NCBI GenBank assembly: GCA_026416715.1
Contig: JAOAEQ010000012.1
Location: forward strand, 30,179 to 94,178
DNA: 64,000 nt
DNA from: a bacterium
GTDB taxonomy: Bacteria; UBP4; UBA4092; JAOAEQ01
Reading direction: 5' to 3'
Each line of letters begins with the position of its first letter. Within the stretch, counting starts at the first letter, position 1. Below are positions 1 to 64,000 of this stretch, piece by piece. The translations under genes and the position numbers were made by a program. The notes under the pieces are model-generated. The model saw only the letters and a list, made by a program, of their open reading frames with translations, did not search any database and had not been told where the DNA came from.

Positions 1-222
<222 letters not shown>

Positions 223-254
223 GGTAAAATTAACTTCGCTGATTGAATAAACGA

Positions 255-281
255 TTGCAGTGGTGGTAACTTCTGTATAAT
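255..281 (+). promoter_or_regulatory. Candidate sigma-70 promoter
   Basis: A perfect TATAAT lies at 276-281, with TTGCAG at 255-260 as a possible -35 box. The 15-base spacer is shorter than usual. It would start a transcript about 25 bases before the gene at 314. This rests on sequence match only. Confidence 0.3.
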
Positions 282-313
282 CGGTTTATATAGAGCTATA
301 CGATCTAAGAATT

Positions 314-1129
314 ATGTTCCGTCGTATTTTACTCGGGTTTTTTTGGGATAGTTACGATAATCTTGGCCATTTAATTCTCGCTAACCTACTCTGGTTTTTC
401 TGCAATATCTTAGGATTATTTCTCGGGTATATCATACTTCATATTTCGCCGAGGTTTAGCATCTTCTGGATTCTATTTAGTATCCCGTTGGCCATTTTTT
501 CCGTAACGACTACTGCAATGTTTTATTATACTAAACTTATGGTTGAAGCGAAAGATAGTCCGATAAAACAGTTTTTTCTTGGAATGAAACTTTATTTCTG
601 GAAAGGAATTTTCATAACGCTTATCCATATTTTCATCGGAATATTGGTTATGATTAACATTCAATTCTATATACAGATTCAAGGGTTCGGAATGATTTTA
701 GCTGGATTAGCGTTCTGGTGCGGGATTCTTGTAGCCATGCAATCGTTATACGCATATTCGATTTTAGTGCAACATAACCTCCCGCTTCGAAAAACATTTA
801 AACGTTCATTTCTTTTGCTGTTAGACAATCTTTGGATAACCGTTGGAATATTTCTTTTCAGTATTATTTTTTTCATAGTTAGTTTACTTAGCGGGATAGG
901 ACCAATCCTTTTTATGATGAGTTGCATAGCGATGCTAGGCAATAACGCAATCTATGAAATTATGACGAAATATGAGAAGAAACCTGAACCGGAACCAGCA
1001 TTAGCGCCGGGTGAAAAACCGACTTCATGGAAACAGATTCTCGATAAAGAAAAAGCTGACCAGCAACCGAAATGGCGCCATGATAACCGTGGTTGGAAAG
1101 ATATCTTTCGACCGTGGGATTATCAATAA
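314..1129 (+). CDS. Polytopic membrane protein, YesL/DUF624-like
   Basis: This 271-residue protein has about six hydrophobic segments grouped as an N-terminal pair, a central pair and a C-terminal pair. Polar loops separate them, and a charged Pro/Glu/Lys-rich cytoplasmic tail of about 45 residues follows. The opening (short arm, aromatic-rich first helix with Asn-Leu-Leu-Trp, repeated small Gly/Ala helices) resembles YesL/DUF624 membrane proteins, which often sit near carbohydrate transport genes and have no proven activity. The ATG at 314 is the first in frame; no clear ribosome binding site precedes it. It stands alone between murA and a repeat-containing gap. The family assignment is tentative; membrane location is secure. 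Confidence 0.6.
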   Translation: MFRRILLGFFWDSYDNLGHLILANLLWFFCNILGLFLGYIILHISPRFSIFWILFSIPLAIFSVTTTAMFYYTKLMVEAKDSPIKQFFLGMKLYFWKGIFITLIHIFIGILVMINIQFYIQIQGFGMILAGLAFWCGILVAMQSLYAYSILVQHNLPLRKTFKRSFLLLLDNLWITVGIFLFSIIFFIVSLLSGIGPILFMMSCIAMLGNNAIYEIMTKYEKKPEPEPALAPGEKPTSWKQILDKEKADQQPKWRHDNRGWKDIFRPWDYQ

Positions 1130-1191
1130 ATATGGACTCACGAAATTTGGCTGGTTGAGTATTAATTCGCAAGAGATAGCATAGGTTGTTT

Positions 1192-1368
1192 CACAGTCGT
1201 CCCTAACGGGACTAATGTGAATCCATCTCGGGTGAATGAGTAAGAATAGCTCAACCATTTATGGTTGGGTAGTGAAATATAACATACCATCTAGTCCTGT
1301 AGGGACGGCTGTAAAAATAAATAGAATTAACCGCATCATCGTTCACAGTCGTCCCTAATGAGACTAAT
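1192..1368. repeat. Cluster of small GTCCCT-type inverted and direct repeats
   Basis: The 427-base gap between 1129 and 1557 has no gene. It holds two direct copies of a 25-base unit, CACAGTCGTCCCTAACGGGA continuing ACTAAT-like, at 1192-1216 and 1344-1368, and an inverted copy at 1292-1312. Each unit contains the small dyad TCCCTAACGGGA or a decayed form of it. A separate perfect dyad (CAACCAT-TT-ATGGTTG) lies at 1252-1267. This resembles a REP/BIME-like extragenic palindrome cluster. Nothing else is visible in the gap. Confidence 0.55.
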
Positions 1369-1556
1369 AAGTTTGCACTTTTTCCATACCCACCAAATGA
1401 ATTGGTATGGTAAGTTCAACCGCCCATTGCAGGATTAACAATTAACAAAATACCCATTACTAATAGAATATACTACGGTCCACCGGTCCAATATGCTCCG
1501 GTGCCACGCCATTCATAAGGTCCGGATTGTTTCTGCGACCGCCAGATAATTTATAC

Positions 1557-2162
1557 CTAATATCCTCCGTAAATTGGTCCCGTTTGTGGTTCTGCACTTT
1601 TTTGAGCTCGCCAAATATTTCCTGGACTCACGGTTCCATTTGAAGGGTCATATTGCACTGTAGCGGGTGTTAGGGATGTACTATATACTGCATCTGGTCC
1701 GATAGAACACATACGCCAATCTCCATAAATATCCCAAGCTACTTTCCAATATTGACTTGTTGGAAATTCGGTAATATAGTTTTTAACATTGTGATACGTA
1801 TAAATTTCTTCATCCTGCGTTTGTCCGTAACGCGCAAATGGGTCTTTAAAAGCAACATTAGAGATATAGGCTATTGGTGTACTTAATTCTGGCGGCAAAA
1901 TGCCAATCGGTTGATTCGGATATAGTTGAAATGACGGTCGAGGCCATCGACCGGTAGTCATCGGATATACTGTGTTATCTACATTATAAGATTCAATTGC
2001 TGTCGTTACAGTCTGCAATTCCTTTTTAACACGCGATACTTTCGACCGGGTTTGCGCTGCGAGAAAGTTCGGAATCGCAATTGCAGCGAGGATAGCGATA
2101 ATCGCTACGACGATTAACAACTCAATTAAAGTAAACCCATGATATGATTTTTTTACCATCAT
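1557..2162 (-). CDS. Type II secretion-type pseudopilin (prepilin N-methylation domain)
   Basis: The protein opens with a class III prepilin signal: a short basic leader, then G|FTLIELLIVVAIIAILAAIA and FLAAQTRSKVSRVKKEL, as in GspG-like major pseudopilins. Glu at mature position 5 is present. PilD-type processing and assembly in an inner-membrane pseudopilus are known for the family. The C-terminal half has the WRM..IGPD segment and YDPSNGTVSPGNIWR, a motif shared with the two other pseudopilins in this window. A GAGGTG ribosome binding site at 2169-2174 precedes three consecutive ATGs; the one at 2162 has the best spacing, and an upstream GTG overlaps the site. No GspE, GspF or GspD is nearby, so the assembly machine is elsewhere. 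Confidence 0.9.
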   Translation of the reverse strand: MMVKKSYHGFTLIELLIVVAIIAILAAIAIPNFLAAQTRSKVSRVKKELQTVTTAIESYNVDNTVYPMTTGRWPRPSFQLYPNQPIGILPPELSTPIAYISNVAFKDPFARYGQTQDEEIYTYHNVKNYITEFPTSQYWKVAWDIYGDWRMCSIGPDAVYSTSLTPATVQYDPSNGTVSPGNIWRAQKSAEPQTGPIYGGY

Positions 2163-2367
2163 CATTTTCACCTCACTTTCTTTTTTTGTTTCTCTAAAAC
2201 TAAAACAATATATGTGAGAAATAATCTTTATGGTTTAGCTAATATGAACAAAATATCCCGACATTCTGACTATAACTCGGTAAAAATCAGCTGCTAACTC
2301 CGTACAAGAATATTTTTCGATAATTTTCTAAAGTATGAAATTAGCATACTTTTCTTTTGAATGTCAA

Positions 2368-2411
2368 ATAAAAAATAAAAAAAGCGGAAAAAATAAGAAT
2401 TTTTCCGCTTT
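2368..2411 (-). terminator. Intrinsic terminator of the beta-helix gene at 2471
   Basis: A perfect 12-bp stem (AAAGCGGAAAAA at 2381-2392 with its complement at 2400-2411) has a 7-base loop. On the minus strand a T-rich tract follows it (the A-run 2368-2383). It lies 60 bases past the stop of the tagged protein gene. Confidence 0.85.
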
Positions 2412-2470
2412 ATAATTTATACCGTATGAATATATACTACGACCAAACTCACCAATGGTGAGTTTGATGA

Positions 2471-4159
2471 TTATTCATTTAGTTCAAACCGTGCATCTTT
2501 GCGTTCAATCGCATCAATAAATAGTGGCGCTGAGGTTGCAATAACATTTATGGTAACTGTTTTCTGTTGTACCGGCGGTCCAGGATCACTTACGGTCAAA
2601 TCAACACTTCCAACATTTACGGCGGTAAAGGTTACGGTTGAACCAGCAGTCGTATTAATCGAACCAACAGTACTATTACTTAATGACCAGCTGAAGTTGT
2701 TCGTTCCACCGCTTGCCGAGAAATCTTTAGTTTTCCCCGGATTGATGATTATTGGACCAACAGGAGTTAATTGCAACGGTAATGCGCCAGTATATCGAGC
2801 ACCACCCGCTAATGGAACGCCACCAGAACCAGCAGTACAATACGCGAAGTTGGTTACATTCAAGAAATTCGGATTGGTTGAATCTAACGAAGCGAATTGC
2901 GGGTCTAGATTAATTACGTTAGTCAAATTTGTGATTCCCGAACCTTCAACTCCATCAATACTACCTGTTGCCAACGTATAACTTAATCCACCAACTAACA
3001 CCAACGCACTGTTACTGATATTTGAGGTATTGGAATTATTCAGATATACATTTACCCCGATATTATCGCTTCCATTACCCGCAAAGATACAATCGGTTAC
3101 TGTGATAGTACTCGTCAGATTACCGGCTTGAACTTCTATCGGGCTCTGCCCGTTATTGTAGAACGTAACTTTATTAATCGTTAACGGCGTATTATGTCCA
3201 ACGCTGGTATCCGCTAGCTGGATACCATCGGTTCCATTATTGGCAATAATGCAATTGGAAACATTGTATAATCCAATACCACCGGGAGTAGCTGAACCGA
3301 GCGTAGCGATTCCTGGACCTACATTATTAGCGATAATCGCCTGGTCGATACTGCCCTGTCCGTTAAACAGATAACATCCACCATAGGTAGCAGATTTATT
3401 GCCAATAATTTTAACTCTACTTTCAGGGGTTCCAGCGATAGTAATATTTGCGGAAGCAGCACTGAACTGTACTCCCATACGGTTATTATACGAAATAACA
3501 CAGCCGGGACCGATGGTAAGAATTCGACCGCAAACGATTCCATCGTTCAAACCAGCATTGCGGTGATTGCTGAATATGGTACTAACCATACTTACCGCAA
3601 CATAACTCGCTGCTGCACCACTTGTAATAAACATACCATCATCACCGAACGGAGTTTTCCCCGTTAAATCAATTTCTGTTAAACCATCTAACGTAACCGG
3701 ATTATTCGTTCCATCGTTTGGCGTAACAACTAACCCTTCCATAATAACATTGAGCGTTTGCACGGTCGCCCCTGGATTGATGAGAATCCCATCATCAGCT
3801 GGTGGTGTCGTTAATGAAGGGATAACATTCAAGTTACGTAATACCACGGTACCCGAGAATCCAGTAATAACCAGTCCGTCATCACCTGCAGATGGACTCG
3901 CAGCGTTCTGCTGTACGCAAACATTCGGTCGTACGCCATATCCTTCTATGGTCAACGGTTTATCAACAGTAATCACTTCATCATACGGGCCAACTCCGAT
4001 GATGCGAATAGTATCACCAGCTACTGAAGCAGTAATTGCAGCGGAAATGGTCGTAAAATCCGCACCGCCAGCAGAGTTAACGGTTCGAATAGCGGCAAGT
4101 GCAGTAAACGGTAATACTAGGATAAGAGGAATCAAAAATATACAATATTTTTTATTCAT
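2471..4159 (-). CDS. Secreted right-handed beta-helix protein with Ig-like domain and APLF tail
   Basis: The 562-residue product has a Sec signal peptide (residues 1 to about 22, ending ALAA). A long Asn/Gly/Ile-rich region follows (about 25-440), with repeated short strands such as NCIIANNGTDG, typical of a right-handed parallel beta-helix (pectate-lyase/NosD-like fold). Residues about 460-540 form an Ig-like strand-rich domain closely related to those ending the next three genes. The protein ends with APLFIDAIERKDARFELNE. An exact AGGAGGTG ribosome binding site precedes the ATG, and a dedicated terminator follows. No catalytic site is evident; the role is probably cell-surface or extracellular glycan binding. 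The tail may be a sorting signal (inference). Confidence 0.8.
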   Translation of the reverse strand: MNKKYCIFLIPLILVLPFTALAAIRTVNSAGGADFTTISAAITASVAGDTIRIIGVGPYDEVITVDKPLTIEGYGVRPNVCVQQNAASPSAGDDGLVITGFSGTVVLRNLNVIPSLTTPPADDGILINPGATVQTLNVIMEGLVVTPNDGTNNPVTLDGLTEIDLTGKTPFGDDGMFITSGAAASYVAVSMVSTIFSNHRNAGLNDGIVCGRILTIGPGCVISYNNRMGVQFSAASANITIAGTPESRVKIIGNKSATYGGCYLFNGQGSIDQAIIANNVGPGIATLGSATPGGIGLYNVSNCIIANNGTDGIQLADTSVGHNTPLTINKVTFYNNGQSPIEVQAGNLTSTITVTDCIFAGNGSDNIGVNVYLNNSNTSNISNSALVLVGGLSYTLATGSIDGVEGSGITNLTNVINLDPQFASLDSTNPNFLNVTNFAYCTAGSGGVPLAGGARYTGALPLQLTPVGPIIINPGKTKDFSASGGTNNFSWSLSNSTVGSINTTAGSTVTFTAVNVGSVDLTVSDPGPPVQQKTVTINVIATSAPLFIDAIERKDARFELNE

Positions 4160-4240
4160 ACCATTTCACCTCCTTTCTGGATAACATAACTCTCCATTTT
4201 ACACCTGAATATACTATAGCAGGTCGAAATAAAAATGTCA

Positions 4241-4287
4241 AATAAAAAAAGCGGAGTAAATGCTTTTTTTCGCATTAACTCCGCTTA
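4241..4287 (-). terminator. Intrinsic terminator of the beta-helix gene at 4327
   Basis: A 14-bp stem with one mismatch (4250-4263 with 4272-4285) is followed on the minus strand by a T-tract (A-run 4243-4250). The stem begins AGCGGAGT, related to the neighbouring terminators. Confidence 0.8.
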
Positions 4288-4326
4288 ATTTTTAATATCA
4301 AATTTCAACAACCCTTTTTATTCCGA

Positions 4327-6291
4327 TCATTCCGCTTGTTCTATGCTACTTCGTTTATTCTCGACTGCTTCAATAAATAACGGAGCAGTCGTTGGAATAA
4401 CTGAAACCGGGATCGTAAACTTTTTCGGTGTCGGAGTTGTCGAATCGGTTACTGTAATCGATCCGTATGCAGTTGAATCCGTCGGTGTAAATTGTACTAT
4501 TGCTCCGGTGTTCACATCTAAAGTCCCAATTCCGCCATTAACTACCCAATAATAATCCGGAGTCCCGCCAAACGCGTTAATCGTTATCGCCGGGTCACCT
4601 GGTCGAGTAACAATACTTGCCGGCGTGGTATATAGTGGTGGAATCGGTTCATCGCAACCTTTCCACGGCGTGGATATACTACGCTGGTTCCCATCAATAT
4701 CAGTCGTAATCGGAAATGGGCTGGTGATTGGGATGCCGGGAGCTAACGGACTTGCATTGACGCCAGTGAAATGTAAATCCGTCTCTGAAACCCATTTATT
4801 CGGACTGGTTGCGAATGGGTCAACATCCTGACTATTGATATCTACACCAGTAACCGTCGTCCAGTTAGATAACGTTAATTGATTCACACCAAACCAGCGA
4901 CCGGTCGTTGCACCGGCAGCAGTATCTGCATATAAATCATTATAATCGCATTCAAGCATTCCTGGAGTCGCAGAGTCTAGTCCATAGATACTGATACATG
5001 CAGCGCCAACCTGCGCTTGTCGGATAATATTGTTTTTTATGCGAACCGTTGTTACCCCGGAAATAAGCGCATTCGCATTGTTTGCAACCAATCCTTGATA
5101 ATTTGGATTTCCTGCCATATTGATTGAATTATGGTAAATGTTGCAAGTGTTATTCCCGACCGCATAGATACCTCGGTAAATTACATTACTAGTATTGACT
5201 GTAGTTCCACCAAGAGCGAATCCGGTGAGCATATTATTGAATACATTATATGTTCCACCAGAGTTACGCAAATCTAGCCCACCTATTCCATACGCTGCGC
5301 CACCGTGTGTATTCCCACTATAGAGTTTATCCAGCACATTATTGTAAATATCCATAGTCCAGCCAGAAGCACCGTTAGCACTAAAGTGCCAAATCCCAGC
5401 ACTATACCAACCAGTTGAAAGTTGGTTAACTCGAACGGTATTGCCCGCAATAGTTGCATTCGCTACGCCATTCAAAAATATCCCACGGGTTCTCGCTTCG
5501 ATAAGATTGTTTCTAAATTCCATTCCGGATGCGCAGGTGCCAGTAGGTAACGGGAAACCCGCAGCGGTACTGAAACCAACCGTAATTCCGTGACCGGAAA
5601 CGCTACTCGTGCAAACGATATAACAGTTTAATACTTTTCCATTATCCGGAATTAAACCAACGGTTGCATTCGTAGTCATACGAGAAGTAAACTGAATAGC
5701 ATGTGGCGAAGCCGCACTCGCACGCGTTCGATTTATAATATTACAATTCTTAATAGTAATATTATCGCAGTCACCGACGATGCGGAAAATCTGCGCGTAT
5801 GTTATGGTGGTATCTTGGTTAATAAAGGTTAGGTCACGGGTATTGGTTCCATTATTCGAACCATCAATAATGATATTATCAGTTTTAACTAAATCATCTA
5901 AACCAGCTCCGGAAGTTGTTGACCTACATCCAATATAAATATGTCCTGAATATCCAGGGTTATCAATAGTCTGAGTAATATTAATAGTTGCAGTCACGCC
6001 GGCAGCCGGTTTAATCAAGACGGTATTAGAACCAACGGTGTTAGCAAAAATAATCGTATATGGCGGTTCGATAGTATCACTGAGAATTTCGACAGTCCAG
6101 TTTCCGGTATTTGCAGTGGTAGTGAAATCTAACGCTGCTTCATACAGGGTAGCGTAATCGCCACCGGTTCCGACTGTTGAGAGTCCCTGACCGGACGGTG
6201 GATCGCTATATTTTTTCGCGTTCCCAGCGGTAATCATTAAACACCAACTCATTGTTATCACAACGATTAAATACATTATTTTTTTATTCAT
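4327..6291 (-). CDS. Secreted beta-helix protein with Ig-like domain and degenerate APLF tail
   Basis: This 654-residue protein starts with a signal peptide (residues 1 to about 25). The segment QGLSTVGTGGDYATLYEAAL matches the usual N-cap of secreted parallel beta-helix proteins. Repeated Asn-Ile-X-Ile turns occupy about 60-520 (for example DNIIIDGSNNG, DNITIKNCNII), giving a right-handed beta-helix. An Ig-like domain (about 555-635) resembles that of its neighbours but is more diverged. The tail APLFIEAVENKRSSIEQAE keeps APLF and the first acidic residue but has lost the RFEL ending. The start is supported by AGGAG in the leader. Surface or extracellular location follows from the signal peptide; ligand and activity are unknown. 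Confidence 0.78.
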   Translation of the reverse strand: MNKKIMYLIVVITMSWCLMITAGNAKKYSDPPSGQGLSTVGTGGDYATLYEAALDFTTTANTGNWTVEILSDTIEPPYTIIFANTVGSNTVLIKPAAGVTATINITQTIDNPGYSGHIYIGCRSTTSGAGLDDLVKTDNIIIDGSNNGTNTRDLTFINQDTTITYAQIFRIVGDCDNITIKNCNIINRTRASAASPHAIQFTSRMTTNATVGLIPDNGKVLNCYIVCTSSVSGHGITVGFSTAAGFPLPTGTCASGMEFRNNLIEARTRGIFLNGVANATIAGNTVRVNQLSTGWYSAGIWHFSANGASGWTMDIYNNVLDKLYSGNTHGGAAYGIGGLDLRNSGGTYNVFNNMLTGFALGGTTVNTSNVIYRGIYAVGNNTCNIYHNSINMAGNPNYQGLVANNANALISGVTTVRIKNNIIRQAQVGAACISIYGLDSATPGMLECDYNDLYADTAAGATTGRWFGVNQLTLSNWTTVTGVDINSQDVDPFATSPNKWVSETDLHFTGVNASPLAPGIPITSPFPITTDIDGNQRSISTPWKGCDEPIPPLYTTPASIVTRPGDPAITINAFGGTPDYYWVVNGGIGTLDVNTGAIVQFTPTDSTAYGSITVTDSTTPTPKKFTIPVSVIPTTAPLFIEAVENKRSSIEQAE

Positions 6292-6444
6292 AGATTTTCT
6301 CCTTTCTTAAAAGTTTATATTTGTAGTAAAGAAAAAAATTTCACCTCCTTCCGATTAACCATAGCGGTTCAACAAAACATAGTTTGTTATAAAGTTCATC
6401 TATTAAATTATAAGTTTACATTACAATCCTAATATTCTGCAACG

Positions 6445-6480
6445 AAAAACGGAGAATTTCATAAACCGAAATTCTCCGTT
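6445..6480 (-). terminator. Intrinsic terminator of the propeller gene at 6513
   Basis: A perfect 13-bp stem (6448-6460 with 6468-6480) has a 7-base loop, with a short T-run on the minus strand from 6445-6449. The stem core CGGAGAA is shared with the adjacent terminators. Confidence 0.75.
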
Positions 6481-6512
6481 ATCCTCCATACCCAAATTCA
6501 CCTTACACTGCT

Positions 6513-8261
6513 CTAGTCTAACAGTTCGAATCGGATATTATCCTTCCGCAATTCGCGTTCGTTGAATAACGGTGCGCCGGTTGGGAGAACCGTAATCGAA
6601 ATGATTATCTGCTGCGGGGTCGGCGTCCGTGAATCAGCGACGGTTAAATCAACTGAACCACCGGCTATCGCAGTAAAGGTTACGACTGCACCTTCCGTAG
6701 TATCGAGTGAACCAACGCCAGTCGTACTTAACGACCAAGTATATGGCGGTTTACCACCACTTGCAGTAAACTGTTTATTCTGGCCGACTGATATCGTTAT
6801 CGGACTGACTGGGGTTACTGCAAATACCACCCCGTTATCTATCGTATATCCCGCTACTGTCGTAAACGAATTCGGTCCATCCGGTGGCGAATAGATACGC
6901 AATACTTCGTTGATGTTACAGGCGAGATAAATATTTCCTGCGGCATCACAATCCGGTCCTCGGGGAGCAGCGGTACCGTAAGGTCCATTCCATTTAACAA
7001 TCGTAGTTACCGAACTCAAATTACCAACAGGTAATGGGAGCGGAACTACAACGAATCCACCTGTATCAATGTTTGTACTCGCTCCAACAATTAACCGATT
7101 ATGTGCTTCGTCAAGAATGAACCCACCACGGCAATCACGGAGTGGGTCAGGCGTGGTTCCGCCATTTCCGGTAGAAATCGAATCCCAGTAGATTGATTGG
7201 CCATTAGGGCTAAATACGACAATTGACGGACAATCTGTTCCCGCAGAACGATAATTCGCTACATACCATCTTCCGGCGCTATCTCGACGTATTGTTCCCG
7301 GAGCATCATTAATCAAAATACCGCCGCTCGTCCCAGGTGGCGTAGTAAAATTCGCATCATCAATAACTACAGTTGGTGCACCAGTCCACGGGAAAGGTCC
7401 GTTTCCAATATTATATTTCCAAATACTTCTAGCGCGTGGTTCAGTATTGTCAGGATAATCTTCATCTTGAGTATATAGAACCGTATTCGTGCCGGTTCCT
7501 TCCACCCAGACACCAGCAACACTTCCGTGAATATTTGGTACTAATCCTGACGGTGTTCGACCGGTATTATCAAGGATTTCGACCCAAGAACCAGATAAAT
7601 CCGCTTCTGCTCGCCATACTCCGGAATGGGCATCTGACCAATCTGCAATCCAGAGTTTGTCATCCGGACCAACAAACAGATGATAGGGACTATTTGCGCT
7701 AAGACCCCAGTTTACATTGCCGGTGCGAGTAGTATTGAGCGCTCCAATCGGGTCGGATAAGTCAGGATAGAATCCATAAACACCGTCATAACATGGTTTA
7801 CCACCATAGGTAGTCCCGTTTCTTCCGTTAGCAAGATAAATCATCCCGAAATATGGACTTCCGTTGTTCTTATTTACTGCTACCCCGCGTGGATATTCAA
7901 AATGTAGCGTGGTATTCGCATCGTTCGTTAACAGATCCCAGCTTGAATGACCGACATTATCTACTGCATGAACTTTAACTCCGAACGTTCCGGTAGGCAA
8001 GAGACCTCCGTTTGCCCACGCCCAGGTAACAGTATTTGCGCCGAAATTGGTTGTTCCTGGTAACGATTGAACAATCGTTGTTGAAGGCAATGGTCCATAA
8101 ATTTGGACGGTTACTGCACTGCAGGTTTCGTTTAACCGGTAAACAATTTCCAGGTTACCGCCAGTAGTACTGATAGTTATCCCAAACGGCATAACATTCG
8201 CAAATGTACTTCCGGCAATAATCGAAAACAGAATGATTGATATAATAATTTGTTTTTTCAT
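6513..8261 (-). CDS. Secreted propeller-like protein with Ig-like domain and APLF tail
   Basis: The 582-residue product has a signal peptide (1 to about 22). An N-terminal beta domain with a V-x-V-x-I pattern follows, resembling the FlgD-type Ig-like module (about 25-110). The middle has blocks of the NHL/SMP-30 propeller style, such as RGVAVNKNNGS, GPDDKLWIADW and CDAAGNIYLACN. A C-terminal Ig-like domain (about 480-560) and the tail APLFNERELRKDNIRFELLD end the protein. The leader has a strong GGAGGGAG ribosome binding site. The protein is probably exported and binding rather than catalytic; propeller proteins of this style read as repeat scaffolds. Blade number needs structure prediction. 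Confidence 0.75.
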   Translation of the reverse strand: MKKQIIISIILFSIIAGSTFANVMPFGITISTTGGNLEIVYRLNETCSAVTVQIYGPLPSTTIVQSLPGTTNFGANTVTWAWANGGLLPTGTFGVKVHAVDNVGHSSWDLLTNDANTTLHFEYPRGVAVNKNNGSPYFGMIYLANGRNGTTYGGKPCYDGVYGFYPDLSDPIGALNTTRTGNVNWGLSANSPYHLFVGPDDKLWIADWSDAHSGVWRAEADLSGSWVEILDNTGRTPSGLVPNIHGSVAGVWVEGTGTNTVLYTQDEDYPDNTEPRARSIWKYNIGNGPFPWTGAPTVVIDDANFTTPPGTSGGILINDAPGTIRRDSAGRWYVANYRSAGTDCPSIVVFSPNGQSIYWDSISTGNGGTTPDPLRDCRGGFILDEAHNRLIVGASTNIDTGGFVVVPLPLPVGNLSSVTTIVKWNGPYGTAAPRGPDCDAAGNIYLACNINEVLRIYSPPDGPNSFTTVAGYTIDNGVVFAVTPVSPITISVGQNKQFTASGGKPPYTWSLSTTGVGSLDTTEGAVVTFTAIAGGSVDLTVADSRTPTPQQIIISITVLPTGAPLFNERELRKDNIRFELLD

Positions 8262-8348
8262 TAGTTATATCTCCCTCCTTTCGTGATTTAGATAAAATTT
8301 CTATTTATAGTTTACACTTTATACCTAATTTTGTCAATCTTTTTTATT

Positions 8349-8389
8349 AAAAAAAAGCGGAGAAACTGGTTATTACCAATTTCTCCGCT
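8349..8389 (-). terminator. Intrinsic terminator of the Kelch-like gene at 8420
   Basis: A 15-bp stem with one G-T pair (8356-8370 with 8375-8389) has a 4-base loop. On the minus strand a T-tract from the A-run at 8349-8356 follows it. Confidence 0.85.
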
Positions 8390-8419
8390 ACATTACTATC
8401 TGGATACCATCGGTTGCTT

Positions 8420-10138
8420 TTAATCAAACAACTCGAATCGGATATATCTTTTCGATTCAGCTTCTTTAAACAACGGGGCAGATGTTGGAACGACGGTAAT
8501 AGTAACTGTTTTCTGTTGTGCTGGAGGGCCTGGGTCGCTCACCGTTAAGTCAACCGATCCTGACCCTGTTGCCGTGAACGTTACCGTGGCACCAGTTGTC
8601 GAACTAAGGTAACCTACAGTATCATTACTCAATGCCCAGGTGAAGTTACCAGTTCCGCCACTAGCCGTGAAATTCTTTGTTCCGCCAGGATTCATCAGCT
8701 GAGGAATAGAAGGATTCAATGTTAACGGATCTGTACCAGATACACTAACAATAACAGTATCGGTGTCATTATACGCGTCAGCTACGGTTATACTAGCTGA
8801 ACCAGACAATAGCGCTTGAACAATTGCAGAATTACCTCCGTAGCTAATCACTTGCGCAACTGCTGGGTTACTGCTAGTCCAAATATAAGGACCGGTTCCG
8901 TTACTCACAGTATAAATTGCTGTTGAACTTGAACCTAAAGCAGTTGGTCCACTTGCTGACGGTAGCGTGTAGATAACCTCGCTATAAAACACCGCTGAAC
9001 TTAAACCGTATCCATCAGTACCAAAATCAGGATTATTCGTATTTCTGGTGCTCGTAAATGGTAAATTGCATCGCCCGCCGATAAGATATACTCGTTGCTG
9101 TTTATTGACAGTAGCAATCACCGCAGGGCTATAATAATATCCCGTAGTAGAACTCCCGATAGCCATTAACCCATCGATAGTAAAGGTACCAATGTCGCCA
9201 GAGGGTGAAATCGGGGCGCGGTATATAGTCGGCTGAGCAAAAGCACCGCTTCCAGTGTTTCGTCTCCCGCCAATTAAAAAAACATCATGCTTAGAATATG
9301 CAACAGCACCACCATAAATTCCCCACATGATTAAGGGCAATGTATCTGTTGACCATGGTTGCAATGTTCCGTCAGGATTAATGGTGGTTTTATAAATATT
9401 ATTATGTGAACCGGTACCTGAACTACCGGTAGTCAGTCCACCGAAAGTATAGAGTTTGTTCTGCACAGCGATAGCGGCATTAAACCACATTCCAGCTGGA
9501 ATATTGGCAACTTCCGTCCAAGGACTCAACGCGCCGGTTGCTGGATTGACCACCGACATAAATACTTTTGGAGTTCGAGAACCGTCATCCGCCTGACCGG
9601 AAACAGCATAAACATAGGTTGTTCCGTTGATAGTTGCATACGTTGCGGGGCCCCAGAGTCCACCGGTACCTATCCCAGTTGGAAACGGAGAACGAACTCC
9701 CCAACTAGTGATATTACCACCAGGTTCAATTTTACCCCATAGTGAATCCCCGTTATTAGCGCCATTGGCGTTACCTACGTTCCAACCACCACCAATACGA
9801 TACACATAGCCATTGGCTTCAAAACATGAGAATTCAATATATGCAGCTAATGGATATGTTCCAGGGTCATTACTCGGCACAGGAAAAGCTGTAGCTTGTG
9901 ACCATGGGCCGACACTACCATCCGAATTAACTGGTGCATAAAAAACATTATACATATCACCTAGTGCTACGCTATTCCCACCAAGAACATAGGCATAACC
10001 ACTTGGACCCATAACCAATCCGTGCATTTGGGTAGGATACGGTAGATAACCAGTGGTGTGTCGTGTAAAAGTTATAGCAAACCCTGATACACTTATGAGA
10101 CATAACATTACTGTAAATACTAAAATCTTTTTGCTCAT
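8420..10138 (-). CDS. Secreted Kelch-like propeller protein with two Ig-like domains and APLF tail
   Basis: This protein of 572 residues has a signal peptide (1 to about 21). Repeats with the Kelch style follow, such as YAYVLGGNS, YVYRIGGGWN, KLYTFGGLT, DVFLIGGRR and RVYLIGGRC, about one every 50-60 residues; together they should form a beta-propeller (about 25-390). A BIG2-like domain (about 395-470) precedes the Ig-like domain common to all four proteins (about 475-550) and the tail APLFKEAESKRYIRFELFD. The last domain and tail are closest to those of the gene at 2471, so modules have been shared between unrelated N-terminal folds. A GGAGGG ribosome binding site is present. Function is unknown; extracellular display is likely. 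Confidence 0.8.
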   Translation of the reverse strand: MSKKILVFTVMLCLISVSGFAITFTRHTTGYLPYPTQMHGLVMGPSGYAYVLGGNSVALGDMYNVFYAPVNSDGSVGPWSQATAFPVPSNDPGTYPLAAYIEFSCFEANGYVYRIGGGWNVGNANGANNGDSLWGKIEPGGNITSWGVRSPFPTGIGTGGLWGPATYATINGTTYVYAVSGQADDGSRTPKVFMSVVNPATGALSPWTEVANIPAGMWFNAAIAVQNKLYTFGGLTTGSSGTGSHNNIYKTTINPDGTLQPWSTDTLPLIMWGIYGGAVAYSKHDVFLIGGRRNTGSGAFAQPTIYRAPISPSGDIGTFTIDGLMAIGSSTTGYYYSPAVIATVNKQQRVYLIGGRCNLPFTSTRNTNNPDFGTDGYGLSSAVFYSEVIYTLPSASGPTALGSSSTAIYTVSNGTGPYIWTSSNPAVAQVISYGGNSAIVQALLSGSASITVADAYNDTDTVIVSVSGTDPLTLNPSIPQLMNPGGTKNFTASGGTGNFTWALSNDTVGYLSSTTGATVTFTATGSGSVDLTVSDPGPPAQQKTVTITVVPTSAPLFKEAESKRYIRFELFD

Positions 10139-10255
10139 TGTAAATTTTCCCTCCTTTCTGATTTTAGAGTGAATAATTTAACAAAATAAGTTTACTCCCT
10201 ATTCTAAATTTTGTCAAGTCTTTTTTACAACAATAAGCAATTAATTTCTAAAAAT

Positions 10256-10850
10256 TTAATATCCTGCAGGAGCTGGTGGTTCACCCCATCGGTCAGGATA
10301 CTTGCCAACTGGTCCTAGTCGTAATATATCGCCGTTACTGACGGTGCCATTCGTCGGGTCATAAAATTCCCAAGCATAATCCTGTTTCAAATCCGGTCCG
10401 GCACTACTTAATCGCCATGCCCGCTGATATAATCCCGGTGCCCAGCTAAATCCACGGTCACGTTGGGTTTGTTCATCGCAATAATCGTAGGTATCATACA
10501 CATCGGCACCGTATGGTCCGCCGACTTCTCGTTGTGGAACAAACGGGTCTGGTTTCGGGATTTTGGTAATATACGCAACCGGCGTGGTTAAACAGTTGAG
10601 TCGTTTTGAAACTGGAATATTCGAATTGGGGTATCCATGGAATATACCACATCGGATACTGGTTCGCATCGGTATAATAAGCTTCGAGTGCTGTTCCGAT
10701 TGTTCGCATTTCTCCTTTTGCACGGGAGACTTTCGCGCGCACCTGTGCTGCGAGAAAATTCGGGATAGCGATTGCCGCAAGTATCGCAATAATCGCAACG
10801 ACAATTAATAATTCAATTAACGTAAATCCATAACTTTTATTTTTTTGCAT
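10256..10850 (-). pseudogene. Pseudopilin gene broken by a single frameshift
   Basis: The first frame begins at the ATG at 10850, placed nine bases after a GAGGTG site; an ATG at 10868 overlaps that site and is unlikely. It encodes a standard prepilin start (GFTLIELLIVVAIIAILAA, FLAAQVRAKVSRAKGEM, AYYTDANQYPMW). The rest of the protein (TTPVAYITKIPKPDPF, WRLSSAGPDL, YDPTNGTVSNGDILR) is read one base out of phase. Aligning with the intact pseudopilins at 1557 and 33989 puts the break at about 10630-10665. Each half alone lacks essential parts. It may be a true inactivating mutation or an assembly error. Apart from this break the gene looks well preserved. Confidence 0.8.
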
Positions 10851-10991
10851 TTTATCTTCACCTCGCATTGTTTATTTTTTATGGAATGTTTGATATGTAT
10901 TATTAGCACAAATCGAGTTATTTCGTCAAATAAAAATTAATTAATAGACTACTATCTTTGCTTTTAAAAAAATTTCAGCTGTAACAAAACC

Positions 10992-11018
10992 TGCGCAACC
11001 GTGCAAAATATTGCGCAA
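10992..11018. promoter_or_regulatory. Ten-base phased TGC(GC)AA repeats in a divergent promoter region
   Basis: TGCGCAA occurs at 10992-10998 and 11012-11018, with TGCAAAA at 11002-11008, giving exact 10-base spacing on one face of the helix. The 322-base AT-rich gap separates the divergent pseudopilin and sigma-factor genes and contains no other gene. An operator role is inferred from spacing only. Confidence 0.3.
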
Positions 11019-11172
11019 AATTTCAGTTTATTTTGATTTTAAAAATCACGGGTAATACTGATTAATTTTATATAAATTATTGGTATTAAAAGGGTTAAAT
11101 AAAAATTAAACATAATGGCATAATATCTGCTTTCTAAATTGGTAGAAAAACTATAAATTAATTATTGCTTTT

Positions 11173-12012
11173 ATGTCTATGTTCCTAAACGACTCGCAAA
11201 AATCTCTCGAAACCTACCTCAAACAGATTAATATGACTCCGTTACTTTCCGCTAAGGAAGAAAAACAACTTGCATTTTTAATCCAGCAAGGAGATGAACA
11301 AGCGCGGAAAAAATTTATTGAAGCAAACCTGCGGTTCGTCGTTAAAATAGCTAAAAGTTACCGTTGTTTTTCAATGTCACTTCTCGATTTAATTCAGGAA
11401 GGTAATATCGGACTCATTGAAGCGGTAGAACGATTTAATCCCGCGTTAGGATATCGCTTTTCTACCTTTAGTGCATATTGGATTCGACAAGCTATCCAGC
11501 GCGCAATCGCGAAAAAAGCACGAACCATACGGCTGCCAGTTCGGAAATTCCGTGCAGTAGCGAAACTTGAACAATACCGCGAACAGTTCTGGTTACTGCA
11601 TGCACGGTATCCAACCGATGCAGAAATAGCACAACATTTCCATATTTCACTAGCGCAAGTTAAATCGCTCATGAATTATAAAGACCCGTCGGTATCACTA
11701 GATACGCCGCTGGACGAAAATGGCAATCGGCTTGGTGATATGTTTGAAGATGATGAATTCGAACTACCACGCGACTATGCAGCCCGAACACAGTTACGCG
11801 ATAAATTATATACCATATTGAACCATTTATCCGAGCGAGAAAAGAAAATTCTGATTAACCGGTTTGGCTTTGAAGACGGTATCGCTAAAAGTTTGCGGGT
11901 TATCAGTAAACGAATGGGAATAAGTCAGGAAGGTGTTCGTCGCATTGAACAAGCAGCGGTAGCTAAACTCCGCCGTTATTCCGGTTGTAAACAACTCCAG
12001 CCGACGGTGTAA
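11173..12012 (+). CDS. Sigma-70 family RNA polymerase sigma factor (group 1/2 type)
   Basis: The 279-residue protein has region 1.2 (SLETYLKQINMTPLLSAKEE), region 2 (NLRFVVKIAKSY, DLIQEGNIGLIEAVERF, then YRFSTFSAYWIRQAI for the -10 melting helix), region 3 (IRLPVR..., PTDAEIA) and region 4 (LSEREKKILINRFG, then a helix-turn-helix around ISQEGVRRIEQ). There is no region 1.1, so it is more likely an RpoS- or SigB-like alternative factor than the primary sigma, although short primary sigmas exist. The DNA-recognition helix at the end is intact. No ribosome binding site is visible before the ATG. Confidence 0.92.
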   Translation: MSMFLNDSQKSLETYLKQINMTPLLSAKEEKQLAFLIQQGDEQARKKFIEANLRFVVKIAKSYRCFSMSLLDLIQEGNIGLIEAVERFNPALGYRFSTFSAYWIRQAIQRAIAKKARTIRLPVRKFRAVAKLEQYREQFWLLHARYPTDAEIAQHFHISLAQVKSLMNYKDPSVSLDTPLDENGNRLGDMFEDDEFELPRDYAARTQLRDKLYTILNHLSEREKKILINRFGFEDGIAKSLRVISKRMGISQEGVRRIEQAAVAKLRRYSGCKQLQPTV

Positions 12013-12216
12013 TTTTATCCCACCATAACCACCACGGTATTAACCCCATATCAACTTTGTCCTCAACATAGATTGAGTAATGCCTTCAAGAAGAAAAACT
12101 ACTGTTTAGAACATCTTACCCTGTAATACCGTCTGGTTGATTGATGGAAAATTGAAAATAACGTAAACAAAATCTTGTTAATTCTGGTACATAGCAGTAA
12201 AATAATTACCTCAATT

Positions 12217-13497
12217 ATGCGTATGCTACGGAAAACATTTTATATACTCGGTCTAATTTCATTAATATTAAGCAATTCACTATCTTTTATCGGGGAAGGC
12301 TTAGCCGCGACCGCGCCGAAAAAGAAAAAACCTGTTCCCACTCGAGCTCCAGTAGTCAAGCCAATGATTGAAGAAATTCGATATTGGCCTGGTCCGGAAG
12401 ATACTAATATAACTCTAGATTTTAAAGGAACCGTGGTATATCGTACTCGGGATATTTCGGGTAAAATGGGGCTCGTATTGCAAACGGAAAATGCCCCGTA
12501 TAAAGAAGGGAAAAAAAATATTTATGTAGCGGATGGATTAATCGATTCAATTAACGTTGTGCCAGAAGGAAATGGATGTGTAGTAACCATTTTATTCACG
12601 GTGCCAACAGAATATGAAATGAAAAAAACCGGTAAGTATCAGAATAAACCCGAATTATTGATTATCAATGTTGTACGACCGGAATCGTTACGGGTAAAAA
12701 AAATTGATGTCACGGAATTGCAAAACTGGGAGAAAACTACCAACGGGAAGTTGGTAATCATTGACCCTGGTCATGGCGGGTTTGATTATGGCGCTATCGG
12801 ATATAACGGATTAAAGGAAAAAGATGTTAATTTGGATTTAGCGTTTCGGCTTAAAAAGAAAATTGATGCTATGCCAAATATGCGAGCCGTGTTAACCCGA
12901 GACGGAGACTATTATGTATCTTTAAGCAAACGGCAACAAATAACCGCAGAATTAGTCAATGAACTAAACTCAAAACGAACGGATAAGAAAGTAGATATCA
13001 TCTTTATCAGTATCCATCAGAATGCGCCGGCATACTCTTGGAATCGCGATGCCCGGGGTACAGAAATCTATTTTCTTAATTTCGGCGGGGCAACAGATGA
13101 AGCTGCGGAATTGGTAGCGAAATATGAAAATGAAGCGGATTTAGGGCTGGCATCGGAGAGTCGGGTCGAAGACCCGTTATTAAACGGAGTACTTGCGGAA
13201 ATGGTTATGCGCGGTCTGGTCAATGAAAGCAGTATCCTAGCGGGGATGGTATTAAAAAATATCAAACAGATGCCGATGTTAGTTAGTCGCGGGGTAAAAA
13301 GTGCGCGGTTTGCCGTTCTGAAAGTTCCAACACCGAGTGTGTTGTTTGAAGTAGCTTTTATTACCAATCCGTATGAAGCAAGTCTATTGCAGGATGATGG
13401 TTTTAAAGAAACGATAACCGATAAATTAGCGGATGCGATTTATACCTATTTCTATTTTCGTCCGGAAAACGAACCAATCATAACTTCATCATCATAA
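12217..13497 (+). CDS. Exported N-acetylmuramoyl-L-alanine amidase with AMIN domain
   Basis: From the ATG at 12217 the 426-residue product has a signal peptide (1 to about 30) and a Lys/Pro-rich linker. Next comes a beta-rich AMIN-like domain (about 50-160; IRYWPGPEDTNITLDF), which in homologues targets the enzyme to the cell wall. The Amidase_3 catalytic domain (about 178-420) follows. The zinc site is complete: His186 in DPGHGG, Glu201 in LKEKD, His267 in SIHQN, plus catalytic Glu378 in FEVAFITNP. It cleaves the MurNAc-L-Ala bond of peptidoglycan in the periplasm, typically at cell separation. A TTG 42 bases upstream would extend the frame but spoils the signal peptide, so I reject it. Confidence 0.92.
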   Translation: MRMLRKTFYILGLISLILSNSLSFIGEGLAATAPKKKKPVPTRAPVVKPMIEEIRYWPGPEDTNITLDFKGTVVYRTRDISGKMGLVLQTENAPYKEGKKNIYVADGLIDSINVVPEGNGCVVTILFTVPTEYEMKKTGKYQNKPELLIINVVRPESLRVKKIDVTELQNWEKTTNGKLVIIDPGHGGFDYGAIGYNGLKEKDVNLDLAFRLKKKIDAMPNMRAVLTRDGDYYVSLSKRQQITAELVNELNSKRTDKKVDIIFISIHQNAPAYSWNRDARGTEIYFLNFGGATDEAAELVAKYENEADLGLASESRVEDPLLNGVLAEMVMRGLVNESSILAGMVLKNIKQMPMLVSRGVKSARFAVLKVPTPSVLFEVAFITNPYEASLLQDDGFKETITDKLADAIYTYFYFRPENEPIITSSS

Positions 13498-13634
13498 CAT
13501 AACCTAGTAAATTTTTTCGTATCTGATAAAATTGTAATTGTATTTGAAACGATTGAACATTTATTTTTTTTCGGTTACCAGTAGATAAGCTCATAGAACT
13601 CATACTATGAATTCATCCAATTATTGATTCGACT

Positions 13635-15308
13635 ATGGAAATAAAATCGCAGCTGATTGAATTATTGCAAACGACAATACAGAGATTAAAAGAAACGGGG
13701 AAAATCCCGGTTGATTGTTCACCGTTTATTACTGTTGAACAACCCCGAGAATTAGCCCATGGGGACTTTTCCTCGAACCTTGCTTTCCAGTTAGCAAAAT
13801 GGTTAAAACAACCACCGCGCACAATAGCTGAACTTATCAGAGACGAAATTCTGAACCAGAAATTAGACCAGTTAGAAAAAGTAGAAGTCGCTGGCGCAGG
13901 ATTTATTAATTTTTATATTAAACCCAATCTCTTTACAGAAATAATCACTCGTATTGTGCAAGTGGGATCACACTATGGGAAATCAAACCGCGGAAACAAT
14001 AAACGGGTCATCATTGAATTTGTGAGCGCTAATCCGACGGGACCGCTTAATGTGGTTAACGCACGAGCTGCTGCGGTTGGAAATACGCTCGCGAATTTAC
14101 TCACCGCAGTTGGATATTCGGTGCATAAAGAATCATACATCAACGATGCCGGAAATCAAATAAATTTATTTGGCGCTTCATTACGGTCGCGATATTTGGA
14201 AACATTGGGTATTCAAACCGAATTGCCAAAAGAAGGATACCATGGCGAATATTTAAAAGAAATTGCAGAAGAAATAAAAACTGACCCGCGGTTACAGCAA
14301 TATCGACATCCGCAAGAAATTCCACTATCAATTTTTATCGAAATCGGGTTAGAGAAAATTCTCAACCAACAATACCGTGATTTAAAACGATTCGGTGTAG
14401 AATTCGATTGCTGGTTTCACGAAAGCAAGTTGCATCAGGAAAAAAAACTCGATACCGTGCTTCGCATTTTGCAAGAACGGAATTATACCTACACTGCCGA
14501 CGGTGCGCTCTGGTTTAAATCGAGTATATTTGGGGATGAAAAGGATCGGGTATTAATCAAAAGTGATGGTAGCCCGACCTACCTGCTGGCGGATATTGCA
14601 TATCACCTCAATAAATTCGATCGCGGATTCGAATTGCTCATTGACCTCTGGGGACCAGACCACCACGGACATATCCTGCGAACGAAAGCAGCAATGCAAG
14701 CGCTGGGTTATCCGCCAGACCAGTTAGAAATCATCATTGTCCAGCAGGTGAACTTATTGCGTGCTGGGGAAAAGGTAAAAATGTCGAAACGGGCGGGAGC
14801 TATTGAAACGCTAGCGGATTTGATTGCAGAAGTCGGAGTTGATGCGGCAAAATTTTTCTTTTTACTGCGCAGCACGGATAGTCATCTTGATTTCGATTTA
14901 GAACTCGCTAAACAGCAGACGAATGAAAATCCAGTATATTATGTCCAATATGTTCATGCTCGGATATGTAGTATATTCAATCAAGCGAAAGAAAGAAATA
15001 TTCCAATCCCGAAATTATCAGAAACGGATTTAACGCTGCTTACGCAAGGAGAAGAAATTGAGTTGATTAAACTTCTGGGGAATTATCCGGAAATGGTCGA
15101 ACAGGCAGCGGTGAATTATGACCCGCATCGGATCCCGCATTATCTCATGCAGCTAGCGGATAGATTTCATTATTATTATAATCACCATCGGGTGATTTCA
15201 GATAATCGCGAATTAACGAACGCTCGATTGATGTTGATGCAAGCGATTCAAATTGTACTCCTGAATGCTTTTACCTTGATAGGGATTTCTGCACCGGAAA
15301 AAATGTAA
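13635..15308 (+). CDS. argS: Arginyl-tRNA synthetase
   Basis: The 557-residue protein is a normal-length class I ArgRS. The N-terminal Add1 domain recognises the tRNA D-loop (about 1-110). The catalytic Rossmann fold starts at the HIGH-equivalent SANPTGPLNVVNARAAA and includes the KMSKRAG loop. The C-terminal helical anticodon-binding domain (about 420-557) contains QYVHARICS and closes with the usual ALTLIGI-type ending. It charges tRNA-Arg with arginine in the cytoplasm. The ATG at 13635 is the first in frame and gives a full-length N-terminus; no ribosome binding site precedes it. It stands 137 bases after the amidase gene and is a well-preserved housekeeping gene. Confidence 0.97.
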   Translation: MEIKSQLIELLQTTIQRLKETGKIPVDCSPFITVEQPRELAHGDFSSNLAFQLAKWLKQPPRTIAELIRDEILNQKLDQLEKVEVAGAGFINFYIKPNLFTEIITRIVQVGSHYGKSNRGNNKRVIIEFVSANPTGPLNVVNARAAAVGNTLANLLTAVGYSVHKESYINDAGNQINLFGASLRSRYLETLGIQTELPKEGYHGEYLKEIAEEIKTDPRLQQYRHPQEIPLSIFIEIGLEKILNQQYRDLKRFGVEFDCWFHESKLHQEKKLDTVLRILQERNYTYTADGALWFKSSIFGDEKDRVLIKSDGSPTYLLADIAYHLNKFDRGFELLIDLWGPDHHGHILRTKAAMQALGYPPDQLEIIIVQQVNLLRAGEKVKMSKRAGAIETLADLIAEVGVDAAKFFFLLRSTDSHLDFDLELAKQQTNENPVYYVQYVHARICSIFNQAKERNIPIPKLSETDLTLLTQGEEIELIKLLGNYPEMVEQAAVNYDPHRIPHYLMQLADRFHYYYNHHRVISDNRELTNARLMLMQAIQIVLLNAFTLIGISAPEKM

Positions 15309-15366
15309 TAAAAAGGTTATTACTTACTTGACAATGTTCGGCATAACTATATAAACTAATCAAATT

Positions 15367-16341
15367 ATGCATACGATATTTGTATATCATCCAGTCGAGG
15401 GAGTTCGGTTTAATCAATTGGAACGGTCAGCGATTCGGCGTGCGCTTGATTCACCGGACAGCGTTTTATGGCTCGATTTAGAAGCACCGGATGATATGGA
15501 AATCGATATTTTAGTGCAAGAATTTGACTTTCATCCATTATCCATCGAAGATTGTATTTTTCCTCAGAATCGGCCGAAGCTAGAAGAATTCCCGAATTAT
15601 TGTTTCATTGTATTCCATTCCATCTCTTATGACCCAGAACCAAATAAAGGATTAAGCTTTGCAGAGTTGGATATTTTTATCGGAAAAAATTTTATCGTAA
15701 CGGTACATGATGAACCGTTACGCAATATCACTACTACCAAAGCGCGTTGTAAAGAGAAACAAGATGTGATGAAAAAAGGTCCGGATTATCTCCTGCATCT
15801 ATTACTAGATTCGATGGTAGATAGTTATTTTCCTATCATCGACCAGATGGATGAACAAATTGATAAGATTGAAGATTTAGTATTCACTTCACCGACTACG
15901 CAGCTGCTAAACCAAATTTTTACCTTAAAACGGAATCTGATTGCATTTCGCAAAACCATTAATCCGCAACGGGAAATAATTAATCTACTAACCCGTCGTG
16001 ATTTCCCGTTTATTCAGACAACAACTTTAGTATACTTCCGTGACGTGTATGACCATTTATTTCGGATGGTTGATACCATAGACACCTATCGCGAAATTAT
16101 TTCTAGCGCTTTGGAAGCTTATCTATCGGTTACCTCAAATCAGTTGAACTCGATTATGAAAACGCTAACGATTATTGCAACCATTATGATGCCGTTGACT
16201 TTGATTTCAAGTATCTATGGAATGAATTTTGAATTTTTCCCAGAGCTAAAATGGAAATATGGATATCCTATGGTATTAACAGTTATGGCAATTATTGCAC
16301 TTGGAATGCTGTATTACTTCCATAGGAAAAAATGGCTGTAA
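15367..16341 (+). CDS. corA: CorA-type magnesium/cobalt transporter
   Basis: The 324-residue protein has the CorA plan. A large cytoplasmic alpha/beta funnel (about 1-260) includes PLSIEDCIFPQNRPKLEEF and the long stalk helix. Two C-terminal membrane helices follow, the first with the family signature YGMNFEFFPELKW (the GMN selectivity filter), the second ending in a basic YYFHRKKW tail. CorA channels are homopentamers that take up Mg2+ down the membrane potential. The end lies 74 bases before the chosen start of the next gene. The stand-alone ATG lacks a ribosome binding site. Assignment to CorA is firm; ion preference within the family is not readable here. Confidence 0.93.
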   Translation: MHTIFVYHPVEGVRFNQLERSAIRRALDSPDSVLWLDLEAPDDMEIDILVQEFDFHPLSIEDCIFPQNRPKLEEFPNYCFIVFHSISYDPEPNKGLSFAELDIFIGKNFIVTVHDEPLRNITTTKARCKEKQDVMKKGPDYLLHLLLDSMVDSYFPIIDQMDEQIDKIEDLVFTSPTTQLLNQIFTLKRNLIAFRKTINPQREIINLLTRRDFPFIQTTTLVYFRDVYDHLFRMVDTIDTYREIISSALEAYLSVTSNQLNSIMKTLTIIATIMMPLTLISSIYGMNFEFFPELKWKYGYPMVLTVMAIIALGMLYYFHRKKWL

Positions 16342-16415
16342 TCGAACGATACACCGTAATACGAAGTGTATACATTGAAAAACGTCTTCTCCCAACATCT
16401 TCTAAAAATAAAAGT

Positions 16416-17444
16416 ATGAAACCATCTTTATTCATTGGAATCCTTTTTTTATGCCTACTACTTTCGTCAACGTTATTGGCGGATACCTTGGTGATGAAAG
16501 ATGGCACTAGGTTATCCTGTGTGATTATTGCTGAAGATGCCAAGCATCTGGTGATAGAAACTCAGTTTGGGTCGATGTCGATAACGAAAAAATCTATTGC
16601 ACAGGTTGGCCGAGATACGCCGGATAAAAATCTGATTCTGCGCGGTGATTTTTACGTTATGCGTAACGATGTTCAGAAAGGCTTGGAATATTATGCTGAA
16701 GCATTAACCTTATATCCTAATTCTAAAGAAGCGAAAGAAAAATACCGCATAGCACGAGAAAAACTGGAGAAAACGGAACAGCAGCAAATTGCTCAATTAA
16801 ATCAGTCGGAAGAAAAATTAGGGTTGGATATAACCCCGGAAAATAAAGAGGCTGCTAAAGCGCAACTCAAACTGACTAAGAAAGAGCAACTCGCTACATT
16901 AATTTTATATGGATTTGGCGCATATCCAGCGAACGGGAGTACCCGTGAAAAAACGAAATCTGCCTTGGTAGAAGCGAAACTGGATGCATTAAAAAAAGCG
17001 TTTGGCGACGCGGTAGGAATCGGGTTTAGCGTCTCAAAAGGAAAAGTAAAAATATATCCTCCCGGAGAATTACCCCATTATAAAATAAAGGTTTTAGCAC
17101 AGCAAAAAGTAGAACAGCTAGGATACGCAATCAAACTGCAAGTGCAAGCGCCATCATCATCGTTGTTATTTAGTATCCCAGACAATTTACCGATATTTGA
17201 CGGGTTCGCAAATGTTGCGATCGACAAACAATCGGATTATAAAGCGCACGCGTTACATGAAGCGTATCGCCAAGTGGTATTGAAAGCAATTGCGATAGCC
17301 CCGCAACTAGGTAATAAACCGACGGTTACTGGGCGTATATTTCTGGTTAACCCGCCGTCAGAATATATGGTTACCGGATTTTATCAAGTGAGCATACAAG
17401 CGAAAGTTTGGTTAGATTCATCAACAATAATACAATCGGATTAA
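16416..17444 (+). CDS. Exported hypothetical protein with TPR-like segment
   Basis: From the ATG at 16416 the 342-residue product has a clear signal peptide (MKPSLFIGILFLCLLLSS, then TLLA). An upstream in-frame ATG at 16332, overlapping corA, would bury this signal and is rejected. A short beta domain (DTLVMKDGTRLSC...GSMSITKKSI) resembles the periplasmic module often seen before TPRs. One or two TPR-like helical repeats (LEYYAEALTLYPNSKEA) and a charged helix follow. A C-terminal domain carries EAKLDALKKAFGDAVG, reminiscent of the FlgT N-terminal/LPP20 folds. The last part (about 240-340) repeats this pattern (ALHEAYRQVVLKAIAI). I do not recognise the family; an envelope role is likely. Confidence 0.7.
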   Translation: MKPSLFIGILFLCLLLSSTLLADTLVMKDGTRLSCVIIAEDAKHLVIETQFGSMSITKKSIAQVGRDTPDKNLILRGDFYVMRNDVQKGLEYYAEALTLYPNSKEAKEKYRIAREKLEKTEQQQIAQLNQSEEKLGLDITPENKEAAKAQLKLTKKEQLATLILYGFGAYPANGSTREKTKSALVEAKLDALKKAFGDAVGIGFSVSKGKVKIYPPGELPHYKIKVLAQQKVEQLGYAIKLQVQAPSSSLLFSIPDNLPIFDGFANVAIDKQSDYKAHALHEAYRQVVLKAIAIAPQLGNKPTVTGRIFLVNPPSEYMVTGFYQVSIQAKVWLDSSTIIQSD

Positions 17445-17512
17445 AACTATGGATTCAGACGGATAGTTTTTATCAGATTGTATCCGTTTAAATCCGTTGA
17501 TATTGATTTTTT

Positions 17513-19045
17513 ATGTTGGCGAAAGTTAACAGTGCTGCAATTTTAGGTATCGATGCATACATTGTCGAAGTCGAAGTTGATATCGAACGGGGCGATACTA
17601 AATTTTCTACGGTCGGTTTACCGGATACCGCAGTTAAAGAAAGTCGGGAACGGGTGAAATTTGCGATTAAAAACTCTGGATTCTTTTTTCCAAAAGGACG
17701 ATTTACTGCTAACCTTGCTCCAGCAGATGTTCGTAAAGAAGGTTCCGGATTTGATTTACCACTAGCGATTGGTATTTTAGCGATGAGTGAACAGATTAAT
17801 TCTGCTCACTTGCCTGAATTCCTCTTCCTGGGTGAACTTTCTATGAACGGGGAAATTCGACCGATACGTGGTGCGCTTTCCATAGCAGTAGCTGCACAAC
17901 AGAACGGTTTTAAGGGAATTATTGTTCCGGTAGAAAATGCGAATGAAGCTGCGGTGGTAAAAGGTATCGCAACATATACGTGCAAAACATTGCGAGAAGC
18001 AGCGGAATTCTTACACCATCCGGAGTCTATTTCCGCGCATACAATCAATTTGACAGAAGTATTTACCGAATCTGCAACATATTCGGTCGATTTTATGGAT
18101 GTTAAAGGACAGGAACACGCTAAACGTGCGTTAGAAGTTGCGGCTGCTGGCGGGCATAATATCCTTATGCTCGGGCCGCCGGGGTCAGGCAAAACGATGT
18201 TGGCTAAACGTGTTCCTACCATTCTACCATTAATGTCGTTAGAGGAAGCTATTGAAACTACAAAAATCCACAGTATTGCCGGACTAATGCCACCAAAAGC
18301 CGCACTACTTGCAACCCGACCGTTCCGGAATCCACATCACACCATTAGCGATGCTGGATTGATTGGTGGCGGACAGTATCCCCGTCCTGGTGAAATTAGT
18401 TTAGCACATAACGGTGTTCTTTTTTTAGATGAACTACCAGAATTTAAACGGAATGTACTCGAAGCGTTGCGTCAGCCATTAGAGGAAGGGATGGTAACAG
18501 TTTCTCGTGCAGCATCAACCGTTGTTTTCCCGAGTCGATTTATGCTCATTGGTGCAATGAACCCGTGTCCGTGCGGGAATGCTACGGATACTTCAAAAGT
18601 ATGTCAATGTAGTCCTAGTCAAATTCAACGGTATCTATCTCGAATATCCGGTCCATTGCTTGACCGCATTGATATCCATATCGAGGTCCCATCAGTGAAA
18701 GCAACCGAGTTATCTAGAGAACGTACCGGTGAAGCGTCTGCAACAATCCGAGAACGAACTACTGCTGCCCGAAAACTGCAAACGCAACGGTTTGCTGGTC
18801 GTAAAGGGGTTTATTGTAATGCACAAATGACGCCAAAAGATATTAAGAATTATTGCCGACTCGATGCTGCCTGTCTCAATTTGTTAGAGTTAGCTACTAC
18901 CCGGTTAGGATTAAGCGCTCGCGCGTATGACCGGGTTCTGAAAGTAGCTAGGACTATTGCGGATTTAGAGGGAAAGGAACATATTACGGTTAGTCATCTA
19001 TCCGAAGCAATACAATATAGGAGTTTAGATAAACAACTCATATAA
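17513..19045 (+). CDS. comM: YifB/ComM family Mg-chelatase-like AAA+ ATPase
   Basis: The 510-residue protein has the N-terminal ChlI-like Lon-fold domain (about 1-165; [20 protein letters not shown]). The AAA+ core follows, with Walker [14 protein letters not shown], Walker [11 protein letters not shown], sensor and arginine-finger regions (GAMNPCPCG, then [10 protein letters not shown]), and a C-terminal helical lid with [19 protein letters not shown]. ComM in Haemophilus and Vibrio is a hexameric helicase that promotes branch migration during natural transformation; the family is widespread beyond competent bacteria. Two Cys pairs (PCPCG and VCQC) are the usual zinc-binding insert. No competence genes are adjacent, so a recombination role is the safest statement. 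Confidence 0.95.
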
Positions 19046-19118
19046 AACCTGAAAAACGGAAGAACAAAAGATTTGCTTCTCTTATCAATATTCAGTATGT
19101 GTATGTGGTTTTCAAGCT

Positions 19119-22100
19119 ATGGATCAATTTGTTCATCTTCATGTTCATACACAATATAGTTTACGAAACGGATTAACTACCGTAGAATCACTTTGTGCAC
19201 GAGTCCGAGAACTCGGAATGCGCGCTATTGCCATCACTGATTATCAGAGTTTAGCGGCGGTGCCGGAATTAATGCAATACGCTGAACAGTATGATTTAAA
19301 ACCTATTTTCGGTGCACAAGTTGATGTTGGCTCAATTCTGCAGGAATCACCTATCCAGAATCAGAGTACCATTTCAGAACGACCGAAACATATTTATTCT
19401 TTAATCCTCTTAGCTACTAACGCTGTTGGATTTAAGAATCTCGTCCGGATCGTTAACCAAGCGAACCAGCTTGCTTCATTGAAGAAAGGACCGATATCTA
19501 TCTCCTATATTATCCAACATCAGGATGGGCTCATTATTTTAAGCGGAGGTTATAAAAGCGAAATTGCGTTTCGATTACGCCAGAATCAACTTACGCTTGC
19601 TAGTGAAGCGGTGAGTCAGTTCAATAGCTTATTTAAGGATAAAAATTTTTATTTAGAATTAATCGGAGAAAATGAGCCGGATCGGGAGGTGATGAATGCG
19701 GGATTAATTGCGCTTGCCCACCAATATGCTCTCCCATTAGTTGCAACAAACAATGTCCATTATTTAACGGCTGAAGATGCGGTTGCTTCTCGCTTATTAA
19801 ATTCTATGAAAACCGGCGTATCGTTAATATTGCCAATGGTTCCAGACCGCTATGTTAAAACTGGCGCAGAAATGCAAGCGATATTTCCTGCGGCACCGGA
19901 AGCAGTTGAAAATACACGATGGATTGCAGAACGTTGTGAACATTATCATCCGCATACTGTGCATCAGATGCCCTATTTTCCTGTACCAACCGGATATGAT
20001 ACTGAATCTTATCTATGGGAACTCTGCCAACGTGGGTTAACGCAAAAATATCATAAACCAACGCTAGCATTACGGCAGCGGTTAAATGAAGAATTTGGAT
20101 TGATTCGAAAAAAAGGATGGATAGATTATACATTGTTACTCTGGGATATTTGCCGGTTTATGCGGGAAAGACAATCTCAATTTTCGCTCGACCGGACCGC
20201 ATTAAGTTATAGTCTCGTAAACTATGTCCTTGATATCACGCGCCTTGATGTAGTGAAATACCAGCTCGGATATGACTTTTATTTTTTTGGAAATACGCAA
20301 CCGTATCCAATGGTCGAATTCGAGTTTGATGGTCGGGAAAAAGATGCCGTATTAGCGTATTGTAAAAACCGATACGGAGCTGCCCATATTGGAGGAACAA
20401 TCCAGTATACTTCTAATTCGTTAACCCGGTGGTTATCAGAAGCTGCAGCGTTACTCCGCATCTCTCCGGAAACATTGCATTCGATACTGCCGTATTTCTC
20501 TAGTAGAACTAAAATGACCGTTGAAAGTATTATTGCCCAAGAGAAAGAATTAGCGAGAAAAATCGCTGATAATCAGGAACTCCTACTTTTATGCAACGCA
20601 GTCAAATCGTTACAACATGTTTATCTGGCACAGGAAATCAATCCTCGCTTGGTAGTCATCGCTCGAGATCCCTTATTTGCAAATTACCCGCTATCTTATC
20701 GAGAAGAACATAATATCTATCTCCAATATCCAGCAGAGATGGTTCCTCGGGTTAAACTGTTTGGCATTGAATTACGCAGTCAACCCTTATTAGCAGCAAT
20801 CGCAGATACATTAGCACAGGTCAAAAAACGCCATGCTATTTCCCTAGACCTTTTTTCGTTTGATTTGGAAGATAAACGGTTATTTAAAATGATTCGAAAT
20901 GCTGAAACCGTTGGTCTTCCACACTTAGATAGTTCATCAATTCGCTCATTATTACCAGAGTTGAGTCCACGAAATTTCACCGAACTGCTTACCGCAATTG
21001 CACTGCACCGCTGCGGATATCCGTCCGGAAAACTCATCGCTGATTTTCTTACCGGCACAAAACCAAATAAAGCGCTGAATACGTTACATAGTGCAACAAA
21101 ACAAATTCTTCATTCCACGCGTGGAATGATTTTATTTAAAGAGCAAGTTTACGATTTAGTAAAAACATTTACCGGGTTAGACCCGCGAGGAGTACACGAA
21201 ATTGTCCAGCATCTCTTAAGCAAACCCAAAATCCGAAAAGCAGACGAAATTCGAAATCAGTTTCTCCGTGCAGGGAACCAAGCAGGGTTTACTGACTTCA
21301 TCGGAGAAAAAGTTTGGCAGTTCCTAATAACTGAAACTGGGAATACGGTAACAAAACCTGAACTCATCGCAGTACTTGAATTAAGTTTACGCTGTGCGCA
21401 ACTTAAAAAGAATTATCCGGTAGAATACTTCTATGGATTACTTCAGCACTATGAAAGCTCTAAGGTTCGAGTAAATCGGTATGTTAATGAAACAAAACGG
21501 CTTGGCATTACGGTTCGCGGGCCAGATATTAATCATAGCCAGGCATCATTGATATTGGAAGATGGCGCACTCCGATTCGGACTAATGCTGGTTAACGGGG
21601 TGGGAGAAAAAGTAGCAGAAAATATTATTAGCGCTCGAGGTAATAAACGGTATACATCATTATTTGATTTCTGTCGGAGAACTAATCCTAATCTGGTAAC
21701 GCAGCGAATTATCGAAAATTTAATCCGTGCGGGAGCCTGTGATTCTTTAGTCCGATACCGAGCACAGTTGTTAGCAATATTAGAAGATACGGTTAAACAA
21801 GCGCGGCATTATGCCAGCTTAGATTCAAGCAATACGTTATTCGATGTAAGTGCTTACACGGTTGCAGAAGAAAGCATTACCGATCCCTATCCTGACCTTG
21901 AGGAATTTACACTCGCTGAACGACTAGCCTTTGAAAAACAAGCAACTGGCATTTATTTATCCGCTTCCCCGTTAGCTCCATATCAAGATTTTTTAACTCG
22001 GATTGGTATTAAACCGATTTGTACTATTCCACGATTTACCGCAAAAAATACCGGACCTTATTATCTTGCTGGAACCATAGCAGAATATACGACATCGGCT

Positions 22101-22601
22101 AAAAAAGGGAAACTCAATATCCATCTCTATTTAGAAGATGATACTGGCATCATTCGATTAAGTTTAAATGCGAAACAGTTTAACCGATATCGGTCTCTCA
22201 TTGAACAAGATCGACCACTGTTAGTTTGCATTTCAATTGAGAGAACTGACGACCGACCTACTGTAACGGTTCACCAACTATTTGATTTATCAGCAATTAG
22301 CAAGCAACTTCAGGGCACTATTCTGATCGAAAGTAAGACTGAATTCAATCGGAAACAATTGAAATCACTTTATACCTTATTTCGTCAACATCGAGGAACG
22401 AATCCCGTAACCATCACTGTGGCTGGTCGAATCCGAACCGATGGTTTTTATGGCAAACTCCTTCGACTTAAGCTTATGGCAACGCCATGGCTAATCCAAA
22501 AGTTATTATCTGACTTCTCACCGCCTATTCAGAATTGTGAACTCGTTGATACGACATCGTTGTTTAGCTCGACTCAGATTCGAGTAGTAAATAAACAATG
22601 A
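19119..22601 (+). CDS. DnaE-like DNA polymerase III alpha paralogue lacking catalytic aspartates
   Basis: This 1160-residue protein has the whole DnaE layout: PHP domain (about 1-280, His6/His8/His10 motif, NNVHYL), palm/thumb, fingers (about 560-800), helix-hairpin-helix and tandem helices (FGLMLVNGVGEKVAENI), and an OB fold (about 990-1070). The polymerase site is destroyed. The PDxDxDF metal motif of active DnaE reads PMVEFEF (397-403), so the two catalytic Asp (E. coli 401, 403) are Glu400 and Glu402. The position of the third (E. coli Asp555) is Phe548. The conserved FNKSHS of the fingers is absent, and the PHP TDH motif is TDY. The frame is intact over 3.5 kb, which argues for a retained non-polymerase or structural role. 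A true replicative DnaE should exist elsewhere. Confidence 0.85.
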   Translation: MDQFVHLHVHTQYSLRNGLTTVESLCARVRELGMRAIAITDYQSLAAVPELMQYAEQYDLKPIFGAQVDVGSILQESPIQNQSTISERPKHIYSLILLATNAVGFKNLVRIVNQANQLASLKKGPISISYIIQHQDGLIILSGGYKSEIAFRLRQNQLTLASEAVSQFNSLFKDKNFYLELIGENEPDREVMNAGLIALAHQYALPLVATNNVHYLTAEDAVASRLLNSMKTGVSLILPMVPDRYVKTGAEMQAIFPAAPEAVENTRWIAERCEHYHPHTVHQMPYFPVPTGYDTESYLWELCQRGLTQKYHKPTLALRQRLNEEFGLIRKKGWIDYTLLLWDICRFMRERQSQFSLDRTALSYSLVNYVLDITRLDVVKYQLGYDFYFFGNTQPYPMVEFEFDGREKDAVLAYCKNRYGAAHIGGTIQYTSNSLTRWLSEAAALLRISPETLHSILPYFSSRTKMTVESIIAQEKELARKIADNQELLLLCNAVKSLQHVYLAQEINPRLVVIARDPLFANYPLSYREEHNIYLQYPAEMVPRVKLFGIELRSQPLLAAIADTLAQVKKRHAISLDLFSFDLEDKRLFKMIRNAETVGLPHLDSSSIRSLLPELSPRNFTELLTAIALHRCGYPSGKLIADFLTGTKPNKALNTLHSATKQILHSTRGMILFKEQVYDLVKTFTGLDPRGVHEIVQHLLSKPKIRKADEIRNQFLRAGNQAGFTDFIGEKVWQFLITETGNTVTKPELIAVLELSLRCAQLKKNYPVEYFYGLLQHYESSKVRVNRYVNETKRLGITVRGPDINHSQASLILEDGALRFGLMLVNGVGEKVAENIISARGNKRYTSLFDFCRRTNPNLVTQRIIENLIRAGACDSLVRYRAQLLAILEDTVKQARHYASLDSSNTLFDVSAYTVAEESITDPYPDLEEFTLAERLAFEKQATGIYLSASPLAPYQDFLTRIGIKPICTIPRFTAKNTGPYYLAGTIAEYTTSAKKGKLNIHLYLEDDTGIIRLSLNAKQFNRYRSLIEQDRPLLVCISIERTDDRPTVTVHQLFDLSAISKQLQGTILIESKTEFNRKQLKSLYTLFRQHRGTNPVTITVAGRIRTDGFYGKLLRLKLMATPWLIQKLLSDFSPPIQNCELVDTTSLFSSTQIRVVNKQ

Positions 22602-22842
22602 GAGATTCTATCCTAATTCTTTTACTAACATCCACTGCATCGCAAGTTAAAACTCTTCGGGTATAGTTACAAAACAACTAGACTAGAAACTATCTACATT
22701 TAGTTAGGTGACATGATAATATTGCAGAATCAGATAAATAGTGATAAACTATAATTAATATATCACTTTTTAAATCGCACTATTCAACTATTTTAGGGTA
22801 TTGAGTTGATGTTGTACCCTTTATGAAAAATCAACTTTCGCT

Positions 22843-24300
22843 ATGAAAACAAAACAAGAACTGTATATTGAACGATTAGATGCGTATCGGTGGCGTATAC
22901 CTAAAGAACAATATCCGGGTATGCGGGTTCCCGGAATAATTTATGCTGATGACCAATTATTCACAGCGATGCAAACAGACCAAGCTCCGGTCCAAGTTTC
23001 AAATGTCGCTCATTTACCTGGAATAGTTACCGCATCTTATGCAATGCCTGATATCCATTGGGGATATGGATTTCCTATTGGCGGGGTTGCAGCAACGGAT
23101 TTAAATGAAGGGGTTATTTCTCCTGGTGGAGTTGGTTATGATATTTCCTGTGGGATTCGGTTAATTCGAACCAATTTGACAGTAGCAGAGGTTAAATCAA
23201 AAATACCGAATTTGGTTGAAGCGCTGTTCCACAATGTTCCTTGTGGGGTAGGTCGTTCTGGGAAAATTAAGTTAACCCAATCTGATATGGATGCAATATT
23301 TAGAAAAGGTGTGCGCTGGGCAGTAGAACATGGGTTAGGTGAAGCTGCGGATATTGACGTGATTGAAGATTCCGGTTGTATTCCTGGCGCTGATCCGGAA
23401 CAAGTTAGTAAACAAGCGCGAGAACGCGGATATGACCAACTTGGTACCTTAGGAGCAGGAAACCATTTTCTTGAAATTCAAGAGGTTGAAGAGATTTATG
23501 ATCCGATTGCGGCCCGTGCATTTGGTCTTGAAGTCGGGTTGCTAACTGTGATGTTACATTCTGGTTCTCGTGGGCTCGGGCATCAGGTATGTACTGATTT
23601 TCTTCAGGTCATGCGGGAAGCATCGAGTAAATATCAAATCAAATTACCGGATTCGCAACTCGCGTGTGCTCCGATTTCATCTCCGGAAGGAAAAAGATAT
23701 TTAGCTGCAATGGCAGCAGCAGCAAATTTTGGGATGACCAACCGAGAGGTATTAACTCATTTAGTTCGAGAAACTTTTTTACGGTATTTTAATATATCCC
23801 CGCGGGAATTAGGGTTTGAATTAGTCTACGATCTCTGCCATAACATTGCGAAAATTGAAGAACATACTGTTGCCGGCAAAAAAATGACGGTTTGTGTACA
23901 TCGAAAAGGAGCAACGCGAGCATTTCCTGCTGGTCATCCACAGATTCCGGCTCGATATTCGGCAGTAGGTCAACCCGTGCTGGTTCCAGGAGATATGGGT
24001 CGGGCATCGTATGTTTTAGTTGGACTACCGAAAGCGATGGAGGAAACGTTCGGGTCAACGTGCCATGGAGCCGGCCGCGCCATGAGTCGAGAAGCAGCAA
24101 AACGGTTTACTGCTGGTCGCGCATTAAAACGCGAACTCGAAGATAAAGGAATCGTGGTTCGTAGTGTTGGCCGATGGACTCTCGCTGAAGAAACACCAGA
24201 AGCATATAAAGATGTTTCGCGAGTAGTCGAGGTTGTTCATCAAGCGGGATTAAGTAGTAAAGTCGCAAAATTACGACCAATTGGCGTCGTGAAAGGATAA
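22843..24300 (+). CDS. rtcB: RNA-splicing ligase RtcB
   Basis: The 485-residue protein matches RtcB along its length: GGVAATD and GVGYDISCGIRL near the N-terminus (the conserved Cys and Asp of the Mn2+ site), GAGNHFLEIQ, HSGSRGLGHQV, and the GMP-acceptor His in CHGAGRAMSR. The GTP-contacting loop near AHRKGATRAF is here VHRKGATRAFPAG. RtcB joins 2',3'-cyclic phosphate or 3'-phosphate RNA ends to 5'-OH ends using GTP and Mn2+, in tRNA repair or splicing. No archease or RtcR regulator adjoins it; the gene stands alone with a 240-base upstream gap in which I see no feature. Confidence 0.95.
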   Translation: MKTKQELYIERLDAYRWRIPKEQYPGMRVPGIIYADDQLFTAMQTDQAPVQVSNVAHLPGIVTASYAMPDIHWGYGFPIGGVAATDLNEGVISPGGVGYDISCGIRLIRTNLTVAEVKSKIPNLVEALFHNVPCGVGRSGKIKLTQSDMDAIFRKGVRWAVEHGLGEAADIDVIEDSGCIPGADPEQVSKQARERGYDQLGTLGAGNHFLEIQEVEEIYDPIAARAFGLEVGLLTVMLHSGSRGLGHQVCTDFLQVMREASSKYQIKLPDSQLACAPISSPEGKRYLAAMAAAANFGMTNREVLTHLVRETFLRYFNISPRELGFELVYDLCHNIAKIEEHTVAGKKMTVCVHRKGATRAFPAGHPQIPARYSAVGQPVLVPGDMGRASYVLVGLPKAMEETFGSTCHGAGRAMSREAAKRFTAGRALKRELEDKGIVVRSVGRWTLAEETPEAYKDVSRVVEVVHQAGLSSKVAKLRPIGVVKG

Positions 24301-24363
24301 CTTGATTCCCGCTGAGACGCGCTGTGGTTACGAAAAGTTCGCAAAGAACATCGTTAATTGTTT

Positions 24364-25425
24364 TTATTGCGTGTGTTGATTTCTTTGTGTAATTGCGGAT
24401 AATGGCTTATTTTGACTTTGGGATAGAGATTGTTCACGTAACCATAAGTTGAGTGGCATCTGGCAAATATGCCAGCACTTTCCGCAGGTGAATCGCGCAA
24501 TTTCTCGCCGAACTTTTTCCGCTTGTCCGCTTTTCCAGACCTTAATCGGATTATCAGTTTTAATATTTCCCATCTCTCTCCAGAAAACTGGACAAGGGTA
24601 AATCGAACCATACGGGTCTAAATAGAACGCTATACTCCCAGCATAACATTTTGGATAATCGATGTTCTTGCTTCTTAAATAATTCGGTAGTTGGCGATAG
24701 AACCTTATTTCATCTGGATATATTTTCTCCCGTTGGATTAAATCCGGAACAATCCGGTTTAGTTGCTCTTCAATGCATTGAATCTGCGGTTCTGACCAAT
24801 TCGATAATTCGGTCAATTTCGGATGATGGTAATAATCTCCGGGATGAATCGGATTGAATTGAACGAACGTATCAAATTGTTTTGCCAACAAGTATATTTG
24901 TTCCAACTCCGCATAATTCTTGGTATTAATAACGGTAGAAAAATAGAATCGGATACTTAATTGTTTCAGGAGTGCGATATATTCCATGGCGGTTTGATAT
25001 GCATTCGGTAACCCGCGAAGTTGGTTATGCACCGATTCCGAGCCATCTAACGAAATCTGGAGATATAATTTATCTCGGTGAACGAACTCATAGAGCTTGG
25101 GGGTAACGATAGACAAAGGAACGGTTGCGTTGGTAGCGATTGCCACAACGATATGGTTTGGAATCAGTTTAACAAGCTCAACCAGTTGCGGATATAAAAA
25201 TGGTTCTCCCCCGCTGATGGTTATATGCTTAATCTCTCGTAACCACGGATCAGCAAATAATCGGTTATAGAACTCGATAGATAATTCTTCTGATTTTCGC
25301 TGTAACGTTTGCGGATTCTTTTGCCAGATATTGCAGATTACGCATCGAGCATTGCAGTAATACGACGGTAATAAGTTTAGATATTGGGGCAAGGTAATTT
25401 TGTTTTTTTTAAAAAAATTTAGCAT
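24364..25425 (-). CDS. Radical SAM protein with SPASM-type C-terminal cluster domain
   Basis: The 353-residue product has the radical SAM motif CNARCVIC (Cys24, Cys28, Cys31), which binds the SAM-cleaving 4Fe-4S cluster. ISGGEPFLYPQL (the GGE motif) and a half TIM barrel follow. The C-terminal third carries YPKCYAGSIAFYLDPYGSIY, then PC, then CGKCWHICQ: a SPASM-like cysteine array that usually binds one or two extra clusters. Such enzymes modify peptides, proteins or small molecules, or mature enzymes. No precursor peptide or peptidase is seen nearby, so substrate cannot be inferred. The gene is convergent with rtcB and divergent from the gene at 25647. Confidence 0.88.
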   Translation of the reverse strand: MLNFFKKNKITLPQYLNLLPSYYCNARCVICNIWQKNPQTLQRKSEELSIEFYNRLFADPWLREIKHITISGGEPFLYPQLVELVKLIPNHIVVAIATNATVPLSIVTPKLYEFVHRDKLYLQISLDGSESVHNQLRGLPNAYQTAMEYIALLKQLSIRFYFSTVINTKNYAELEQIYLLAKQFDTFVQFNPIHPGDYYHHPKLTELSNWSEPQIQCIEEQLNRIVPDLIQREKIYPDEIRFYRQLPNYLRSKNIDYPKCYAGSIAFYLDPYGSIYPCPVFWREMGNIKTDNPIKVWKSGQAEKVRREIARFTCGKCWHICQMPLNLWLREQSLSQSQNKPLSAITQRNQHTQ

Positions 25426-25581
25426 CGGTATAAATGGCGTAATAATAGTGTAACACTGTAGGTTCTCTATATAGAATCATTTAATTTATTTATGTAATTA
25501 TCCGTCAATTACGTTATTGACCAGATTTAGAATAATATAGTAGGATAATTAGCAAATTTATGTCAATGTAAGGAGTGGGGA

Positions 25582-25627
25582 ATTTTAGATTCAGAAATTA
25601 ATCAAACAGCATTCTGCTATCTAAAAT
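25582..25627. repeat. AT-rich hairpin in the leader of the tRNA-binding domain gene
   Basis: ATTTTAGAT (25582-25590) pairs with ATCTAAAAT (25619-25627), and inner CAGAA pairs with TTCTG. It lies 20 bases before the ATG at 25647, so it is transcribed with it or is an extragenic repeat. No regulatory family is recognised. Confidence 0.4.
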
Positions 25628-25646
25628 CTATCATATATAATAACTT

Positions 25647-25967
25647 ATGATAACCTATGATGATTTTATGAAACTTGATATTCGGGTTGGGAAAGTGGTG
25701 GCTGCGGAAAAAGTTGCCGGGGCAGATAAATTATTATTGCTGAAAATTGATTTAGGTAATGAAATCCGTCAAGTAGTTGCCGGAATTGCGCAACAATATA
25801 CACCGGACCAACTCATAGGAAAAGATATGGTTCTGTTAGCCAACCTTGAACCGCGCACGATTCGCGGAGTCGAATCGAACGGTATGATTCTCGCTGCAAC
25901 TGTTAACGGTGCGCCAGTCATTTTAACTACAGAAAAACCTGTACCTCCGGGGTCAACGGTTAAATAA
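25647..25967 (+). CDS. Stand-alone tRNA-binding domain protein (CsaA / MetRS beta-like)
   Basis: This 106-residue OB-fold protein matches the C-terminal tRNA-binding domain of methionyl-tRNA synthetase and the secretion-linked CsaA. The signatures are DFMKLDIRVGKVVAAEKVAGADKLLLL, in which LDIRVG and ADKLLLL are diagnostic, plus VAGIAQQY and NLEPRTIRGVESNGMILAA. It is probably a dimer that binds tRNA and helps a truncated MetG, or acts as a chaperone-like CsaA; homology alone cannot separate the two. The first ATG is used, without a ribosome binding site. Confidence 0.9.
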   Translation: MITYDDFMKLDIRVGKVVAAEKVAGADKLLLLKIDLGNEIRQVVAGIAQQYTPDQLIGKDMVLLANLEPRTIRGVESNGMILAATVNGAPVILTTEKPVPPGSTVK

Positions 25968-26024
25968 ATAAGCCAGGAAAAAATAGTAATGTGATATTAT
26001 TTAATTGGAACGAGAAAACTATCC

Positions 26025-28289
26025 ATGCGAAGATGTATCATTGCATTAATTATCGTTAGTAGTTACCTTTTTCATCATTCGTTGGTACTTTCTGAACCGA
26101 CCAGTAAAAAAGTTACTATACGCTATCTTACTTTTGAGACTTCATATCAGCAGATTCTAGGTGTTAAAAAAATTATTGCTGAATTTGAACGACGATTCCC
26201 CCATATAAAAGTTCAGCTTGAACCAAATTCGGAAGCTTCCCGTATTTTTCTCACGGATATGGCCGCGGGAACTCCTCCGGATGTAATGTATGTTACCACG
26301 GAATTTCTCGCCCAACTCGTGGCAAAACAAGGGTTGCTGAATCTTGACCCTTATGTTGCCCGGGATAGTATAGACTTTTCAGGGTTTTTCTCGCAATTAA
26401 CTACGACGTTAACATTTGACGGTCATCTCTATGCCTATCCAATCCATTTTTCTACAAACGCTCTGTTTTATAATAAAAAGTTGTTTGATAAAGCCGGAAT
26501 CCCTTACCCGGATGAAAGCTGGACTTGGGATACGTATAAACAAGCAGCAAAAATTTTGACCAAAGACACGAACGGCGACGGGAAAATAGACCAATTTGGA
26601 ACCTTGATCCCAGATTTTCGATTGCTAATTCCATCGTTCGGTGGACGTATATTTAATGACGATGCAACCCGATGTATTATCAATTCACCGGAAGCATTAC
26701 AAGCGGTAACCTGGGCAATGAGTTTGTATGGAAAAATGACCCCGACTACGCAACAGATTCAAGATACGAATGAAATGCAACTATTTGAAAATGACCGAAT
26801 CGCATTTTTCATTGGTCGAACCTGGCAATTAGCGCGATTATCTGAAACGATGAAAGATGCAGATTGGGATATTGCTCCTACGCCAAAAGGGAAAATCCGA
26901 TATTCTATACTTGCTGTTGGCGGGCATTGCATTGCTCGCGAAAGTAAACATCCGAATGAAACCTGGGAATTCGTTAAATTCTATTCGAGTGCAGAGGGAC
27001 AACGATTACTTGGCAAACAAAAAAACTGCGTTCCGGGAACGAGAGAAGTCGCATTCGATCCGAACTGTTTTATGAGTCCACCCCCGCAATCGATTCGAAT
27101 ATTTATTGATGCTGTAGCATATTCAACCATTGATATTCCGGATAAACCTTGGAAAACCGAATTTCTATCTCGTATCTGGGATTCGGTTAATGAAAATATT
27201 CGAACTCAACGAATTACTCCGGAACAAGGTTTGTTACAGATTGAGCAGAAGGCTAATAAGTTTCTCGATGAATTTCGCAACCGACCAAAACCAGTTTATA
27301 CCGGGAAACGGGTTCTCGTTGAAAAAAGTGCGCAATTTATTCCATATCTCGTTATGTTTGCAGGAATAATTTTTATGGGGATTGTAATTGTACGGCGTTG
27401 GTATCCATGGGTAGAAGGATATCTATTTATATCTCCCTGGTTAATCGGATTTATCGTTTTTACGTTCGCTCCAGTCATCGCTTCATTTCTCTTAAGTTTT
27501 GCTGAATATGATATTCTTACTGCCCCACGTTGGGTTGGTTTAACAAATTTTAAAAAATTATTTGCAGACCCGATTTTCCAAAAATCCTTGATTAATACCA
27601 TCTATTATAGTGTAATCACGGTACCACTGAGTTTGATTTTATCGCTTCTCCTTGCTATGCTGCTTAATGTAAAAATTCGTGGGAGTTATATCTTTCGCGT
27701 TATCTACTATTTACCAGCGGTAACTTCCGGAGTTGCAATCAGTTTATTGTGGCGGTGGTTGTTTAATCCAGATATCGGGTTGATTAATTATGTTCTAAGT
27801 TGGTTTGGTATCGAACCGCTTGGTTGGTTAACCTCGCCTAAGTGGGCTATGCCGGCAGTAATGATTATGTCTGTTTGGGGAAGTCTCGGTGGACCGATGC
27901 TCATTTATCTAGCAGGATTACAAGGTATCCCAGAACAACTTTATGAAGCTGCGGATTTAGACGGTGCAAATATATGGCAGCGGTTTCGGAACGTTACGAT
28001 TCCGATGTTAAGTCCAGCGATTTTCTTTAATCTGATTATGGCAATAATCGGGTCGTTCCAAGTATTTACTGCAGTTTATGTGATGACTAGCGGTGGCGCA
28101 TCAATTGAACCTGGTGGTCCCGCGAATTCAACGTTAGTGTATGTACTATATCTTTATCGGAATGCGTTCCGGTATCTCATTATGGGACAAGCATGTGCGA
28201 TGGCATGGTTTTTATTTTTAGTTATTTTAGGGTTGACGTTACTCAATTTTAAGCTTGCCCAACGTTGGGTACATTATGAACAAACATAA
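26025..28289 (+). CDS. Sugar ABC importer: binding protein fused to MalF-type permease
   Basis: One 754-residue reading frame joins two proteins that are usually separate. Residues 1-24 are a signal peptide or anchor. Residues about 30-425 are a family 1 solute-binding protein (IRYLTFETSYQQILGVKKII, DVMYVTTEFLAQLV, IHFSTNALFYNKKLFDKAGI, EFVKFYSSAEGQRLLGKQ). About 430-470 is a membrane-spanning linker. About 470-750 is a MalF-type permease with PYLVMF-like start, SPWLIGFIVF, and the EAA loop (YEAADLDGANIWQRF) that contacts the ATPase. The binding domain would be tethered outside. The second permease is 80 bases downstream. No ATPase is present, so a shared MsmX-type ATPase is likely. The frame is clean through the junction. 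Confidence 0.93.
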   Translation: MRRCIIALIIVSSYLFHHSLVLSEPTSKKVTIRYLTFETSYQQILGVKKIIAEFERRFPHIKVQLEPNSEASRIFLTDMAAGTPPDVMYVTTEFLAQLVAKQGLLNLDPYVARDSIDFSGFFSQLTTTLTFDGHLYAYPIHFSTNALFYNKKLFDKAGIPYPDESWTWDTYKQAAKILTKDTNGDGKIDQFGTLIPDFRLLIPSFGGRIFNDDATRCIINSPEALQAVTWAMSLYGKMTPTTQQIQDTNEMQLFENDRIAFFIGRTWQLARLSETMKDADWDIAPTPKGKIRYSILAVGGHCIARESKHPNETWEFVKFYSSAEGQRLLGKQKNCVPGTREVAFDPNCFMSPPPQSIRIFIDAVAYSTIDIPDKPWKTEFLSRIWDSVNENIRTQRITPEQGLLQIEQKANKFLDEFRNRPKPVYTGKRVLVEKSAQFIPYLVMFAGIIFMGIVIVRRWYPWVEGYLFISPWLIGFIVFTFAPVIASFLLSFAEYDILTAPRWVGLTNFKKLFADPIFQKSLINTIYYSVITVPLSLILSLLLAMLLNVKIRGSYIFRVIYYLPAVTSGVAISLLWRWLFNPDIGLINYVLSWFGIEPLGWLTSPKWAMPAVMIMSVWGSLGGPMLIYLAGLQGIPEQLYEAADLDGANIWQRFRNVTIPMLSPAIFFNLIMAIIGSFQVFTAVYVMTSGGASIEPGGPANSTLVYVLYLYRNAFRYLIMGQACAMAWFLFLVILGLTLLNFKLAQRWVHYEQT

Positions 28290-28368
28290 CATCGAGTGGA
28301 TAGTAACCAGGAGAATGAATACACGTTACTCTGTTCATTGACTCTTTGCTACTAACCACTGTTTTACC

Positions 28369-29220
28369 ATGGTCTGGATAGAAAGTAAAAAATATAGAAT
28401 AAAGATAGCGCATAGCATCGTGATTATTATATTGTCGTTAGGTGCCATTCTCTATCTCCTGCCGTTCTATTGGATGGTACGCACCTCGTTGATGGAATAT
28501 TCCCAGTTAAGTAAACTACCCATGGTGTGGATACCGCATCCATTACGACCGGAAAATTTCGTTCGGGCATTATCAATGATGGATTTTCCGGTTCTCCTGC
28601 GGAATACGTTAACGATAACGGGGTTTTCCTTGCTCGGTCAAATACTGTCTTGTTCACTAGTTGCGTTCGGATTTGCAAGATTGCGGTTTCCGGGGCGGGA
28701 ATTCTTATTCTTTTTAGTTTTAAGCACCATGATGCTCCCAGCGATGGTTACCGAAATTCCACGGTTCATTCTTTTCCAGCAACTCGGATGGATTGATACG
28801 TTTTACCCCTTAGTTATTCCGGCATTTTTCGGCGGCAGCGCATTTTTTATCTTCTTACTCCGTCAATTCTTTAGAACCATCCCGATAGATTTAGATGAAG
28901 CGGCACGGATTGATGGTTGCAGCTCTTTTCGCATCTATTCAACCATTATTCTACCGTTATCGAAACCGGTTCTCGCCACCGTGCTTATTTTCAGTTTCAT
29001 CTGGAACTGGAACGACTTCTGGGGACCGTTAGTGTATCTGCGGAGTGCGGATAAGAAAACGTTAGCGCTCGGTCTGCAGGTTTTCCAAGGATTATATCAG
29101 ACAGAATACCATCATCTTATGGCAGCATCACTCGTTGTTCTCTTACCAGTTCTAATTATCTTTATCGCTGCCCAACGATATTTTATTAAGGGGATAGTAA
29201 TGACCGGTTTGAAAGGTTAA
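28369..29220 (+). CDS. Carbohydrate ABC transporter permease, MalG type
   Basis: The 283-residue membrane protein has six predicted helices, and the EAA motif LDEAARIDGCSSFRIYSTII is followed by the LPLSKPVLATV helix, as in MalG/UgpE/LacG-like CUT1 permeases. It should pair with the permease part of the fusion protein just upstream (80-base gap) to form the channel of an oligosaccharide importer in the cytoplasmic membrane. The N-terminal arm is short and basic. The substrate is not readable from the permeases; the downstream dehydrogenase and hydrolases hint at carbohydrate catabolism. No ribosome binding site is obvious before the ATG. Confidence 0.93.
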   Translation: MVWIESKKYRIKIAHSIVIIILSLGAILYLLPFYWMVRTSLMEYSQLSKLPMVWIPHPLRPENFVRALSMMDFPVLLRNTLTITGFSLLGQILSCSLVAFGFARLRFPGREFLFFLVLSTMMLPAMVTEIPRFILFQQLGWIDTFYPLVIPAFFGGSAFFIFLLRQFFRTIPIDLDEAARIDGCSSFRIYSTIILPLSKPVLATVLIFSFIWNWNDFWGPLVYLRSADKKTLALGLQVFQGLYQTEYHHLMAASLVVLLPVLIIFIAAQRYFIKGIVMTGLKG

Positions 29221-29339
29221 AAGTTTCCTTGCAAAAATATAAAGGTATAAAAGAAGACGCTAGGAACGTAAAGATACCCCATATTTTGTGCGAGTGGAGT
29301 CGTTGCGTTTCATGGCGTTTTTCTGTGAAATAAAATAAT

Positions 29340-30368
29340 ATGAATAACCGAATGCATCAAATCGTTGTTAATCAGGAAGGAAAAATAGCGATTCGTCAAA
29401 TTGAGCCACCGAAATTGGAGAATAATCGAATTTTAGTTAAGGTGGAATACGGGACGATTAGCGTGGGAACCGAAACACTGATGATTCGAGCGGCGCGAAA
29501 TAATCCTCCGCAATCAGTCATTCCGCTTGGATATAGTGAAGCTGGAACTGTGTTAGAGGTTGGTACAGAAATTACCAATGTTAAACCAGGTGACCGTGTT
29601 GCCTGTTACGGGGCACCGTATGTTCATCATGCGGAAATTTTATCCGTTCCCAAACATTTATACTGCCCGATACCGGAACATGTATCTACGCGCGATGCTG
29701 CGTTTATCGCTATGGGAACGATTGCTATCCATGGCGTTCGACAATCTGGGTTGCGATTTGGTGAATCTGCGTTAGTTGTCGGATTAGGTCTTATTGGTCA
29801 GATGGTAAGCCAGGTTTGCGTAGCGGCTGGAGTTAAAACGATTGTTGCTGATTTAAATCCTGAACGGTTGCAGTTAGCGAAACAACTGGGGGCAGATGAT
29901 GCACTCAATCCGGCCGATGATAACTATCTAAACCAGATTAAAGCGTATACCGATGGACAAGGAGTAGATGCCGTGTTGCTCTGTTTAGCGACGAACTCAA
30001 AAAAACCTCTTGAACAAGCGTTTGATGCAGTTCGGTTCCGTGGGAAAATCGTTATTGTTGGCGTTCTGCCGTTAGAAATCAATCGTGACCAGTTTTTTGC
30101 TAAAGAAGCTGCGGTGCTGATTTCTCGGGCAGCCGGTGCTGGTCGGTATGACCCACGGTATGAAAAAGATGGGGTTGATTATCCTTATGGATATGTTCGC
30201 TGGACTGAACATCGGAACATGCAAGAGTTTATCCGATTATTATCCAAGGGATTGATTAAAGTCACACCGTTAATCAGTAGCGAGTATCCACTAGCTAAAA
30301 TTCCGGAGGTATACGAACAACTGTTAACCGGAACTCAGAATATATTGGGTATAGTTATAAAGTATTAA
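29340..30368 (+). CDS. Medium-chain (MDR) dehydrogenase, alcohol/sugar type
   Basis: The 342-residue protein has the two-domain MDR plan: a GroES-like N-terminus (ILVKVEYGTISVGTETLMI, VKPGDRVACYGAPYVHHAE) and a Rossmann domain with ALVVGLGLIGQMV and a downstream acidic residue (VADLNPERL), suggesting NAD(H). The cysteine that normally follows GTE/D and the four-Cys structural zinc lobe are absent, so catalytic zinc binding is doubtful. The C-terminal YGYVRWTEHRNMQEF segment recurs in dehydrogenases found with Gfo/Idh genes. It probably oxidises a sugar or polyol brought in by the ABC importer upstream, 120 bases away. The substrate is inferred from context only. Confidence 0.85.
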   Translation: MNNRMHQIVVNQEGKIAIRQIEPPKLENNRILVKVEYGTISVGTETLMIRAARNNPPQSVIPLGYSEAGTVLEVGTEITNVKPGDRVACYGAPYVHHAEILSVPKHLYCPIPEHVSTRDAAFIAMGTIAIHGVRQSGLRFGESALVVGLGLIGQMVSQVCVAAGVKTIVADLNPERLQLAKQLGADDALNPADDNYLNQIKAYTDGQGVDAVLLCLATNSKKPLEQAFDAVRFRGKIVIVGVLPLEINRDQFFAKEAAVLISRAAGAGRYDPRYEKDGVDYPYGYVRWTEHRNMQEFIRLLSKGLIKVTPLISSEYPLAKIPEVYEQLLTGTQNILGIVIKY

Positions 30369-30408
30369 GGAATACTAAAAGAATTTATCATCCGAAGAAA
30401 ATTTTCCT

Positions 30409-31224
30409 ATGGAAATCATTACCATTAAATCAACTGATGGGATTATGCTTGAAGCTGCTATCCATCGTGTACAACAGGATACTCCTCGTGGTTGTATCAT
30501 TCTCGCGCATGGAATCACCGCGAGTATGGATGAAGGAATCTTATTGCATCTTGCGGAGAAACTAACTAAAACTCGGTTTACTGTTCTTCGTTTTTCTTAT
30601 CGAGGACATGGGAAAAGCGGGGGTACGCAACGAGGTATGACCATCGCAGGGGAAATGCTCGACCTGCAAGCAGTTATCGATTTTACATTACAAGCATTCA
30701 ATCTGCCTATAGCGATAATAGCTATAAGTTTTGGTGCAGTTTCGACCTGTCTATCAATTCCCTTCATTAAACACCATATTCAAGGGATTGCATTTTGGAA
30801 TCCGGTACTTGATTTGCAACGAACGTTCATTCATCCGGAGGTTCCTTGGGGCAAGAAATATTTCAATAATGAAAATGTAAGCAAATTGATATCCGACGGT
30901 TTCATCTTGCTTAACGGTACATTTGAATTCGGTCGAGTTCTCTGGGAAGAAATGAAATGGTTAGATCCTTCTCGTTATTTCTTGGAATCATCTATACCAA
31001 CGATGATTGTTCATGGTGATTGTGACTCCTGTGTTCCTTACTCTATTTCTCGAGATGCAGCGCTACAAAATCGGTATTGTGATTTATTTACTATCGAGGG
31101 TTCAGACCATGGTTTTAGCGGAAAAGAAACTGAAGATAAGGTTATTGATATTACTATTAATTGGTTGATAGAGTTATCTACAAGAGATAAACCCCATAAA
31201 AGTTTACCCACAGTTTTTAACTAG
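30409..31224 (+). CDS. Alpha/beta hydrolase (acyl-ester type)
   Basis: The 271-residue cytoplasmic protein follows the alpha/beta hydrolase fold: IILAHGITASMDEG (oxyanion region), RFSYRGHGKSGG, a nucleophile elbow reading AISFGAVS in place of the usual G-x-S-x-G, IVHGDCDSCVPY (acid) and EGSDHGFSG (base). The Ser, Asp and His are thus present, but the first glycine of the elbow is alanine. It starts 40 bases after the MDR gene and may be co-transcribed. The closest visible relative is the hydrolase at 31360, which has a canonical elbow. The substrate is unknown; a carbohydrate or lipid ester is a reasonable guess in this setting. Confidence 0.8.
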   Translation: MEIITIKSTDGIMLEAAIHRVQQDTPRGCIILAHGITASMDEGILLHLAEKLTKTRFTVLRFSYRGHGKSGGTQRGMTIAGEMLDLQAVIDFTLQAFNLPIAIIAISFGAVSTCLSIPFIKHHIQGIAFWNPVLDLQRTFIHPEVPWGKKYFNNENVSKLISDGFILLNGTFEFGRVLWEEMKWLDPSRYFLESSIPTMIVHGDCDSCVPYSISRDAALQNRYCDLFTIEGSDHGFSGKETEDKVIDITINWLIELSTRDKPHKSLPTVFN

Positions 31225-31359
31225 CTAACAGTCTATTTGGGGAATAGTTATAAAGAAATGTTACATATAAACTGAAAGACTAGAGGAAGAGAGGACGAAA
31301 GAACAGAATCATGTTTGTGGTTCTTTGGTTATTTCGTGCTTACCTAATTATTTATCATT

Positions 31360-32115
31360 ATGGAAACACCGATAACTTTTAAAAATCAAGGGATGCAGAT
31401 GATTGGAATAATCCATCGTCCGGAAGGAAAATCAAATTGTCCGGCAGTAATTTTTTATCACGGATTCACAGGAAATAAAGCGGATGCTCATTGGGTATTC
31501 ACCAAATTCGCTCGAAAACTGGTTGAACACGGTATTGGCGCGTTTCGATTCGATTTTCGGCATTCGTGCGATAGTGAAGGAGATTTTAGCCAGATGACCA
31601 TATCCGGTGAAATTTCGGATGCAATTGTTGCCATTGATTATCTTTCAGTAGAACCGTGGGTTGACCGAACTCGAATCGGAGTATTTGGATTAAGTCTCGG
31701 CGGGTGTATTGCCGCTATTGTGTCCGGTCGAGATAGCCGAGTTAAATCAACGGTACTCTGGGCACCGGTTGCGAAACCGTGGGAAGATTTCTATAACGCT
31801 GGATTACCGAAACAAGACCTGCCGTTCGAAGAACAATCTGCGATATACATTGGGGCTGCGTTTCGCGAAGAATTACCCTTTATCCGACCGCTAGACGAGA
31901 TTATTAAGCGGAATCGACCGGTCTTGATTATTCATGGAACTGAAGATCAAACTATTCCCTATCAGCGAGGACAAGAGTTCGCTCAGGCACTGAACCAGAT
32001 CGGATGTAAAAATAAATTAATTTTGATCCCTGGTGGCGACCATACCTTTAGCAAGAAGATACATGAAGACAAAGTTATTGCAGAATCAGTTAAATGGTTT
32101 GTAGAAACTTTGTGA
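31360..32115 (+). CDS. Alpha/beta hydrolase, acetyl-xylan/feruloyl esterase-like
   Basis: The 251-residue protein has a canonical triad: GLSLGG elbow, IHGTEDQTIPY acid loop and GGDHTFSKK base. VIFYHGFTGNKADAHWVF and the DFRHSCDSEGDFSQM segment place it with the family of small esterases/dienelactone-like hydrolases that often accompany glycan importers (DLH/feruloyl-esterase-like). It lacks a signal peptide and is probably cytoplasmic. The gap of 135 bases to the preceding hydrolase has no visible structure. Likely role: removing ester groups from imported oligosaccharides (inference). Confidence 0.8.
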   Translation: METPITFKNQGMQMIGIIHRPEGKSNCPAVIFYHGFTGNKADAHWVFTKFARKLVEHGIGAFRFDFRHSCDSEGDFSQMTISGEISDAIVAIDYLSVEPWVDRTRIGVFGLSLGGCIAAIVSGRDSRVKSTVLWAPVAKPWEDFYNAGLPKQDLPFEEQSAIYIGAAFREELPFIRPLDEIIKRNRPVLIIHGTEDQTIPYQRGQEFAQALNQIGCKNKLILIPGGDHTFSKKIHEDKVIAESVKWFVETL

Positions 32116-32202
32116 TTTCAGTAGGGTAAATCGGTAAGAAGCACGGACTCAATGCAAAACCGCGTTCTTTCAACCTAACATTTGGTATATAGATACCTCA
32201 AT

Positions 32203-32382
32203 TTATTTGCCATGTTGAATTTTAACATTAGCTACTCTTCTTCGATAACCCCAGCAGAACGGACAAAACGTTTCAATTCGATTCATTAAGGATGCATAAT
32301 TACTATGCGGATATTTACGTTTGCAAATACATAAGGGACACCACGCACACACCTTTGCAAGGAAAGAGATAAGAATTTCCAT
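32203..32382 (-). CDS. Small Cys-rich protein (59 aa), possible zinc ribbon
   Basis: A 59-codon frame from ATG (32382) to TAA (32203) contains seven cysteines in two groups: VCAWCPLCIC near residues 11-20 and FCPFC at 39-43, with aromatic and basic residues between and after. The spacing fits a zinc ribbon or a small iron-sulfur protein. It sits 41 bases downstream of the decayed ferritin-like gene on the same strand and precedes nothing else in that direction. A GGGG-containing leader is present but a firm ribosome binding site is not. It may be functional or a remnant; I do not recognise the family. Confidence 0.45.
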   Translation of the reverse strand: MEILISFLAKVCAWCPLCICKRKYPHSNYASLMNRIETFCPFCWGYRRRVANVKIQHGK

Positions 32383-32423
32383 ATCTATTGTTCCCCAATT
32401 CCTTATCCTTAAAATATGTTACC

Positions 32424-32634
32424 CTAATATCCTGGAATCAATCTCGGTATGGCACCATGTTCTTTTTCTTCATGCATATTATGTTCAAAAATTTTTTGAG
32501 TGAAGAATCGCTTGTAGCTGCGATTCGTTCTTGATAATAATCAATCGCTTCAAGTTCTTCCCGTAATGATTTCCGAGCGCGTTCTCCATTGAGTGTTTTC
32601 AGGTAAGTTGTTCTCTAAGTTCAAAAAATGGCAT
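32424..32634 (-). pseudogene. Decayed encapsulated-ferritin-like (EncFtn) gene
   Basis: A good ribosome binding site (GGAGGAA) and ATG at 32634 start MPFFELREQL, then a frameshift. In a second frame come KTLNGERARKSLREELEAID and YYQERIAATSDSSLKK; in a third, EHNMHEEKEHGA, then early stops. These match EncFtn, the encapsulin-cargo ferroxidase: EELEA(V/I)D(W/Y)Y and EEKEH contain its iron ligands Glu and His. At least two or three single-base losses, near A or T runs, break it, and the last third is missing or scrambled. No encapsulin shell gene is visible. It is probably a relic of an iron-storage compartment; sequencing error at homopolymers cannot be excluded. Confidence 0.7.
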
Positions 32635-32703
32635 GTTAATATTTCCTCCGAACGTAGCTATTTTTATAACTGAAATCGAGATTGGTGAAATGGATTATAT
32701 ACA

Positions 32704-33132
32704 TTATCTTTTATACTTTATCCGGAATAGTTCTTGTTCTGGAGCTCTTAAGATAGTATACGATAAAACATTCATTTCTTCTTCATCGGGAGTAAGATTT
32801 TGTTTGAATAGCTGATACCATTTCGGATTAAACGATATGGTAACGGTTTTTTTAGTTGTAGTATTTTTTATTACCACCTTAACGGTATCGGTAAATTTTG
32901 TTATGCAGATGTTCGCTTTCCCATAGGTTGCTCCGGTTGCGAATTGAAGTCCATCTATCAAACAACGAACCGGCGGTTTATTTGGACAATGGACGGCAAT
33001 GTTAACCCCGAAATATTTTTTTGCGTTAGTTTCACGCAACCCAATAGCGCCCATCCGATATCCGAGCACTAAATAGGGACCGAGATGACCATGGAACTGA
33101 ATGAGTTGATTAAGTAACTTTTTTTCGTTCAT
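32704..33132 (-). CDS. FmdE-domain protein (formylmethanofuran dehydrogenase subunit E-like)
   Basis: The 142-residue protein carries the FmdE/FwdE signature LIQFHGHLGPYLVLGYRMG, followed by the second block CLIDGLQFATGATYGKANI, where homologues often read TGCT. The Cys and His residues around these motifs probably bind a metal. Stand-alone FmdE proteins occur widely in bacteria and are linked to molybdenum, tungsten or nickel metabolism without defined activity. It lies downstream of the S-component-like gene on the same strand (172-base gap), in a stretch that also includes nikR, so a metal-related job is likely. There is no C-terminal zinc-finger extension. Confidence 0.85.
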   Translation of the reverse strand: MNEKKLLNQLIQFHGHLGPYLVLGYRMGAIGLRETNAKKYFGVNIAVHCPNKPPVRCLIDGLQFATGATYGKANICITKFTDTVKVVIKNTTTKKTVTISFNPKWYQLFKQNLTPDEEEMNVLSYTILRAPEQELFRIKYKR

Positions 33133-33304
33133 ATATGTTCCTTAGGATGGAGCACCACCTACTAGACGGTTAACACTCGTCAAATTTGGTTATATTCAGA
33201 TTGACCGCTTAAGACATTTCGGAAAATCTCGTTACCTGTTGGGTGGAAAAAGTATTTCTTTTCAAAAAATCACGCAGGTTACCAGATCGGAATATCTCTC
33301 CTAT

Positions 33305-33859
33305 TTATGCAGGAGCGAGCCCTCCCGGATGCTGGTTTTCTATCCAGTGGACAATGAGCGGAACCGCAACAATCGCCAAGATTATCCCGGGAATTCCTTT
33401 AACCAGCGAATACCAGTTCAACCACGGTTGCATTCTATTTGTCCAATCCAGCAATAGCAGAAATAGGGTTAAAACGAGTTTATCCGCAATACTCCCTAAT
33501 ATAACACTCCAATATCCTTTCATTTTATAGTGATTATAGCATAAGGAAATTGTATATGCATAAACGATTAGTTCTCCAGTTACCACCCAGAAGATTGGCG
33601 GTTCCATTGGCGGCATACCCATAACCAGATAAGAAAATAGCGGAATGATGAACGCTGCTAGGATTGCATACAATGGAGGAACTAAACAGCTGGTAATACC
33701 AGCGGGAATCCATAACGGTGTAAATATCCCGCCGATTCCCAAAAGATGGAACGGAAAGCTAAAAAATCCGCCGAAACCGGCGATTGCTCCCGCAATCAAT
33801 AATCTCTTGCTTAATGGCATCGAGATGACATCAACACTAGCATAACTCATATATAGCAA
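33305..33859 (-). CDS. Integral membrane protein, ECF-transporter S-component-like
   Basis: The 184-residue protein has five to six hydrophobic helices. It resembles substrate-specificity (S) components of energy-coupling factor importers: about 180 residues, a glycine-rich first helix, a conserved middle with FTPLWIPAGITSCLVPPLYA, and MPPMEPPIFWVVTGEL in which Pro, Glu and Trp are polar residues in a loop or helix end. S components bind vitamins or Ni/Co. No ECF ATPase or T subunit is in the window. Given neighbouring nikR and FmdE genes a metal or cofactor substrate is plausible. Start: the ATG at 33859 lacks a strong ribosome binding site, and a later ATG (MSYASVD) is possible. Confidence 0.6.
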   Translation of the reverse strand: MLYMSYASVDVISMPLSKRLLIAGAIAGFGGFFSFPFHLLGIGGIFTPLWIPAGITSCLVPPLYAILAAFIIPLFSYLVMGMPPMEPPIFWVVTGELIVYAYTISLCYNHYKMKGYWSVILGSIADKLVLTLFLLLLDWTNRMQPWLNWYSLVKGIPGIILAIVAVPLIVHWIENQHPGGLAPA

Positions 33860-33894
33860 CTTTCTTTTTTAAAATAGTTAAAACCAGAAAATCT

Positions 33895-33937
33895 GAGGGA
33901 AGAGAAATCGGAGACGATATTTCTCTTCCCTCTTTTT
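33895..33937. terminator. Hairpin between pseudopilin and S-component-like genes
   Basis: A perfect 14-bp stem, GAGGGAAGAGAAAT at 33895-33908 with its complement at 33919-33932, has a 10-base loop. A TTTTT run follows on the plus strand and a weaker T-rich stretch on the minus strand. It probably ends the pseudopilin transcript coming from the right. Confidence 0.65.
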
Positions 33938-33988
33938 CAAAAGTAAACTTAGTAAGCAGTTATTAGGTATTTACCTGATATTATCCGG

Positions 33989-34606
33989 TTACATTCCGGG
34001 TTCTTGTCCCGGACAGGGGACACTTTCTGACCGGAGTTGACATCGAACCACATCACCGTTAGATACCGTTCCATTCGTCGGGTCATAAACCATATTATAC
34101 TTAATATCTTTGCCGCGGTCACCATCCGGACCCGCGCCGACCATCCGCCATTCACCCCACCGTGGATGAATCAGTTGTCCTGCCCAGGCTGGTGGACTAC
34201 TCCCGAAATTTGCAATATGTTGGACTAAATTAATATATTCATACTGTTTGATTTCTGGATGTCCGCTGGGTATTAAATTCGCAAACGGGTCTTCCGGGAT
34301 TCGGGTAATATATGCAATTGGAGTAGTTATCGCCTTACTGATAAACTGCATTTTATCGTTGATGTTATTTTGGATTGCCGGAAACTGATAACTATCATCA
34401 GCAGCAATTCTACCATAAATCGGATACCAGGTTTCATCAACATGATATGCTTCAATGCCAGTAGCTAACGTTGCCATATCACTTTTGACTCTGGATACTT
34501 TCGACCGAGTTTGTGCAGCGAGAAAATTTGGAATCGCGATTGCAGCAAGAATCGCAATAATCGCAACCACGATTAATAGCTCAATTAAGGTGAATCCCTT
34601 GTTCAT
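33989..34606 (-). CDS. Type II secretion-type pseudopilin
   Basis: The 205-residue protein begins MNKGFTLIELLIVVAIIAIL with the leader only three residues before Gly-Phe, then FLAAQTRSKVSRVKSDM. The globular part contains TTPIAYITRIPEDPFANL, WGEWRMVGAGPDGD and YDPTNGTVSNGDVVR, the same landmarks as the pseudopilins at 1557 and 10256. A GGGAGA ribosome binding site precedes the ATG by nine bases. It is inserted between nikR and the S-component-like gene without functional relation that I can see, and a hairpin ends its transcript. Confidence 0.92.
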   Translation of the reverse strand: MNKGFTLIELLIVVAIIAILAAIAIPNFLAAQTRSKVSRVKSDMATLATGIEAYHVDETWYPIYGRIAADDSYQFPAIQNNINDKMQFISKAITTPIAYITRIPEDPFANLIPSGHPEIKQYEYINLVQHIANFGSSPPAWAGQLIHPRWGEWRMVGAGPDGDRGKDIKYNMVYDPTNGTVSNGDVVRCQLRSESVPCPGQEPGM

Positions 34607-34774
34607 AATTGATATCTCCCTAACCTATAATATATGTTACCGAGTATTCTGCCAATAGATAGATATTCATCTCTTCAAGCGAAAGCCGTATATGCATCTA
34701 CCATTTCTATTATTTTACGATACTTCCGAATAAACATACGAAATAATAAATCGTGCTACGAGGGAACAAAAAAA

Positions 34775-35188
34775 TTATAGGTCAGTTCCCATCGCAGTAA
34801 CCGTGAGTTTTCCGTGCTTAACCCCTTTCATACTAATCAGTTGGTCGGCAAACTGTTTCATTTTATTTCCCGGTCCTTTCAACGCGATAACCTCCATACA
34901 GTTACATGCTGGTAGATGCACATGCATTGACGAGATGATTAAATCTTCAAACTCATGCTGGAAATGGGTTAATTTATGCGCAATATCGCTAACCTCATGG
35001 TCATAGACGATGGTGACCGTCCCCACAACCGGAATATTGCTTAAAAACTCCTTTTGAACTAAAGAATCACGGATAAGGTCGCGAATTGCTTCTGACCGGT
35101 TAGTGTATCCTTTTTCAGCGATAAGTTTATCGAATTTCTCTAATAACTGGTTTTCAATAGAAATGCCGAATCGAATAACTGCACTCAT
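34775..35188 (-). CDS. nikR: Nickel-responsive transcriptional regulator NikR
   Basis: The 137-residue protein has an N-terminal ribbon-helix-helix domain (MSAVIRFGISIENQLLEKFD, then RSEAIRDLIRDSL) and a C-terminal ACT-like nickel domain containing the ligand set HVHLPACNCMEVIALKG, matching the His-x-His and Cys of known NikR proteins, plus an upstream His in the QHEFED helix region. NikR tetramers bind operators when nickel is abundant and repress nickel uptake or activate nickel enzymes. Its own leader contains repeated GTGTTAC boxes. It lies 57 bases downstream of the NTPase gene on the same strand. Confidence 0.95.
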   Translation of the reverse strand: MSAVIRFGISIENQLLEKFDKLIAEKGYTNRSEAIRDLIRDSLVQKEFLSNIPVVGTVTIVYDHEVSDIAHKLTHFQHEFEDLIISSMHVHLPACNCMEVIALKGPGNKMKQFADQLISMKGVKHGKLTVTAMGTDL

Positions 35189-35203
35189 ACTATTTTTTCA
35201 ATC

Positions 35204-35237
35204 GTAACACTTTAAATAAAATAGTAACACATAACAC
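35204..35237 (-). promoter_or_regulatory. Candidate NikR operator: repeated GTGTTAC half-sites
   Basis: On the minus strand the box GTGTTAC (plus strand GTAACAC) occurs at 35224-35230 and 35204-35210, 20 bases apart, plus a near copy GTGTTAT at 35231-35237. They end 16 bases before the nikR start. GTGTTAC-type half-sites resemble predicted NikR sites outside the enterobacteria, but here the copies are direct, not inverted. Autoregulation is an inference. Confidence 0.45.
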
Positions 35238-35245
35238 ACATGATG

Positions 35246-35788
35246 TCAAGAAGATTTTAGGTATTGCAAAATGAGCTCCATCATTTTATATGGTTGATTG
35301 AAAATAGTAAACTCTTGATTCGGATATAAACAACAGACTGGTTCAACCAGCGAATCGCGAACGACTAAGATTAATTGATACGAAAGTTTCTTATGCCCAA
35401 GCAAGATTTTATCTAATATCCGGCGGAATCCTTGTTCTTGGAGTTCAAGAGGACCGACTTCATCAATAAACATAATCTCTACCTTATTTCGCTGTGCTCG
35501 TTCAATTTGCTGAATACAAAATTGTATCCCATCATGAAAAATAAACCATTCTCCAATGGAGATACCTGATTGTGCAGGAAGTGGTACTAACGTTTGAAGT
35601 CGAGCGAATGGGTGTGATTGCCGGGTCAGCAGACAATACGTGTCCGTTCCGATCTTTTGTCCTCGTTTGATAACCGGTAGATTGATAACTCCGCCGATAT
35701 GTATATGTTGTTCTGATAAGTGCTGAGCAATTTGATAGAGAGCGGTTGATTTCCCACTATTGATCGGTCCAGAAATGATTATCGGCAT
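35246..35788 (-). CDS. THEP1-like nucleoside-triphosphatase
   Basis: From the ATG at 35788 the 180-residue product starts MPIIISGPINSGKSTALYQI, an early Walker A motif. IMFIDEVGPLELQEQGF is Walker B with the trailing conserved region of the THEP1/NTPase_1 family, and a basic lid segment comes near QLILVVRDSLV. These small P-loop proteins hydrolyse NTPs and are sometimes RNA- or cofactor-related; a cellular role is not settled. A TTG at 35827 would add 13 residues; I prefer the ATG because the P-loop then sits where family members have it. It follows the membrane protein gene at 35834 closely and precedes nikR, as if in one transcript. Confidence 0.8.
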   Translation of the reverse strand: MPIIISGPINSGKSTALYQIAQHLSEQHIHIGGVINLPVIKRGQKIGTDTYCLLTRQSHPFARLQTLVPLPAQSGISIGEWFIFHDGIQFCIQQIERAQRNKVEIMFIDEVGPLELQEQGFRRILDKILLGHKKLSYQLILVVRDSLVEPVCCLYPNQEFTIFNQPYKMMELILQYLKSS

Positions 35789-35833
35789 AAGAACACAGCT
35801 GGTAGCTAGAATATTGGGACAAACCAAATCTGA

Positions 35834-36499
35834 TTAATATCGAGTTAACCGCATTGTGAGTAGGAGCAGTAGTGATAATATCACGGTGCTATTCGCTGGA
35901 ATCCAGATAAATCGAGAAACCGGTTTAGTTTGCCATTCTGCTAATTTTTCACCGAGAGCAAATCCAATCGGGCAAGTGATACAAGAGAGTCCGATCGCAA
36001 CCGGTGCAAAATAAAGCGATAATGGATATTGTGTTCCCGGATATATGCAAGCAGGTATTCCCGTAACAAATTTAACCAACGGAAATAGGTTGACGGCAAC
36101 CAATGCGGTAAGTCCGCCGAGTATCGCTTGTCCATATCGTTTCGATTTCAAAGATTCATCTAATATTGCGAAGATCAATAAGAATGCAAGTGATTCAGTA
36201 AGAAAACCGAATATCGGATTTGCGACTGCGCCATGCATGAACGGCAGATGTAAAAGATATGCATCCAACAGCTTGAATCCTGTTGTGGTCAGAAAAATCA
36301 AGCCGATACTCCATACATTCCGGCTATACGCAAACGAAATCGCAAAAAAGATTATCGCTATTCCGGTCATAACTGAACCAGTAATCATATATGCGCAACT
36401 ACCACGAAGCGCCATACCCATTGCAGCTTCAAGCAAACCCCAGATTGACCCTAGCGCAAGAATAATTGGTAATTGCAATTTGATTGATTGTTTCTCCAT
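35834..36499 (-). CDS. Integral membrane protein, possible ECF S-like component
   Basis: The 221-residue protein has about six hydrophobic helices. The first (ILALGSIWGLLEAAMG) and the fourth-fifth pair (NPIFGFLTESLAFLLIFAIL, AILGGLTALVAVNLFPLVKF) contain the small residues and buried Glu typical of transporter S components or CbiM-like proteins. Two cysteines (LSCITCP) lie in a C-terminal loop. It is the first gene of the minus-strand group that continues with the THEP1-like NTPase (46-base gap) and nikR. I do not recognise the family with certainty; a nickel or cofactor uptake role is inferred only from neighbours. Confidence 0.5.
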   Translation of the reverse strand: MEKQSIKLQLPIILALGSIWGLLEAAMGMALRGSCAYMITGSVMTGIAIIFFAISFAYSRNVWSIGLIFLTTTGFKLLDAYLLHLPFMHGAVANPIFGFLTESLAFLLIFAILDESLKSKRYGQAILGGLTALVAVNLFPLVKFVTGIPACIYPGTQYPLSLYFAPVAIGLSCITCPIGFALGEKLAEWQTKPVSRFIWIPANSTVILSLLLLLTMRLTRY

Positions 36500-36712
36500 A
36501 GATGTTCTGTTGCCTCCAAAAAGTATTTTGTTTGAACGAAAATATTATAACATAAGGATTGAACAAGGAGAAAACTTTAAAACGATTTTTTCATAGGAGT
36601 AAGAAGATACATCGTTTTTCAGTTAACTTGACCCCTGTTATTAATTTAGCATAAGATATATTGGTAAATTTTGAACGTTACCTTGAGAGAATACACTGCT
36701 CGATAAAAAAAT

Positions 36713-36788
36713 CGGGGCGTAGCGCAGACCGGTTTAGCGCGCCTGCCTTGGGAGCAGGAGGTCACCAGTTCAAATCTGGTCGCCCCGA
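36713..36788 (+). tRNA. tRNA-Pro (anticodon TGG)
   Basis: The cloverleaf is complete. The acceptor stem CGGGGCG (36713-36719) pairs with CGCCCCG (36781-36787), and the discriminator is A. The anticodon arm CCTGC-CTTGGGA-GCAGG has anticodon TGG at 36749-36751 and G37. The T-arm CCAGTTCAAATCTGG closes the T-loop. The genome encodes the CCA end (36789-36791). Confidence 0.97.
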
Positions 36789-36801
36789 CCAGTATCGACC
36801 T

Positions 36802-37062
36802 ATGTCAACTGAAGAATATATACACTGGTTACAAATCGGATATCGCATTCTTCTATTTGGTGGAGCTGGATTTATCTCATTGCTAGTTATCTATACAATT
36901 CTACGAACGTTAAAAGAAGATTATCGGACACGCGGTTTCCTCGGTTTACTTATCGGTTTAATTAAACTCGCTATTTTCGTCGGGATAATCGGTATCATTG
37001 TCTTTCTAGCAATTGCAAACGATTGGTTAGGTGCAATAGATCGATTTATCGCCGGATTATAA
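36802..37062 (+). CDS. Small membrane protein (86 aa)
   Basis: The ATG at 36802 lies 11 bases after the CCA of tRNA-Pro. The 86-residue product has two membrane helices: IGYRILLFGGAGFISLLVIYTIL (about 12-34) and LGLLIGLIKLAIFVGIIGIIVFLAIA (about 50-75), separated by a short charged loop (KEDYRTRG). A reading frame can be extended upstream through the tRNA, but that is not plausible. It is probably transcribed from the tRNA promoter. Function is unknown; the GH3 gene follows 38 bases later. Confidence 0.65.
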   Translation: MSTEEYIHWLQIGYRILLFGGAGFISLLVIYTILRTLKEDYRTRGFLGLLIGLIKLAIFVGIIGIIVFLAIANDWLGAIDRFIAGL

Positions 37063-37099
37063 CCGCCTCGCAATCACATAAATCCAGTCTAACGAATTT

Positions 37100-38965
37100 A
37101 TGCGATTTAACCATTTCGGTATCTACATCTGTTGTATCTCAATACTTCTCCTATCTGATGTTGCAGAACCACATCAAACGTGCTCCGCTCTTGCTTCAGA
37201 ATCGGTTGGATCTTCCTATGAAATAAGTGAAATAGCGGATATTAAGCAAGAGGCTTTAATTCAACCTTGGAGCGGGTCTGCCCCTGCTGGACCGCCGTTA
37301 CATTCACCAGATACCGTCTGGATAGAAAACACACTTGCGGGAATGACGTTAGACGAAAAAATCGGGCAGATGATTATCGTTTGGTATAGTTCAATAGCAA
37401 ACGGGTATACGCAGATATCCGTGTTTCATGTTGGTGGATTTATTTTCAGCCAGTGGTCAGCGCAACAGGTATATAACGCAGTTTATGCGTTACAAACTAT
37501 TTCGCGTATACCCTTATGGTTTGTCGCAGACTTTGAAGCGGGTACTGGAGCGCGAATTAAAGATGGAACAACATTTCCGCTGAATATGGCGCACGGTGCA
37601 GCTGATGATACTGCGCTAGCTGAACGATGCGGGCGAATAACCGCTCGGGAAGCGCGGGCGATGGGAATCCAAGTCGGGTTTGGCCCGGTTGTCGATGTCA
37701 ATACTGAACCGTTTAATCCGATCATATCTACGCGGGCATATAGTGATGACCCAGACCGAGTAACTCGGTTAGCGAAAGCTTTTGTCGCTGGCGCGCGTGC
37801 TGAAGGTATGCTATGTACACTGAAACATTATCCTGGTCATGGTGGAACTACTGGTGATTCGCATAGTGAATTACCGGTGGTAAATCTATCATATGATGAG
37901 ATGGTTAACATCCATATCAAACCGTATGCAAACCTTTTACAGGATACAACTGTCCCCATCGATTTTATTATGACCGCTCATGTCTGGTATCCGGCATTCG
38001 ACCCTGGTTCAACCGCTTGGCCGGCAACGCTATCAACCACTGCTTTGTATAATATTCTTCGTAACCAGCTTGGATATAAAGGGATAATTATAACCGATGC
38101 GTTTACTATGTCCGGACTTCAAAATGCTGCTCCTACTCCACAAGCAACTGTATATGCTATCAAAGCGGGAGTAGATATTATCCTAATGCCACCAAATCCT
38201 ATGGATGTTTTCACCGGAATTTACAGCGCAATATCAACCGGTGAAATTACCGAAGCGCGAATTAACGAATCTGTCCGCCGCATCTTAACTGCAAAAAGTA
38301 TGGTTGGATTGCCACAAGAAGCGTATCCGCACCAGTGGATACTAGATTCAACGCTACGGCATGCAGACCATTTAGCTACTGCACGTGAAGTAGCAGAAAA
38401 ATCACTAACGTTCGTCGGCGATAGGAAGAATTCGATACCAGTTACTACTACAGACCGAGTTATGTGTATCATTCTATCCCCTACCCGAACCATCTTTTAT
38501 AACAAACCAAACACCTATTTTCTTACTCCCTTACGGAATTATTTACCCACGGTTAGCGTTCGAACTGCAAGCACAACAATTTCGGCTACTGAACGAAATC
38601 AAATTGTTGCTGATGCGAGAACCAACTTCGACAAGGTTATTCTCGCTAGTTATGATTGGTGTAGTGTGTATTCATCAAATCAACAAATGCTGGTTCGTGA
38701 GTTATGTAATCTGACAATCCCAGTTATTTATATTTCTTTTGGGAGTCCCTATCATTTACTACAATTTCAAGCGGTGGACGCGTTTCTCTGTGGATATTGT
38801 AGCCAGGAAGATGAACAAGAATGTGCAGCACGAGTGATGTGTGGTCAGGTTACGTCGTCCGCACAACTGCCGGTTAGTTTATATTGGACTTCTATTCCAC
38901 CTCAATACTGGGATTTACTTCACGAAACTAAAGAACGGAAGAACGACAAAATGGAGAAACGCTAG
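37100..38965 (+). CDS. Glycoside hydrolase family 3, beta-N-acetylhexosaminidase (NagZ-like)
   Basis: The 621-residue product has a probable signal peptide (1 to about 30; a lone Cys in MRFNHFGIYICCIS might allow lipidation). Residues about 75-420 are a GH3 TIM barrel with MTLDEKIGQMI, the KHYPGHGGTTGDSHSELP loop that in NagZ carries the catalytic His-Asp dyad, and the nucleophile Asp in IITDAFTMSGL. The second GH3 domain (about 430-610) is a Rossmann-like alpha/beta sandwich. The loop matches N-acetylglucosaminidases that release GlcNAc from peptidoglycan or chitin fragments. Together with the GH20 enzyme nearby this suggests amino-sugar polymer breakdown. No ribosome binding site is evident. 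Confidence 0.9.
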   Translation: MRFNHFGIYICCISILLLSDVAEPHQTCSALASESVGSSYEISEIADIKQEALIQPWSGSAPAGPPLHSPDTVWIENTLAGMTLDEKIGQMIIVWYSSIANGYTQISVFHVGGFIFSQWSAQQVYNAVYALQTISRIPLWFVADFEAGTGARIKDGTTFPLNMAHGAADDTALAERCGRITAREARAMGIQVGFGPVVDVNTEPFNPIISTRAYSDDPDRVTRLAKAFVAGARAEGMLCTLKHYPGHGGTTGDSHSELPVVNLSYDEMVNIHIKPYANLLQDTTVPIDFIMTAHVWYPAFDPGSTAWPATLSTTALYNILRNQLGYKGIIITDAFTMSGLQNAAPTPQATVYAIKAGVDIILMPPNPMDVFTGIYSAISTGEITEARINESVRRILTAKSMVGLPQEAYPHQWILDSTLRHADHLATAREVAEKSLTFVGDRKNSIPVTTTDRVMCIILSPTRTIFYNKPNTYFLTPLRNYLPTVSVRTASTTISATERNQIVADARTNFDKVILASYDWCSVYSSNQQMLVRELCNLTIPVIYISFGSPYHLLQFQAVDAFLCGYCSQEDEQECAARVMCGQVTSSAQLPVSLYWTSIPPQYWDLLHETKERKNDKMEKR

Positions 38966-38989
38966 TTAAATGAGAACTTGCTAAAATAA

Positions 38990-40033
38990 TTATAATGGCA
39001 GTTTAACTTCTTTACCGGTTTTCGCAGATTGATAGGTAGCCAGGATAATTTCAACTGACTTCCTACCTTCAACTCCAGAGCAATAAAGTGGTTTATTATA
39101 TCGAATCGCATCGAGCATATTCTGGATGATCCGTTCATGCCCGAGCGTAGCAATCGCTGATGGGTCAGCTATGCCGCCAATACGCATATCTTGCGACGTT
39201 TGGGTTATTTCGTTTGGGTTACCATTTTCACCTTGTACGACCCACCGTTTGATACAATGCTCTTCAATAATAATCGTTCCCAGTGCACCATGCAATGCCA
39301 ATTGCGGTATTTGCGCTGGATACGTTGAAGTAGTGCCAATAATTGTTCCGAACGCTCCGGTTTTGAAACTGACTATTGCAACCGCAGTATCTTCAACTTC
39401 AATGTGCCGCACTAAATGGTCTGCTTTTGCATATACAGTATCAATATCACCCATAATCCATTGCAGGATATCAATCCCATGAATTCCCTGATTCATTAAT
39501 GCGCCGCCACCATCGAGTGCCCAAGTACCTCGCCAGGGAGCGGAATTATAATATTCCTGCGAGCGATAATATTTTAAATATACATCACCGAGTACCATTT
39601 TCCCTAACTCACCATTGTGCACCGCTTGCCGAACTTTTTGAAATGTTTCATACGTTCGCCACTGCAGAACGATTCCGAGTTTCACGTTCGCTTGTTCTGC
39701 GGCGTTAATCATTCGGTCTATCGCTGGTAACGTTATATCCATCGGTTTCTCACAGAGAATATGCTTTCCGGATTTCGCAGCGCTAACCGCAATCTCGCTA
39801 TGGAGTCCGCTAGGAGTACAGATGCTGACAACATCAATATCCGGTCGAGTTAATAACTTATGGTAATCATCATACCATAGTGGAACATTATATTTCGTGG
39901 CAAACTGTTCTGCTTTCTCAGGTATCGTATCAGCTACGGCAATCAGTTTCGCATCTGGCGCTTTTTCAATTCCAGCGAGATGGAACACTGCCCCCATCCC
40001 GCAACCGATGATACCAAATCCTATTTCATTCAT
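38990..40033 (-). CDS. Gfo/Idh/MocA family oxidoreductase (copy 1)
   Basis: The 347-residue protein has the Rossmann N-terminus FGIIGCGMGAVFHLAGI with the dinucleotide loop. VSICTPSGLHSEIA, the EKP motif in HILCEKPMDITLPAI and the C-terminal substrate domain with GGGALMNQGIHGIDILQWIMG (conserved His) mark a typical NAD(P)-dependent sugar or inositol dehydrogenase. It is the downstream member of a tandem pair; the copy at 40163 has the same length and aligns without gaps over almost all blocks. The product is probably a cytoplasmic sugar-acid or ketosugar oxidoreductase. The exact substrate is not readable. Confidence 0.93.
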   Translation of the reverse strand: MNEIGFGIIGCGMGAVFHLAGIEKAPDAKLIAVADTIPEKAEQFATKYNVPLWYDDYHKLLTRPDIDVVSICTPSGLHSEIAVSAAKSGKHILCEKPMDITLPAIDRMINAAEQANVKLGIVLQWRTYETFQKVRQAVHNGELGKMVLGDVYLKYYRSQEYYNSAPWRGTWALDGGGALMNQGIHGIDILQWIMGDIDTVYAKADHLVRHIEVEDTAVAIVSFKTGAFGTIIGTTSTYPAQIPQLALHGALGTIIIEEHCIKRWVVQGENGNPNEITQTSQDMRIGGIADPSAIATLGHERIIQNMLDAIRYNKPLYCSGVEGRKSVEIILATYQSAKTGKEVKLPL

Positions 40034-40044
40034 AATAACATTTC

Positions 40045-40152
40045 GCCGCAGATCACTCCTTATATTATCAAAAACCTCTCTGTTAACTTTCGGTTTATGC
40101 CTTAGTTATTTCTTTATGTTTATAATCAGAATTTTCTGTGTTCATCTGCGGC
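40045..40152. repeat. Inverted-repeat spacer between the duplicated oxidoreductase genes
   Basis: GCCGCAGAT (40045-40053) and ATCTGCGGC (40144-40152) are perfect inverted ends enclosing most of the 129-base gap between the tandem Gfo/Idh genes. The right end reads like the widely seen GTTCATCTGCGGC motif of extragenic repeats. No gene is present. Confidence 0.45.
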
Positions 40153-40162
40153 TAATATGGTT

Positions 40163-41206
40163 TTACAATGGGAGTTTGATTTCTTTCTTCGTCTTAACTG
40201 ATTGATATATTGCCAAGATAATCTCAACCGACTTCCGCGCTTCCAATCCGGAGCAATATACCGGTTTATTTTCCAGCACCGCATCAATTATATTCTGGAC
40301 TCCGCGTTCATGACCGAGTGTAGCAATCGCTGCGGGGTCAGAGGTACCACCGACTTTAACAGATTCACCTTGCGGGGTTACATCCTGCGGTTTACCATCC
40401 GAACCGAGAATAACCCATTTTTTTATGGTTTGTTCCTGGAGAATAATTGTTCCGAGATCGCCATGAAACTCCAATCGGGTCTCTTCTCCCGGATAAACTG
40501 ACGTTGTGCCTTCAATCACACCAAACGCTCCGTTTTTATAGGTTAACACGGCTACCGCAGTATCTTCAACCTTAATATTACGAACCAGATGGTCAGCTTT
40601 CGCATATACGGTCGCAACATCACCCATAATCCATAGCAACAAATCAATTCCATGAACGCCTTGATTCATTAGGGCACCGCCACCATCAAGTTCCCAAGTA
40701 CCGCGCCAGCCAGCAGAATCATAATACGCTTGTGACCGATAATATTTCAAATACGCATCTCCCAATACCATCTTTCCCAATCCACCGGATTGGACGGTTT
40801 GTCGAACCTGTTGAGAAGTTTCATACGTCCGCCGTTGGAACATTACCCCGAGCTTAACATTTTTCTGTTCTACCACATCTAGCATTTTATCAATTGCCGG
40901 TAACGTTATATCAATCGGTTTCTCACATAAAATATGTTTACCAGCTTTAGCCGCTTCAATTGCTATTTCGCTATGCAATCCGCTGGGAGTACAAATGCTG
41001 ACAATATCAATATCCGGCCGTTTTAAGAGTTCTTTATAGTCGGTGTACCATGCTGGGATGTTATTATCTTTAGCGAATTTTTCAGCTTTTTCAGGAATAA
41101 TGTCGCAGACTGCAACCATTTTCGCTCCTTTCGCTTTATTTACACCGAGCAGATGAAACGGCGCAATAACTCCGCAGCCAATGATTCCATACCCTAGTTC
41201 TGGCAT
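40163..41206 (-). CDS. Gfo/Idh/MocA family oxidoreductase (copy 2)
   Basis: The 347-residue paralogue of the gene at 38990 keeps the same landmarks: YGIIGCGVIAPFHLLG, CEKPIDITLPAIDKML and ALMNQGVHGIDLLLWIMG. The two differ in many surface positions but share length, spacing of motifs and the ending KEIKLPL/KEVKLPL, so they arose by tandem duplication and then diverged, perhaps to related sugars. An AGGGGGT site precedes the ATG at 41206, unlike the copy downstream. It follows the CBM9-GH20 gene in a common direction, consistent with conversion of the released sugar. Confidence 0.93.
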   Translation of the reverse strand: MPELGYGIIGCGVIAPFHLLGVNKAKGAKMVAVCDIIPEKAEKFAKDNNIPAWYTDYKELLKRPDIDIVSICTPSGLHSEIAIEAAKAGKHILCEKPIDITLPAIDKMLDVVEQKNVKLGVMFQRRTYETSQQVRQTVQSGGLGKMVLGDAYLKYYRSQAYYDSAGWRGTWELDGGGALMNQGVHGIDLLLWIMGDVATVYAKADHLVRNIKVEDTAVAVLTYKNGAFGVIEGTTSVYPGEETRLEFHGDLGTIILQEQTIKKWVILGSDGKPQDVTPQGESVKVGGTSDPAAIATLGHERGVQNIIDAVLENKPVYCSGLEARKSVEIILAIYQSVKTKKEIKLPL

Positions 41207-41227
41207 AATTACTACCCCCTATAAAAA

Positions 41228-41355
41228 TTAAATCCGAATATCGAAATTCGAAATCCATAACAATCAGGCAATAATAAAAATATCACATAAAAAGATTTTG
41301 TTATTATTGCAAGTTATCTTTTATTTCGATATGCGATATTCGAATTTTTGATTTG
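41228..41355. repeat. Long AT-rich hairpin between GH20 and oxidoreductase genes
   Basis: Outer arms (CCGAATATCGAAATTCGAAAT from 41234 and its imperfect complement near 41330-41350) enclose a perfect inner pair GCAATAATAA (41268-41277) and TTATTATTGC (41301-41310). It is an extragenic inverted repeat between two minus-strand genes; it may terminate the GH20 transcript or be a mobile mini-element. Confidence 0.5.
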
Positions 41356-41358
41356 GTT

Positions 41359-44184
41359 TTAAACCAATCCAGTAACTGCTAATAATATCGGCGCAACTGA
41401 ACCATCAGTCGCTACGAAATCGATGGTGCTGATTTCTTTTTCCGGATAAGGATTCCACCAGATATATGACCGAATAGTTATACGTTTCCCATCACGCAGT
41501 TTTCCTTTCCACGCTACACTCAGTTGTGGCGGAGAAACGTTATCTAGCCAAGAATGAATATTAATCCCATATTTCAAATCTACAAAGGATTTTGTACCAT
41601 CTTGATAATTGATAATGTACTGTCCGATTTTCGATTCAGGGTTTGCTGGCCAACCGGTGGTATGCAAAAATGCAATCCTAGATAGTTTTTGTTTAATCGG
41701 AATTCCGCTAATTTTTTCCGGAAACGATTCTGCTATCCCTGGTCCTTTCAACATCAACCCGGCAGGAGTATCTCCGATTTTTGATATGGTATACATCACA
41801 CAATCTTCTAATCGCACCGCACTATCCTGACCGAGCATGGCAAGTCTGGATAAATCATTACCCTGTCCATATCCGAGGAACCCAAGCGTATCTTGACTAT
41901 CAATCAGACTAACATTGCAATACGATGATAAATCGAATAATATACCCGGTTGTGGTTTCAACAATTTCGTCGGTTCGTTATATCGCTCTCGAAGCAATTG
42001 TGCCGGGTCATAAGGCAGCTCATCAAGTTTTTTCGGTAACGGACTCCAGAAATAGTCTGCAGCGAGAATATAAGCATAAATTTGCTTGAACTCTTTCTCG
42101 AGTGCAGTAGCGTTTCCAAAATAGCCAGTCCAAGTCGTTTGCATCATTCCGTAAGCATTCTTCTTTGCGCAATACTGACTGAACCCTTCGATATTCTTCG
42201 GAATATACCAGGTACATCCAATCGTTCTAAAACCGTGTTCCTGATAGAAATCAATGCTTGGATAAACGGTTTTTGGAGCGTAATGCCAATCCGCAATAAC
42301 GATATCTTTGGGAAGCGTATCAATTTTCGATTTAAACTTTTCCTTTAAAAGGATATCGCCCCACATCATCGTTTTAACCCCTTTTTGTTTTAGGTGTTCG
42401 TAAAGTTTCAACGTGTCCAAATAATATAAATCTACCAGTCCGACTTTTTTACATTCTTCATGCACCGGGAACGTACCGCGCATCTCGAATTCGTCATGAC
42501 CAATATGGAGATATTCCGGTTTATCAAACAGGTCAATTGCTTCATCAATCATTTTAAATATAAACTCGTAGCTTTTCGGATTTAACGGACAGTATGCATA
42601 CGGCATCGCACTATCTTCAACAAATTCGAGATTCTTTTTCGCCCGGAAAACGAACTCGAGATGACCAAGTGTCTGAACTAACGGTGTAACCGTTATAAAA
42701 TGGTCTTTTGCGCATTGGAGAACCTTTTTAAATTCCGATTTCGTTATCGCAGCCGGCTGGTTAACTTCCGGCACCGATTCCCATTGTATCCCCTGTTCAA
42801 CTTCATACACAATATGATTGATTTTATATCGGGAAAAAACCCGGTCGATGAGTCGAGTATGAAACCAGATGGAATCCTTATCCGCTAGGAGATGGATACA
42901 TCGATATTTAAATTGTGGTTTATCAAAAATCTCCGCTCCCTTCGCAACAAGTGAAAAATCATGGTGTTGCCGAAGTAATTGTTTAAACGATTGTGTACCG
43001 TAGTAGGTTCCCAACGGATCACTCCCAGCGATAATTGCATACTCTTTCGTTACCCGAAGTATATATCCCTGTTCACCAGGATAAGTTTTAGTGACCCCAA
43101 TATTCTCATGGTGGCAGATTTGTTTACTTATCGGATTCACCCACGGTTCACCAATAACAATCGCATTAGTTATTTTCCCGAATTTATATTTCGATGCGGA
43201 TACAACTTCTAGATTGAATCCGGCAAGTTCGGCTATCTCCTGATTCAATTCTTCTGCTGCTTTCGCGTTTTCTTTCGATGGATTGGAGGCAATAACGATT
43301 TTAGTCTCCTTATTAATACGAAAATCATTCTCTAACAATTTCAGATACATCGGTTGGGGAATAATTACCACTGGCTTCGGCTGGGGAATGAGCGCGTCAG
43401 CTATAGGAATCGGATTCGTTCCTTCAGTTGCAGACGGTTTGAGCGGAGCGATATCTCCACGGTACGAAATAAACTTGCCATTAAATTCGATTCCTTTCAG
43501 GATACCAAACCGCACAGAGTTATGAAATGAACCAGCACAGAACGACCAGCTCGATGTTTCTTGATGCGGGAGTTCGTTCCGACAGAAGTTTATCCGCCAA
43601 TATCGTTCATTGTATCCGCGCACTGCTAAGGTTGAAAACGGTATCTTAAATTCTGCTATCCAAGCATTCAACTCTCTCCCGGTTTTAACTTCCCAAACGA
43701 GTTTGGTTTCCGCTCCAGCATATCGTTCATCACCATGGAACATCGAATATTTTGTACCGAGAATATTGGTTACGAAATGATAATAATTATTATTTACCGT
43801 AACCATAAACGGAGAAATGAATACTTCAAATGAATCATCGAGATATACCGGGTCGTTTTCGGTTGTAAACTTTCCAACCAGTTGTTCCATTTTCGATTCA
43901 TACCCACGAAATGCAATATAGATATTCTCGGAATCATACACTATCCAGACTTCGGTTTGCTCCCGTTTCGGCATTGCCGTCTGATAATCGAGAAAATTCG
44001 TTACCGGTTTTGCTTTCTGCCAGCAAGCATCATCAAGGATGCCATCTACATTCGGGGGCGGGTCAGCATAAACCGCAACTATTTCTGGTAAAGGTTGTTG
44101 AAGCGGAGCACCAAATCCTATCCCCGAAATGAATGAGAGCATAACTAATAATCCACCTAAACAAATTCTCCAACAGGTAACCAT
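41359..44184 (-). CDS. Secreted beta-N-acetylhexosaminidase GH20 with N-terminal CBM9-like module
   Basis: This 941-residue protein has a signal peptide (1 to about 25). A CBM9-like beta-sandwich follows (about 35-245; VDGILDDACWQKAKPVTNF, SENIYIAFRGYES, FEVFISPF). Then comes a GH20b domain (about 275-400; VVIIPQPMYLKL, IAGSDPLGTYYGTQSFKQLL), the GH20 barrel (about 405-740) with HIGHDEFEMRG, whose Asp564-Glu565 is the catalytic pair, and a C-terminal beta domain. It would remove terminal GlcNAc or GalNAc from glycans outside the cell or in the periplasm, by substrate-assisted catalysis. An AAGGAG ribosome binding site precedes the ATG. Confidence 0.92.
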   Translation of the reverse strand: MVTCWRICLGGLLVMLSFISGIGFGAPLQQPLPEIVAVYADPPPNVDGILDDACWQKAKPVTNFLDYQTAMPKREQTEVWIVYDSENIYIAFRGYESKMEQLVGKFTTENDPVYLDDSFEVFISPFMVTVNNNYYHFVTNILGTKYSMFHGDERYAGAETKLVWEVKTGRELNAWIAEFKIPFSTLAVRGYNERYWRINFCRNELPHQETSSWSFCAGSFHNSVRFGILKGIEFNGKFISYRGDIAPLKPSATEGTNPIPIADALIPQPKPVVIIPQPMYLKLLENDFRINKETKIVIASNPSKENAKAAEELNQEIAELAGFNLEVVSASKYKFGKITNAIVIGEPWVNPISKQICHHENIGVTKTYPGEQGYILRVTKEYAIIAGSDPLGTYYGTQSFKQLLRQHHDFSLVAKGAEIFDKPQFKYRCIHLLADKDSIWFHTRLIDRVFSRYKINHIVYEVEQGIQWESVPEVNQPAAITKSEFKKVLQCAKDHFITVTPLVQTLGHLEFVFRAKKNLEFVEDSAMPYAYCPLNPKSYEFIFKMIDEAIDLFDKPEYLHIGHDEFEMRGTFPVHEECKKVGLVDLYYLDTLKLYEHLKQKGVKTMMWGDILLKEKFKSKIDTLPKDIVIADWHYAPKTVYPSIDFYQEHGFRTIGCTWYIPKNIEGFSQYCAKKNAYGMMQTTWTGYFGNATALEKEFKQIYAYILAADYFWSPLPKKLDELPYDPAQLLRERYNEPTKLLKPQPGILFDLSSYCNVSLIDSQDTLGFLGYGQGNDLSRLAMLGQDSAVRLEDCVMYTISKIGDTPAGLMLKGPGIAESFPEKISGIPIKQKLSRIAFLHTTGWPANPESKIGQYIINYQDGTKSFVDLKYGINIHSWLDNVSPPQLSVAWKGKLRDGKRITIRSYIWWNPYPEKEISTIDFVATDGSVAPILLAVTGLV

Positions 44185-44212
44185 ATTACCTAACTCCTTC
44201 CTATTCGACCAA

Positions 44213-44288
44213 ACTTTAGCTCAGGATTTATACCCTTTAGGGGTAGCTAATTTTCTTAAGGTAAACGCCTGATAACCTCGACTAAAGT
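44213..44288. repeat. Mini inverted-repeat element in the gap upstream of the GH20 gene
   Basis: The 354-base gap 44185-44538 has no gene. It contains ACTTTAGCTCAGG (44213-44225) inverted as CCTCGACTAAAGT (44276-44288; 11 of 13 positions match) and an inner TACCC-TTTAG-GGGTA (44231-44245). The shape is that of a MITE-like or REP-like hairpin. A related GGGTTTAACCC dyad occurs at 46481-46491. Confidence 0.45.
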
Positions 44289-44538
44289 CAGATAGAAATA
44301 TAGTTTTATTCGACAATTTATTGTCGTGTGGCATTGGTAATCTTATGTTCCGAATAGTTTTGGATAGATATTATACTTGAAAATCGAACAAAATAAAACT
44401 GTTAATCTCAAAATAGTGAGTATCTCCAGCGGAATTGATTTTCCTATCATGACTTTATTTCTGAGAAGGCACCTACTAAAAGCGGAATGAGAATAGAGCA
44501 ATACCGTTTAACTCTATCCCCACTCAACTATCACCATG

Positions 44539-46218
44539 TTATACTTTAAATAAATCTCCCATCCGTTTCCCAAGAAGTTTGCTGGCGATAAGGAACGAAA
44601 TTATCAAAATTCCCATACCGAGAACGCCCATCGCACTCGCGATTTGCGGTCCATCAGTTACCCGCCCGAGTAATGCATAGATAGCTTTCGTTATCGGGTA
44701 ATATCTCTCTTGCATTGCGAGGATAAGACTATCACTTACTTCCAGCATCGCAAACGCAAAGGCAAGCACGCTACCCACCAAAACATGCATGAAGATTAAG
44801 GGGAAGGTTACTCGTAAAAACGTCTGACTCGGTTTTGCTCCGAGACTTGAAGAGGCTTCTTCGAGCGTGACACTACATTGCTGGAACCCGGCATACGCTG
44901 ACCGAACCATATACGGCAACCGGCGAATGGTATATCCGATAATCAGTAATGGAACCGGATTAACTCGCGGGTCAAGAAACGTTCCGGAAAAACAGGTTAA
45001 ATATCCGAATGCTAGGACGAGTCCGGGGATGGTTAAACTTAACATCGTTAAAATATCCAACATCATTGCTCCGCGAATCTTCTTCCGCGCAACCAGATAG
45101 GCAATACTAACTCCGATAAGAATATTGAGAAACGTACTCGCAGCACTTAACATCAAACTATTCCTGATACTGCTAATCGCTAAGGGATGCGCAAATGCTA
45201 ACTGATAATATTTCAGTGTCCATTTAGTTGGCAGAACGGTCATAAACCATTCATCCGAAAATGAAGTTAAGATGACGCCAAGATGGGGCAGAACGGAAAT
45301 GAAAATTAAAAGAATCAACAACAACGATAGAACGATAGAACGAATGAACTGGATAACTTTATTGTTATCTTTTCGTTCTGAAACAACGATTTCGGTTTTT
45401 CGAGTTAAGCTCGCATATCCTTTCGTACCGCCGATTTTTTTACTAACGATAAATAGCAGAATAGTTAAGAACAGCACAGATACGACTAACGCATAGCCCA
45501 TCGGGTTCACGGCCATATCCGTTATCATTTCGAATATCATTATGGGAACAACTTTCCGATATTCAAAAATCAGCGGAGTACCTAAATCTGCAAATGACCA
45601 TAAGAAAACGATTACCGCACCAGCAAAATATCCGGGTAAAATTAACGGCAGGGTTACGGTTCTCCAGCGTCGGAACGGTTTCGCACCAAGACTGGCTGCA
45701 GCTTCTTCTAAACTCAGGTCGAGATTAGCTAAACTTGCGGTTAAGTTTAAATACATTATCGGATATAAATGGAGCGTTTCGAGAATAACCACGCCCCAGA
45801 ATCCCGCTGCACCAAGAAAATCGAGCGGTTCCGCAATCAGCCCGAATTGTATCAGCAGCAGATTGACTGACCCAAACCGAGCAAGCAGTTGCTTAAATCC
45901 GATTGCGCCGACAAACGGCGGGACGATTAACGGTAGTAATACTAACCCGCTGAAAATCCGTTTCCCGAAAAACTGGTATCGTCGGAATATCAGCGATAAT
46001 GGGAAACTAATCAGCGTGGTTAACAGCGTTACTACCAGTGCAAGATGGAAACTATTACGTAACCCCTGCTGGATAATCGGATGAGTTAATAGAAGTTTAA
46101 AATAGGTTAAATCAAATTGCCCGTCTATCCAAACCGATTGCTCAACCACATAGAATATTGGGTAGATGAAAAAAACCACAAAGAAGAGTAGGAGAATAGC
46201 AAGTAATCCAAACTTCAT
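44539..46218 (-). CDS. ABC transporter permease, Fe3+/thiamine type (two permease domains)
   Basis: The 559-residue membrane protein has about twelve helices in two homologous halves. Each half carries an EAA-type loop (LEEAAASLGAKPFRRWRTVTL and LEEASSSLGAKPSQTFLRVTF), as in FbpB, ThiP and related permeases that fold both channel halves in one chain. It would pair with the ATPase encoded upstream on the same strand (46548-47642). No periplasmic binding protein is encoded in the window, so the substrate (Fe3+, phosphonate, sugar phosphate or another) stays open. The first ATG is used; no ribosome binding site is seen. Confidence 0.9.
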   Translation of the reverse strand: MKFGLLAILLLFFVVFFIYPIFYVVEQSVWIDGQFDLTYFKLLLTHPIIQQGLRNSFHLALVVTLLTTLISFPLSLIFRRYQFFGKRIFSGLVLLPLIVPPFVGAIGFKQLLARFGSVNLLLIQFGLIAEPLDFLGAAGFWGVVILETLHLYPIMYLNLTASLANLDLSLEEAAASLGAKPFRRWRTVTLPLILPGYFAGAVIVFLWSFADLGTPLIFEYRKVVPIMIFEMITDMAVNPMGYALVVSVLFLTILLFIVSKKIGGTKGYASLTRKTEIVVSERKDNNKVIQFIRSIVLSLLLILLIFISVLPHLGVILTSFSDEWFMTVLPTKWTLKYYQLAFAHPLAISSIRNSLMLSAASTFLNILIGVSIAYLVARKKIRGAMMLDILTMLSLTIPGLVLAFGYLTCFSGTFLDPRVNPVPLLIIGYTIRRLPYMVRSAYAGFQQCSVTLEEASSSLGAKPSQTFLRVTFPLIFMHVLVGSVLAFAFAMLEVSDSLILAMQERYYPITKAIYALLGRVTDGPQIASAMGVLGMGILIISFLIASKLLGKRMGDLFKV

Positions 46219-46547
46219 AACCGATTTATATAAAGACCGCTAAGAACGCAAAAGTTATTGAGTTCCATTAGCGCTCTTTGCGAGTAATAGACCTTATCCC
46301 GAATGGTACATGAAAAACAATCCCTCGTTTACTTGCGCAAGGAAGAGATTTAGTGACGAAATTCCGCCATTCTTGATCCCGCTTATACCCCCTATCTGAA
46401 GATAGGAAGTAATCAGTTTAGGGGATTGGATAGCCCCAAACTTGAGCCCAGAGAAACAAATGCATCATGAATACACCTTAGGGTTTAACCCCGAGCTATA
46501 CTCAATATAAGAGACAACGTCAATTGCAAAATTTGGGGGTATAACAA
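46219..46547. other. Gap with short dyads and no gene
   Basis: This 329-base stretch between permease and ATPase genes has no open frame of interest. It contains GGGTTTAACCC (46481-46491), a GGGG...CCCC dyad near 46420-46437, and a segment near 46232-46252 (AAGACCGCTAAGAACGCAAA) that resembles the intergenic phrases at 29255 and 48907. It separates the ATPase from the permease by more than is usual for one operon. Confidence 0.5.
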
Positions 46548-47642
46548 TTATTCTTTTAGAACTATAATATGTTCAGGAGGAAATGAAATGTTGATTTTTT
46601 CTCCCGGTTTAACCGACACTGCTTTTGCTTCAGTTACTACGGCTTTCCATTCCAACCCAGTAGCGAGATGGAACCAAATTTGCTCCTGTTCCCCTTGAAA
46701 ACTTGCGCTAACTATATCTGCAGAAAACCGGTTCATCGGGCTATGTTCGTACTCGGTACTTGATGCTTGGTACTTTTGTAACTGGATTGATTCCGGTCGA
46801 ATTGAGCATATCACTGATTGACCTGGTTGAACGGGAATAGAACCCTGATTCGCTATTAGTTGCCCGAGTTCGGTCTGAATAAGAATCTGATTGTGTTCTA
46901 GTATCTGTTGTATCGTTCCATTAATCAGATTGGTTTCCCCGATAAACCCGGCAACGAAACTATTAACTGGTTGATAATATATTTCTTTTGGCGTCCCGAC
47001 TTGCAAGATTCTCCCATCGCGCATTACAGCGATTCGGTCAGCTAATGATAACGCTTCTTTACAATCATGCGTTACATAAATCGTCGTTACTCCTGATTCC
47101 CGATGGATAGCCCGAATTTCTTCTCGCATTTCAATTCGAAGTTTCGCATCTAGGTTCGCTAACGGTTCATCGAGCAGCAATAAATCTGGCGAAATAACCA
47201 AAGCGCGAGCTACCGCGACTCGCTGCTGTTCTCCTCCCGATAACGTTCCCGGACTCCGTTTCTCATACCCTGAAAGTTTAACTAACGCCAATATCTCCGC
47301 AACTTTCTTCTTTCGGTCAGCTATCGGGATATTGCGCGTTCTCAATCCATACTCGATATTTTTCGCTACGGTTAAATGCGGGAATAACGCATAGTTCTGG
47401 AATACAAACCCGATATTCCGCTGATACGGCGGGAATTCATTTACCCGCTGGTCATTGAAATAAATATCACCCGTATCCGGTTGATAGAATCCGGCTAATA
47501 ACCGAAGAAGAGTAGTTTTCCCACACCCTGACGGACCGAGGAGAAAAAACAATTCCCCAGCGTCAATCTTAAGATTAATATCATTGAGAATGAGCTTATC
47601 GGCAATAGAAAGTTTGATTTGGTTTAAAGTTACCGAAACCAT
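46548..47642 (-). CDS. ABC transporter ATP-binding protein with TOBE-like domain (FbpC/PotA type)
   Basis: From the ATG at 47642 the 364-residue protein has Walker A GPSGCGKTT, Q-loop FVFQNYALFPHLTV, signature LSGGEQQRVAVARALV, Walker B LLLLDEPLANLDAKLR and H-loop YVTHDCKEAL, all intact. A C-terminal TOBE-like extension (about 280-364; SVICSIRPESIQL) follows, as in FbpC/PotA/MalK-type importers. It energises the two-domain permease encoded downstream. A TTG start three codons upstream (47651) lies in a hairpin arm and is unlikely. Confidence 0.93.
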   Translation of the reverse strand: MVSVTLNQIKLSIADKLILNDINLKIDAGELFFLLGPSGCGKTTLLRLLAGFYQPDTGDIYFNDQRVNEFPPYQRNIGFVFQNYALFPHLTVAKNIEYGLRTRNIPIADRKKKVAEILALVKLSGYEKRSPGTLSGGEQQRVAVARALVISPDLLLLDEPLANLDAKLRIEMREEIRAIHRESGVTTIYVTHDCKEALSLADRIAVMRDGRILQVGTPKEIYYQPVNSFVAGFIGETNLINGTIQQILEHNQILIQTELGQLIANQGSIPVQPGQSVICSIRPESIQLQKYQASSTEYEHSPMNRFSADIVSASFQGEQEQIWFHLATGLEWKAVVTEAKAVSVKPGEKINISFPPEHIIVLKE

Positions 47643-47733
47643 AAAAAACAAGCCACGATTGAACTCGAATTATCGTTTATCGCTTATATTATACAATATT
47701 TTATTTAATTAGATTCGAGAAAATTCGTGGCTT
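47643..47733 (-). terminator. Large hairpin with T-run directly before the ATPase start
   Basis: AAGCCACGA (47650-47658) pairs with TCGTGGCTT (47725-47733), and inner CTCGAAT (47664-47670) with ATTCGAG (47713-47719). On the minus strand the structure is followed by GTTTTTT and then immediately by the ATPase ATG. The loop includes TATAAT-like sequence. It looks like a terminator for the ParB-like gene, or a leader structure that controls the ATPase. Confidence 0.5.
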
Positions 47734-47857
47734 AATTTTTCGAGTTTTAAACAACCTAATTATTCCGATAATATCTAGTAAACTGTGAATTTAAAGGTTG
47801 CACTTGTTGGCTTTTATAAGTTTAACACTAACAATTAATTCTTGCGGGTATCATTTA

Positions 47858-48895
47858 CTAGATTTGCTCCGGTTGCTCAATGTTCATGCTGGTTAATTGT
47901 TGCAGTTTCTTTTCTTGCTCTTGCAGTAACCGAGATAACACTTCCCCATAATATTCCATCAGTTTTTCCATCTGCGGAATCAGAATATAAAAATATTCCA
48001 ACTTAAACTTGTCATATTCTAATGGTTTCTTTTTTAGTTTCTGGACGATTTGGAAACTATGCTGAATGAGCATGAATAATTGAATCAGGTTCGGTGCAGA
48101 TTGATATTGCTCCTGCATCGGCGCAATGTGCGCCGGACTCGGAACTCCTATCGGTTTGTATAGAGCTTTCTGCGGTTGTGTTTTTTTCCTCGCACGATTC
48201 CGTTCAGATTGTTGATATAACGCTTCCCGATATCCCAGTGCTCGAGCCGATACCAACTCTTTCAAATCCGGGTCTAAGTCTTTTAATTGTAAAAATCGAT
48301 AGATGGTGGTTATGCTCATTTTTAAAAGTTTTGCCGTCTGTTCATAGAAGTCTGGGAAAGCAAGTTCTCCTTTGGATAACTTGCTTTTTTGATATTCTTC
48401 ACTCATATGGTCACCTCCGTGTTTAATCTTTCCATAGACCTGTTCAAACCGGTGTTTTCGTTCGAGAATCGCTTCGCAGAGCTCTAGCGGAGTCAAGTCT
48501 TTCCTTTGCATATTTTCCGATAATTGCATGTCAAACTGTTTTAACTTGGATATTGCGGATTGCTTATCCTGACTGTTTATTTCGAGCTTAGTCAAGGTGT
48601 AGTTCAAAGATGATTCTATTTTGTTATTTGAATTTGGAATGGTAAATTTAGTTTCGTTACCTGCTATTTCTTCCTTCGAACTTTGTATTTGAACTATCGC
48701 TGGAATTTCTTGCCAGCCGAGCAATTCAGCTGCTTTCAATCTTCTGAATCCAGCAATCAATGCATAATCTGATGTTACCACTATTGGATGTAATAATCCA
48801 TGGTGTTTGATATCTTCCGCTAACTCGGTTATATTACCGAAATCAAACCGAGCACGAAAACCAATTTTTATTGAAGCAATCGAAACATTCTGCAT
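47858..48895 (-). CDS. ParB/sulfiredoxin-fold protein with atypical C-terminus
   Basis: From the ATG at 48895, set eight bases after an AGGAGAG site, the 345-residue product begins with a ParB-like domain (about 1-75): ITELAEDIKHHGLLHPIVV, then LIAGFRRLKAAELLGWQEIPAIV, where GFRR replaces the usual GERR CTPase/DNA-contact motif. A long polar insert (about 80-125) and a helix-turn-helix-like region follow (TAKLLKMSITTIYRFLQL). The last third is charged coiled coil (KLEYFYILIPQMEKLMEYY). It is not a chromosome-partition ParB (no parA beside it) and more likely a ParB-related regulator or nuclease-type protein. Confidence 0.75.
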   Translation of the reverse strand: MQNVSIASIKIGFRARFDFGNITELAEDIKHHGLLHPIVVTSDYALIAGFRRLKAAELLGWQEIPAIVQIQSSKEEIAGNETKFTIPNSNNKIESSLNYTLTKLEINSQDKQSAISKLKQFDMQLSENMQRKDLTPLELCEAILERKHRFEQVYGKIKHGGDHMSEEYQKSKLSKGELAFPDFYEQTAKLLKMSITTIYRFLQLKDLDPDLKELVSARALGYREALYQQSERNRARKKTQPQKALYKPIGVPSPAHIAPMQEQYQSAPNLIQLFMLIQHSFQIVQKLKKKPLEYDKFKLEYFYILIPQMEKLMEYYGEVLSRLLQEQEKKLQQLTSMNIEQPEQI

Positions 48896-49206
48896 ACCAT
48901 CTTCTCTCCTGTTACCACTAAGACACAAAGACGCCAAGGTTCATGTTTAAAAATGCTCATTTTACCATGTAAACCGATTCTACTTTGGTACTCTGTGGCT
49001 TAGTAGCTAAATTATTGTTTCAGATTTCGATATTCAAATTTGTTTCAGTTATAATAATTCATTTATTTAACCGCAGGGTGTCTCTATACTCTAGAAAAAT
49101 ATAGCCAAGAAAAATTATGCTTGGTAAGTAAAGGAAAGAGTGTGGTTAACTGATAAAAGACCGCTTTTAGAAAAAAGATGGTTTGAAAATTTCTCTCTCT
49201 GGGCTT
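48896..49206. other. Intergenic region without a recognisable gene
   Basis: This stretch contains a phrase near 48907-48934 (CCACTAAGACACAAAGACGC) that recurs in inverted form near 54533-54560. Sequences like TTTCGATATTCAAATTT (49026-49042) belong to the other AT-rich extragenic repeats. No frame longer than about 30 codons has coding character. Confidence 0.5.
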
Positions 49207-49237
49207 GAATCGGAATTGAACGGTTCAATTCCGATTC
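49207..49237. promoter_or_regulatory. Perfect 31-base palindrome upstream of the ars promoter
   Basis: GAATCGGAATTGAAC (49207-49221) is repeated exactly as its reverse complement at 49223-49237 around one central G. It ends 14 bases before the ars -35 box. It has no T-run, so it may be an operator, a cruciform or an old terminator. Confidence 0.55.
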
Positions 49238-49251
49238 TGCTCCATTGCTAC

Positions 49252-49300
49252 TTGACAACCCAGTCGGTTCTGTGTTTTAATATATGAACATATAATCATA
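49252..49300 (+). promoter_or_regulatory. ars promoter with candidate ArsR operator
   Basis: TTGACA (49252-49257) and TTTAAT (49276-49281), 18 bases apart, form a good sigma-70 promoter. Overlapping its start region, ATATGAACATAT (49282-49293) is a short palindrome, and TATGA (49283-49287) with TCATA (49296-49300) an inverted pair, which fits ArsR/SmtB-type operators. Confidence 0.65.
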
Positions 49301-49313
49301 CATTGGATTTAAT

Positions 49314-49709
49314 ATGTTTTTTATGCGAGAGATAGCCGAGTTATTTAACCTATTATCTGACCAGACCCGATTGCGGATTCTAAATCTCTTATTCCAACGA
49401 CCATTATGTGTCTGTGAGTTGGAAGAAGTACTGCAGATGTCACAATCGCGGATATCGCATCAGTTGAAATTGTTACGCGCTGCCAATCTGGTTATAGATG
49501 AACGTGACCGGCAATGGATAATCTATCGTATCCAACCGCAAACGGAACATTTCTCGCAACTGATTCTCGATATTTTGCGACAATGGCTCGAACAGAACGA
49601 AATCGCGAAATCGGATTTAGCGCGGTTGCAAGAATGCATGGTTTGCGGCTCGAGAAGAACGACTGTTTGTAATGGTAATCGCAAAATCCAAAATCCAAAT
49701 GTCAAATAA
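49314..49709 (+). CDS. arsR: ArsR family arsenic-responsive repressor
   Basis: The 131-residue winged-helix protein has the ArsR core ELFNLLSDQTRLRILNLLF, followed by LCVCELEEVLQMSQSRISHQLKLLRAANLV. The CVCE motif at the start of the recognition helix is the As(III)-binding Cys pair of classical ArsR. A C-terminal extension carries more Cys (ECMVCGSRR, TVC). It should repress the promoter overlapping its start and release on arsenite binding. Start: ATG at 49314 or 49323; the second gives the usual family N-terminus. The last eight codons run into a repeat element, and the stop codon lies in it. It leads the whole plus-strand cluster to 55762. Confidence 0.92.
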   Translation: MFFMREIAELFNLLSDQTRLRILNLLFQRPLCVCELEEVLQMSQSRISHQLKLLRAANLVIDERDRQWIIYRIQPQTEHFSQLILDILRQWLEQNEIAKSDLARLQECMVCGSRRTTVCNGNRKIQNPNVK

Positions 49710-49795
49710 ATCATTGAATCACAGTAATCCTTTAATCGATTTGGATTTAAACGATTTATTTGGACTATGAAATTTGAAATTTGAATTTTCAAAAT
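49681..49795. repeat. AT-rich hairpin element, ars copy 1
   Basis: The segment begins AAATCCAAAATCCAAATGTC and ends with a GATTTATTTGGA...TTTGAAATTTG arm complementary to its start. It matches the element at 53682-53800 in both arms, so two copies of one mini-element lie within the ars cluster. The 3' codons of arsR and an upstream extension of arsP overlap it. Confidence 0.6.
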
Positions 49796-49798
49796 TTT

Positions 49799-50836
49799 AT
49801 GATGTTACTCCAGAAAATTTTGGGCGGCGGATTGTCTGCCCTACTCGATTATCTATCCGCGCATGTATTAACCTGTCTCGTACCGGCATTTTTTATCGCT
49901 GGTGGAATAGCGGTATTCGTTTCGCAAACTGCGGTGATGAAATATTTCGGGGCGCAAGCGAAAAAATGGGTTGCGTATAGTGTCGCGTCAGTTTCCGGAA
50001 CTATCCTTGCAGTATGCTCATGTACCATATTGCCGTTATTCGGTGGGATATATAAACGCGGAGCTGGGCTTGGTCCCGCAACTGCGTTTCTCTATTCTGG
50101 TCCGGCGATAAATGTTCTTGCTATCGTTTATACTGCGCGGTTGTTAGGATTCGAGTTAGGGCTCGCGCGTGCTCTCGGTGCAATTTCGTTTTCCATTATC
50201 ATCGGATTAATTATGGCTTGGCTATGGCGGAAAGAGGAAACGGTTAAAAATAGTAATAATCAAATGTTTATTCTGCCGGATGACCAGAAACCTAAACATG
50301 GTGGAATAACTATTCTCTATTTTTCGGTTCTCGTCGGTATCCTGATTTTTGGTGCAGCGAAAAAATGGATAATAACCGGCATTCTATTAGTCAGTCTCGG
50401 AATTATCCTATATCGTTGGTATAAAAAAGAGGAGTTGAAAGAATGGATGTTCCAGACCTGGGATTTATTTAAGAAAGTGTTCCCGATTCTATTAGTTGGG
50501 GTGTTTATTGCTGGAATGTTGAAAGTTCTCGTTCCGGAATCGGTTATCACTAAATGGCTAGGCGGCAATAGTCTAACCGCAAACCTACTAGCATCAGTAT
50601 TTGGCGCGTTGTTCTATTTTTCGACCTTAACCGAAGTGCCGATTATTAAAGCATTGCTCGACCTCGGAATGGGAAAAGGACCGGCATTAGCGCTGTTGCT
50701 TGCCGGTCCGGCGTTGAGTCTGCCGAGTATGATAGTATTAATCCGATTGATTGGATTCAAGAAAACCCTAGCGTATGTGATTCTGGTAGTGGTTATGTCG
50801 ACTATAACTGGGATGCTATTTGGAGTAATCATATAA
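49799..50836 (+). CDS. arsP: ArsP-like permease (UPF0718/DUF318)
   Basis: From the ATG at 49799 the 345-residue membrane protein has two four-helix blocks. Each block carries the family glycine/proline motif (VCSCTILPLFGGIYKRGAGL, and AGPALSLPSMIVL). The Cys pair AVCSC in the first block corresponds to the metal-handling Cys of ArsP, the exporter of trivalent organoarsenicals such as methylarsenite. Its placement between arsR and arsC, together with arsM later in the cluster, supports that substrate. A TTG start at 49781 lies in the repeat and is unlikely. Confidence 0.88.
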   Translation: MMLLQKILGGGLSALLDYLSAHVLTCLVPAFFIAGGIAVFVSQTAVMKYFGAQAKKWVAYSVASVSGTILAVCSCTILPLFGGIYKRGAGLGPATAFLYSGPAINVLAIVYTARLLGFELGLARALGAISFSIIIGLIMAWLWRKEETVKNSNNQMFILPDDQKPKHGGITILYFSVLVGILIFGAAKKWIITGILLVSLGIILYRWYKKEELKEWMFQTWDLFKKVFPILLVGVFIAGMLKVLVPESVITKWLGGNSLTANLLASVFGALFYFSTLTEVPIIKALLDLGMGKGPALALLLAGPALSLPSMIVLIRLIGFKKTLAYVILVVVMSTITGMLFGVII

Positions 50837-50960
50837 ACTATTACTTATTAGGAAACCATGAAATCTAGGATGATCAAAAATTCAATGTTACACGGTAAAT
50901 GCCAAACACAAAATGATTGTTTCCTGCGTTCATGGATTCCAAATAATAATATAGTATTTT

Positions 50961-51389
50961 ATGAAAAAGCGCGTTTTATTCATCTGTACCCATAACTCTG
51001 CACGGTCGCAGATGGCGGAAGGGATATTACGTGCGGTCTATAGCGACCGCTATGAAGTATATAGCGCAGGAACGGAACCGACTGCAGTTAATCCCTATGC
51101 AATTAAGGTTATGGCAGAACTCGGGATTGATATTTCCAACCATCGGGCGAAAAGTATCGATGAATTTCGAGAATGCCAGTTTGATTATGTGGTTACTGTC
51201 TGCGATTCTGCGAAAGAAACCTGCCCTTATTTCCCGGGTGCAGGAAAGAAACTACATCAGAGTTTTGATGATCCATCGAAGTTTCAAGGAACGGAGGATG
51301 AAATCCTCGCCGGATTCCGGCGAGTGCGCGATGAAATTAAAGCGTGGATAGAAAAAACCTTTATCGCCACAGAGACACCGAGTGACTGA
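50961..51389 (+). CDS. arsC: Arsenate reductase, thioredoxin-coupled (LMW-PTP fold)
   Basis: The 142-residue protein has the P-loop CTHNSARSQMAEG (Cys10, Arg16) near its start and the distal redox pair in VTVCDSAKETCPYFPG. These three cysteines define the thioredoxin-dependent ArsC family of Staphylococcus and Bacillus, distinct from the glutaredoxin type. It reduces arsenate to arsenite in the cytoplasm. Thioredoxin-like proteins encoded 2-3 kb downstream in the same direction are candidates for its electron donor. Length and motifs are normal; the tail after 130 is short and acidic. Confidence 0.95.
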   Translation: MKKRVLFICTHNSARSQMAEGILRAVYSDRYEVYSAGTEPTAVNPYAIKVMAELGIDISNHRAKSIDEFRECQFDYVVTVCDSAKETCPYFPGAGKKLHQSFDDPSKFQGTEDEILAGFRRVRDEIKAWIEKTFIATETPSD

Positions 51390-51471
51390 ACATCATCATT
51401 TCACATTGCAAAATTAGCATTGCATATATAAATTTAAAATGAAACTTAGTGTCTTGGTGGCAAAATATACT

Positions 51472-52515
51472 ATGAATCCTGAAAAGAAAAAACTATCTTT
51501 ACTCGATAAACTTTTAACCTTCTGGATATTTCTAGCGATGGGAATCGGGATAGCGGTCGGATTCCTGCTGCCGTCAGTAACTCGGTTTATCGCCGGATTG
51601 CAGGTTGGAACAACCTCGATTCCTATTGCCATTGGCTTAATTTTGATGATGTATCCACCGTTAGCGAAAGTAAAATACGAAGAGATGGGGAAAGTGTTCC
51701 AAAATAAGAAGTTATTAGGATTATCGCTTCTGCAGAACTGGATTATCGGACCGATAGTCATGTTTCTACTAGCAATTCTCTTTCTCCGTAATTATCCGGA
51801 ATATATGATTGGGGTTATCTTAGTCGGATTAGCCCGATGTATTGCAATGGTGATTGTCTGGAATGAACTGGCTGAAGGTGACCGGGAACTAGCGGTTGGG
51901 CTTGTCGCGTTTAATGCGATATTCCAAGTTCTCTTCTATGCGGTATATATCTATCTATTCATAACCGTCGCATTGAATTGGTTAGGGCTGGTTAAAGGAT
52001 TAAATGTTAGTATCTCGATATTCGAATCTGCGAAAACCGTGTTTATCTATCTTGGTATCCCGTTCCTTGCGGGTATCATCACCCGGTTCAGTTTAATGAA
52101 AGCGAAAGGGAAAGATTGGTTTGAAACCGTATTTGCGCCGAAAATCAGCCCATTAACCCTGATTGCGTTATTATTCACGATCATCATCATGTTTTCGTTG
52201 AAAGGGGAATATATTATCCAGCAACCGTTTGATGTTTTGCGTATTGCGGTACCGTTAGGGATATATTTCTTTCTGATGTGGTTTGCAACCTTTTATCTCG
52301 CTTACAAACTTGGTGCGAGTTATGGTCAAACTACTGCGGTATCGTTTACTGCCGCAAGTAACGATTTCGAGTTAGCGATTGCGGTAGCGGTAGCGATATT
52401 CGGGATAAGTTCGAATCAAGCGTTTGCAACTGTTATCGGTCCATTGCTCGAAGTACCGGTATTAATCAGTCTGGTTAACGTCGCCCTGCGGCTGAAGAAA
52501 CGATTTGTATCTTAA
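51472..52515 (+). CDS. acr3: ACR3 family arsenite efflux permease
   Basis: From the ATG at 51472 the 347-residue protein has ten predicted helices in the bile-acid-transporter fold. The conserved cysteine of helix 4 lies in [20 protein letters not shown], where the surrounding WNELA is the ACR3 signature. [18 protein letters not shown] completes it, with the crossover Asn-Asp-Phe-Glu near the proton/substrate path. It exports arsenite produced by ArsC. An ATG at 51439 would add eleven residues encoded by an intergenic phrase (CTTAGTGTCTTGGTGGC), so I take 51472. It follows arsC in the same direction. Confidence 0.93.
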
Positions 52516-52557
52516 GGTTCCCTAAAATCAAAACGAATATTTTATAAAGGGTTTTAT

Positions 52558-53391
52558 ATGCACGAGAAAAATATTAAAAGGATAGTTCGAGTAGCGTATG
52601 GAAAGATAGCGAAACAAAATAGGAGTTGTTGCGGACCGGTCTCCTGTTGCGGTGATGAGCAATCCACCGCGATTAGTATCAGTAAAAAGCTCGGGTATTC
52701 GGATAAAGAGTTGAATGCGGTTCCGAAAGGAGCGAATCTCGGGCTCGGCTGCGGGAATCCGGTCGCATTAGCGACGTTAAAAAAAGGAGAGACGGTGCTC
52801 GACCTCGGGTCTGGTGCCGGATTCGATTGTTTCCTCGCAGCAAAACAGGTTGGGAAATCAGGTCATGTAATCGGCGTTGATATGACCCCGGAAATGCTTG
52901 ATAAAGCGCGAGAGAATGCGCAGAAAGGGAAGTATGATAATGTTGAATTTCGGCTCGGTGAAATTGAAAATCTACCAGTAGCGGATAATTCCGTAGATGT
53001 GATTATTTCCAACTGTGTGATTAATCTTTCTCCGGATAAGAACAGGGTATTTAAAGAAGCATATCGCGTGTTGAAACCCGGTGGGAGATTGATGGTATCA
53101 GATTTGGTTCTATTAAGGCCGTTACCGCCAGAGATTAAAAATTCGATTGAAGCATATATCGGCTGTCTATCCGGCGCAAGTTTGAAAAAAGATTATTTGA
53201 AAGCGATAAACCAAGCGGGATTCAAAAACGTCAAGATAATTGAGAAGTGTTCGTATCTGAGAGAAGTAATAGGGAATGCGGTAACTTCGCCAGCAATAAT
53301 CAAGAATTTTAAGGGAGCGAAAAATGATATTAATAATATCGCTCAATCAGTAGTCAGTATTACTGTGCTAGGGATTAAACCGAAGGGTTGA
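52558..53391 (+). CDS. arsM: Arsenite methyltransferase
   Basis: The 277-residue SAM-dependent enzyme has the ArsM set of cysteines. A Cys-rich start ([13 protein letters not shown], about residues 22-34) precedes the motif-I loop [19 protein letters not shown]. Two further conserved Cys ([13 protein letters not shown] and [10 protein letters not shown]) bind As(III). Motif [13 protein letters not shown]-like text ([15 protein letters not shown]) and [13 protein letters not shown] complete the methyltransferase fold. It converts arsenite to methylated species, which ArsP could export. The gene starts 43 bases after acr3. All four As-binding/resolving Cys appear intact. Confidence 0.95.
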
Positions 53392-53447
53392 TAACCTGTA
53401 TCAATCTATGTAATTCTCTTGTTATTTAAGTCAGGAGGTGAAATAGT

Positions 53448-53678
53448 ATGAAAATCGAAGTATGCGGTCCGGGGTGTAAACGGTGCCATACCACATTGAA
53501 AAATGTGCAGGAAGCGGTTAAAGAATTGAATCTTAACGCTGAAATAGAGTATATCACCGATATGAAACAAATGATGGATAAAGGAGTTATGTTTACTCCG
53601 GCGGTGATCATCGATGGCGTGATAAAATCCAGCGGAAAAGTTCCGACCGTTGCGGAAATCAAGAAATGGTTATCCTAA
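53448..53678 (+). CDS. Small thioredoxin-fold redox protein (CxxC)
   Basis: The 76-residue protein has a short thioredoxin/glutaredoxin fold with the redox site CGPGCKRC at residues 5-12, and TPAVIIDG with the cis-proline. It belongs to the group called redox-active disulfide protein 2, found beside ArsR, permeases and methyltransferases. It probably shuttles electrons to ArsC or ArsM chemistry. An exact AGGAGGTG site (53433-53440) precedes the ATG, the strongest initiation signal of the cluster, pointing to abundant translation. Confidence 0.9.
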   Translation: MKIEVCGPGCKRCHTTLKNVQEAVKELNLNAEIEYITDMKQMMDKGVMFTPAVIIDGVIKSSGKVPTVAEIKKWLS

Positions 53679-53681
53679 TAA

Positions 53682-53800
53682 ATTCCAAACCCAAAATCCC
53701 AATGTCAAATAAATCATCTCATCATTCAATAACATAATTTAGGGATTTGAAAATTAAAAGATTTATTTGGATGTTGAGCTTTGAAATGTGGATTTAAAAA
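53682..53800. repeat. AT-rich hairpin element, ars copy 2
   Basis: It shares with the element at 49681-49795 the left arm CCCAATGTCAAATAAATCAT and the right arm GATTTATTTGGATGTTGAG, which are complementary at AAATAAATC/GATTTATTT. It fills the gap between the CxxC protein and the zinc-ribbon gene. Confidence 0.6.
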
Positions 53801-53803
53801 ATT

Positions 53804-53980
53804 ATGACTAATCAAAAGAAATGTCAATGTAATCAGTATCAATTAGCGCAACTGAAATCCGCAAAGAGAAAATCTGGACTGCGTGAGGTAGAATGTACTC
53901 GATGTAAAACTAGATTCTGGACAAACAAAACCGGAGAGATACTCTATTGTTTCGCTTGCGAAACGAAGAAAGGAAAATGA
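53804..53980 (+). CDS. Zinc-ribbon protein (58 aa)
   Basis: A 58-codon frame from ATG (53804) to TGA (53978-53980) encodes a basic protein with Cys in three pairs: KCQCN near residue 7, ECTRC at 30-34 and YCFAC at 48-52. The first is a CxC and the last two CxxC, typical of a small zinc ribbon. Its TGA overlaps the ATG of the secreted thioredoxin gene (ATGA), so the two are translationally coupled and this frame is very likely used. I do not know a named family; it may bind metal or nucleic acid in the arsenic/redox group. Confidence 0.65.
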   Translation: MTNQKKCQCNQYQLAQLKSAKRKSGLREVECTRCKTRFWTNKTGEILYCFACETKKGK

Positions 53981-54456
53981 CTATGAGATTCCATAAGATT
54001 ATGGTATTAAGCATACTATGTTTAATGTTCTCATTACCGTCGGTCGGTTTACCCGCTAAGAAAAAAATAACGCAATCAACCGAACAAAAGAAACTAGGGT
54101 TTTCAACGATAACGACTTCAACTGCCACCACAGCCTACTCGAAGCAAACCACTATGGCAATCCCGAAAAGGTTACCAACGGTACTCGAGTTCGGCCGAGG
54201 AATCTGTCTTCCCTGCAAACAAATGAAACCGATTCTAGACGAACTAGCGAAAGAATATGAAGGGAAAGTGGTTATCCGAATCATTGACATTGATAAAGAC
54301 CCGGAGTTGACCAAAAAAAGCAGGATTCGATTAATTCCAACTCAAATATTTTATGATTCGACTGGAAAAGAAGTATATCGGCATGAAGGATTTATGGAGA
54401 AATCAGCGATAATTGAAAAGCTCAAAGAAATCGGCGTTACTGCAGATTCCAAATAA
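53977..54456 (+). CDS. Exported thioredoxin-like protein
   Basis: Start at the ATG at 53977, overlapping the zinc-ribbon stop and preceded by AAAGGAAA. The 159-residue product has a signal peptide (MTMRFHKIMVLSILCLMFSL, to about residue 28) and a Ser/Thr/Lys-rich linker. A thioredoxin domain (about 65-155) follows with the redox site ICLPCKQM and the cis-Pro loop IPTQIFYD. It would act outside the membrane and be kept reduced by the CcdA-like protein encoded just downstream, a classical pairing in thiol-disulfide relay. Confidence 0.92.
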   Translation: MTMRFHKIMVLSILCLMFSLPSVGLPAKKKITQSTEQKKLGFSTITTSTATTAYSKQTTMAIPKRLPTVLEFGRGICLPCKQMKPILDELAKEYEGKVVIRIIDIDKDPELTKKSRIRLIPTQIFYDSTGKEVYRHEGFMEKSAIIEKLKEIGVTADSK

Positions 54457-54514
54457 AAACCTTCTGCCACCAAGCCATTAAGATATTAAAAACCACTACC
54501 TTTTGTAACCATAA

Positions 54515-54570
54515 ATATCTTTGTGAATGTGAATCTTGGCGGGCTTAGTGTCTTTGTGGCATAAATATTT
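54515..54570. repeat. Extragenic phrase CTTAGTGTCTTTGTGGC before ccdA
   Basis: The segment around 54528-54560 (CTTGGCGGGCTTAGTGTCTTTGTGG) is the complement of the phrase near 48907-48934 and related to one at 51444-51462. It ends about 20 bases before the ccdA start. It appears to be one of several short dispersed repeats of this genome. Confidence 0.4.
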
Positions 54571-54585
54571 AACAGCTATCAAAAT

Positions 54586-55272
54586 ATGTTTCAACAATTA
54601 TTCGCTAATACCGAGCAGCTTATTCAAAGCGAACCGTGGTTAGCGTTTATCGCCGTATTACTTGGCGGGACAATGACCGCATCGAATCCCTGTGTTATTG
54701 CCATGATACCGTTAACCATTAGTTTCGTCGGCGGATATAAGGAAACGAAAGGTGTTAAACAATCGTTTTTTCTCTCGCTGACATTCGTACTCGGATTAAC
54801 CGTGATGTTCACTGCTATGGGTCTAATTGCCGCATTGTTGGGAACATTATTCGGGGTAACTGGTAAATTCTGGCCATATATCGTTTCGGGGGTATGTTTC
54901 ATTATGGGATTGCATTTACTCGATATTCTGCAATTCAATATCCCGTTCCCACAAAATTTGCGCCCGAAACAAACCGGATATCTCGGTGCATTTTTCTTAG
55001 GGTTATTATTCGGAATCGTTTCCGCGCCATGCGCTGCGCCAATTCTCATCGTTCTGTTAACATATATCGCCGCAAAGGGGAACATTGTTTATGGTACTAT
55101 GTTACTCTGGACCTATGCGTTTGGTCATTGTCTGTTAATTCTGATAGCGGGAACTTCGATAGGATTCGCAAAAACACTGCTCGAATCGAAAGGATATGCA
55201 ACTGCGAATTTAATCTTGCGAAAACTCGCAGGTCTTGTTATTATTGGAGTAGGTATTTATTTCCTCTTATAG
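54586..55272 (+). CDS. ccdA: CcdA/DsbD-type transmembrane thiol-disulfide transporter
   Basis: The 228-residue protein has six membrane helices and the two conserved cysteines of the CcdA family: ASNPCVIAMIPLTISF in helix 1 and SAPCAAPILIVLLTY in helix 4. Pro-Cys pairs lie near the membrane middle. CcdA carries reducing power from cytoplasmic thioredoxin across the membrane to exported thiol proteins. Its placement 130 bases after the secreted thioredoxin gene makes that protein the likely partner. No cytochrome c maturation genes are seen, so a role in the arsenic/redox set is favoured. Confidence 0.92.
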   Translation: MFQQLFANTEQLIQSEPWLAFIAVLLGGTMTASNPCVIAMIPLTISFVGGYKETKGVKQSFFLSLTFVLGLTVMFTAMGLIAALLGTLFGVTGKFWPYIVSGVCFIMGLHLLDILQFNIPFPQNLRPKQTGYLGAFFLGLLFGIVSAPCAAPILIVLLTYIAAKGNIVYGTMLLWTYAFGHCLLILIAGTSIGFAKTLLESKGYATANLILRKLAGLVIIGVGIYFLL

Positions 55273-55282
55273 GAAGATGATT

Positions 55283-55762
55283 ATGAATGAACAAGAGAAA
55301 ACCAAATTTTTAGACTTACTAACCTTTTTAGCAACAGCAGAAACGAAAGTTGGGGAATTATATGAATCATGTAGTCACATCTGGAAAATAGATGCTCAAC
55401 TCTGGTCTGAGATAGCGCGTGAAGAACGGAATCACGCAGCGGCAATCGAAAAAATGCAGCAAATGGTCTCAACTTCACCGGAACAATTTACGCTAGCGGA
55501 ACCGTTTACTCCCATCGCATTACAAACCTTTATTCACATGGTTAATGAAATCATAAAGAAAGTTAATGCTGGTCAATTAACCCGCGAAAAAATCTTTGCG
55601 ATAGCGCTTGATATCGAGAAATCAGTGATTGAAACGAAATATAACCGGTTAGTAAAAACTGATCATGCTGAATATACCCAGTTAGTTGAACAAATTGTTG
55701 CTGAAACCCTTATCCACAAAGAATTGTTTAGCCAGAAATTAGATGAGTTGAAAAAGAAATAG
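55283..55762 (+). CDS. Rubrerythrin/ferritin-like diiron protein
   Basis: From the ATG at 55283, seven bases after AGGAAG, the 159-residue all-helical protein shows a four-helix diiron plan. E-x-x-x-G-E-L-Y-E appears in the first helix, SEIAREERNHAAAIEKM (E-x-x-H) in the second and DIEKSVIETKYNRLV in the third, with TLIHKELF (second E-x-x-H) near the end. There is no rubredoxin-like C-terminal domain. Such proteins handle peroxide or iron in anaerobes. It is the last gene of the plus-strand cluster and converges, one base apart, with the hydrolase gene at 55764. Confidence 0.8.
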   Translation: MNEQEKTKFLDLLTFLATAETKVGELYESCSHIWKIDAQLWSEIAREERNHAAAIEKMQQMVSTSPEQFTLAEPFTPIALQTFIHMVNEIIKKVNAGQLTREKIFAIALDIEKSVIETKYNRLVKTDHAEYTQLVEQIVAETLIHKELFSQKLDELKKK

Positions 55763-55763
55763 G

Positions 55764-57302
55764 TTATTTTAAATGAGCATTTAAAATCTGAACGAGCGAT
55801 TCATCTAACTGATTTGAAGAAAAGAACATAATCCCTTGATATCCTGCAGATTTAACCGCTTGAATTTGCTCAGCAACTGTTTTAGGATTGCGGGGTTTCG
55901 TCATTTTTCCGATTCGAGTATACAATGCTAATCCTGGATAAACTTGGTGCCATTTCTCCCCAGCATCTTGTTTAGATTTGGCGATAATCGACTTGAGTTC
56001 TGAAACACTTTCCGTATAATCCATTGGGCAAAGGATATCAATGATTCCTTGTTTAAGCCAACCACCACTATCTCGCAATACAACAGTTTTATCAGTCTCC
56101 AAATCACCTACCGCCGCGGATATAATTACATTCGGTTTTTGTTTCTTAACTTCTCGATACAATTGATTTACTAAATCCTGAACTTGGTTCGCCCGCCAAC
56201 TATCCCATAGCTCTTTCCTATTTGCTAATGCGGTATGGTCGAATTTCCTACCGTTCCGTTTTGCTAATTCCACAAGCTTCTTATTGATTACCGGACCTTG
56301 TATCGCTCCCTGTTCAAACGATTGAATTGTAACTTTTTCTGCCAGTTTAACTATCTGAGTCTCCCATACCCGTTTCAATGTTCCTGACATATCACCAATA
56401 AATTCGGGCTTTCCGGTATCGATATAAACTAAATTACCACCACGGTTTATATATGATACTATATTGGTTATCGTTATATTATCTATCGGATACAATCCCG
56501 TAACTAATACCGCTGACGGAATCGGAATTTCAGGTAATTGTCCTGCTTGAATAAATTTCGGTCGAATTTTCGCAAACGCTAGATACGGTTCGATACGATT
56601 CGGTATCCAATAATGCGATTTATTAAACTCACGGTCAACAATACAATATACCGGATATTGATTGAATCGGACTGGGTCAATTTTCTCCGGATAGAGAATC
56701 AGGTCTAACGGGTCGAATCCATATTCCGATTTGAACATCGCTCGCGATTGGGCTCCATATCCATAAAGGTTGCCACAATACCGAATATAATCTAAATGGA
56801 ATCCATCAATATCATAAGGCAATATATCCAGCATAACTGTTTTAAGATACGATTTAACCTCCGGAAGGGCTGGATCAAGAAAATATTGACTACCAGTACT
56901 TATCCCATCAAATCCGGGAGTTAACCACTCTGGATTTTTCGGTATCAATGTATCTGTTGCCCCTTCATAATAAACGCAAAACCACGGATGAACCGAAATA
57001 TTCCGTTTATGAGCTGTTTTAATGAGATAATCGAGCGGGTCAAATTCATTGGAAACAGCAATGGTATATCGATAATGTGAAGTTTTATAATATACTTTTC
57101 CATGACACATTACCGCTGGGAATATTGCATTTAAATTCGCTCGGGTCACCTTCTCTAACAACGCATCTGCAGAGGTTTTCGTAGCAAAATCATTTGCCGG
57201 AACCCAGATTCCTCGAAACGATAGCTGATGCGATAATGGATACGCACCACAACCTAAACTGCATAACAATCCGACTATACTGAATACCTTTTTACACAGC
57301 AT
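55764..57302 (-). CDS. Exported GHL10-type glycoside hydrolase (DUF187)
   Basis: From the ATG at 57302 the 512-residue product has a signal peptide, possibly lipoprotein (LLCSLGCGAYPL, a Cys after Gly). A long (beta/alpha)8-like domain follows with GIWVPANDFATKTSADALLE, HPWFCVYYEGATD, DGFHLDYIRY and a C-terminal IDILCPMDYTES; these blocks mark the DUF187/GHL10 family related to GH10-like hydrolases. The middle insert (about 260-330) is a small beta domain. Activity is unproven for the family; extracellular glycan hydrolysis is likely. A GTG at 57308 is less likely as start. Confidence 0.85.
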   Translation of the reverse strand: MLCKKVFSIVGLLCSLGCGAYPLSHQLSFRGIWVPANDFATKTSADALLEKVTRANLNAIFPAVMCHGKVYYKTSHYRYTIAVSNEFDPLDYLIKTAHKRNISVHPWFCVYYEGATDTLIPKNPEWLTPGFDGISTGSQYFLDPALPEVKSYLKTVMLDILPYDIDGFHLDYIRYCGNLYGYGAQSRAMFKSEYGFDPLDLILYPEKIDPVRFNQYPVYCIVDREFNKSHYWIPNRIEPYLAFAKIRPKFIQAGQLPEIPIPSAVLVTGLYPIDNITITNIVSYINRGGNLVYIDTGKPEFIGDMSGTLKRVWETQIVKLAEKVTIQSFEQGAIQGPVINKKLVELAKRNGRKFDHTALANRKELWDSWRANQVQDLVNQLYREVKKQKPNVIISAAVGDLETDKTVVLRDSGGWLKQGIIDILCPMDYTESVSELKSIIAKSKQDAGEKWHQVYPGLALYTRIGKMTKPRNPKTVAEQIQAVKSAGYQGIMFFSSNQLDESLVQILNAHLK

Positions 57303-57414
57303 ATTCACAAACAGACATTAGGGTTAGAGGATTATTTCAAGCGGAACCCTGATTTATCCTCGACTCAAGTTTGGACAGAACCTTTTCGAACAAGCGTAAT
57401 ATCTTGCACCTTGC

Positions 57415-58659
57415 TTATATCGGTTCGATTTCCGGCGGTGCCGGTAATTCTGGAATAGCAAAGATTTGTTTTAAGACTAGGGTAGTTGCACCTAATGGCG
57501 CAGCATTATCTCCCAACATGGAAGGAACAACCTTCACGGATTTCGCTGACACGGCAAGACTTCGTTCTTGCAGCGTTCGAAGTAATGGTTCCATAATAAA
57601 CTCGCCTGCTTTTGATAACCCACCACCCACAATGAGTAGTTTTGGGTTTAATATATTAATTAAATTTGCGGCGCCTATTCCCAAGTGTGCTCCCGCTTCC
57701 TGAAGTATCCGCCGGCACAGTTTATCCCCTTTTTCAGCTCCTTTGGAAACCGTTTCAGCGGTGATTTTTGAATAGTCATTTTCAACTAATTCAGGTAATA
57801 CCGATTCAACCCCTTTTTCAATTGCAGCTAGCGCATGGTCACGAATCGCTTTTGCTGACGCTAGTGCTTCTAGACATCCGAAGTTACCACAGCGACATGC
57901 CGGTCCGAATTCGTCAATCACCGTATGTCCAATTTCACCGGCAAATTCATCCGCACCACGGTACAATTTCCCGTGACTGATAATCCCGGCACCAATTCCC
58001 ATTCCAATATGATAAAAAATCATATCATCTATTCCTTGCCCACAACCGAACGCTCGTTCACCCAGCGCTGCAGCACGTGCGGTCGCTTCAACATAAACTG
58101 GAATTTGGAATTCTTGTTCCAGCAGTTGTTTAATTGGTAGATGATGCCAGCCGGGAATATTCGCAGCATAAACAACTTCACCAGCTACGCTATTAATCAT
58201 CGCGGCAATTGATACTCCTATTCCGAAAAGTTTTTTTCGGTCAGGAACTGACTGAAGTAAACTACGGATAACTTCTTTCGTGTCACCGAGAATCGCTTCT
58301 CCGGAAGATTGTTGCAGGATATCTCTACTCTGTTGAGCGATAATTTGCGATTTTAAATCAGTTGCAATCCCTCGGATTATTGTCGCTCGGATATCAACCC
58401 CGATAATATATCCAGCGTCTGGATTGATAGATAATAATATAGGTTTACGACCGCCGGTTGAAGCCTTACTACCAACCTCAATGACCATACCAGTATCAAT
58501 GAGTTCTTTAACAATATCGGTTATCGTCGTTATCCGGATATTTGTGGTTTTAAAAATATCGGTTCGGGATAGTGGACCACGTTTTCGAATCAGATTGAGA
58601 ATGACCGCATGATGATGTCGTAATAATTTTTTCTTTTCATCAATCCGGCTAATATTCAT
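57415..58659 (-). CDS. ROK family transcriptional regulator (NagC/XylR type)
   Basis: The 414-residue protein starts with a winged helix-turn-helix (about 15-75; ILNLIRKRGPLSRTDIFKTT). A ROK domain follows with IIGVDIRATIIRG (ATP-like loop), the sugar-binding segment DMIFYHIGMGIGAGIISHG, and the zinc motif GHTVIDEFGPACRCGNFGCL (His and three Cys). NagC-like regulators respond to GlcNAc-6-P or xylose. With GH20 and GH3 nearby an amino-sugar effector is plausible. No target operator was identified. It is upstream, on the same strand, of the GHL10 gene, 112 bases away. Confidence 0.92.
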   Translation of the reverse strand: MNISRIDEKKKLLRHHHAVILNLIRKRGPLSRTDIFKTTNIRITTITDIVKELIDTGMVIEVGSKASTGGRKPILLSINPDAGYIIGVDIRATIIRGIATDLKSQIIAQQSRDILQQSSGEAILGDTKEVIRSLLQSVPDRKKLFGIGVSIAAMINSVAGEVVYAANIPGWHHLPIKQLLEQEFQIPVYVEATARAAALGERAFGCGQGIDDMIFYHIGMGIGAGIISHGKLYRGADEFAGEIGHTVIDEFGPACRCGNFGCLEALASAKAIRDHALAAIEKGVESVLPELVENDYSKITAETVSKGAEKGDKLCRRILQEAGAHLGIGAANLINILNPKLLIVGGGLSKAGEFIMEPLLRTLQERSLAVSAKSVKVVPSMLGDNAAPLGATTLVLKQIFAIPELPAPPEIEPI

Positions 58660-58778
58660 AGAGCAAAGCTAACTACAGAAGGCACAAGATTATTTTACGT
58701 TGCAATATGTTCGATAATCCAGTGCCTCGTGCGGTTAATTTTTGGGTACATAATTAATAATTGTTTATTGTTTCTCGC

Positions 58779-60005
58779 TTATAATTCGTGTTTGTACTGC
58801 TGGATTTTCCTGATAGCTTGAACGATATCCTCCATATCTTTTTTTGAACCGAGCAAAACTGAATGATGGAACCAAACCGCTTCCTCATAACATGCGGTCT
58901 CACAATTCGGGCATGACCACACGCGATAATCGATTTTTTTCGCTGCGGGAGCATATGCTCCGAATAGCCGTTCAGTAAATAGTGGCTGTTTATATAACGG
59001 AATCGGATACCCAGCACTACAAGGAATACCTTCTTTCTGTAACGCTTCAATAAATCTGGATTTCGGTTTCAGGTTAAATGCTTCTTTTTGGTATCGGAAA
59101 ATGTATAGATGATACGAATGCCGTGTTTCTCCAACACCTCGTTTTAACGGGACTATTCCCGGAATTTTACTCAACTGTGCATTTAAATATAAGCCATTTT
59201 CATTCCGCCGTTTCGTTTGTTGTTCTAATCGCGTTAATTGCGCTAATAGTATCGCTCCCTGCCATTCAGTCATTCGATGATTTCCACCGAGCCGATAATG
59301 TCCATACCACGCTTTTCCTATTTCACGACCGCAGTTCTGGAGCGACTCGATAATGGTTGCATATCGTTCGTTATTGGTGAGAACTATTCCACCTTCACCG
59401 GCGGTAATGTTTTTCGAAGATTGGAAACTAAATACGCCCATATCTCCCAGTGCACCGAGTTTTTTCCCTTTATATTCTGCGCCATGCGCATGACATGCAT
59501 CTTCAATGACTATAAGGTTATGCTTTTTCGCAATACGATTAATCGCATCCATATCCGCCGCCAGTCCACCAAAATGCACTGGGATAATTGCTTTGGTCTT
59601 TTTCGAAATCGCTTGTTCGATAAGCGTTGCAGAGATATTATAGGTATCCGGGTCAATATCAACAAAAATCGGGATCGCATTAACCTCTAATACTGCTGTC
59701 GCTGTAGCTAAAAAGGTATAGGGCGGGATAATAACTTCATCTCCGGATTGAATTCCAGCTGCCTGTAGCGCTAACCGAAGTCCAACCGTTCCATTCGTTA
59801 CTGCAATTCCATATTTTGCTCCCTGATACACCGCAAACCGCTGCTCAAACTCTTTAACCTTATTTCCAGCATACTTACCCCATTTACCGCTGTCAAGGAC
59901 TTCAAGCAACAGTTTTCGCTCTAGAATAGTTTTTTGTGGCCATTGGGGAAATGGTTTGATTCGCACGGGTTTACCACCGTTGATTGCCAGTCTTCCTCTT
60001 CCCAT
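58779..60005 (-). CDS. DegT/DnrJ/EryC1/StrS family PLP-dependent aminotransferase
   Basis: The 408-residue protein has the DegT plan: N-terminal LAINGGKPVRIKPFPQWP, GNKVKEFEQRFAVYQGAKYGIAVTNGT, VDIDPDTYNIS, HFGGLAADMDAI, the Asp-Ala-Cys-His motif VIEDACHAHGAE, and the PLP Lys in FSFQSSKNITAGEGG. It transfers an amino group to keto-sugars or inositol ketones. Related members accompany Gfo/Idh dehydrogenases, which supply the ketone; two lie at 38990-41206 here. The C-terminal region has a Cys pair (SCPNCETAC) not needed for catalysis. Confidence 0.92.
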   Translation of the reverse strand: MGRGRLAINGGKPVRIKPFPQWPQKTILERKLLLEVLDSGKWGKYAGNKVKEFEQRFAVYQGAKYGIAVTNGTVGLRLALQAAGIQSGDEVIIPPYTFLATATAVLEVNAIPIFVDIDPDTYNISATLIEQAISKKTKAIIPVHFGGLAADMDAINRIAKKHNLIVIEDACHAHGAEYKGKKLGALGDMGVFSFQSSKNITAGEGGIVLTNNERYATIIESLQNCGREIGKAWYGHYRLGGNHRMTEWQGAILLAQLTRLEQQTKRRNENGLYLNAQLSKIPGIVPLKRGVGETRHSYHLYIFRYQKEAFNLKPKSRFIEALQKEGIPCSAGYPIPLYKQPLFTERLFGAYAPAAKKIDYRVWSCPNCETACYEEAVWFHHSVLLGSKKDMEDIVQAIRKIQQYKHEL

Positions 60006-60072
60006 AAGTGATATCGCAATTATTCCTGATATTATCGTTCCTAATAACCAATTAATTTTTGTTAAAATAAAC

Positions 60073-61188
60073 CTATTGAGAAAGAAATTTTTCAGGATTT
60101 AATTCTACCCCAATTCCTATACGTTGGGGAAGTATAACTTTTCCGTTTTCGATACTAACCTGATTTGATTTGACTACATCTTCTGCTAAAAACTGCGGTC
60201 CATTTAAATCTACCGGAAGGGTTATTCCATATGCGGCATAAAGTTGTGCACTGACAACCAACCCGAATCGTGTTTCGGTTAAACCACTACCGAGTAGACC
60301 TATTCCAGCATCGCGAGCGATGCGAATACATTCCTGAGCATAAAACAATCCACCCATTTTTGAAACCTTCATAACTACCATCGTTAACGCTTGTAATCGA
60401 ATAAGCTGGATTAAATCCATCGGAGAATATACCGATTCATCTACCGCTATCGGAATACCAACGTTATTTACTACCTCTTGTAATCCGAATAAATTATTTG
60501 CAGCTACCGGTTGTTCGAAAACATCAATGCCGATTTTTTCTAATTGTCTCGCTAAACTAATTGCTTGCTGCACGGTATAAGCCTGATTCCCATCAACCCA
60601 GAGATATGCTTGGTTACCAACGGATTTAACCGCAGATACAATTTCAATATCTTTTTTTGGTTCAATCCCGATTTTAATTTTAAATCCACGGTATCCTTGA
60701 TGATATGCTTGTCGAGCTTGTTCATACGCAACCTCCGGTGATGTTACACTGACCATATAACTTAACGGGATTGTATCTATATCCGATTGATGCAGATAAT
60801 CTCGTAGACTTTTCTTTTCATTTTTACTCAGAATATCGTAGATAGCGATATCAATAGCTGATTTCGCTATCGGCTGCCCGATATTAAATCCCGGAGCAAT
60901 TTCTTGTGCCATGATTTGATGGATGCGTTCGATATTCCTTATATCAACACCGAGTAACGCCGGGGTTAAATAGTTTTTCAACGTAGTAACTACCGATTCT
61001 TCTGTTTCATACGACCACCGATGACTCGGTCGCGCTTCACCCCAGCCGATTAATCCGGAATCAGTGGTTATTTTAACGAAAATATGCGGTGCTTTAACTC
61101 GTGGTGAACCTACCGAGCCACGCGATATTTTAAATTCAGTTTTATATTTCAATTGGATTGGAAATACTTCTATGTTTTTTATTTTCAT
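60073..61188 (-). CDS. Enolase-superfamily enzyme (mandelate racemase/muconate lactonizing type)
   Basis: The 371-residue protein has the N-terminal capping domain (VFPIQLKYKTEFKISRGSV, WGEARPSHRW). A modified barrel follows with GFKIKIGIEPKKD (the K-x-K acid/base pair), VDGNQAYTVQQAI (first metal Asp), EQPVAANNLFGL (Glu) and IAVDESVYSP (Asp), and a last K in MVVMKVSKMGG. This layout fits the MLE subgroup: dipeptide epimerases, N-succinylamino acid racemases or cycloisomerases; sequence alone does not choose. It lies between DegT and GHL6 genes in one direction, so a sugar-acid or dipeptide substrate is possible. Confidence 0.88.
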   Translation of the reverse strand: MKIKNIEVFPIQLKYKTEFKISRGSVGSPRVKAPHIFVKITTDSGLIGWGEARPSHRWSYETEESVVTTLKNYLTPALLGVDIRNIERIHQIMAQEIAPGFNIGQPIAKSAIDIAIYDILSKNEKKSLRDYLHQSDIDTIPLSYMVSVTSPEVAYEQARQAYHQGYRGFKIKIGIEPKKDIEIVSAVKSVGNQAYLWVDGNQAYTVQQAISLARQLEKIGIDVFEQPVAANNLFGLQEVVNNVGIPIAVDESVYSPMDLIQLIRLQALTMVVMKVSKMGGLFYAQECIRIARDAGIGLLGSGLTETRFGLVVSAQLYAAYGITLPVDLNGPQFLAEDVVKSNQVSIENGKVILPQRIGIGVELNPEKFLSQ

Positions 61189-61311
61189 TTTATTGCGTCG
61201 AACTCTTTCAATCGAGCTTGAGCACAGAGTTCATAACCATTTAGAATTAGATATTTTTTTCAGGATGAAGCCTAATTCCCCCTTGATTAAAATCAGGACG
61301 AAGGTATCAGA

Positions 61312-63432
61312 CTAACGCCAAATGATATGAATTATTTCGTATTCATTTAAGTTCGGTAGCGTTATAGTTACTGAACCATTAAGATGTTTCACACGGAGTT
61401 GCCGGTTAGTGGATACCGCATAAACCGTTCTGATTTTGTTACCATTAGGTAGCGTAAGTTTAATATTCGATACAGGGACAACCTCTTCTATTGGTCGAGA
61501 AATCCGAGTCGAGTAGTTTATCAAATGAACATATAATCCTTGCTCATTTTTCGTTAAGGTTATTTCAACTGACGATGGTGCATCAACTCGAATTAAGTCC
61601 GGAACCATCCAACATACTGCATTTGCAATAAATTTTTTAATATCCCGAATCCGAAATTTATAATAGAGTGTCCCGACCGTGCCGCTAAAATATACAACTT
61701 TTCCTAGTCCATACTGACCTACCACAATTCCTGGATAATGACTAGTTTCCTGGAGCGGATGATACCGATGCGGTAATGGTTTCAGAATTTTAGTTACCGG
61801 TTTATATTTCGGGTTGACAACCTTAACAAAAACATTTAAATCCGGAACCGGAATTTTCAATCCTTTTCCTTTTCCGGTTATAGCATGGGTGATTACTATC
61901 TTTTGATAATCCCGATTGGTAATAGTTAATGCGGTATCATTTTCATACGTAATCCCGAATACTTCAGCTAACTGGAATTCATTCTGTTTAACCCCTAACT
62001 CGTTATATAATGAAGTTTCATACGTCGCGATAATACTCCCACCGCGGTTCACATAATCTCGAATCATCGCTACATTCGATTCACTTAATGCTGCGGCATT
62101 CGGTAAAACAAGAACATGATATCGACTTAATTCACCCCGGTCTATATTGATACTTCCAATAATATCGAACGGAATATGCGCTTGCGACAATGCTTCATAG
62201 ACTCCGCGAAATTCAGATTGATAATCTTTTCCAGACCTGATTTCATAATGATGCGTTCCGGAAGCACCGGCGATAACTGAACGGGTATAATAATCAGCCG
62301 TGGTATTCGACCAGAATAAAGCTACTGGATTCGCACTTTCAGCTAGATAAACCGATTCGTTCCGTTCAATAAATCCGAATATTTCTTCTATCGGTTGAAA
62401 CGCTACCGGGTCGTTGACTATCTGTTCATCGTCAATGGTGACGAACGGATACGAATCATTGGCAGCAACACTCGCGATCAACAACCGCATTTCAGTTGCC
62501 GGAACTGGATAATAATCCCAAACTTTATGTCCATAACAGAGATAGACCGAAGATGGTATTCCAGCAGCACGCGCTACTGCTGATTCATATTTAGCGACTG
62601 CAGCTGCACCCCAATGCGGAACCAGCAGCGGTTCAATATAAAATATAAAATGTTCCGCTCCTATCATATCAATATACTTACTGAATTTTTCTATATCTAA
62701 ACAACTAAACCAAGTAGTAGTTAGCACCGCAGCATTTTTATATACCGGAATATTTTTATTCTTTTTCACCGTTTGTTGTACCATAGAAAAATAACGAAAC
62801 AGCGATTCATATCGAAATTCGAGAAATTTATACCATAACGGATTATTCCAATCCGATGTTATCGGTATTTCAGCATGATATAATTCATGAAATGCGTTCC
62901 GGCAAGACTCACAATAGCATCCTTCCGGACGATATACCGGTCCATCGAGAAAAATTCCATCAACAGCATAATTCCGGCTGATTTCATCCATAATCAGCTG
63001 GGTATACTTTATAAATCCAGGACTATTCACACAGGGTACTTCTCCACTTCCGTAAGAAGAACCAAGACTTATCGCCGCACCATCTACTGATCGCATCACC
63101 CAATCTTGCCGAGTGGTAAAAAATTCTGATGGAAACCAGTGTCCGTTGAAATAAGCAACAATTTTTATACCCAGCTTTTTCCCTTCATCAATCGCTTCCG
63201 CTAACAAATCCCGACCATGTAACCAATCCGGCTGCGGGATAACCGAACTTTGATAAAACGCTTTAACCGTATCAGGCGATGAAGCGCCGGTTGCCGGAAA
63301 ATGGACTACGGTTGCGTGTAATCGTTTAGCGATTCGCAATAGTTTTTTCGCATCGTAGATATTCAAATCATTAGCACAGGGACTGAACCATAGAAACCGA
63401 TGCATCTGGTTTTTTTCACTAAGAAATTGCAT
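61312..63432 (-). CDS. GHL6-like glycosyl hydrolase with beta-galactosidase trimerisation domain
   Basis: The 706-residue protein lacks an export signal. It starts with a (beta/alpha)8-type domain (about 10-340; HRFLWFSPCANDLN, VAYFNGHWFPSEFF, VDGIFLDGPVYRPEGCYCESC) in which LDGP and the CYC..C segment recall the GHL6 (PF14871-like) family. A Rossmann-like trimerisation domain follows (about 380-560; SRYHVLVLPNAAALSE, VNRGGSIIATYETSLY), as in GH42 enzymes, then a C-terminal beta domain. An AAGGA site lies six bases before the ATG at 63432. Catalytic acids are not assigned. It is probably an intracellular exo-glycosidase. Confidence 0.82.
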   Translation of the reverse strand: MQFLSEKNQMHRFLWFSPCANDLNIYDAKKLLRIAKRLHATVVHFPATGASSPDTVKAFYQSSVIPQPDWLHGRDLLAEAIDEGKKLGIKIVAYFNGHWFPSEFFTTRQDWVMRSVDGAAISLGSSYGSGEVPCVNSPGFIKYTQLIMDEISRNYAVDGIFLDGPVYRPEGCYCESCRNAFHELYHAEIPITSDWNNPLWYKFLEFRYESLFRYFSMVQQTVKKNKNIPVYKNAAVLTTTWFSCLDIEKFSKYIDMIGAEHFIFYIEPLLVPHWGAAAVAKYESAVARAAGIPSSVYLCYGHKVWDYYPVPATEMRLLIASVAANDSYPFVTIDDEQIVNDPVAFQPIEEIFGFIERNESVYLAESANPVALFWSNTTADYYTRSVIAGASGTHHYEIRSGKDYQSEFRGVYEALSQAHIPFDIIGSINIDRGELSRYHVLVLPNAAALSESNVAMIRDYVNRGGSIIATYETSLYNELGVKQNEFQLAEVFGITYENDTALTITNRDYQKIVITHAITGKGKGLKIPVPDLNVFVKVVNPKYKPVTKILKPLPHRYHPLQETSHYPGIVVGQYGLGKVVYFSGTVGTLYYKFRIRDIKKFIANAVCWMVPDLIRVDAPSSVEITLTKNEQGLYVHLINYSTRISRPIEEVVPVSNIKLTLPNGNKIRTVYAVSTNRQLRVKHLNGSVTITLPNLNEYEIIHIIWR

Positions 63433-63460
63433 GTGTTTCCTTTCGTTTCATTGCTATCAA

Positions 63461-63981
63461 CTAATGTATTTCGGTATAAAACCAACTTAATGCTACCGGA
63501 ACAACCGGTGGATCACCTTGGATAAGATGGTCTAACGCGGCTATTCCCGCTTCTAACTGCCAGGTTCGCGCTCCAAGATTATAAAAGCTACCCGCATGGT
63601 TTACCACATTTTGAAAATCCAGTTCTGCATTCACCCAAGCGTAACAGGTTGCAAATAAGTCTTCTAATAAATAATGTTGTTCCGCATCTGGGTCATCCCA
63701 GCAACCGTCATTATCCGCATTATACGGTCGCTTTTTAAAAACCAGTTTCTGATTTTCTTCTCCGCAGGTTTGCGGATAAGCATACGAACCGACCGTCGTG
63801 TCTTCTTTTCCGACTAATTGCGCAGCACGACAGAACTCTAGAAAATTCCAAATCCGAGTATCTACAGATATGGTTGTCGGTGCACCGTAGTTGCCACCGA
63901 ACTTTTTCCGCATATGCATTAGCCCGTTCGCACACCATCCTTCATACGACATGGTATTATAGCAGCGAAACGTTGTTCCCG
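63461..63981 (-). CDS. C-terminal part of an unrecognised protein, cut at the contig end
   Basis: The frame stays open past the internal ATG at 63952 to the last real base before the adapter, so this is a 5'-truncated gene of at least 173 codons. The visible part is rich in Trp, Tyr and Cys (MSYEGWCANGLMHMRKKFGG, TCGEENQKL, CWDDPDAEQHYLLEDLFATC), with a helical C-terminal end (LEAGIAALDHLI). It reads like the end of a glycoside hydrolase or a helical (alpha/alpha) enzyme, but I do not recognise the family. It is the upstream neighbour of the GHL6 gene, 28 bases away. Confidence 0.6.
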
Positions 63982-64000
63982 CTGTCTCTTATACACATCT
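63982..64000. other. Tn5/Nextera mosaic-end adapter (not genomic)
   Basis: CTGTCTCTTATACACATCT is exactly the 19-base mosaic-end sequence used in transposase library preparation. It forms the extreme right end, so it is untrimmed adapter at a contig end and should be masked. Confidence 0.97.

Follow-up and report, generated by a model that had tools for sequence, protein, structure and literature searches.

C-terminal sorting tails have led to exosortases, rhombosortase, and myxosortase. To our knowledge, type II substrates usually carry no linear C-terminal signal, and we know of no cultured member of the phylum UBP4. LPXTG, PEP-CTERM, and GlyGly-CTERM tails each combine a signature motif, a transmembrane helix, and a basic cluster (PMC3237569). 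The C-terminal domains (CTDs) of type IX substrates are Ig-like, and the signal lies in their last two strands (PMC4804311). Here, we describe a C-terminal tail of another kind, found in a 64,000-nucleotide stretch of DNA from a UBP4 bacterium (the window). As proposed in a first-pass annotation, four consecutive open reading frames (ORFs) on the minus strand encode exported proteins with a shared tail, and both the coordinates and the tails agreed with that description. Gene 1 (2471..4159) has a Sec-like N-terminus, a beta-helix-like body, an Ig-like domain of the Big/PKD type (2531..2779, limits approximate), and the C-terminal tail APLFIDAIERKDARFELNE (2474..2530). Gene 2 (4327..6291) encodes a beta-helix-like protein with an Ig-like domain at 4387..4635 (limits approximate) and the tail APLFIEAVENKRSSIEQAE (4330..4386), which ends in SSIEQAE and is the weakest of the four, as had been noted. 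Gene 3 (6513..8261) encodes an NHL-like propeller with an Ig-like domain at 6576..6824 (limits approximate) and the tail APLFNERELRKDNIRFELLD (6516..6575). Gene 4 (8420..10138) encodes a Kelch-like protein with a terminal Ig-like domain at 8480..8728 and the tail APLFKEAESKRYIRFELFD (8423..8479). The bodies had been described as different folds; Pfam confirmed Kelch in gene 4 and gave weak NHL/FlgD_ig matches in gene 3, but no confident family was obtained for genes 1 and 2. Likewise, the single Ig-like domain said to precede each tail does not hold for gene 4, in which a second Ig-like domain lies before the terminal one. The block is flanked on both sides by prepilin-like genes on the same strand, in agreement with the pseudopilins named earlier: one next to gene 1 (1557..2171), with an N_methyl match and the C-terminal sequence YDPSNGTVSPGNIWR, and one next to gene 4 (10256..10868), which is split by a frameshift and carries YDPTNGTVSNGDILR in the second frame. 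In a six-frame translation of the window, APLF occurred only in the four gene tails, and the one additional RFEL was a spurious translation across the tRNA-Pro gene (36713-36791).

We investigated the distribution of the tail in two genomes of the class, the window genome (2.96 Mb, reported 100% complete) and that of bacterium UBP4_UBA6127 (97%). A profile search with the Ig-like domain plus tail detected 16 proteins in the window genome, with tails from TSAPLFLDRDSSYYSRKELFE to KAPLFPESELKSTVREIPTRVPLQGQRGWELFE, and about 11 proteins in bacterium UBP4_UBA6127; the tail is thus not restricted to the four copies of the block. The tails of bacterium UBP4_UBA6127 were shorter (TSAPLARDWSLME, TSAPLARDWALME, TSAPVFKDLFE, TNAPLAMELME, TNAPLARQSIYELFE, and TSAPLFWGLTE). 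Among 384 genomes from outside the class, the match terminated with the Ig domain or close to its end, and no tail was seen at those C-termini that were read. Also, neither this tail nor the second tail described below was found among 1,105 control ORFs around argS in other phyla, no NCBIfam or Pfam family covered the tail, and our literature search returned nothing on the tail or on the string PVELTSF and hardly any mention of UBP4. An unbiased sample of 594 ORFs contained a W-type end in its exact form only once and a VPVEL end two or three times, indicating that most exported proteins have no tail. A positional analysis of C-terminal composition over the whole set of Sec-like proteins revealed no general enrichment, which confines the tail to a subset of them.

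The consensus is T-x-AP-[LIV], a variable linker, and a carboxy-terminal [W/F/Y/R]-x-[LI]-[FMY]-[ED]. Since the tails of bacterium UBP4_UBA6127 are shorter, the terminal aromatic-x-[LI]-[FMY]-[ED], common to long and short tails, is the conserved core. The charged linker may be missing altogether or reach about 25 residues, while the final residues stay constant. The charged block of 19-20 residues originally regarded as the signal therefore has to be narrowed to T-x-AP-[LIV] and the last approximately five residues. The strictly C-terminal position was upheld, with 13 terminal matches and 2 internal ones, of which one was a cytosolic coincidence and the other a tail with a 21-residue extension. 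Neither a membrane helix nor a basic end was found in 27 tails, as had also been claimed: the highest mean hydropathy in any tail was 0.73, the last residue was E or D in 21 of the 27, and a basic residue lay within the last four positions in only 3. Some tails were degenerate (SSIEQAE, KLDLQ, VRLEE, and HRILWDNF), and others extended beyond the core. The exact terminal pattern W.[LF][FLIVYHND]E occurred 5 times in the window genome (one codon pattern), compared with 0.09 per genome expected from its internal frequency. The exact pattern ELF[DE]-stop, with 7 matches against 3 in controls, was too weak to be used alone.

The Ig-like domain that comes before the tail is of the ordinary Big/intimin type. 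Pfam analysis of one member gave Big_2 (8.3e-11) and PKD (1.4e-6), and the best Foldseek match of the Ig-like domain was a Leptospira Big domain. VIA-align gave Z scores of 10-12 against several Big-type domains, with many rows tied, and the fold resembled Leptospira Big, intimin, and S-layer domains. In two AlphaFold models, including that of gene 4, the Ig fold was confident and its final strand was complete before T-x-AP-L. In both the long and short forms, the tail was modeled without secondary structure at a pLDDT of 51-65. The tail is therefore placed outside the Ig fold rather than forming its last strand. Thus each of the three findings that the first-pass annotation had named as grounds for its own rejection (only four copies, an internal position, and a last Ig strand) was decided in favor of the annotation.

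Next, we compared the tail with the Ig-like domain at the sequence level. In four proteins of bacterium UBP4_UBA6127, 14 tail residues were 79-100% identical, compared with 25-49% for the Ig domains, and third codon positions differed at 18-31% of the identical residues. The DNA after the stop codon was unrelated among the four, except for one tandem pair in which it was 64% alike. Moreover, in a pair whose Ig domains were 75% identical, the linker was altered and the core DW[AS][LI][ML]E was kept. These results indicate that the tail is selected as protein and surpasses the Ig domain in conservation, and that this conservation is not due to recent DNA copying. The amino acid conservation of the tail extends over two families of the class.

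All-against-all BLASTP of the tail proteins further revealed that homologous bodies carry different ends. Gene 1 was 34% identical over 489 columns to a homologue in bacterium UBP4_UBA6127 that ends in VVPVELSSFQVE and has no Ig domain. Gene 2 was 37% identical both to a protein of the same genome ending in VPVELSRFETETY and to a UBP4_UBA6127 protein ending in VPVELSGFMTE, and 43% identical to a same-genome protein ending in TSAPLF..TRFEIFE. Gene 3 was 54% identical over 486 columns to a UBP4_UBA6127 protein that ends in TSKEWMLYE without an Ig domain. In addition, a UBP4_UBA6127 protein ending in NDWFLMD was 33% identical over 660 columns to a protein with the Ig domain and the tail APLARDWSLME. 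The pairs read as swaps were gene 1 with L224_11409, gene 2 with L221_4318 and L210_11992, gene 3 with L223_4377, and L221_6667 with L222_8600. Thus, on homologues of three window proteins the end is replaced either by a direct KEWMLYE without Ig domain or by a second tail, VPVELSxF. Ends of the W-x-L-[FY]-E type were also present without the T-x-AP-L Ig module on a GH18 enzyme (FWWLFE), a GH5/F5-8C protein (PTEIKSFWQLFE), and a GH26/golvesin protein (KWILYE). The Ig domain is therefore optional, and the tail is modular and replaceable by a W-x-L-Y-E end or by VPVELSxF.

These data bear directly on the explanation that the tail is simply the inherited end of a duplicated and shuffled Ig-plus-tail module, with no role in recognition. 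The Ig domain and the tail have indeed spread jointly as one homologous module, tandem duplicates exist, including the pair with similar downstream DNA, and some tails have decayed. However, pure inheritance is weakened by the module swaps and the codon-level data: the tail is better conserved than the Ig domain although the downstream DNA is unrelated, the same type of end occurs on proteins without an Ig domain, and the last residues are kept although the linker length is free. We consider this explanation improbable.

We then examined the carriers and their genomic neighbors. By a simple hydropathy rule, a Sec-like N-terminus was present in 42 of 44 tail proteins with intact starts, compared with 231 of 568 background ORFs, and both exceptions were truncated ORFs. 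No obvious lipobox was found among the 44 proteins. The carriers are of surface or extracellular types, such as propellers, beta-helices, and glycoside hydrolases (GH18, GH5, and GH26). A prepilin-like neighbor was found for 12 of 57 tail genes and 15 of 616 background genes (Fisher P 3e-7), although two or three of the 12 came from prepilin searches and operon neighbors are not independent. In the independently found Ig-plus-tail set, the ratio was 6 of 27. The neighboring prepilin-like genes share a C-terminal YDPTNGT motif. The link provided by this adjacency is statistical only, supportive but not decisive.

The prepilin-like neighbors raise the alternative that the tail serves as a strand for assembly or anchoring, docking by beta-augmentation on pilin-like or surface proteins as PilY1 does on minor pilins, without any role in export. 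The neighborhood of YDPTNGT genes would fit such a strand, as would the extended, short tail with alternating hydrophobic residues. However, the prepilin neighbor is missing from most tail genes, and YDPTNGT-type prepilin genes number 19 and 28 in the two genomes, many of them away from tail genes. We consider anchoring of this kind an alternative of low probability. A mark for degradation or quality control by a PDZ-type periplasmic protease appears very unlikely: the tail is short and unstructured and has a free C-terminus, but known PDZ-type degrons end in small or hydrophobic residues, UBP4 tails usually end in E or D, and a mark that is conserved on extracellular enzymes found intact would rather have a positive role.

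The secretion machinery encoded by the two genomes was also surveyed. Both genomes contain several secretins, with GspD over the cut-off in each. GspG was over the cut-off in bacterium UBP4_UBA6127, and family matches to GspK, GspM, GspG, and GspH were found around the secretins, the NCBIfam GspK matches being below the cut-off. PilM-PilQ-like clusters are present in both genomes besides the type II secretion clusters. The carriers thus have the predicted Sec signal expected of type II substrates, and genes of a type II system are present in both genomes. SprA (TIGR04189) gave 0 matches in the window genome and in bacterium UBP4_UBA6127, whereas all 5 FCB genomes included in that run exceeded the cut-off, which agrees with the earlier placement of the tail outside type IX. 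The Pfam SprA family (PF14349) had no matches in the UBP4 genomes, but it had none in the controls either. A diverged type IX sorting domain is extremely improbable: the tail likewise follows an Ig-like fold at the C-terminus, and VPVELSxF resembles a motif common in type IX lineages, but SprA was not detected, the Ig domain is dispensable, and the UBP4 tail comes after a Big-type domain that is already complete instead of residing in its last two strands. The lack of a membrane helix, together with the failure to detect the type IX translocon, points to another recognition principle.

Taken together, the best overall explanation, to which we assign a probability of about 0.6, is that this C-terminal tail acts as a recognition signal for Sec-exported UBP4 proteins; that it serves recognition of some kind is quite probable. 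The original proposal of a recognition tag is thus retained insofar as the tail is recurrent, C-terminal, and outside the Ig fold, but recognition itself is our inference from these features. The degenerate tails, including that of gene 2, the extended tails, and the rarity of such ends in the sample of 594 ORFs count against it, and the two genomes yielded no receptor, protease, or anchoring gene. If the tail is such a signal, the carrier would be exported by Sec and then fold in the periplasm, with the Ig-like domain acting as a spacer that presents the tail. The free tail would be bound by a receptor, upon which the carrier may cross the outer membrane or stay on the surface. The most plausible reader would be type II secretion or a related pilin-type machine because GspD and GspG/H/K/M genes are present in both genomes and prepilin-like genes tend to neighbor tail genes; this assignment is tentative, and the usual lack of a linear C-terminal signal in type II substrates speaks against it, as do the many tail genes with no prepilin-like neighbor. 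More doubtful is a dedicated UBP4 route for export or display in which the short, soluble acidic-aromatic tail is read by a secretin/pilin-type machine, with VPVELSxF as a second code that can be exchanged for it. If true, a machine family generally held to recognize folded substrates only would be reading a linear code at the C-terminus. Should the tail be the signal of a secretin machine, the choice of cargo in type II-like secretion would become directly testable. The tail also gives a simple predictor for part of the UBP4 surface proteome.

Among known systems, the type VII motif YxxxD/E bears a superficial likeness to the core, which can be written W-x-x-x-E; a relation to it is unlikely, the carriers being beta-rich and secretins being present. 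The domain preceding the tail is the same as the Ig-like domains of the Big_2/PKD, intimin, and LigA families, but the tail is not part of these families, whose matches stop before it. PilY1/minor pilin complexes and type II pseudopili share with the UBP4 genomes the occurrence of secretins and prepilins near large exported beta-rich proteins, although a PilY1 domain was not identified in UBP4. The type IX CTD is similar in its C-terminal position, its Ig-like fold, its attachment to unrelated Sec-exported bodies, and its many copies per genome; the UBP4 tail differs in lying outside the Ig fold and in occurring also without an Ig domain. Finally, like the LPXTG, PEP-CTERM, GlyGly-CTERM, and MYXO-CTERM tails, the UBP4 tail is a lineage-specific C-terminal homology on many signal-peptide proteins. 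It differs from the first three in having no transmembrane helix and in ending with an acidic residue, and, as in all four, a many-to-one arrangement would be expected.

A C-terminal YDP[TS]NGTxSxGDIxR motif is common to a large family of prepilin-like proteins, which occurs at 19 places in the window's own genome and 28 in that of its class-mate, bacterium UBP4_UBA6127; a member lies in the window at 1557-2171. The genes are frequently arranged in tandem (sampled stretches L248-L252 and L228-L232), and unrelated operons adjoin them at dispersed sites. On the minus strand of the window (10256-10868), a frameshift divides a prepilin-like gene into two ORFs that overlap; either the gene is a pseudogene, or the frameshift is an error in the assembly. 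Very long secretin-family proteins of about 1230 aa (L329 7614-11297) and about 1420 aa (L332 4031-8287) were also detected, and in both genomes their genes are adjoined by PilM-like genes and a polA-like gene.

Beyond the tail genes, the only RFEL in the window was a spurious translation (GATRFELVTSCSQ) of tRNA-Pro at 36713-36791. An orphan Ig-like domain with tail, lacking a body and a signal peptide (L214 3543-3866, G000:C15), is probably a gene remnant. A second type of C-terminus, VPVELSxF with a further 2-25 residues after it, occurs throughout both genomes on exported homologues of the Ig-plus-tail proteins (for example, L210 11992-13866, L221 4318-5994, L224 11409-12776, and L226 5213-6873). 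SprA, the type IX translocon, was not detected in either of these VPVELSxF-containing genomes. The VPVELSxF string is similar to a motif of type IX lineages.
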